Virus record (IMG/VR): IMGVR_UViG_3300030406_002873
Coordinates: 23,231 to 49,869 of that record
Source of the DNA: a virus
Reading direction: 5' to 3' (one strand)
DNA length: 26,639 bases
Below the pieces are notes generated by a model. That model searched no databases and had not been told where the DNA came from. It worked only from the letters and a program-made list of their open reading frames with translations. Of this stretch, positions 1 to 26,639 are shown one piece after another (position 1 is the first letter of the stretch; each line of letters starts with the position of its first letter). A program made the translations under genes and the position numbers.

Positions 1-959
1 GCGCACAAAGCGACCATTTAGTAACTTCTTCTGAATTTTTAGAACAAGGGCCAATTTTCTATAAAACTGCAAGAGCATCAGACACTTTAGTTCCTCCTTT
101 GCTTCATGGTTTTGATTTGAATACTAATGTTGAATTGTTAGATAGGACAACTTCAACCGCTACGGGAGTAGCAAATTCAATTACTTACAAGTTTGAAGAA
201 GCAAATGGAGAAAAATTACCTTCATTTGCATTAGAACAAACAATGGCTAAATCTAGCACATTAACAACAAATACCGATGGCACTAAATCTGAAGATACTA
301 CATTTGTTAGAATTGCAAGAGGCAATCGAGTTAATACATTAACGATGACAGCCAACGAAAATGAAGAAGTTAAGATGACTCTTGATTTAAATTCAAGAGC
401 CGTTCACAGTTTAGACCGAGATGAAAACTATGAAGCGAGAGGTGGAATTTCAGATAATCGCCAATTGTTTAACTTTGAACAAGCAAATGACACTAGCACA
501 ACAGATAAAGATACTGAACTTTTAGAACCTTTCTTTTTCTCAAGTGGTTTGTTTAGCGTATTTGGACAGCAGTTCCTAAAGGTTACAAACTTAACTCTTA
601 CAATCAACAATAATCTACAAGATAAAAGATTCATTGGTGTTGGTAACAAATCAATTAAAGAAGCAATTCCTGCTCAAAGAACATATGAAGTATCTTTTAC
701 TGCTATGGTAACAGATGATAAGTTATTTGAAGAATTACTAGACCAAACAGAAGTAGATAATACTGCTTCCACTTTGCTTACTTTACAATTTGATAAAGCA
801 AATGGTGAACAGATTCTTATGAAGTTCCAAGATTATTTCTTAAGTTCTGCTAATTTTACAATTCCAGATGATAAAGGGCCAATTACAGTAGAAGGAACTG
901 TAATGCCAAGAACATTAAACTCATGCACAGTTAAAACACATTGGGTTCTTCAAGGGTGA
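1..959 (+). CDS. Putative tail tube protein (5' end outside window)
   Basis: The reading frame is open from nucleotide 3 to the TGA at 957-959, so the gene starts before the window; about 318 residues are visible. No in-frame ATG with a ribosome site is needed or seen near the first possible start (TTG at 99). The C-terminal third has the layout of caudoviral tail tube proteins: an alternating beta pattern around TYEVSFTAMVTD, then LFEELL, LLTLQF, ILMKFQDYFL and a closing VEGTVMPRTL. Such proteins stack as hexameric rings around the tape measure to form the inner tail tube. Its place just upstream of the tail chaperone pair and the tape measure gene fits this role. The family assignment rests on pattern and gene order only; another beta-rich virion protein is possible. 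Confidence 0.62.
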   Translation, partial: AQSDHLVTSSEFLEQGPIFYKTARASDTLVPPLLHGFDLNTNVELLDRTTSTATGVANSITYKFEEANGEKLPSFALEQTMAKSSTLTTNTDGTKSEDTTFVRIARGNRVNTLTMTANENEEVKMTLDLNSRAVHSLDRDENYEARGGISDNRQLFNFEQANDTSTTDKDTELLEPFFFSSGLFSVFGQQFLKVTNLTLTINNNLQDKRFIGVGNKSIKEAIPAQRTYEVSFTAMVTDDKLFEELLDQTEVDNTASTLLTLQFDKANGEQILMKFQDYFLSSANFTIPDDKGPITVEGTVMPRTLNSCTVKTHWVLQG

Positions 960-963
960 TTAA

Positions 964-1077
964 ATGGTTTCAAAATCAGAAAAGGGTCGCTTGATAAGAG
1001 AGCAACAATCTAAGAAAAAGAAGGCTAAGAAAGAAGAGGTTAAAAAAGAACCAGTTAAATCTAAGTTAGCAGAATAA
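964..1077 (+). CDS. Small lysine-rich protein (37 aa)
   Basis: A short gene reading MVSKSEKGRL, then a run of KKKKAKKEE type, ending KLAE. It starts 4 nt after the tail tube stop and is preceded by GGTGATTAA, the same ribosome site used by its neighbours, and the upstream TGA stop lies inside that site. The strong ribosome site and the clean fit between two tail genes argue that it is real. It is highly basic and probably largely helical or disordered, with no recognised domain. Its location suggests a tail assembly or virion role, but no function can be read from the sequence. Confidence 0.6.
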   Translation: MVSKSEKGRLIREQQSKKKKAKKEEVKKEPVKSKLAE

Positions 1078-1080
1078 TAT

Positions 1081-1122
1081 TCCACCAACACCGTTTGTTT
1101 GTTTGTTGGTATAGAAGGTGGA
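1081..1122 (+). promoter_or_regulatory. Alternative hairpins over the chaperone ribosome site
   Basis: In the only sizeable gap of the tail module, ACCAACA (1084-1090) can pair with TGTTGGT (1104-1110) around a T-rich loop. TCCACC (1081-1086) can instead pair fully with GGTGGA (1117-1122), which is the ribosome binding site of the next gene. The two folds share ACC at 1084-1086, so they exclude each other. This suggests control of translation of the tail chaperone gene, or RNA processing. The pairing is read directly; the function is inferred. Confidence 0.4.
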
Positions 1123-1126
1123 TGAA

Positions 1127-1495
1127 ATGTTAAACGATAAGAAAGTTATTACAGATAAGAGTGTATTATTTGCACTAAATGAGCCTACGCTACATTATAT
1201 TAAAGTAGCACCCGAAAGTGAAGAATATCTTAAGGTGTGGATTAAAGAACCCACATGGCTTGAAGCCGAAAAAGCCTTGAATAGTGTGATGAAGATTGAT
1301 TCTCGCACACAGTCGTTTGACCTCGACCTAAATGCGATGTATCGCTATATGGTTGAAAATTTCATCTCCAAAACAGAACCAAGCCTATCTACCGTTGATA
1401 TGCTTAGATTAAGTCCTTTTGTCGGAAATCAAATTAAAGAGATTTTACCAAATCCAATGTTGATGATGCAGGAGGATGAACAAAAAAACGAATGA
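1127..1495 (+). CDS. Putative tail assembly chaperone, short form (G-like)
   Basis: A 122-residue protein lying between the tail tube and tape measure genes, the place where tailed viruses keep the tail assembly chaperone that binds the tape measure during tail building (lambda gpG and its equivalents). The sequence is mixed alpha/beta and ends with an acidic QEDEQKNE tail. An upstream GTG at 1118 is also in frame, but the ATG at 1127 follows GGTGGATGA at good spacing and is preferred. The last codons contain the slippery heptamer A AAA AAC, and the gene overlaps the next one by ATGA. The call rests on gene order, size and the frameshift signal rather than on sequence similarity that I can recognise with certainty. 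Confidence 0.6.
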   Translation: MLNDKKVITDKSVLFALNEPTLHYIKVAPESEEYLKVWIKEPTWLEAEKALNSVMKIDSRTQSFDLDLNAMYRYMVENFISKTEPSLSTVDMLRLSPFVGNQIKEILPNPMLMMQEDEQKNE

Positions 1496-1532
1496 TTAGG
1501 GATGCTTTAAAAGGTAAAAAAGCAGACCCTAA
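1483..1532 (+). promoter_or_regulatory. Probable programmed -1 ribosomal frameshift signal
   Basis: The heptamer A AAA AAC (1483-1489) sits in the correct register of the upstream gene. A 6-nt spacer (1490-1495) is followed by a two-part hairpin. TTAGGG (1496-1501) pairs with CCCTAA (1527-1532). After a small bulge (A1502 opposite G1525-A1526), TGCTTT (1503-1508) pairs with AAAGCA (1519-1524) around a 10-nt A-rich loop. Slipping back one base makes the next codons CGA ATG ATT, which is the frame of the downstream gene. The product would be a fusion of about 197 residues. Slippery site, spacer and stem all match the classic -1 frameshift layout of phage tail chaperone genes. Confidence 0.72.
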
Positions 1533-1719
1533 AACACTTTCGTTAATTATGGTTTATTCTCTTTCTAGCGCACTATCAATTAGTCCGTTAGAAGTTTATA
1601 AGATGCCTGTAAGTTTAGTTAAAGACTTACTTAGTGTTCATGCCAACATAGAGAAAATTAAAGCCGATGAAATGGAAAAAGCACAAAATAAAGCCAAAGG
1701 TGTAAGTCATGGCAGATGA
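1492..1719 (+). CDS. Tail assembly chaperone extension (T-like domain)
   Basis: A 75-residue reading frame that overlaps the preceding gene by ATGA and the tape measure start by 11 nt. It may be made on its own by reinitiation at the ATG (1492), or as the C-terminal part of a -1 frameshift fusion with the upstream gene. The core is helical: MVYSLSSALSISPLEVYKMP followed by a predicted helix and a basic, Lys/Ala-rich end. The 'PLEVYKMPVSLV' type segment resembles the T domain of phage gpGT proteins, which recruits tail tube subunits to the tape measure. The role is inferred from position and the frameshift signal. Confidence 0.6.
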   Translation: MIRDALKGKKADPKTLSLIMVYSLSSALSISPLEVYKMPVSLVKDLLSVHANIEKIKADEMEKAQNKAKGVSHGR

Positions 1720-3364
1720 TATTGATAAGTTAGCAGGTTCGCTAAGTGATTTAAATTCAACATTATCCTTGACCGATACTAAAACTTTGGGCTTTATACG
1801 AAAAGTCGGAGAATTAAGCGTTGCTACGTCTAAATCTGGAAGGGCATGGACTACATTCAGTCGTTTAGTTTCTGGAAGTCCTATATGGTCTGTTCAGAAT
1901 AAATTAAGAGCATATATTGATATTTTTGCTGGTTTAGAAAGTAGGGCAAGAGAAAACGCCAAAGCACAACAAGAATCGAATCAAAGAATTATTGACCAAG
2001 TTCAATCATATAAAAAACTTGAACCGCAATTGAAAAATTTGCAAAAGTTAAAAGACGATTTAGAAGGCGGAACTCCTTTTGTTGATGCAGAAGCAAGGGA
2101 AAACATCGAAGAAGCGGTCAAAGGAACTCTTGCATTTAATAGAGCCCTTTTAGAAGGAAAAACTGCCGAAGAACAATTTGCCGCAGGTTTGGATGAACTC
2201 ATAGATAAAGGTAAAAAACAGACTGAAATATTTACTAAAGCACAGGAAGCAGTTCAAGCAAAACTTAAATTTGAAACATATGAAGGAAGAGATGAAATTA
2301 AAGGTGAAATACAATCTAGGAGAACTGCTTTGAAAGAAGCACCTTCTGTTAAAGTAGAAAAAATATTTCAAACCATGACAGATAGATTAACTTCGATTAG
2401 AAAGTTTGTAACTGGAAATTATACTGTTTCTGAAAGAATCCAAAAAGACAATAAAAGGCGACAAAAAGTAGAAGATAGAAGAGTTAAGAGAGAAATATTA
2501 CAACTTAAAATAAGTCAAGGAATGTTTAAAATCTCACAAATGGTTAAACCAATGCTAAATATAGTTTTTAAATTCTTAATATTTTCTATATTTGCATTCA
2601 TGGCAATACTTCTTTTCTTGAAATTTGCTAGTGATGCTTTTGCAATAATGAAGGAACTAGGAATTTTAGACGATTTAAGAAATATATTTTATACCTCTAT
2701 TGAAATGTTAGGGGCATTCTTTGGATTAGTAGGGGCTTTCTTTGCAGGGGATTATCAAGCAGTTTTGGATTATTTAATGACATTACTTGATGGCACTTTA
2801 TCTATATTATGGTCGCTTGCTAAAGTAGGATTTAAACTATTTGTAGGACTTTTAGTTGGTTTCTTTTATACAATTCTTGATAATATTTCCATTGTAACAA
2901 AGAAAGAATTTTGGATAAAGGCTTTACCTGTTCTTAAAAAGTTTGGAAAAATTCTATTGTTGGCTTACTTTGTTAGATACATAGCAACGCAAGTAGCATT
3001 ATTGATTGGAATTTATGCACTACCAGCGATGATGGCAATTGTCATATTAGCGGCTTTATGGGCAGTTGCTAAATGGATTACTGGTAAAATTAATCCGTTT
3101 AAAAGAGCGATGGGTGGAACTGTTGGAGCAAATGAAGGAATGACATTAGTAGGAGAAAATGGCCCAGAATTAGTTTCTCTTCCTTCGGGTTCAAAAGTCC
3201 ATACAAATTCAGAAAGCAAAAGAATGGGTGGCGGAAATACAATCAACATTACAATTAACGCAAGAGATACTTCTGATGCAGAATTAAGACGTATTGCAGA
3301 TAAGATTGGAAATATGGTAAATAATAAAATTAACAGGCGAACTTCGTCAAGAACATTAGGGTGA
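1709..3364 (+). CDS. Tape measure protein
   Basis: A 551-residue protein that fixes tail length and lies in the tail lumen. Residues 1-270 are helical, charged and likely coiled-coil. Four hydrophobic stretches follow at about 283-309, 328-347, 365-390 and 412-458, typical of tape measures that enter the host membrane. The clearest marker is VGENGPELVSLPSG at 481-494, with a preceding Gly-rich turn, a common C-terminal signature in phage tape measure proteins. AGGTG lies upstream of the ATG and the start overlaps the chaperone gene by 11 nt. At the usual 1.5 angstrom per residue this length would correspond to a tail of roughly 80 nm (inference). The strongly hydrophobic centre could take part in DNA entry through the archaeal membrane. 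Confidence 0.88.
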   Translation: MADDIDKLAGSLSDLNSTLSLTDTKTLGFIRKVGELSVATSKSGRAWTTFSRLVSGSPIWSVQNKLRAYIDIFAGLESRARENAKAQQESNQRIIDQVQSYKKLEPQLKNLQKLKDDLEGGTPFVDAEARENIEEAVKGTLAFNRALLEGKTAEEQFAAGLDELIDKGKKQTEIFTKAQEAVQAKLKFETYEGRDEIKGEIQSRRTALKEAPSVKVEKIFQTMTDRLTSIRKFVTGNYTVSERIQKDNKRRQKVEDRRVKREILQLKISQGMFKISQMVKPMLNIVFKFLIFSIFAFMAILLFLKFASDAFAIMKELGILDDLRNIFYTSIEMLGAFFGLVGAFFAGDYQAVLDYLMTLLDGTLSILWSLAKVGFKLFVGLLVGFFYTILDNISIVTKKEFWIKALPVLKKFGKILLLAYFVRYIATQVALLIGIYALPAMMAIVILAALWAVAKWITGKINPFKRAMGGTVGANEGMTLVGENGPELVSLPSGSKVHTNSESKRMGGGNTINITINARDTSDAELRRIADKIGNMVNNKINRRTSSRTLG

Positions 3365-3369
3365 TTAAA

Positions 3370-4026
3370 ATGACAAGAGATTATTACGTTTATTTGAAAA
3401 CACAAATGTTTGAAGATGGCGAGACAGACATTACAAAGAATACAATACCATTAAGAGTAACAAATGCTTCATTTAGCGTATCTAAAACAATACCTGCATT
3501 CCCAGTTCCTTTATCTGGTATTGCAACAGGTGAATCAATTACTGCTGCTTTAGATTTAGGAATGGCTGATAAATCAATTTCTCTTCAAGGTTTTCTTCTT
3601 GATACTACAATTACTAAGGATAGGACAGGTAATAATGATTTTGTTACTTTAACCTATACTGCTCACGAAGTCGCACAAATGATTGCATCAGGTGTTGATT
3701 CAACAGGATTAGCAAAAAATCAAGCGTTTTCGGAATTAGTTATTCTCTATCCTTCCTTTGTAGGTAATGACCAGACACAACAAAGGGTAGGAGTAGATGT
3801 AAATAACATTGATACCGCAGTAGATATTCCATTTAACTTTGCTTCAAGAGGCGATAACAACACTAGCGATAATATTGGCGTTCCTGCTAAACTTTCTGAT
3901 TTTCCAGATTCAACAACAGCAAAAGGAGTAACAGGTTTTATTCGTTCATTTAGTTTTGATTTTGCTGCTGAAACAGTTGAAATTAGTTTTAATTTAGATT
4001 TCCAAGTTGCATCTATTACTCCTTGA
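3370..4026 (+). CDS. Putative distal tail / baseplate protein
   Basis: A 218-residue protein that I do not recognise by family. The start is taken at the ATG at 3370, because GGGTGATTAAA precedes it; an in-frame GTG at 3361 overlaps the tape measure stop and lacks its own site. The sequence is beta-rich with few charged helices. Its C-terminal strand pattern, GFIRSFSFDF then VEISFNLDFQV, resembles the last strands of tail completion or distal tail proteins. It follows the tape measure gene directly, where distal tail or baseplate components normally lie. It has no transmembrane segment, no Cys and no obvious enzyme motif. Confidence 0.5.
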   Translation: MTRDYYVYLKTQMFEDGETDITKNTIPLRVTNASFSVSKTIPAFPVPLSGIATGESITAALDLGMADKSISLQGFLLDTTITKDRTGNNDFVTLTYTAHEVAQMIASGVDSTGLAKNQAFSELVILYPSFVGNDQTQQRVGVDVNNIDTAVDIPFNFASRGDNNTSDNIGVPAKLSDFPDSTTAKGVTGFIRSFSFDFAAETVEISFNLDFQVASITP

Positions 4027-4036
4027 GGTGAATTAA

Positions 4037-5194
4037 ATGTATCAAGTATTAGCAGGTAAGAAAAGAAGTTTAGTTTTCCCTGTTATGTGTAATGGTTTTG
4101 TTAAACTAGATTATTCAGATAACGTGGTTGATACAAATAGTGATGGTGATACATCTAATGATATTGCTTATGGATTATTTGGACATGAAGGTTCATTTAC
4201 ATTTGAAGCGATTATTACTCCGTATGATATTAATGGTTATGGTCGTCAAAGTGTAAGTGGGAGCATTCCAAGTTTTACTGCAAGTAAAAAGATAATGCCA
4301 TCAAATAGTCATCAATCAACACCTGCGAATTATCAAAGTGAAAAGTATTTACCAGTAGACCATGCTAATACTAACTATGAGAGATTAACACACGAAATGA
4401 GAATATTTGATAATGATAACTTTACAATATCTTTATTAAACTCAACAACATTTAATGAAAATCAACCTGCTGAATATAAGATAAAGGTTTCAATGGATAT
4501 TGGAGGAACAACGGAAACTTTTACTACAACAAGTGCAGTTATTACTGCCAATAAAAGTGCTATGTTTAAATGGGGTTCTGTTTCAGATGCAGAAGGCTTT
4601 GATTCTAATGGGCGAAAAGTGTTTGATTTGCTTTCCACAACCATCTCTCATAGCGGGGCTGTCATTGAACTGAATGGCACAGATGAAAATTTGTGCCATG
4701 AGGGTCAAGAACTCTTCATTAGGGATGGTTTTACATTCACATCCATTGGCACTATCGCCAGCATCAACGGAACGACAGACGTTACTCTTAACGCTTCATA
4801 TTCTCCAACCTTGAGTAATGGAACAAAACTGTTTATTCATTCAAGAAAGGATGCTTCTTACATTAACAACACTTATCATATTGCTTGCACATATACTCAA
4901 TCAAGCAATAGAATCAATATTTTCCTAAATGGAATTAATGTTTTAAGCACTAAGCATACTCAATCAGGAACATTTGCTTTTTATAGAGGGGATTGTTTTA
5001 TCGGTGCAACTGGCATTGGTGCAAATGGTATGACTGGTGCTTATTCGGCTGAAGCAAATAAACAATTTATGGGAGAAATGCACGAAATGTCTATTCTAAA
5101 TATTGCTAAAACTTCTTTTACGAATAAGGAAACTCTTTTACCAAACCTTAACAACACACTACTTTATCTTAGATTTGAGGAGATTGATTTATAA
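4037..5194 (+). CDS. LamG / concanavalin-like lectin tail protein
   Basis: A 385-residue beta-rich protein. An early strand GSFTFEAIITPYDI (about residues 55-68) and a late block YHIACTYTQSSNRINIFLNG, then GDCFIGATG and a closing LRFEEIDL, fit a concanavalin/LamG jelly roll, whose members often bind glycans. Between these parts (about residues 70-270) lies extra material, including a small beta module around TSIGTIASI that also appears in the next gene. AGGTGAATTAA precedes the ATG. The stop overlaps the next start (TAATG). A role in binding the host surface, or in decorating the tail tip, is inferred. Part of the insert (4605-4840) uses visibly more GC-ending codons than its surroundings. 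Confidence 0.6.
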   Translation: MYQVLAGKKRSLVFPVMCNGFVKLDYSDNVVDTNSDGDTSNDIAYGLFGHEGSFTFEAIITPYDINGYGRQSVSGSIPSFTASKKIMPSNSHQSTPANYQSEKYLPVDHANTNYERLTHEMRIFDNDNFTISLLNSTTFNENQPAEYKIKVSMDIGGTTETFTTTSAVITANKSAMFKWGSVSDAEGFDSNGRKVFDLLSTTISHSGAVIELNGTDENLCHEGQELFIRDGFTFTSIGTIASINGTTDVTLNASYSPTLSNGTKLFIHSRKDASYINNTYHIACTYTQSSNRINIFLNGINVLSTKHTQSGTFAFYRGDCFIGATGIGANGMTGAYSAEANKQFMGEMHEMSILNIAKTSFTNKETLLPNLNNTLLYLRFEEIDL

Positions 5195-8100
5195 TGGCAA
5201 TTAAAGTTTTTCAAAAAGGTGAAACTGATTTTGCTCAAGCAAACGGTTACAATACTCCGACTAATCCTTTGATTAATTGTAATACTAATTTTACCATTTC
5301 TTCAATAGAAGATGATAGATTATTTACTCTAATCTATCCAGATGATTCTACATCAAGTGAAACCTTTGTTGAAGTGGGAGCATCTAGCGAAAATACACAA
5401 AGAAACAATTTACAGACTACAAAAGGTTTTAGAATTAAATGCTATGATTCTGTTACAACAGAAGGTGTTCAATTAACAGGTGCTAATTATGTTAGTGATT
5501 ACTATTACTTTGTTTTAATTCATTCCGACGACCATTTAAAACATCATTTTGCAAGAGTAACAGACATCATTACAGAAGATGTCGCTGGAGATGCTTTTGA
5601 ATTTACTCCAGCATTGGGTAAAGAAATACCTAAAGATACAAAGTTTATGTTATTTAAAGGCCCAATTAAAACTACTACTGCTATTGCTTTTTCAGCAGGT
5701 ATTAAAAATGAACTACAAAATTCTCTTGTTGTTTCATCACCTTTATTTTATTTGCTAGATAGTTCTCTAAATAAAAAAGGAGAACTCGACCATAATACTA
5801 AATATTACGCTAGGTTGAATCAAACAGATGGTGTAACAACGACTCTTGATTCCGCTTCACAAAATTATGTTTTCTTAACTGAGCAGGAATACTCAAATAA
5901 AATTTTAGATTACAGTAAATATTCAATGCAACTTACTTTAGTAGATAAACTAAGAGAACGTGATGACCCAAGCATACACATTTCCAACGAAGGTATTACA
6001 ATTAATGGGCCAGATGCAGATGATTATGACGAAATTTTTCCTAATGCTAGAAGAGATAGTGATGATTTAATTAGTCCAGTAATTCAGTATGTTACAAAAG
6101 GCCCAATTAGATATTTACATTATGACTATTCTCCGACAAAAGTAAATGTATTAGAAAATGTAATTGACAATAAATTAGAACAATCTATTGGAAATCGTGG
6201 AGGTTTTTGTGAAACTAAGATTTTAAATCCTAGCAGAATACTTACAAGTAAAATTAAAGAATTTGACAAGTATAGAGTCAGACATAGAGTATTTACTGGA
6301 GATTTAAATGAATTTGTAGATATGAAGATTACATTAGGTTCTCATATTTCTAGTAGGCAATATAATATTATTACCGATTATAGTGATGCTAGAAACTTTA
6401 TTAATGTTGGAGATGAAGTTAGAATAGGAACTAGGATTCTATTATGTAGTGCCATTACAACTTCAACAATTACATTTGAAGAATATAGTAGATTAGAGAC
6501 AGAATCTTCTTTTACTAATTCCACAAGTTTAACTTCTTTAACAGGAACGCTACAAAGAAGAGCATATAATTATCAAGACAATACAATTTTAACTTCATTC
6601 AATTTGCTTGCAGGTAGGACTTCCGAATTGTATGTTAAAACAATGTCAAAGGATATGGAATTTATTGAATCATCTGTAAGTTCTGCTGATGCTACTCATG
6701 GACTAATTACACTAAGTTCTAATTCTCAAAGTTATTCTTCTGATTCTTCACTTAGATATTCTTTAGGTTCTTACCACATAGAAGTAGAAAGATTTTCTGG
6801 AACAATTGAAAAGGTTGATTCTTATAAAGAAGATTCGCAGAACTATGTAGAACTTTCTGGAAGAAGTGATATTAGTAAATTATTTGGACCAATTATTAAT
6901 AAAGATACAACATTTTCAGAAGATATTATTTATTCTACTCTAAGCCCGTATAATACTCTAGCAAATGTAAAAGCGGGAACTACTCATTCTGTTGCTTTAG
7001 GTGCTACTCAAATAGATACCGATATTAAAATCTCAGGCTTACAGACGTTTGATAATGACCCTTCAGTTATAGGAACAAGAATATTTAGCGAAAACGGCTA
7101 TATTGGTGAAGTTATTGGTATTTCTACACATGGTGCTTCAAGAAGAAGATTAACGATTACACCGTCTTTAACGGAATTAAATAGCGAAGCAATTTATATG
7201 GAGACAGATAAAAACTATATATTTAGTAAAGCATTAGGTTCATCTCATCTTACATCAGCAAATCCTACTTCATTAAGTGGTTCTGCTGGAAAAGGAGTTT
7301 TCTTTACAAGTGGTAAAGAAATCACAATGTCTGATGGTTCAGAAGGAAATGATTTAGTCGGGAGTAGTATCAATACAAATCCAAAAGCAATTGGCTATCA
7401 TATTAATAGTCCTGTGTCTATCAATAATGATAATGAATTTCAAACAAAATTTGTAGATGAAATAGGAACTGAGGAAAATTCATCCTTTGATACTGTAAAT
7501 ACCTTAATTGACTTTGAAGTAGTTTCGACTACAAAAAAGAACAATGTTACTGAAATTGAACTAGCACCTTATGTTCCTATTACTTTAGGGAGAAAAACTC
7601 ACTTCTATGAAGATGTTAGTGAAATGTCTTTTACTAGTGTAGGAACAATAGCGCAAAGCATTGGTAACGTAGATAATTTATACTTTAAAATGTCTACTTC
7701 TAATGTTCACACTTTAAATAAAGGCGACCCTTTATTTTTTGTTCCAAATGAAACACCTAACGCTGATAAAGTATTTATTGGTCATGTTTTTCAAATTGTT
7801 CATACTGCAACAACTACAAATTCAAATGAAACTTATATCCAATTAGATAGAACTCCAGAAGATTTAGATACTGGGGATTTTATATTTTTAGGAACAAAAC
7901 CAACTAATGAATTGGCTTTAGTAAATGGGGCGCATCTTTGGGGAGGAAAAGTATTAATTAAACCACATCCTAAATTTATTTCGCTAAATTCAATTAATAA
8001 CTTAGTTCCACTAAATGTAGAAAGCACAACTGTTTCTGGTGATTACTTCAGTAGGTTTGGGCAACCTTACTATAAAATTACAGGAATATCTAATGGAACA

Positions 8101-11100
8101 TTTGGATTAAACTTACCTCTAGTAACAAACGCTTCCAAAATCATAAGAACGCCTTATGAATTTAAAGGTAAATTTAGTTATTTAGCAAATACTTACAATT
8201 TTAAACCTAAAACATCTTCCAATAATATAACAAATGCCCATACTACATCTAGTTCACATAGAGTATTGCCTTTAGAAGAAAGGGGATTGACTAGTGCATT
8301 TGGCTCTAATTTCTCCGATACTCGTATTCATCCCACCGCTAATCGTTCAATATTACAATTAGGTTTTACTGAACAAAGAACAAAGGCAGCATTATCTTTT
8401 GATAGTGAATCTTCTGCAAGGTTATTTATTTATGTTAATGGAGATATTTTACCATATAGTAGTTTAAGAAAAGACAGTTTGATGTGTGATTCGAATAAGG
8501 ACATAAATAATTATAATTTACTTTTAATGGAAAATAAAAAACAAAAAGATTCTTTATTTGGAGGCGGAGATAGATTACTTCTTAAAGATAATAATTTTCA
8601 AACAGTAACATTCAACACTTCCCAAGATATATCCCAACTTAATAGGTTTGGCATAATGCGACTTACTGAGGTGTGTTTTGATTTCTTTTATAATATAATT
8701 AATCCAGAAAAACCGATTCCAAAGACTAGAAATAATGACAATTATGGAATTTCAACACTATTAGGAACAAGCACATCCGTAGGAACAATTAGCAGTATTG
8801 TTGATGATGTGATTGAATTTACTGGTTCAGTAAGCGTTTCTACTGATGATTATCTTTATGATGATAAAGGTAGATTAATAGGACAATTACAAAGTGGAAC
8901 TCCTATTAGTGGTAATCAATACAGGTTAAAGGCAGATGGTTATTTAACAAATAATGGAAGTGCTGCAACAAATTGTATAAAAATTGTAAATACAACTATC
9001 ATTAAAAAAGGAAGAAATAAAAAAGATACTTTTGCTAGAGTAGATTCTGTTTCTTTACATCCCCTAAAGTGCTGTGTTATTCCAAAAGATAGTCTATATG
9101 GAGACGATTCGGGTGATGATGCTTATTCTGCTAATGGAGGTGCTTCTGTTACTTTTCAAACAAGCGGTGCAGGTAATAGAGATTCAGAAATTGTCGGCCC
9201 AGTTGCTTTTGATTCTAACGTCTTATCTAATTCAAACTATAACATAGGACAATTTTTAGTATTACAACAAATGTCAAATAATGAAAGCGTAGGGTTTTAT
9301 GCAACAGTAAGAGGACATAATAGTATTATCGGTGTTTCTTTAGATAGATTTGGAATAGAAGATGGTGGCAAATATAAACTAGTGGAAGGTAATACTACTC
9401 AATTATTATTGGGAGATACCGCAGGTGCAGCAGTTATCAATAGTGCTGATTATCATGCCACTATTGGTTCTCTATATGCATTTAAATCATTAGATAATAT
9501 ATCTGCCTCTAGTCGCACATTTGGTGGCTCAAAACCCTATGAAGCAGATGGAACAATAATGTGTTTTAAGCCAAGACTTTGGATTGATGCGGATAGTTCT
9601 ACTGGAAATTATTCAGTAAGTGATATTACTTCCTCAGCGGGAACTCTTAAAAAAGTAGTAATCAAAACAACAAAAGTAACTATTTCTGGACAAAGAACAT
9701 TTGTAAATACTTTTTTAAAATTTATTGATTTGACAGGTTGCTATCTTGTTCCAGAAAAAGGAGTTAATGCTCAAGGAGATTCCATTACAAGCGGTTCGTA
9801 TGAAACAAGGGCAGGAATGAATAATTCAATTCCTCAAAATGGAACAAACAATAATGAATTAATTCATGTTATTTCTCATGAAGTTTCTAATAGTGATAGT
9901 GAAGAACACCACTTAATTTGCACAGCAGAATTGGAAGATGAAACTGGTTATAGAATACTTCAACCTAACGAAACCTGTTTTTATGAATTTATGCCAAAGA
10001 CAATAAAATTTAATTTTCTTTCCTCCGAATATACTAAAAAGGCTTATAAAGATGAAGTTTATGATGAAATAAAAGAGTCTTATTTTCATAAAGACGGTAA
10101 ATTAGTCAATAATAATATTTATTCAGATGAGGCTATTTTATCTATGTTTGTTATTGTTGATACTGATAAACAATCCACCGAAGAGGGCTTAGTTTTGACC
10201 TCTACCGATAATTTCTTTTCTACTAAATTACCAGATGGTGATTATATTATGAATTTTAGCGATGGAGAAGAGTCTGAAAAAATATCATTTACATCGAAAT
10301 CTAATAATAAATACGAATCCATAGAATTAGGTAAAGGAATAAATAGACAGGGTATTGTTTCTGTTTCTGAAACTTTTACTGTAACTTCAAATGATGCATT
10401 ACAAATTAATCCTAGTAGGGCTTGTATAGGAACAACTGTTACTATTGCAAATGAAACAGAAGAACTTATCAATGAATTAATGGAAGAGAATGACATAGCA
10501 TTCGATTTAGAAACTCAAGATTATCCATTATATTTAGCACCTAATTATCAAGGTGTTGATTTATTTTCAGCAATCAACTTCTTACTAGAACAAAAAGACT
10601 TAACTCTCTTTGAAGAAAATGATACGTTTAAAATTAAAAACCGATTATCAAATGATTTCTTCAAAGGCATCATTCTTAATGAAACGGGAGAATATCAGAT
10701 ATTTGATTTTGAAGAGTCAAAGAATATGTTTAACTTTTATAACCAAATTACCGTCTATGGAAGAAACCATAAGAAGGTCAGAAAGGATATTAGAAGCATC
10801 AATGATGTTGGTTTGAAAGCCTTTGAAGTTTTCAATACTGAACTTACAACTCAAGAAGATGTAAATAAAGAAGCATCGGCATTACTTAAATTACATTCCT
10901 CGTCAAATAAAAAACTAAAGATTACTGTTGGGCATTCTAAGATTTCACAAATTAAAGTAGGAGATATAATTAATGTTGAGATACCTAGAGAAAATATTCC
11001 GCTTTCTCAATTCATGGTATTGCAAATAGAATATTTACTTGCTGGATTAATGGTATTAGAACTAGGAAAGTATAGCAAAGGGTTGGAAGATAGATTTGCT

Positions 11101-11349
11101 GATTTAATTATACAAAACAAAAAGATTAATTCTCAATTAAGAAATGAATCTTTCAAGGAATCAGAAAGTTTAGACTTCTTAGAAGAACTTAAGATTAATC
11201 AAATAAGACTATTTGCTCGAAAAAGAACATCAGGAGGCACTTTTAAGTTGGGATTCGGAACAGCATTAAATACGGGAACAACTACGCTTGGTTATGGGGT
11301 CGGCACAGGCATTACATTCACTACTTTGATAGATGAGGAATTAATATGA
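5194..11349 (+). CDS. Giant tail protein with baseplate-hub-like C-terminus
   Basis: The largest gene in the window encodes 2051 residues. Most of it is Ser/Thr/Asn-rich and beta-rich with no enzyme motif that I recognise; small repeated beta modules centred on SVGTI occur near residues 810-830 and 1190-1205. The region from about residue 1740 to 1990 matches the layout of tail hub or tail-tip proteins of the gp27/prophage-tail type. It has FSAINFLLEQ, the strand ITVYGRNHKK, a paired SINDVG and AFEVFNTEL segment, ASALLKLH, VGDIINVEIP, and a helical LEDRFADLI near the end. GAGGAG lies upstream and the ATG overlaps the previous stop (TAATG). It probably forms the tail tip that joins the tube to the adsorption proteins. 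Confidence 0.65.
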   Translation: MAIKVFQKGETDFAQANGYNTPTNPLINCNTNFTISSIEDDRLFTLIYPDDSTSSETFVEVGASSENTQRNNLQTTKGFRIKCYDSVTTEGVQLTGANYVSDYYYFVLIHSDDHLKHHFARVTDIITEDVAGDAFEFTPALGKEIPKDTKFMLFKGPIKTTTAIAFSAGIKNELQNSLVVSSPLFYLLDSSLNKKGELDHNTKYYARLNQTDGVTTTLDSASQNYVFLTEQEYSNKILDYSKYSMQLTLVDKLRERDDPSIHISNEGITINGPDADDYDEIFPNARRDSDDLISPVIQYVTKGPIRYLHYDYSPTKVNVLENVIDNKLEQSIGNRGGFCETKILNPSRILTSKIKEFDKYRVRHRVFTGDLNEFVDMKITLGSHISSRQYNIITDYSDARNFINVGDEVRIGTRILLCSAITTSTITFEEYSRLETESSFTNSTSLTSLTGTLQRRAYNYQDNTILTSFNLLAGRTSELYVKTMSKDMEFIESSVSSADATHGLITLSSNSQSYSSDSSLRYSLGSYHIEVERFSGTIEKVDSYKEDSQNYVELSGRSDISKLFGPIINKDTTFSEDIIYSTLSPYNTLANVKAGTTHSVALGATQIDTDIKISGLQTFDNDPSVIGTRIFSENGYIGEVIGISTHGASRRRLTITPSLTELNSEAIYMETDKNYIFSKALGSSHLTSANPTSLSGSAGKGVFFTSGKEITMSDGSEGNDLVGSSINTNPKAIGYHINSPVSINNDNEFQTKFVDEIGTEENSSFDTVNTLIDFEVVSTTKKNNVTEIELAPYVPITLGRKTHFYEDVSEMSFTSVGTIAQSIGNVDNLYFKMSTSNVHTLNKGDPLFFVPNETPNADKVFIGHVFQIVHTATTTNSNETYIQLDRTPEDLDTGDFIFLGTKPTNELALVNGAHLWGGKVLIKPHPKFISLNSINNLVPLNVESTTVSGDYFSRFGQPYYKITGISNGTFGLNLPLVTNASKIIRTPYEFKGKFSYLANTYNFKPKTSSNNITNAHTTSSSHRVLPLEERGLTSAFGSNFSDTRIHPTANRSILQLGFTEQRTKAALSFDSESSARLFIYVNGDILPYSSLRKDSLMCDSNKDINNYNLLLMENKKQKDSLFGGGDRLLLKDNNFQTVTFNTSQDISQLNRFGIMRLTEVCFDFFYNIINPEKPIPKTRNNDNYGISTLLGTSTSVGTISSIVDDVIEFTGSVSVSTDDYLYDDKGRLIGQLQSGTPISGNQYRLKADGYLTNNGSAATNCIKIVNTTIIKKGRNKKDTFARVDSVSLHPLKCCVIPKDSLYGDDSGDDAYSANGGASVTFQTSGAGNRDSEIVGPVAFDSNVLSNSNYNIGQFLVLQQMSNNESVGFYATVRGHNSIIGVSLDRFGIEDGGKYKLVEGNTTQLLLGDTAGAAVINSADYHATIGSLYAFKSLDNISASSRTFGGSKPYEADGTIMCFKPRLWIDADSSTGNYSVSDITSSAGTLKKVVIKTTKVTISGQRTFVNTFLKFIDLTGCYLVPEKGVNAQGDSITSGSYETRAGMNNSIPQNGTNNNELIHVISHEVSNSDSEEHHLICTAELEDETGYRILQPNETCFYEFMPKTIKFNFLSSEYTKKAYKDEVYDEIKESYFHKDGKLVNNNIYSDEAILSMFVIVDTDKQSTEEGLVLTSTDNFFSTKLPDGDYIMNFSDGEESEKISFTSKSNNKYESIELGKGINRQGIVSVSETFTVTSNDALQINPSRACIGTTVTIANETEELINELMEENDIAFDLETQDYPLYLAPNYQGVDLFSAINFLLEQKDLTLFEENDTFKIKNRLSNDFFKGIILNETGEYQIFDFEESKNMFNFYNQITVYGRNHKKVRKDIRSINDVGLKAFEVFNTELTTQEDVNKEASALLKLHSSSNKKLKITVGHSKISQIKVGDIINVEIPRENIPLSQFMVLQIEYLLAGLMVLELGKYSKGLEDRFADLIIQNKKINSQLRNESFKESESLDFLEELKINQIRLFARKRTSGGTFKLGFGTALNTGTTTLGYGVGTGITFTTLIDEELI

Positions 11350-11693
11350 TTACAGACAAATTAAAAGAATTAGTAACAACAAACATACGAACTACCATAA
11401 ACAATGGTAAAATAGGACAAGGTGGTAATTCAACAAGTCCAGCCGCTACGACCTTAGATGTTCCTTTATCTACTGCAACGTCTACATTTGCCGCAGTTAA
11501 ATCAGATACAAATGTAATTGAAATTCAAGCAATTTTTCAAGGGGCTACTTCTTCTATGACAGGTAAAGTAATTAGAGAGTTTGGTATTTTTGATTCTAGT
11601 TCTAATCTTCTAGCGAGGGTTAATTTTGATGGAGTCGGCCCATTTGCATCAAATGAAGATTTAGAACTATTTTTAACAATAGAGGTGGAATGA
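11346..11693 (+). CDS. Small baseplate/tail-fibre connector protein
   Basis: A 115-residue protein whose ATG overlaps the stop of the giant tail gene (ATGA), so it is probably translationally coupled. It begins with a helix (MITDKLKELV), then a Gly/Ser/Thr-rich stretch, then a pattern VIREFGIFDSSSNLLARVNF ending in LELFLTIEVE. The 'REFGIFD' strand resembles N-terminal attachment domains of phage tail fibre or baseplate wedge proteins, where a similar 'E(I/F)G(I/L)FD' block is common. Its position between the tail tip and fibre genes suggests an adaptor that fixes the fibre. No firm family call is possible. Confidence 0.48.
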   Translation: MITDKLKELVTTNIRTTINNGKIGQGGNSTSPAATTLDVPLSTATSTFAAVKSDTNVIEIQAIFQGATSSMTGKVIREFGIFDSSSNLLARVNFDGVGPFASNEDLELFLTIEVE

Positions 11694-11694
11694 T

Positions 11695-13083
11695 ATGGCT
11701 GATAATAACCCGCACCAATTTAGCACACAAACAACAAATGTAACTTTTGCACAAATAACCGATGATACAGATTTTCCGCATACAGGTTTAATTAAAGCAT
11801 TAAGTCTTATGGGAAAAGGAAACATGGCTTTAAAAGGTTCAGTAACGGATTTTGATATAACTCAAGCAACTACTGGGAATGTTGTTGTTGTAAAATCGGG
11901 TAAAATTTACCGTGATGGGGCTTTACACACTATTCCTTCTGGTGGGGCAGATACAAATTTTACTTCAAGTGCATTTGATACTTCAACAGGAGGTAATAGT
12001 TATTACCATTTATTAGTTGCGGATTCTTCTAATACATTACAAATTAGAAAACATGGAAGTTCAACTGCAAATCGAGTTCCAGAATATGACGAAGGAGATA
12101 CTATTATTGCAGTAATTATGTTTAACTCCACATCTGCTCCTTTAGGAAGTATGCAGATTCAATTTTTAACAACAAGTAAAGTTTCTAATAATCTAAATAT
12201 TGGCTATTCTACTGGAACTGCACCAAATGATATTTACAATGAGGCCATGTCAATAGAAGGAAGCGCAACAAGAACTTTATTTAAGAATAAAGTTGCTGAT
12301 GCTGACATTAGATTTGTATTAGCAGATAATACGGCTGATGAGAGATTTGAGATTTATAGTGATGATGATTCAGATGGAGATGAAGGAGATACTGCTTTAT
12401 TTACAGTAAATGGATTAGGTGCGACTTCAATCGCAGGAACAGTTAATTTAGGAAGTGTAGCCAATGCTGGAACAGATACAGATAAATTCTTAGTTTTAGA
12501 TAGTGGCGGAAATGTAGATTTTAGAACTGGAACAGAAGTAAGAAGCGATATTGGAGCAGGAACATTAAGTGCAGAATCAGATACTTTAGATTTAGTTACA
12601 GGAAGAGGTAATACTACGGGTAATAGCATTACTTGTGCTAACGTTACAGCAACTGCGGGATTAGTGGGAGATACTGCTACTGCTACTACTGCTTTAACAA
12701 CTAATGGTTTAATGTTTAAAAGAGGTGAAGCGTTTAGTGCAACTTTAGGCGGTGGTGTTCCTGTTGCTCCTACATTTACAACTAGTATTATTTATATTCA
12801 CGATGCTACGGGTAATGCCTTTACTTTACCACCACCTTCTTCAGTTGCTAATTCAGTTTTTACAATAAGAAATTTAGGAACTGCTACTACTGCTATTACT
12901 GTTCTTGGTGGAGGTAAAATTGATTTTGTTCCGTCTATTGCGGGAACTTCTTTAACAGGTCATCGTTTGGTGAATGTTGCTGACCAAATAGATTTACCTG
13001 TTGGAGATACTGTTGTTGTTCATGCAGTTTCTGACGGTAATCCAGCACCACTACAAGATTCTTATTATATTATTAGTCCTTAA
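11695..13083 (+). CDS. Putative tail fibre / receptor-binding protein
   Basis: A 462-residue protein with low-complexity Thr/Ala/Gly/Asn composition and few aromatic or basic residues, typical of trimeric tail fibres. The N-terminal 170 residues look like a globular attachment domain. The middle has an acidic turn region (DDDSDGDEGD), then FLVLDSGGNVDFRTGTEV and SDIGAGTLS, a type of segment often found in tail fibres of marine tailed viruses. The C-terminus holds YIHDATGNAFTLPPPS followed by beta strands. GAGGTGG lies upstream. It is the last large gene of the tail module, where the host-range determinant is normally found. Its target on the host surface is unknown. Confidence 0.62.
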   Translation: MADNNPHQFSTQTTNVTFAQITDDTDFPHTGLIKALSLMGKGNMALKGSVTDFDITQATTGNVVVVKSGKIYRDGALHTIPSGGADTNFTSSAFDTSTGGNSYYHLLVADSSNTLQIRKHGSSTANRVPEYDEGDTIIAVIMFNSTSAPLGSMQIQFLTTSKVSNNLNIGYSTGTAPNDIYNEAMSIEGSATRTLFKNKVADADIRFVLADNTADERFEIYSDDDSDGDEGDTALFTVNGLGATSIAGTVNLGSVANAGTDTDKFLVLDSGGNVDFRTGTEVRSDIGAGTLSAESDTLDLVTGRGNTTGNSITCANVTATAGLVGDTATATTALTTNGLMFKRGEAFSATLGGGVPVAPTFTTSIIYIHDATGNAFTLPPPSSVANSVFTIRNLGTATTAITVLGGGKIDFVPSIAGTSLTGHRLVNVADQIDLPVGDTVVVHAVSDGNPAPLQDSYYIISP

Positions 13084-13084
13084 T

Positions 13085-13165
13085 ATGCAATTAATAATAT
13101 TAGCGATTATAGCCTTTATCTGTGGCTTTGTTTTAACATGGCTAGGAACGATAGATGACTTTTGA
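13085..13165 (+). CDS. Tiny membrane peptide (26 aa)
   Basis: The peptide reads MQLIILAIIAFICGFVLTWL followed by GTIDDF. It is one hydrophobic helix with a short acidic tail. It begins 1 nt after the tail fibre stop and ends 15 nt before the terminator hairpin. The ribosome site is weak, so it would depend on coupling to the fibre gene. A hydrophobic peptide at the end of a tail operon could serve in lysis or in membrane passage, but such a short frame may be chance. Confidence 0.35.
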   Translation: MQLIILAIIAFICGFVLTWLGTIDDF

Positions 13166-13180
13166 AAAGCCAAAAAAAAG

Positions 13181-13212
13181 AGGGCGAGGCAACCCTAAAG
13201 TTACCTCGCCCT
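13181..13212. terminator. Bidirectional hairpin terminator
   Basis: AGGGCGAGG (13181-13189) pairs with CCTCGCCCT (13204-13212). After one C/A mismatch, AAC pairs with GTT, closing a CCTAAA loop. The stem is by far the most GC-rich element nearby. Eight A's at 13172-13179 become a T-run after the hairpin on the minus strand; TTT and a later T5 follow on the plus strand. It sits exactly between convergent operons, abutting the stop codon of the minus-strand zinc-ribbon gene. Confidence 0.8.
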
Positions 13213-13356
13213 TTAATGCGTTTTTACTGACCAAATCTTATAACAAGACCTACATTCCCAAAGTTTAACTTGTTCAGTCGAACCTACATAGAATCCGACT
13301 AAACGCTTCGCTAATGTGTTTTCACCACAATAACGACAAGTTTGTTTTAAACTCAT
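13213..13356 (-). CDS. Small zinc-ribbon protein (47 aa)
   Basis: The protein reads MSLKQTCRYCGEN at its start and WECRSCYKIW near its end, so it has two CxxC knuckles (Cys7/Cys10 and Cys35/Cys38) spaced as in a one-domain zinc ribbon. The region between them is a short beta hairpin. Small zinc ribbons of this type in archaeal viruses are often nucleic-acid-binding regulators or cofactors of transcription or replication; which applies here cannot be told. The ATG overlaps the stop of the preceding gene (ATGA), so it is the last gene of the minus-strand operon, ending against the terminator hairpin. Confidence 0.72.
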   Translation of the reverse strand: MSLKQTCRYCGENTLAKRLVGFYVGSTEQVKLWECRSCYKIWSVKTH

Positions 13357-13502
13357 TGTTCGCCTTCCTTGTTTCTCATCAATCTTCTCATATAATCTTC
13401 AACGCTATCATCGGTGATATTTGTTCCACCAAATGCAGCGAAAAAGAGCAATAAGAGAACTGTTAAGAAAACAAGAAGAAAGAACCAATCCCAGCCTTCC
13501 AT
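13353..13502 (-). CDS. Small single-span membrane protein (49 aa)
   Basis: MEGWDWFFLLVFLTVLLLLF is followed by FAAFGG, giving one strong transmembrane helix at residues 6-24. A polar, charged tail (about residues 29-49, including EDYMRRLMRNK) follows. The start overlaps the exonuclease stop by one base (TAATG) and the stop overlaps the zinc-ribbon start (ATGA), an arrangement typical of this operon. No family is recognised. It could anchor something at the membrane or act in lysis, but there is no direct evidence. Confidence 0.6.
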   Translation of the reverse strand: MEGWDWFFLLVFLTVLLLLFFAAFGGTNITDDSVEDYMRRLMRNKEGEQ

Positions 13503-14095
13503 TACCAATCAACTCCCAATTCAACAAATTGTTCTTGTTCAACAGAAAATGCTTTAACTAAACCATTATCCTGCCCATACTTCCATAAGTCATACACTAG
13601 TTGAGTATCTTTCATACAATACTCTACTACTTCATCATACTTACCCATCTTCCATAATTTAGGTGCATCGGCACTATCCATGAGTTTAGAATCATCCATA
13701 GTGCATTTAACTAAATTACTCAGTTGAAATCGTTCACCATGTTCTTTATTCAAGATTCTACTTGTATCAATATACTTCTTTTCATCAAGGTATTTATTGA
13801 TGCAGAATATATCTAATGAATCTCTAAGAATTGGTAAATCAAATGAAGCAATATTATGTCCTAGTAATAATCCACCCTTTTGCAAATGGTCATCTAAGTC
13901 ATATTTTAATTCTCTAATAGATTTAATTACATGACCTGATTTAGCAAAAGAATCAACAGGTTCATCAACATAAACAGTTCCATTATTTCCATCCCATGTA
14001 GCAACTGTTGATACTTGAAACATATGAGTATTTCCAAATCCACCAATGTCATAAGACATATTTTTGGTTTCTAAGTCAATAGCCATTACAGACAT
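13502..14095 (-). CDS. DEDD-family 3'-5' exonuclease (DnaQ/RNase H fold)
   Basis: A 197-residue stand-alone exonuclease. Exo I is AIDLETK (Asp7, Glu9), Exo II is GHNIASFDLP (Asn81 to Phe85-Asp86), and Exo III is YCMKD (Tyr159, Asp163), so all four metal-binding acids and the Tyr of the DEDDy type are present. The ATG at 14095 is preferred over upstream in-frame starts because AGGAATGAT precedes it. Such enzymes remove nucleotides from 3' ends in proofreading, repair or degradation of DNA or RNA. It resembles the exonuclease domain of family B polymerases more than epsilon subunits. The viral PolB has its own exonuclease domain, so this enzyme probably has a separate role. Confidence 0.82.
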   Translation of the reverse strand: MSVMAIDLETKNMSYDIGGFGNTHMFQVSTVATWDGNNGTVYVDEPVDSFAKSGHVIKSIRELKYDLDDHLQKGGLLLGHNIASFDLPILRDSLDIFCINKYLDEKKYIDTSRILNKEHGERFQLSNLVKCTMDDSKLMDSADAPKLWKMGKYDEVVEYCMKDTQLVYDLWKYGQDNGLVKAFSVEQEQFVELGVDW

Positions 14096-14100
14096 AGTTA

Positions 14101-14322
14101 TCATTCCTGTTGCCAAAGTTTAGAAATCTTCTTTTGTTCATCATCACCTTTATCTTCTTCAACATCTGTTCTTCTCTTTAAGAAGCAAACAATATTGTTT
14201 CCTGCTACTGTTAGCATAGAACAACATTCCCAACCATCAGCACCATATGTATCTAAAGATTCAATAATTACTTTTGGCCCTTTTGCTACCTCAAAAACAA
14301 GGTATGTGTTTTCCCACTTCAT
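14101..14322 (-). CDS. DUF4177-like small protein
   Basis: A 73-residue protein. Its first 50 residues read WENTYLVFEVAKG, then LDTYGADGWECCSML and IVCFLKRR. This is the layout of the DUF4177 family: an opening strand, an (N/D)xxGxxGWE turn and a closing FKR-like strand. The function of that family is not known. The C-terminal 25 residues are charged and probably disordered. AAAGGAGATGA precedes the ATG, which overlaps the stop of the upstream ATPase gene (ATGA). The location among replication genes gives no direct hint of its role. Confidence 0.55.
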   Translation of the reverse strand: MKWENTYLVFEVAKGPKVIIESLDTYGADGWECCSMLTVAGNNIVCFLKRRTDVEEDKGDDEQKKISKLWQQE

Positions 14323-15773
14323 TCTTTTTCATCTCCTTTATATTTTACGAATACTGAACGGCCAACTTTATCTTCTTCAAACTTATGTGAAATAGTTTTG
14401 TAATAGTTGTAAATACTAGGTTGGCTCTTTTTTGTTTCTTTTTGAACTCTATCAAGGTATAATTTCTTACTTACAAAGCCTTCTTCGTCTTTCTCCATTT
14501 CTAAGAATACCTTAATAAAAGATGGAATCATGCTCTTTTCCTCAAGAGTCTTGCGTCGAACTCGGAGGCTATCAGTTAGCCAATCCACCAATGACTTATA
14601 GCATTGTCGGATAATTGCTGATGCTTGACGGACATTATTACCTGTTACAATGAATCGCTTGCTTTTATCCTTAATTGAAGGACTTTGTGCAATAGAACAT
14701 AATACGCTTAACTTCATCAATGTTTCCATTAATCTAGTAGTAAAGTTCCCTGCAATCTCTTTTACTTCTTTACGCTTGCTTTGAATAAACTCATGCATAT
14801 TTTCATATTCGAGAAGTAAAGAATCATTAAAACCATCGGCATATGTCATTGTGTCTAAAGGATTGCGCCCTACTTCTTCATATCTTTCTTTTAGGGTCAA
14901 ATAGATATTAAATATAGCATTGGCGAATCTTTCAATTGGTTGATTAACTTCAACATATTTACCTGCCAATGCTATTTGCTCTCTTCTCATCGTGTCTTGA
15001 ACCTTATCTTCTACCGCCCAAACAAACACTAGCATTCTTTGAAGCACACCTTTTTCAGCCATTACATCCTCTAAGTTCTTAGGAGGATATGTCATCGCCA
15101 TTACCGAGCGTTCACAGAAACATTCCATTACATCACCCTCTTTGAGTTTCTTTGTAATAATCCATGATTCACCTGCTAAGGTATTCATTAAAGTATTCAA
15201 ATATACAATTGAACTTTCTTTGTGTTGCGTTGCCTTAAATACTCCAGAATATTCAAACTCATCCCAATGAGCCAAACCACTTCCTTCTAAAGCCCCTGCA
15301 ATTCTTTCCCAATCATCGTTACCTTCTTCATCAAATACTTTCTTATAATAACCAATAAGAGATGCATCTGTATAATCAACCAATGAAAAGGTATCAAATA
15401 TTTTTGGTATTGCAATATCATTCCTTACTGCTCTAGGGTGTGCTTGTGTTTCATTTATCTTTTTAAAGACTGATTTAGCAATTGGCCCTACAAAGTTATA
15501 AAGAGTTGATTTACCAGTTCCAGATGTTTGAATCCAACAAAAGTGGATTCTACTATCTGATACATTTCTACCCTTTGGTATTTGCACAAAGTCTTTTGAA
15601 ACTTGACCTAAGATAGTAAAGAAAGAAATAGCCGCAGGAACTTCATTATAGTGTGATACTTCTGTTGCTGATTTCTGAAATTCCTTTACAATTGCAGGTA
15701 ATGATTCTGACATCGTTCTTCTATCTTCAAATACTTCTTCAAGCATTTCTTCGTTAATTTCTTCTTCATTCAT
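14319..15773 (-). CDS. P-loop ATPase, candidate replicative helicase
   Basis: A 484-residue protein with a P-loop TSGTGKST (residues 83-90) and a Walker B-like HWDEFEYSG (Asp171-Glu172). A possible arginine finger lies in VLQRMLVF (Arg246). The first Gly of the classical GxxxxGK is replaced by Gln82. The C-terminal 70 residues (FVSKKLYLDRVQ, then SIYNYYKTISHKF) look like a winged helix. The pattern resembles DUF3987-type or primase-associated helicases of mobile elements. Together with the primase and nuclease genes immediately upstream it suggests the DNA-unwinding ATPase of the viral fork. The start follows AAGGTGA and overlaps the ERCC4 stop. It could instead be another kind of DNA-dependent ATPase; no MCM is seen here. 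Confidence 0.6.
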   Translation of the reverse strand: MNEEEINEEMLEEVFEDRRTMSESLPAIVKEFQKSATEVSHYNEVPAAISFFTILGQVSKDFVQIPKGRNVSDSRIHFCWIQTSGTGKSTLYNFVGPIAKSVFKKINETQAHPRAVRNDIAIPKIFDTFSLVDYTDASLIGYYKKVFDEEGNDDWERIAGALEGSGLAHWDEFEYSGVFKATQHKESSIVYLNTLMNTLAGESWIITKKLKEGDVMECFCERSVMAMTYPPKNLEDVMAEKGVLQRMLVFVWAVEDKVQDTMRREQIALAGKYVEVNQPIERFANAIFNIYLTLKERYEEVGRNPLDTMTYADGFNDSLLLEYENMHEFIQSKRKEVKEIAGNFTTRLMETLMKLSVLCSIAQSPSIKDKSKRFIVTGNNVRQASAIIRQCYKSLVDWLTDSLRVRRKTLEEKSMIPSFIKVFLEMEKDEEGFVSKKLYLDRVQKETKKSQPSIYNYYKTISHKFEEDKVGRSVFVKYKGDEKE

Positions 15774-16465
15774 ATTTTCACCTTATCTTCTGAATTTAAT
15801 ACATTAAGTATTCTGTCTGCTAATGTTTTTCCAAACCCCTCTAGTTTCTGTATTTCAAAACTAGTTTGTTCTCCTATTTCCATAACAGACCCAAAACTAT
15901 CTATTAACAGTTTTGCTTTTTTATAGGATACGCCTTTTATACTTGTTAAAATATCCAACCTTAAATCGTCGGTGCTTATTCTTTTAAATATTTGTGGTCT
16001 TATATTTTCTCTTTTAATTGGTTGCATTTTACATACTGCGGTAATAATGTCTGATGCTTCTTCTTCGCTATGAACCCAAAATGGCTTTGCATCCATATCT
16101 AATGTTATTCTTCCTAATGCTCCTAAAAATTTATTTCTTAGCATGATTAATCTTGATTTTACAGGTAATGTGCTTTTTGAGTGTTCAATAATTTTCCAGA
16201 TTCCTTCTTCTAAATCTCCATATATAATAACAACATTTGTTTGATAGTGTCTATCCATATTATCTAATTGTGTCCATAGTCTTTTTGACATTACAGACCC
16301 AATAAAATCTTCAACGGACTTCGCTTCAAAACAAACATTATCATATACATAATCTCCTATTTCTAACCATTTCTTTTCTGTCTTTATGTTTAATTTTCGT
16401 GCTTTATCTTCGACTAACTTTACTAATCTTGAACCTTCCTTTTCTCTACTATCAATTATTAACAT
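15770..16465 (-). CDS. ERCC4/XPF-type nuclease with HhH domain
   Basis: A 231-residue structure-specific endonuclease. The catalytic core reads IIDSRE (Asp5, Arg7, Glu8), GDYVYDNVCFEAK (Asp38, Glu47, Lys49) and then Asp53, the order seen in XPF/Mus81/Hef nucleases, where GD...ERK...D is usual; here the middle Arg is Ala. Residues about 170-227 hold two helix-hairpin-helix motifs (SIKGVSYKKAKLLIDSFGS and LEGFGKTLADRIL). It lacks the helicase domain of Hef, as in the short archaeal XPF form. Short XPF proteins bind PCNA and cut branched or 3'-flap DNA, so roles in recombination or fork processing are likely. GGAGGT precedes the start, inside the end of the primase gene. Confidence 0.88.
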   Translation of the reverse strand: MLIIDSREKEGSRLVKLVEDKARKLNIKTEKKWLEIGDYVYDNVCFEAKSVEDFIGSVMSKRLWTQLDNMDRHYQTNVVIIYGDLEEGIWKIIEHSKSTLPVKSRLIMLRNKFLGALGRITLDMDAKPFWVHSEEEASDIITAVCKMQPIKRENIRPQIFKRISTDDLRLDILTSIKGVSYKKAKLLIDSFGSVMEIGEQTSFEIQKLEGFGKTLADRILNVLNSEDKVKI

Positions 16466-17492
16466 CTGGAAACCTCCAACATTTACCTACACAATATCCT
16501 TCCGATATTAACTTATTACAAAACGGTGTTTTATAATTACCATATACTGTAAATTTTGCGTGTTTGCGAGTTTCGCTTTCATCCCAATCCAACCATACAT
16601 CATCTCTTTCTCCAAAAGAAGTTTTAATTTCAGATACAATCATATTAAGAACTTTGTTCTTTTCTTCTAACGAATTGAGATTCGTTCTAAGAGTTAATAA
16701 ATCTCTATACCATGAAACAAGGTATGCTCTCGCCATATGCGAAGGATTCTCCGTCATTATAGCATTATGCAAACATGGCAATAATGGGAGTTTTCCATCA
16801 TACTTCGGAACGGAAACTTCGCCCTCTACTTCATCTATGGGGGGTTGTTCGGGAAACTTGACCTTGACATTACCCACCTTTCTGAAAGGAATACTTCTTG
16901 GTTTGGATGCTAATACAATCAATTCATCAAGACTTAAAGAAAGGTCATCATAGAACAAAGGAATGCAGAAAAGAGCATTTCCATTCTTATCAGAAGATGA
17001 CATATTAACAGTATTTGGAACTCGCCTTAAACGAGTCTGTTGTCCTACTCTATCATCTAAAGTATTTTCAATCCCAACCTTTTCAATAAGCATATTCTTT
17101 ATCTCTTTAAAATATGCTTGAATGTTTCTAATACTATCAGTTCTTTCACCATCTAAAAACAAATGAAATCCTCTCCCAGAAAAAAACAAAGTATGGCTAA
17201 TATTTTGTTCTATTACCCAATCCATTATTACCTTAATATCTCTATATGCATTTTTAAGGTCGCCATCATGCCCATCAAAATCTAAAAATATTCTGTCAAG
17301 TATTACAGAAGAATCAATCTTTGCAGTTTCGCTAAAATGCTCAAAATCATAAACAGTTGTATATACATTTGTTCTGTTATTTTGAACCTTTACAAAATTG
17401 ATATAATCATTCTTCGTCAGAACTATCTTTCTTTTCATTTGTGGTGCGTTCTTTATGTGGCTTCCCGCCCATACTTCTCTCGGAAACTTCAT
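16452..17492 (-). CDS. AEP primase with PriL-like Fe-S domain
   Basis: A 346-residue primase. The archaeo-eukaryotic catalytic core shows FLDFDG (Asp71, Asp73), SGRGFHLFL (His110), LDDRV (Asp146/147) and TRLRRVPNTVN (residues 153-163), the same order as PriS and PrimPol enzymes. The C-terminal third carries Cys240 (LPCLHN), Cys325 (TPFCNKL), Cys334 and Cys338 (YCVGKC), the four-Cys layout of the PriL Fe-S domain. It therefore combines catalytic and Fe-S functions that in archaea are on two subunits. TTGGAGGAA precedes the ATG at 17492, even though this makes it overlap the upstream gene by 86 nt; Met19 is the alternative start. It should lay primers for the viral polymerase. Confidence 0.83.
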   Translation of the reverse strand: MKFPREVWAGSHIKNAPQMKRKIVLTKNDYINFVKVQNNRTNVYTTVYDFEHFSETAKIDSSVILDRIFLDFDGHDGDLKNAYRDIKVIMDWVIEQNISHTLFFSGRGFHLFLDGERTDSIRNIQAYFKEIKNMLIEKVGIENTLDDRVGQQTRLRRVPNTVNMSSSDKNGNALFCIPLFYDDLSLSLDELIVLASKPRSIPFRKVGNVKVKFPEQPPIDEVEGEVSVPKYDGKLPLLPCLHNAIMTENPSHMARAYLVSWYRDLLTLRTNLNSLEEKNKVLNMIVSEIKTSFGERDDVWLDWDESETRKHAKFTVYGNYKTPFCNKLISEGYCVGKCWRFPDVNN

Positions 17493-17778
17493 TATTTATT
17501 CCTCCAAAATTTACTGTTGCTTTATCTAGCATATTTCTAATTGTTCCTGCTACTTCTGCTTTAATGTGTGTAAGGCACATCTCTCTCAATACATCAGCAT
17601 AGTAGTAGCCAACCATACTATCATTGATTTTTGTTTCCTTGACCATATCAAATCTTTGTATCAGATTCATTTCAGAATAAATTTCATTTGATAGACTTTC
17701 AATTGTTACCATAAGATTTGATATTTCATTAAATGTCCAAGACCTTATTCTTACTTTTGCTTCAATTATTTCTTTCAT
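17407..17778 (-). CDS. Hypothetical protein with acidic-basic tail
   Basis: A 123-residue protein not recognised by family. Residues 1-85 are mostly helical (SWTFNEISNLMVTIESLS, then LREMCLTHIKAEVAG), compatible with a small helical bundle. The last 40 residues are polar and charged (GGKPHKERTTNEKKDSSDEE) and probably disordered. That tail is encoded in the 86 nt that also code for the primase N-terminus. The ATG at 17778 is chosen because GGGTG lies just upstream; an in-frame ATG at 17790 overlaps the Cas4-like stop. Its place between nuclease and primase suggests a replication accessory role, which is unproven. Confidence 0.6.
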   Translation of the reverse strand: MKEIIEAKVRIRSWTFNEISNLMVTIESLSNEIYSEMNLIQRFDMVKETKINDSMVGYYYADVLREMCLTHIKAEVAGTIRNMLDKATVNFGGINNEVSERSMGGKPHKERTTNEKKDSSDEE

Positions 17779-17780
17779 AA

Positions 17781-18686
17781 TTACACCCATGAATCATCTT
17801 GTGCGGCATCACAAATGCCAAAGTAAGAACAATGAGCGCAGGTCTTGTAAAAGAACTTAGCAGGGAATTGTTGTCTTTCATAGTGATGAATTAACTTAGC
17901 AATATTATTCATTACAGAAGTCATAGACCTCTTCTTTCTTTCTTCTGCATAAATGTAGTTCGATGCTGGATAATACCAACCCCAATGTGTTACTTTATCA
18001 TTAGGGTCAAGACCATTTTTAATCATAACTTCATCTGTTGCATTCTCGATAAGTAATTCATAAAATGCCATTTCTTTTCTCATTGAAGTTCTCTTGTAAT
18101 CTTTCCATGCACCTGTCTTATATTCAAAAGGAACAAGGCCACCGTTTTCTTTAAAGATACGGTCAATGATTCCTTGAATATGGATTACATAATCCCTTTG
18201 TAAAGGAAACTTAGGATTGATGTTTGCAGGGATTGTAATTTCTGCATCAAACTTTCCTTCATTACAAACAGGCAAATATTCATGGATTTTATTTTCTGCC
18301 TTTGCTTCAATAAATCGCTGTGCTTCAAGAGAAGCAACAGTCAATGAAATATCATAGTATTCATCAACAGGCATTAATCCTGTGCAATACTCTAGGATTT
18401 CACTATTGTTCATTTTCTCAGCCTTCTTAACATCAAAGTCATCAAAGAACTTCTCTCTATGATTGTGAAGAACCGTTCCTTTAAGCATCGCTTCGGTTTG
18501 GTCTTGAGGCAACCGTTGAACATAAGAAAAGTCGTATTTCTTTGGACACCAATCAAAAGTTCCCAAAGAAGATTTAGTTATTTTCAAGATAGGCATAGAG
18601 GGGTCATCATAATTTTCGTGATTCCATTGATAAGTGTATTCTTTCATCGAAGAAATCACCGCATTATATCTTTCGTCGTCGTTCAT
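17781..18686 (-). CDS. Cas4/RecB-like PD-(D/E)XK nuclease with Fe-S cysteines
   Basis: A 301-residue nuclease. After KITKSSLGTFDWCPKKY (Cys47), the catalytic core shows GTVLHNH (His74), GIIDRIF (Asp175), FEYKTG (Glu188, Lys190) and the helix MRKEMAFYELL. The C-terminus ends with CAHCSYFGIC (Cys283, Cys286, Cys292). One N-terminal and three C-terminal cysteines is the Fe-S arrangement of Cas4, AddB and related exonucleases. No cas genes or repeats are nearby, so a role in viral recombination or DNA end resection is more likely than spacer acquisition. TGGTGG precedes the ATG, 1 nt after the polymerase C-terminal gene. Confidence 0.84.
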   Translation of the reverse strand: MNDDERYNAVISSMKEYTYQWNHENYDDPSMPILKITKSSLGTFDWCPKKYDFSYVQRLPQDQTEAMLKGTVLHNHREKFFDDFDVKKAEKMNNSEILEYCTGLMPVDEYYDISLTVASLEAQRFIEAKAENKIHEYLPVCNEGKFDAEITIPANINPKFPLQRDYVIHIQGIIDRIFKENGGLVPFEYKTGAWKDYKRTSMRKEMAFYELLIENATDEVMIKNGLDPNDKVTHWGWYYPASNYIYAEERKKRSMTSVMNNIAKLIHHYERQQFPAKFFYKTCAHCSYFGICDAAQDDSWV

Positions 18687-18687
18687 T

Positions 18688-19575
18688 TTACCACCATTCG
18701 TCTAATTTCATTTGTATTTTTCCTGTTCTTATTGAAGATACATCCCAATTCATCGCTCGATAAATTGGTTCAGCCTTTTTGACTATTTGTTCTGCATAAT
18801 GTTTGTAGTCTGGAGTATAGTTGTCAAAATCATCATACGTTGTTGCAGATACATATTCTACTTCTCTCTTTTCTTTCGTCAAAGGATGAGTATATGTGTC
18901 ATGCACGTTCTTAACCTTGAGATATAAATAGGAGTCATCAAAGGTCATATTTAATCTTTCCCAAGCATAGAGAATACCTGCAATACCCGAACCAATTGCG
19001 GGTCTTTTGTAAGTAAAGGTTAGAAACTGTTCTGTTTCTGTTCCGCATCTATCACACCATTTAATTTTAATACATTCTTTTAAGTGGTGTTTCTTCTTAC
19101 ATTCTGGACACTTAAGAATAACTCTATCTTCTCTTAGACGGCTACGTTTTACAATATCAGAAGTATTTACTTTACCTTCCATAACTTCATTATATTTGTC
19201 AGAAAGATACTTGTTTATTTCTCCCATTGTCTTTTGTCCGACCCACATCTTCAATACTGTTGTTTGAACATCCTTAGCGAGTTTTGTTTCACTAACACGC
19301 TTTGCAGTAAAACCTGTCATTGTAAATTTAGGCTCATCAAGCCAAACTCCATCTTCCCAAGATACTAAACCTGCATTTCGATTCTTTGTTGTTCCAACAC
19401 CTAATGCAGAATAATACTTTTCAAACTCAAGAACAACTGGATGTTGTTCAAGATTTAATACATTAGGAAAGTGTTCACGAACTGAATCTTCAATCTCCTT
19501 GATTGCCGATTCAGCCTTTTCAATAGATTCAATCTGAACATAGATTGAATCCGTATGTCCATAAACTACTTTCAT
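18688..19575 (-). CDS. polB: Family B DNA polymerase, C-terminal part (motif C, thumb, PIP)
   Basis: A 295-residue protein that begins MKVVYGHTDSIYV, so polymerase motif C lies at its very N-terminus (Tyr5 to Ser10; usual form YGDTDS). It continues with KNRNAGL, equivalent to the KxRY/KKRYAG element, and a thumb. A zinc-ribbon-like insertion lies at 156-177 (CPEC and CDRC). It ends KIQMKLDEWW, matching a PCNA-interacting QxxLxxWW motif. The ATG at 19575 is chosen because GGTGAT precedes it; the longer open frame to 19611 adds 12 residues that overlap the upstream gene. It must combine with the N-terminal part at 20277-21932 to make an active enzyme. Asp9 supplies the motif C metal ligand. Confidence 0.88.
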   Translation of the reverse strand: MKVVYGHTDSIYVQIESIEKAESAIKEIEDSVREHFPNVLNLEQHPVVLEFEKYYSALGVGTTKNRNAGLVSWEDGVWLDEPKFTMTGFTAKRVSETKLAKDVQTTVLKMWVGQKTMGEINKYLSDKYNEVMEGKVNTSDIVKRSRLREDRVILKCPECKKKHHLKECIKIKWCDRCGTETEQFLTFTYKRPAIGSGIAGILYAWERLNMTFDDSYLYLKVKNVHDTYTHPLTKEKREVEYVSATTYDDFDNYTPDYKHYAEQIVKKAEPIYRAMNWDVSSIRTGKIQMKLDEWW

Positions 19576-19579
19576 AGTA

Positions 19580-19774
19580 TCACCATGCGTTCTCAAAGTA
19601 AATCTTACCATCAGTATATTGCATCAATTCCTGCTTGATAGTTTTAATATCCTTAACTAAGTCTGCGAATGTTACATTCTCTTCGTAAAGTTGGCCTATT
19701 TCATTTTCAAGCCTCTTTACTGTTTGCTTCAAATTTGCTATTTCTGCTTTTAATTCTTTAATTTCTTTGCTCAT
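19580..19774 (-). CDS. Small coiled-coil protein (64 aa)
   Basis: The protein reads MSKEIKELKAEIANLKQTVK, then RLENEIGQLYEEN, with hydrophobic residues every third and fourth position over about 50 residues, a clear coiled coil. The end (KIYFENAW) is aromatic. GGTGATATT precedes the ATG, and its stop lies just upstream of the polymerase C-terminal start. It may dimerise or bind a partner, and given its place could help join the two polymerase pieces, but this is only a suggestion. Confidence 0.62.
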   Translation of the reverse strand: MSKEIKELKAEIANLKQTVKRLENEIGQLYEENVTFADLVKDIKTIKQELMQYTDGKIYFENAW

Positions 19775-19908
19775 AATATCACCGTTACGATTGTTATAAT
19801 GGTTATTATATTTACGATATTTACCATCATCAATATCTTATTGCTTTTTGCTATCATAGATAACAGTTCTTCGAGAAGTTCATTGGTTTTGTCCATCATC
19901 ATTCTCAT
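19771..19908 (-). CDS. Small protein with a hydrophobic C-terminal helix (45 aa)
   Basis: A short gene reading MRMMMDKTNELLEELLSMIA, then KSNKILMMV and a run of Ile, Val, Thr and Asn to the end. The N-terminal half is an amphipathic helix and the C-terminal half looks like a membrane span. Several ATGs at 19897-19908 could be the start. The stop overlaps the next start (ATGA), the coupling style of this operon, which supports it being real. Function unknown. Confidence 0.45.
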   Translation of the reverse strand: MRMMMDKTNELLEELLSMIAKSNKILMMVNIVNIITIITIVTVIL

Positions 19909-20044
19909 CACTTACCTTTACTATAATAGCGTTTCTTTTAATGTTATTCATCATTTGGAATAATTCCTTTACTTCTTGTAAAGTAATATTCCATGTTTCT
20001 TCTGTATCATAAGATACTTCAACTGTTACAATTTTCTTCTTCAT
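19880..20044 (-). CDS. Small hypothetical protein (54 aa)
   Basis: The protein begins MKKKIVTVEVSYDTEETWNI, then a helix LQEVKELFQMMNNI, a strand NAIIVKVS, and an acidic tail DENDDGQNQ. The strand-helix-strand pattern suggests a small folded domain. GGAGGCATTTAT lies upstream, within the end of the winged-helix-like gene (overlap 26 nt), and its end overlaps the following small gene. No family is recognised. Confidence 0.52.
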   Translation of the reverse strand: MKKKIVTVEVSYDTEETWNITLQEVKELFQMMNNIKRNAIIVKVSDENDDGQNQ

Positions 20045-20276
20045 ATAAATGCCTCCATTTTTCTTTAATTACCCAATGTCTGTTTCTTCTTGTTCCTACT
20101 GCAAAAGCATACGGTTTCAATAATGACGCTATTCGGTTGCTCTTATAAACTGTCCGATGTTCACGTTCATAAAAAGAAACTATTTCTTCTAAATCAAAAT
20201 TATCTGGGTTTTTAATTTGTTTTAATGAATCAATCAACTTTTGTTTTATCCTGTAATTTCCTGAACTTCTTCCCAT
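20019..20276 (-). CDS. Small winged-helix-like DNA-binding protein
   Basis: An 85-residue basic protein. Helices at about 8-20 (RIKQKLIDSLKQI), 26-36 (NFDLEEIVSFYE) and 41-53 (VYKSNRIASLLKPY) are followed by a strand-turn-strand FAVGTRRNRHWVIKEKW, the order of a winged helix with a basic wing. GGAGATGG precedes the ATG, which follows the PolB N-terminal stop directly (TAA ATG). It could be a regulator of this operon or an accessory replication protein. The fold is inferred from pattern only. It is the first of four small genes lying between the two polymerase parts. Confidence 0.6.
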   Translation of the reverse strand: MGRSSGNYRIKQKLIDSLKQIKNPDNFDLEEIVSFYEREHRTVYKSNRIASLLKPYAFAVGTRRNRHWVIKEKWRHLYEEENCNS

Positions 20277-21932
20277 TTATTCCATCTCCTTTGCTTTAAA
20301 AGCAGCCAAACGAATTGCTTCTCTAGCACTAGCAGTAATACTAGCGGCTAAATCTACATCAGCCCAACCAAATCCTTGAAAGGCTACAATACCATAGAAT
20401 GATGCCATTAATCTTTTTACTGCCATTTGATTATTATACCACTTGACATATTCATTTTTATCATCATTCTCTCTTGCTTCTTTCATAAGACGCTTGTATT
20501 CATTTCTCAATTCTTTTAATTCAAGAACTGCTCTCGGTAAAAGACCGAGTTTATCTGTCTTATAATAGAGCATTTGTTCTCTATCAGTAATACTGAAATC
20601 TCTCGGTGTTAAAATATTTACACCAAATTCTGTTGGTTCTTCTGATTTAGTTTCCCATGAAATGTTTCTTGCAATCATCATTGAAGGATATAGTCCTGCA
20701 AAATCAAAAGCAGCAACATTAAGATGTAGTCCATTTGTTTCTTCACTTAATGGGTCATAAATCATAGCACCATCATATTCTTGACGCTTCTCTACCTTTT
20801 CACCTGTTGGTGCAATCCATGTAGCATTACGCATAAAATAGATTGAACCCATATGACTTGCATAAAAACAAGCACTAAATGGCGCAATTAGAAGTCTTTG
20901 TAATGCTATAATTGCTTCACTACAATAATTCAATTCATCAATTTCAACCATCAATTCAACATCTATCTGAGCATACTTAAGATATGTCTCAGTATCATTT
21001 AACCAACCTTCTCGATAGAATACATTCGGGTCTGGGAACTTTTCACTAACAAGTTTCTTTCTTCCCAATACTGCTTCAGAAATGTAATCTAAAGACATTG
21101 ACGGTAATGTTCCCCTTTGAGAGTCATTCCATTGTCTTTCAAAAGCAAGGTCTAAATTGAGGGTTATGCGACCCCCAATAGGCTGTTCAATTGGCCCGAA
21201 CCCATTCTTGCCATAATTGAAAACAAAGCCATTCTTAGTATTCTTAACGCCCTTAATTGTCCTAATTGGAGATATGGTAGTAGGGTTCAATCCCAAAGCA
21301 CACGCTCGCTCAAGGAGTTTTGGCAAATCGAATTTTAAACCAAACCAAGCAATTAACATATCAGGGTCTTTATCAACCATTGTTACCATAAAGTTTTCAA
21401 TCATATCCTTTTCACTATTAAATGTAAATGTAGATGTAGTGTCATAAACTAAATCACGTTGCAATTCTTTAGGAAACCAAACCCATTGAAAGTATTTCTC
21501 ATCATAATTATCATAAACTACAATAGTAGTAATACAATCGTGATATTCTCCACCTTGTTGCCATTCCATATCCCAATACCATTTACGCATTTCATATTCT
21601 GGTAATGAACCTAAAGAATCAACTGCATATCTAAATGCATATGGAACATCTGCTTCAAAGGTTTTTACAAAAGAACGTCGAGCAATATGAATGTCATCAG
21701 ACTTATCTACATAAACTCTAGTTAATTTTTCACCTTGAAGATTGTGCCAATTACCTTCTTCGTAAGTAAATTCTCTTTTTACAAATTTAGAAGGATTGTA
21801 ATACTTAGGTTGATTATCAGAAGATAGGATATAAAAATAAGGAGTAAATTCGACAACTGTTTGTCTTTTCTCTCTACCCTCTCTCCATGATGTATAAACG
21901 TGCTTTCCTGTTACTGTTTTACTTATTATCAT
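20277..21932 (-). CDS. polB: Family B DNA polymerase, N-terminal part (exo, motifs A and B)
   Basis: A 551-residue protein covering the N-terminal, exonuclease, palm and fingers regions. Exo I is WDMEW (Asp121, Glu123); Exo II is AWFGLKFDLP (Asp202, with Phe197 where Asn is usual); Exo III is YAQID (Tyr320, Asp324). Motif A is AFDFAGLYPSMM (Asp410) and motif B is KRLMASFYG (Lys506, Tyr513, with Ala510 in place of the usual Asn). It ends KAKEME, a few residues before the point where motif C would begin in a full-length enzyme. GGTAATTAAA precedes the start, 1 nt after PCNA. The missing motif C and thumb are in the gene at 18688-19575. Full-length archaeal PolB is about 770-800 residues; the two parts sum to 846. 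Confidence 0.93.
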   Translation of the reverse strand: MIISKTVTGKHVYTSWREGREKRQTVVEFTPYFYILSSDNQPKYYNPSKFVKREFTYEEGNWHNLQGEKLTRVYVDKSDDIHIARRSFVKTFEADVPYAFRYAVDSLGSLPEYEMRKWYWDMEWQQGGEYHDCITTIVVYDNYDEKYFQWVWFPKELQRDLVYDTTSTFTFNSEKDMIENFMVTMVDKDPDMLIAWFGLKFDLPKLLERACALGLNPTTISPIRTIKGVKNTKNGFVFNYGKNGFGPIEQPIGGRITLNLDLAFERQWNDSQRGTLPSMSLDYISEAVLGRKKLVSEKFPDPNVFYREGWLNDTETYLKYAQIDVELMVEIDELNYCSEAIIALQRLLIAPFSACFYASHMGSIYFMRNATWIAPTGEKVEKRQEYDGAMIYDPLSEETNGLHLNVAAFDFAGLYPSMMIARNISWETKSEEPTEFGVNILTPRDFSITDREQMLYYKTDKLGLLPRAVLELKELRNEYKRLMKEARENDDKNEYVKWYNNQMAVKRLMASFYGIVAFQGFGWADVDLAASITASAREAIRLAAFKAKEME

Positions 21933-21933
21933 T

Positions 21934-22701
21934 TTAATTACCTGCCGAAAACGGTGCTTTAATTATCATCCTATCTTCTGCAACTAATAGTAGTGGAAAC
22001 TCATCCTTTACATAAAAATTAATATTAGTGTTCTTCTTAAAGAACTTATGTAATGGGCCACTATATTCTAATGTTGCAGATTCACCAAAACAAATTGTTG
22101 GTGTAATTCTTTCTTCGTATTGATTCTGAATAGTAGCACCGCTTGAAAATGTAACGGTATTACCATTGTAATCTAATTTGAATGCGCCATGATTTGCTAA
22201 TTCACAAGATGAAATACAATCAGCATAAACATCTTGACTTAAGACAAAAGCACCTTCATATTTTGATTTACCAAAATCTGGTAAAGTTGTAATTTCTTCT
22301 TCATAAGTAATATTAGATAACATACCTTGAAGTCGTGTAATTGCGGTCATATTAGGATGTTGAATTACTTTTGCAACACTAGCCTTCTTTGTTCCAGAAC
22401 TAACTTGAATTGTATCATCTACAACAAAAGCAGTTAGTTCTCCGTATTTTTTAAGATACGGAACAAGAGTCTTAACATTACCAATAAACTCGCCATCTTC
22501 TGCACCTATCACTTCTAAATTAATATTCATAGCAAAGGTAGTATCTCCATTCCAAATGGATAGAGTATTACCCCTTAACTGCATTAAGAAATGTAATCCC
22601 ATCGAATTATTTGTAAAACCCGATGAAGTTAAGTATTTACCTTTACCTTGAATACTTTCTAATGCTTCTGTAATTTGTTTTGTATTTACTGCAAATTTCA
22701 A
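21934..22701 (-). CDS. pcn: PCNA-like sliding clamp
   Basis: A 255-residue protein of the length usual for PCNA (about 245-260). It begins with KFAVNTKQITEALESI, has the two-domain beta pattern of clamps, a central acidic linker (YEEEITTLPDF), and ends with LHKFFKKNTNINFYVKDEFP, then LLLVAEDRMIIKAPF, which matches the typical closing strands and '(I/L)APF' end of PCNA. The trimeric ring would tether the polymerase, whose C-terminal part carries a matching PIP motif. The start is TTG at 22701, preceded by GGGAGGGTAAGAT; its bases overlap the upstream stop (TTGA), and no suitable ATG exists nearby. Sequence similarity to host clamps appears low. Confidence 0.82.
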   Translation of the reverse strand: MKFAVNTKQITEALESIQGKGKYLTSSGFTNNSMGLHFLMQLRGNTLSIWNGDTTFAMNINLEVIGAEDGEFIGNVKTLVPYLKKYGELTAFVVDDTIQVSSGTKKASVAKVIQHPNMTAITRLQGMLSNITYEEEITTLPDFGKSKYEGAFVLSQDVYADCISSCELANHGAFKLDYNGNTVTFSSGATIQNQYEERITPTICFGESATLEYSGPLHKFFKKNTNINFYVKDEFPLLLVAEDRMIIKAPFSAGN

Positions 22702-23507
22702 ATCTTACCCTCCCGCAAATCAGGAATACCGTTCCAAACGATATTAGGTGGAATACCTTCTCGAATAGTCCAACGTGTTCCGACCTTATTACCATTAGTT
22801 CTTGAACCAATCAATTCAGCAACAAAGTGTATTTCACCTTTTACTTTTCTCTTAGAACAATGAATCTCTTGTTCTAGTTTTCCACCCCAATCCTTCCATG
22901 CGGGTTGAATACCAGTAGCAACATTATCTACATACTTTTCAGTTTCGTGAGTAATATAAATTACATCACACTTTAGATTGAAAATCGCTTCAAGTAAATA
23001 ATAGAAAGTTTTGTTTCTTGGGCCATATTGATATGGCATCATTTTTGTTACAACAGTAGGATTTGGATTAACCTTGTAAATACATTTTTCAAACCATGTA
23101 TCTACTCCATCCATCACAAAGATAGGCTTTTCGCCTTCTTCAATCTTCTGTCGAACATAACGAATAAAATCATGAGAGTTTTTCTCAGATGCATTAATAT
23201 CAATTTTGTTCTCATTATCTTGAACAATTGGGTCAAATACTTCAATACGTTCTGTTGCATCATGGCATTCAATCCATGTAGATTCAACACCACTATCCCA
23301 ATCTAAAACGTAAATCTTACGTTCTGGAAAATCGAGAGCAATACCAGTTTTACCTGTTTTTGGTTCTCCCCAAATTCCTAAGACCATTCGACTTTTACGT
23401 TCTTGTCTTTTCTTTTCCATCAATTGTCTAAAGCGAGAATTGAAATCTTCTTGCTGTTTTCCAAAGTTGGTCGTCTTTTGTTCTCCTTTCTTATCTGTTA
23501 TTCCCAT
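22698..23507 (-). CDS. RadA/Sak4-like recombination ATPase
   Basis: A 269-residue RecA-fold ATPase. The Walker A is GEPKTGKT (residues 47-54), then IYVLDWDSG (Asp69, Asp71), a Walker B-like PIFVMDGVD (Asp133), and a sensor strand VIYITHETEK. The N-terminal 40 residues are charged and helical. It lacks the N-terminal HhH domain and the length of host RadA (about 320 residues), and so fits the short Sak4/AAA_24-type proteins of viruses that promote strand annealing with an SSB. The RPA-like gene is nearby. The ATG at 23507 is chosen after AGGTGATAGTT; an in-frame GTG lies 9 nt earlier. A non-recombinase DNA-associated ATPase remains possible. Confidence 0.75.
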   Translation of the reverse strand: MGITDKKGEQKTTNFGKQQEDFNSRFRQLMEKKRQERKSRMVLGIWGEPKTGKTGIALDFPERKIYVLDWDSGVESTWIECHDATERIEVFDPIVQDNENKIDINASEKNSHDFIRYVRQKIEEGEKPIFVMDGVDTWFEKCIYKVNPNPTVVTKMMPYQYGPRNKTFYYLLEAIFNLKCDVIYITHETEKYVDNVATGIQPAWKDWGGKLEQEIHCSKRKVKGEIHFVAELIGSRTNGNKVGTRWTIREGIPPNIVWNGIPDLREGKI

Positions 23508-23760
23508 AACTATCACCTAATTCATTTATATCTATATCTAATTCTTTACCATGCATTTTAGTCCATGCCATTAAGATAGTTGCTAATTCTAATTTATCGC
23601 AAATATATCTTGCTTCTTTGGTTGAAAAGTGCATCTTCAACCAATAAGTTCCATTCTCTTTTTCGTTCTTTCTCCATGTTAAGAAATCTACATTGGCTAA
23701 ATCGACAATGTAGGCATCTCCTTTCAAAAGAAACCTTTCTTCTTTTAAATCCGTCGTCAT
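23491..23760 (-). CDS. Hypothetical protein (89 aa)
   Basis: An acidic alpha/beta protein that I do not recognise. It has strands RFLLKGDAYIVDLANVDFLT and YWLKMHFSTKEA, then helices ICDKLELATILMAW. The layout is compact and without Cys or transmembrane parts. CGGAGATTTAATT precedes the ATG. It follows the structured gap and overlaps the RadA/Sak4-like gene by 17 nt, suggesting coupled expression with the recombination and clamp genes. Confidence 0.6.
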   Translation of the reverse strand: MTTDLKEERFLLKGDAYIVDLANVDFLTWRKNEKENGTYWLKMHFSTKEARYICDKLELATILMAWTKMHGKELDIDINELGDSYGNNR

Positions 23761-23932
23761 AATTAAATCTCCGTATAGGGCTTTGCACCCATTTGAACGT
23801 CAATTACTTCCCTAAGTTCACGCTTACACTTAGAATTACTCTATTTCCACAATGAATTCTGTAATGTCGCCAACACATCATACCCCTCAATCACCTATGC
23901 GACATTTCTAGGGAGAAATAGTCGGAATTCAA
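23761..23932 (-). promoter_or_regulatory. 172-nt structured intergenic region
   Basis: This is the longest gap of the minus-strand operon. Read in the direction of transcription it holds ATTTCT-CCCT-AGAAAT (23919-23904); AATGTCGC paired with GCGACATT (23906-23899 with 23870-23863), partly overlapping the first hairpin; CTAAGT paired with ACTTAG (23833-23828 with 23817-23812); and GGGTGCAAAGCCC near the next gene. GAATTC occurs at 23854 and 23925. It may be a leader, processing site, internal terminator/promoter or small RNA. No clear TATA box was seen. Confidence 0.45.
23804..23881 (-). CDS. Possible leader peptide (25 aa)
   Basis: A short frame beginning MMCWRHYRIHCGNRVIL and ending NLGK. 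It is preceded by AGGTGATTGAGGGGT, one of the strongest ribosome sites in the window, 8 nt from the ATG. Both site and start lie in the loop of the 8-bp inverted repeat of this gap. It may be a regulatory leader peptide or a small protein. It may also be chance, because the peptide has no recognised feature apart from its Arg/Cys/Trp content. Confidence 0.3.
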   Translation of the reverse strand: MMCWRHYRIHCGNRVILSVSVNLGK

Positions 23933-25153
23933 TCAAAACCAGTCAAAGTTTTCTTCAACGATTTCCTCCACTTCAACAGGTGAACCTGTTCTTTGGACAA
24001 CATATAGTCCAGAAACATTGATTGTTACTGGGTCGGCTTCTCCATCCACCATTCTTTGTGAAGTTCTTCCGATAACAATTACAGAAGAACCTACTCCAAA
24101 GTCAATTGTTAAATGACTTGGAATCCAACAAGTAGTCATGTTGGAATCATTATCATAATCAAACTCAACAGTCATATCAGTTAGATTGATAATTCGATTA
24201 CCATTTGCAGTTGGAGTCATATTCATATTACAAACTGTTCCATCTGTAATTACAAATCTTTCCTTTGCAGGTAATGTTTGTCGCTGAATGTGCGCTCTAT
24301 CAATTTCAACCAAAGGAACAAGATGGCTTGAAAAGTTATCAACCAAACATTGTTCAAAGTCAAAAGATGAAACATCTTGATAGTTCTCGCTTTCAGGATT
24401 TACGTCTGAATGATTAACTAAACTACTTAATGTAGTTTTAGTCATACCATAAATGGCTGAACCATCATCACTTGGAATACAAGCGAAATGAATCCATTCA
24501 AAGCAGTTTGGTGCAAAATCAACGGCAGGTTGATTCTTATACGAGAAAGTATAAGTTTTCATTTCTCCACCATCAACAGAACCAAAGAATACACCTGTTC
24601 GTCTAAATTGCTCTAATGGAAGAGGTTTTCCATAGTTGCGATTTTCTGCACCAGACATATATGTTGGTTGATTATCAAGCGGAATAACTGTTGTTCCGTT
24701 TTCTAATTCTTCTGCACCTTCTGGAAGATTTGAAACAATCTTCTCTTGATACTCATTCTTGTGATAACGTGAAATAACCCACTTACCTAAAGCATTTTGA
24801 GTTGCTACTGCAACATGACCATCTTCAAGTGCTTTATCAGCATCACGAAGATATTCTTCTTTTGCTCGGTTTCTATTCCAACTCATCATATCTCTAGGTG
24901 CTTCTAAAGCAACAAAGAAACCAAATGCAGCCTTTACAAGACTTCCACCTGTATTTCCACCATTAGAGGTATTTACTTTCTGTTGTCGTCGAAATTGTGC
25001 AACAAAGTTTCGCCAAAGTGCTTTAGCCAAATCTGCTGTTGTTTCCACGTTATTCTCAACACAAATAGAATTGAATTTTTCTGTTGCTTCTTCAACAGTC
25101 ATTCCAACAATTTGTGCGCCTTTTTCAATTTCTTTTTTCGTTTCGTCGTTCAT
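23933..25153 (-). CDS. Putative ssDNA-binding protein (RPA-like)
   Basis: A 406-residue protein. Residues 1-55 are helical. Beta-rich blocks follow, including FGFFVALEAPRDMMSW, MKTYTFSYKNQPAVDF, and a likely OB fold at about 300-387 (FVITDGTVCNMNM, then INLTDMTVEFDYD, VIVIGRTSQ and INVSGLYVV). The C-terminus is an acidic tail ending EENFDWF, much like the partner-binding tip of single-stranded DNA-binding proteins. Its position between clamp loader and recombinase genes fits an RPA role: coating ssDNA and recruiting other proteins. There is no clear zinc finger. AAGGAAGTGAA precedes the ATG at 25153. The OB fold is inferred from pattern, so the call is moderate. Confidence 0.58.
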   Translation of the reverse strand: MNDETKKEIEKGAQIVGMTVEEATEKFNSICVENNVETTADLAKALWRNFVAQFRRQQKVNTSNGGNTGGSLVKAAFGFFVALEAPRDMMSWNRNRAKEEYLRDADKALEDGHVAVATQNALGKWVISRYHKNEYQEKIVSNLPEGAEELENGTTVIPLDNQPTYMSGAENRNYGKPLPLEQFRRTGVFFGSVDGGEMKTYTFSYKNQPAVDFAPNCFEWIHFACIPSDDGSAIYGMTKTTLSSLVNHSDVNPESENYQDVSSFDFEQCLVDNFSSHLVPLVEIDRAHIQRQTLPAKERFVITDGTVCNMNMTPTANGNRIINLTDMTVEFDYDNDSNMTTCWIPSHLTIDFGVGSSVIVIGRTSQRMVDGEADPVTINVSGLYVVQRTGSPVEVEEIVEENFDWF

Positions 25154-25178
25154 ATTTTTCACTTCCTTATTTTTTGTT

Positions 25179-26090
25179 TCAGATTAACTGACCTACAAGC
25201 CATGAAATCAATACTCTTGGTGTCATGGTTGTGGAACGGTATTCGCTTTCTCCTATTGTTCTTAAAAACTTAAATTTAACATTTGAGTCTATTCCTTCTG
25301 ATTGAATAATACTATCATGCATACCCATGCAAATTTCACGAACAGACCTACCCATGTAAATCATATCGTGAAGGGTTGCTAAGACATTTGTATCTTTATT
25401 CATTATCAAATTAATTATTTTAACATATTCTTCTAAATTCATCTCACTTTGTTTTTTGAGTGTGATATTTGACGATTTTGCCGCTTGAATCTCGGTAATC
25501 GCTCTACGAATATCACCATTCATTGAATATATAAAGGGTAACAAGTCCTCATCCGAAAAACGATTAATGTTTTCGTTGGCTAAGATTCCCTTGATTACTT
25601 CTAAGATGACCTCATTAGAAAGAGGTTTGAAATGATAGTTTGCACATCGGCTTTGAAGAGGAAAGATAATTCTGTTCCTATCATTACAAGTAATGATAAA
25701 CCGAATATTAGAAGCATATCGCTCCATGATTCTCTTCAATGCATTTTGAGCATCGTTTGTCATTCCATCCATCTCATCTAATAAACAAATTCTAAATGGC
25801 ACATCGCCAATAGTTCCGCTTTGTGCAATTTGTTTGATTAGAGTTCTGACTGTTTCTAGTTTCCTATCATCTGATGCATTAACTTCAAAAAAGTTATCAG
25901 ATGTATTATTACCTAATATTGTCTTTGCTAATGCTAAAGCCGCACCAGTCTTACCTGTTCCTGCTCTACCATAGAATAACAAATTAGGTATATTCTTTTC
26001 CTCAATCCACGTTTCTGCATCCATAACAAAATGCTCTTGTCCTACAATATCACTTAGTTTAGATGGTCTGTATTTTTCTGTCCATAACAT
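25179..26090 (-). CDS. rfcS: Replication factor C small subunit (clamp loader ATPase)
   Basis: A 303-residue AAA+ ATPase, close to the usual RFCS size (about 320). It begins LWTEKYRPSKLSDIVGQEH, the RFC box typical of the family, then Walker A GRAGTGKT (41-48), VNASDDR, Walker B LLDEMDG (Asp105-Glu106), and the SRC motif (147-149). The C-terminal helices follow. RFC opens and loads PCNA at primer ends; the viral clamp is encoded four genes downstream. No large subunit is visible, so it may work with host RFC-L, as a homo-oligomer, or with a partner outside the window. GGAGAAATAAAT precedes the ATG. Confidence 0.93.
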   Translation of the reverse strand: MLWTEKYRPSKLSDIVGQEHFVMDAETWIEEKNIPNLLFYGRAGTGKTGAALALAKTILGNNTSDNFFEVNASDDRKLETVRTLIKQIAQSGTIGDVPFRICLLDEMDGMTNDAQNALKRIMERYASNIRFIITCNDRNRIIFPLQSRCANYHFKPLSNEVILEVIKGILANENINRFSDEDLLPFIYSMNGDIRRAITEIQAAKSSNITLKKQSEMNLEEYVKIINLIMNKDTNVLATLHDMIYMGRSVREICMGMHDSIIQSEGIDSNVKFKFLRTIGESEYRSTTMTPRVLISWLVGQLI

Positions 26091-26092
26091 AT

Positions 26093-26560
26093 TTATTTCT
26101 CCTTATTTTTAACATTAGATTTATTTCTTTTTTGCTGTTGCTTTCGTTGTTTTTGTTTCTGTAAAACCTTATCCCTATTTTTTTGATAATATCTTCTATG
26201 AATTTCCTTAATTTTATCCTTGTTATTTTCACGGTATTTTCTTCTTCGTATTCTATCCTGTTCTTTATATTCTTCAGAACTGCGCCTTTTTCTAATCCTT
26301 TCTTTAGCGGTAGTCATGTTATAATAGCAAGCAACAATAATAAAGGACTCAATTAAATCTGCATCGAGTAGAGTTACCAAGATATTAAATTGTTCTTCGG
26401 TCATATCTTCCCAAATACTCATTAGCATAAAGTTGTTCGGAATACTAAATTCCTTTTTCATTCTTCTATTATGCCATTCTCTTACCTTTCCTATCGGCTG
26501 ACCAAATCCAAATATTAGCATATTATTAAATTTTATTTTCGTAAATCCTGCTCTTCCCAT
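26093..26560 (-). CDS. Basic protein with YxxN-K repeats
   Basis: A 155-residue protein. Residues 1-85 form a mixed helical domain (FGFGQPIGKVREWHNRR, then MSIWEDMTEEQFNILVTL). The rest is highly basic, with two similar units KYRENNKDKIKE and YYQKNRDKVLQK followed by a Lys/Gln-rich end. Such 'YxxNxxKI' repeats are common in phage proteins next to or fused with HNH nucleases and may bind nucleic acid, but no HNH motif is seen here. The ATG at 26560 is chosen because GGTGAATAAA precedes it; the open frame extends upstream to 26584 without its own ribosome site. Confidence 0.55.
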   Translation of the reverse strand: MGRAGFTKIKFNNMLIFGFGQPIGKVREWHNRRMKKEFSIPNNFMLMSIWEDMTEEQFNILVTLLDADLIESFIIVACYYNMTTAKERIRKRRSSEEYKEQDRIRRRKYRENNKDKIKEIHRRYYQKNRDKVLQKQKQRKQQQKRNKSNVKNKEK

Positions 26561-26561
26561 T

Positions 26562-26639
26562 TTATTCACCATTAAAATAATCATTTAAATTCTTTATCTC
26601 CAATTTAATTGGAGCGTTTCTTTTCTTTCTAGGCTTTTC
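26562..26639 (-). CDS. C-terminal end of an unknown gene (partial)
   Basis: The minus-strand frame is open from the window edge and ends in TAA at 26564-26562. The visible 25 residues begin EKPRKKRNAP and end LNDYFNGE. The end of this frame lies within the ribosome site of the next gene, as elsewhere in the operon. A basic stretch followed by an acidic/aromatic end is seen, but no family can be named. Confidence 0.5.
   Translation of the reverse strand, partial: EKPRKKRNAPIKLEIKNLNDYFNGE

Follow-up and report, generated by a model that had tools for sequence, protein, structure and literature searches.

Evidence for a −1 ribosomal frameshift cassette, with a probable −2 variant, in the tail chaperone genes of magrovirus-like marine viruses

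A virus genome (IMG/VR record IMGVR_UViG_3300030406_002873) contains two short open reading frames that overlap in different frames and are flanked by a tail tube gene and a tape measure-like gene. Here we ask whether ribosomes join them by a programmed −1 frameshift, as a tail chaperone pair of the G/GT type. The stretch of DNA analysed, referred to below as the window, is 26,639 nucleotides long and is part of the 49,869-base virus record, which is L081 in our set of loci. The features of the locus are as follows.

3–959, + strand: tail tube protein, its 5' end beyond the window (PF18906, E 9e-14)
1127–1495, + strand: ORF1, putative G-like tail assembly chaperone of 122 aa (phrog_25860 matches; weak HMM match to the HVTV-1 chaperone)
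1471–1475, + strand: Shine-Dalgarno-like GGAGG, presumed 5' stimulator, 7 nt upstream of the heptamer
1483–1489, + strand: slippery heptamer A_AAA_AAC, in register (X_XXY_YYZ in 225/225 distinct junctions)
1489–1719, + strand: ORF2, predicted T-like extension of 76 aa after a −1 slip (phrog_9001 matches)
1490–1495, + strand: spacer of 6 nt, which holds the ORF1 stop TGA (1493–1495)
1496–1532, + strand: downstream hairpin, 1496–1501 paired with 1527–1532 and 1503–1508 with 1519–1524, loop 1509–1518 (minimum-energy fold)
1709–3364, + strand: tape measure-like protein (phrog_19914, E 8.7e-5)

A first-pass annotation, made from the letters alone, had placed the pair between tail tube and tape measure, the position of G/GT-type chaperones, and the profile matches bear this out, with PF18906 upstream and phrog_19914 downstream. 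The tape measure-like gene additionally gave short tblastn matches to phage proteins, several of which are annotated as tape measure. Among family members, 20 of 25 ORF1 proteins matched the tail assembly chaperone profile phrog_25860 at E ≤ 0.01 (best E 1e-7; window ORF1 E 3.5e-4), and 10 of 13 ORF2 proteins matched a second tail assembly chaperone profile, phrog_9001, at E ≤ 0.1 (best E 5.9e-5; window ORF2 E 0.024). The window's ORF1 gave no tblastn match in phages. The homology to annotated tail assembly chaperones supports an assignment of ORF1 and ORF2 as a tail assembly chaperone pair. A lysine-rich short ORF of 37 aa is present at 964–1077 (+ strand), between the tail tube gene and the pair.

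The window also encodes PolB in two ORFs, an RFC-like AAA protein and an ERCC4 nuclease, in agreement with the Aoguangviridae profile (PMC10768690). The split PolB occupies 18688–21932 on the − strand, with ORFs at 20277–21932 and 18688–19611 and small ORFs at 20019–20276 and 19580–19774 between them. Magroviruses (order Magrovirales, viruses of Poseidoniales) are described as having a split PolB, an RFC small subunit and tailed-virus genes (PMC10768690). The virus is probably a magrovirus-like tailed ocean virus, and its replication genes point to an archaeal host.

ORF1 starts at ATG 1127, with GTG 1118 as a possible alternative, and its 3' end reads caA AAA AAC gaa TGA. The heptamer A_AAA_AAC at 1483–1489 is in the ORF1 register, and the −1 frame is open from 1489 (CGA, then ATG 1492) through ORF2, whose stop ends at 1719. 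A −1 fusion from ATG 1127 would comprise 197 aa. The first-pass annotation had described a correctly registered heptamer at the end of ORF1 and a −1 slip leading into the second gene to give 197 residues, and both descriptions proved accurate. Among the 8482 codon positions of the 26 window genes, an in-register X_XXY_YYZ of any kind occurs 34 times, and A_AAA_AAC in register occurs once only, at 1483–1489.

To place the locus among relatives, IMG/VR was searched with ORF1, ORF2 and ORF1 alignments, together with one GTDB scan. This gave at least 475 loci including L081, or 476 sequences with the window, many of which overlap through repeated retrieval of one contig. The loci are the best 80 matches per search, and for some searches the best 80 of 420 related stretches, so that distant family members are under-sampled. 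ORF1 is present in all 476 sequences. ORF2 was recognised in 474, of which 436 have it in the −1 frame and 38 in the +1/−2 frame; in none of the 474 does it lie in ORF1's own frame. Left out of the counts were L351, where the contig ends inside ORF2, and L316, in which ORF2 is broken; both have an in-register heptamer. Merging equal junctions reduced the 474 sequences to 225 distinct junctions (213 in −1, 12 in +1/−2), and these to 119 representatives at 85%, with none lost for length; the ORF2 alignment A2 alone omits L171 and L178. Two loci deserve separate mention. Near position 1860 of L316 the heptamer is kept and ORF2 is broken or partly deleted, possibly through an assembly fault. L265, the sole GTDB match, is a contig assigned to a Maricaulis (bacterial) MAG and may be a virus contig placed in the wrong bin.

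An X_XXY_YYZ heptamer stands in register at every one of the 225 distinct junctions, in the form A_AAA_AAN, G_GGA_AAN or T_TTA_AAA. The zone scanned was that in which the ORF2 frame is open upstream of the ORF1 stop (median of 8 positions tested), and in the two junctions with a second candidate the heptamer closer to the ORF1 end was counted. By chance, 15.5 of the 225 junctions would be expected to contain one, given the background in ORF1 bodies (93 in 11,933). The A-type comprises A_AAA_AAC (99 junctions), A_AAA_AAG (24, of which 12 are the +1/−2 group), A_AAA_AAA (10) and A_AAA_AAT (1); the G-type comprises G_GGA_AAC (49), G_GGA_AAA (9), G_GGA_AAG (4) and G_GGA_AAT (4); and the T-type consists of T_TTA_AAA (25). 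The codon holding the first X differs among members (GAA, CAA, GGA, GTA, GCA and ACA; ACG, ATG, TTG and GAG; GAT and AAT; and others) and thus the heptamer site is not imposed by the encoded protein. The heptamer codons themselves specify different amino acids across the A, G and T types. We note that the constancy of the third base in the codon preceding the heptamer restates that a heptamer is present, and provides no separate evidence. On a tree of 125 rows the first-triplet type requires 5 changes, showing that heptamers have been exchanged one for another. The first-pass annotation had named an alignment of relatives as a check on the heptamer; members that lack A_AAA_AAC have a different heptamer at that place, and the annotation is not refuted on this point.

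The heptamers, the junctions lacking a start codon and the downstream structure in relatives strongly support the proposal, made already in the first-pass annotation, that ORF1 and ORF2 form a G/GT-like tail chaperone pair, and we consider it very likely from these sequence comparisons that they are joined by −1 programmed frameshifting. The alternative that survives best, which we nevertheless regard as very improbable, is that no frameshift occurs and ORF2 is translated separately, by termination and reinitiation at an ATGA overlap with GGAGG acting as a ribosome binding site. In the window, ATG 1492 does overlap the ORF1 stop and GGAGG does lie upstream, so that coupled initiation is possible for this one genome, and an ATG is the second codon after the slip point in 11 of the 12 junctions of the +1/−2 group. 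However, the best anti-Shine-Dalgarno match ends 15 nt before ATG 1492, whereas in 18 of 24 other window genes matches of −6 kcal/mol or better end 1–9 nt before the start. Moreover, 102 of the 213 −1 junctions (59 of 113 representatives) have no ATG, GTG or TTG in the first nine ORF2 codons, leaving them without a start codon near the ORF2 start, and in 162 of the 213 no ATG occurs among these nine codons. Reinitiation also leaves both the constant in-register heptamer and its exchange between A, G and T types unexplained.

Less probable again is transcriptional slippage, by which the polymerase would yield a shifted mRNA on the A run. Runs of A can slip and the window has seven consecutive A (1482–1488), but 91 of the 225 junctions (those with G_GGA_AAN or T_TTA_AAA) have no run of more than four equal bases at the heptamer and keep the register, and a Shine-Dalgarno-like element and a stem-loop work on ribosomes. 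That the two ORFs are a single gene split by sequencing or assembly indels has a negligible probability: A-runs are error-prone and ORF2 of L316 is broken, but 0 of 474 sequences have both ORFs in one frame and three halovirus records annotate the same arrangement as a joined CDS. For the −1 group we therefore reject coupled initiation, transcriptional slippage and sequencing error, on the grounds of the start-less junctions, the non-A heptamers and the absence of same-frame pairs.

Two further elements accompany the heptamer in the −1 frameshift cassette. The first is the Shine-Dalgarno-like sequence, which adds to what the first-pass annotation had noticed. The heptamer is preceded, with a gap of exactly 7 nt, by GGAGG or GGGGG in 86 of the 119 representatives (A-type 53/72, G-type 25/36, T-type 8/11). 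Within the eight upstream codons, the best duplex with CCUCCU has a mean of −8.37 kcal/mol compared to −4.17 kcal/mol for synonymous recodings (Wilcoxon p 3e-20, n=119) and is individually at p 0.05 or below in 49% of the 119 representatives. In three of the 119 (L074, L171 and L178) none of the Shine-Dalgarno-like 5-mers searched for was found. The upstream GGAGG is under selection, and we infer that it pairs with the tail of the host 16S rRNA and stimulates the shift. In bacteria, Shine-Dalgarno-like stimulators are of major importance and are located 9–14 nt away for −1 sites (PMC5009743, cited here and below from excerpts). The gap of 7 nt found here is shorter than this range, and counting conventions may differ. 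No description of a Shine-Dalgarno-like frameshift stimulator in archaea was found in the literature searched, including the excerpts of PMC5009743 and PMC8211752. The conservation of GGAGG/GGGGG suggests that elongating archaeal ribosomes sense Shine-Dalgarno-like sequences, like bacterial ones in dnaX.

The second element lies downstream. The first-pass annotation had drawn a hairpin with a 10-nt loop after a gap of 6 nt, and this is exactly the minimum-energy fold of the window (−12.7 kcal/mol for 51 nt). The synonymous-codon null has a mean of −5.9 kcal/mol and 1% of 2000 randomised versions fold as low. The 6-nt spacer is within the 5–9 nt at which a structure follows the heptamer of canonical −1 sites (PMC8211752, likewise cited from excerpts). 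The window-type hairpin forms in all 7 folded sequences of the window's clade (in L004 with one pair fewer); outside the clade this particular stem is not conserved, though a structure is.

Across the family the downstream structure is under selection. We compared the 60 nt beginning 3 nt beyond the first post-slip base to synonymous recodings, and obtained a mean z of −2.99 for the A-type (n=72, p 5e-29), −1.65 for the T-type (n=11, p 0.008) and a weak −0.94 for the G-type (n=36, p 0.016). Controls for the A-type at offsets of 12, 22, 26 and 30 codons gave z of −0.02, −0.16, 0.29 and −0.01. An earlier 45-nt scan of the 119 representatives was weaker, with a mean z of −1.13 at an offset of 4 codons and small negatives also at offsets 19 and 22 (−0.46 and −0.43). 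The T_TTA_AAA loci (11 representatives, for example L350, L353, L354 and L356) have a second stable region about 90–150 nt after the heptamer, with a mean z of −2.49 at an offset of 30 codons.

Many relatives have a longer covarying stem, also an addition to the first-pass annotation. It was followed in the 67 of 72 A-type representatives that are co-linear and entered the pair count, as a structure of 18 pairs (an outer 13-bp stem and a 5-bp inner hairpin). This structure was 71.1% paired, compared to 42.6–48.7% for slid versions, over which it has an advantage because it was derived from the same sequences, and 63.3% for shuffled ones. Its covariation score was 0.355 (0.149–0.180 slid, 0.234 shuffled) and cells with both sides changed numbered 167 (47–91 slid). 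The number of pair types did not favour it (42, with 35–46 for slid versions and 101 of 500 shuffles as high), nor did the number of pairs changed on both sides (15, equalled by one slid version). RNAalifold called no consensus pair on the 67-sequence alignment, which argues against a single rigid consensus structure, and the window itself does not form the outer 13-bp stem. Spacer lengths derived from minimum-energy folding were too noisy for use. Like the heptamer, the stimulator structure seems to have turned over, while some structure persists.

For the slippage itself, its efficiency and the roles of its products we infer the following course. Most ribosomes would stop at TGA 1493–1495 to give the 122-aa G-like protein, and a minority would slip one base back on A_AAA_AAC to give the 197-aa G-T fusion. 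The slipping ribosomes would be held by pairing of GGAGG with the 16S rRNA tail behind and by the stem-loop ahead. Taking phage lambda as the model, the binding partner would be the tape measure for the G part and the tail tube for the T part.

In 14 contigs, which provide 12 distinct junctions, ORF2 is one base out and thus in the +1/−2 frame. These junctions read GGAGGATGA(C/A)GAAAAAAAGGA and all 12 have the slip site GAA AAA AAG. GGAGG is kept in 12/12 and the structure has a mean z of −1.89 (six representatives). A −1 slip would lead to a stop after 1 codon (11 junctions) or 15 codons (L030), and the ORF2 protein is retained at 70–76 codons; an in-frame fusion needs a −2 (or +1) shift. After a −2 slip both lysine tRNAs would re-pair on AAA, giving ...KKR(M/T)I. 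Arginine is the first residue after the slip in 108 of 122 A-type −1 junctions, as it is under −2 in 12/12 of this group. By coordinates, the stem is one base closer to the heptamer than in −1 members; this loss of one base from the spacer and the change of AAC to AAG would each favour −2 slippage. In the HIV cassette the ratio of −2 to −1 shifting rises as the gap is shortened, arteriviruses have a −1 stop beside a −2 site, and −1, −2 and +1 shifts are all listed for tailed phages (PMC5009743). We suggest, with moderate confidence, that in close relatives this three-part cassette has changed from −1 to −2 ribosomal frameshifting.

Two other explanations of the +1/−2 group were weighed against −2 slippage. 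Separate initiation would suit the ATG present in 11 of the 12 junctions, but L030 has ACA at that codon, the second after the slip, and no ATG, GTG or TTG before codon 21; we find −2 slippage somewhat the better supported of the two. A +1 slippage, which was also considered and is not rejected, would make the fusion one residue shorter and without the arginine following the slip, and bacterial +1 sites have a Shine-Dalgarno spacing of 3 nt (PMC5009743), as against 7 here.

In no tree are the +1/−2 members gathered into a single clade: the frame changes needed are 3 on the protein tree, 4 on the joint DNA tree, 6 on the ORF1 tree and 2 on the ORF2-plus-tape-measure tree, where starred branches force only 1. 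The AU test rejects one clade (joint p 7e-91, ORF1 p 9e-6, ORF2 p 0.006). Thus the frame has switched more than once, has reverted or has been moved by recombination; the AU result would also fit one gain followed by reversals, or recombination of ORF1 with ORF2, and we claim no number of independent −2 origins. The disagreement in frame state between the ORF1 and ORF2-plus-tape-measure trees (6 against 2) suggests recombination inside the chaperone pair. AAG occurs with −2 in 12/12 junctions compared to 8/37 near −1 relatives (Fisher 1.4e-6, ignoring kinship); when independent pairs are counted, the ORF1 tree gives about 5 to 0 (p 0.06) and the ORF2 tree a single pair. The literature searched, including the excerpts of PMC8211752 and PMC5009743, contained no description of a −2 shift on archaeal ribosomes. 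If true, the switch would be a natural experiment on the evolution of slippage step size, and pairs of natural sequences from this group and its −1 relatives would allow the choice of −1 or −2 to be tested.

The first-pass annotation had held that a frameshift at this locus, if real, would carry the rule to archaeal ribosomes for the first time. This does not stand, as −1 shifts have been predicted in the corresponding genes of the haloviruses HVTV-1, HCTV-1, HCTV-2 and HCTV-5, and a +1 shift in HSTV-2 (PMC8211752, PMC5009743), and an archaeal −1 shift has been shown experimentally for fucA1 of Saccharolobus solfataricus (PMC8211752). In addition, a +1 shift has been suggested for the HF1 group (PMC7230728) and a G_GGA_AAT site has been named in Hardycor1 (PMC7911831), both sources again being cited from excerpts. 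Tail chaperone −1 frameshifting in archaeal viruses is therefore already a known kind. As to magroviruses, a tail assembly chaperone is marked in the Aoguangviridae profile, which lacks the word frameshift (PMC10768690), and 'frameshift' is absent from the main text of PMC10160649; no paper joining magroviruses and frameshifting was found in the literature searched, outside which most subscription journals lie. What is new is that it extends to magrovirus-like marine viruses, that a three-part cassette runs through the family and that some members have probably switched to −2. A large marine family thereby joins the few haloviruses for which tail-chaperone frameshifting is predicted, and its 225 junctions provide natural variants of what appears to be an archaeal frameshift cassette.

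The haloviruses share with the present family the gene order, the two overlapping ORFs and a canonical heptamer, and a joined chaperone CDS is annotated at the same place in the records of HVTV-1, HCTV-1 and HCTV-2. The HCTV-2 chaperone matches family member L267 (tblastn E 6e-5), and HVTV-1 scores 24.5 bits against the ORF1 and 15.5 bits against the ORF2 family HMM (hhalign probabilities 73% and 89%). Their heptamers are G_GGA_AAG in HVTV-1, G_GGA_AAC in HCTV-1 and, as in the window, A_AAA_AAC in HCTV-2; HVTV-1 and HCTV-1 also have GGAGG/GGGGAG upstream, and HCTV-2 has no clear one. The present family differs in being marine, AT-rich and magrovirus-like, and in it the Shine-Dalgarno-like element and the covarying stem have here been traced family-wide.

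In phage lambda, G/GT is located between the major tail protein and the tape measure, a position that the present pair shares. Lambda makes a short product together with a low-level −1 fusion (PMC5009743), as is predicted for the present pair. The difference from lambda is its bacterial host. In E. coli dnaX the shift gives a shorter product, whereas that in the window would give a longer one, and the gene is unrelated. The dnaX architecture of a Shine-Dalgarno-like element, an A_AAA_AAG heptamer and a stem-loop is nonetheless the same (PMC5009743). Unlike phage Mu, the present family combines −1 and probable −2 members that are closely related and share one cassette. Nor is the −2 site of Mu known to be an A_AAA_AAG run. 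The +1/−2 group would nonetheless operate in the manner of Mu, whose tail gene pair provides the precedent for −2 shifting in tailed phages (PMC5009743).
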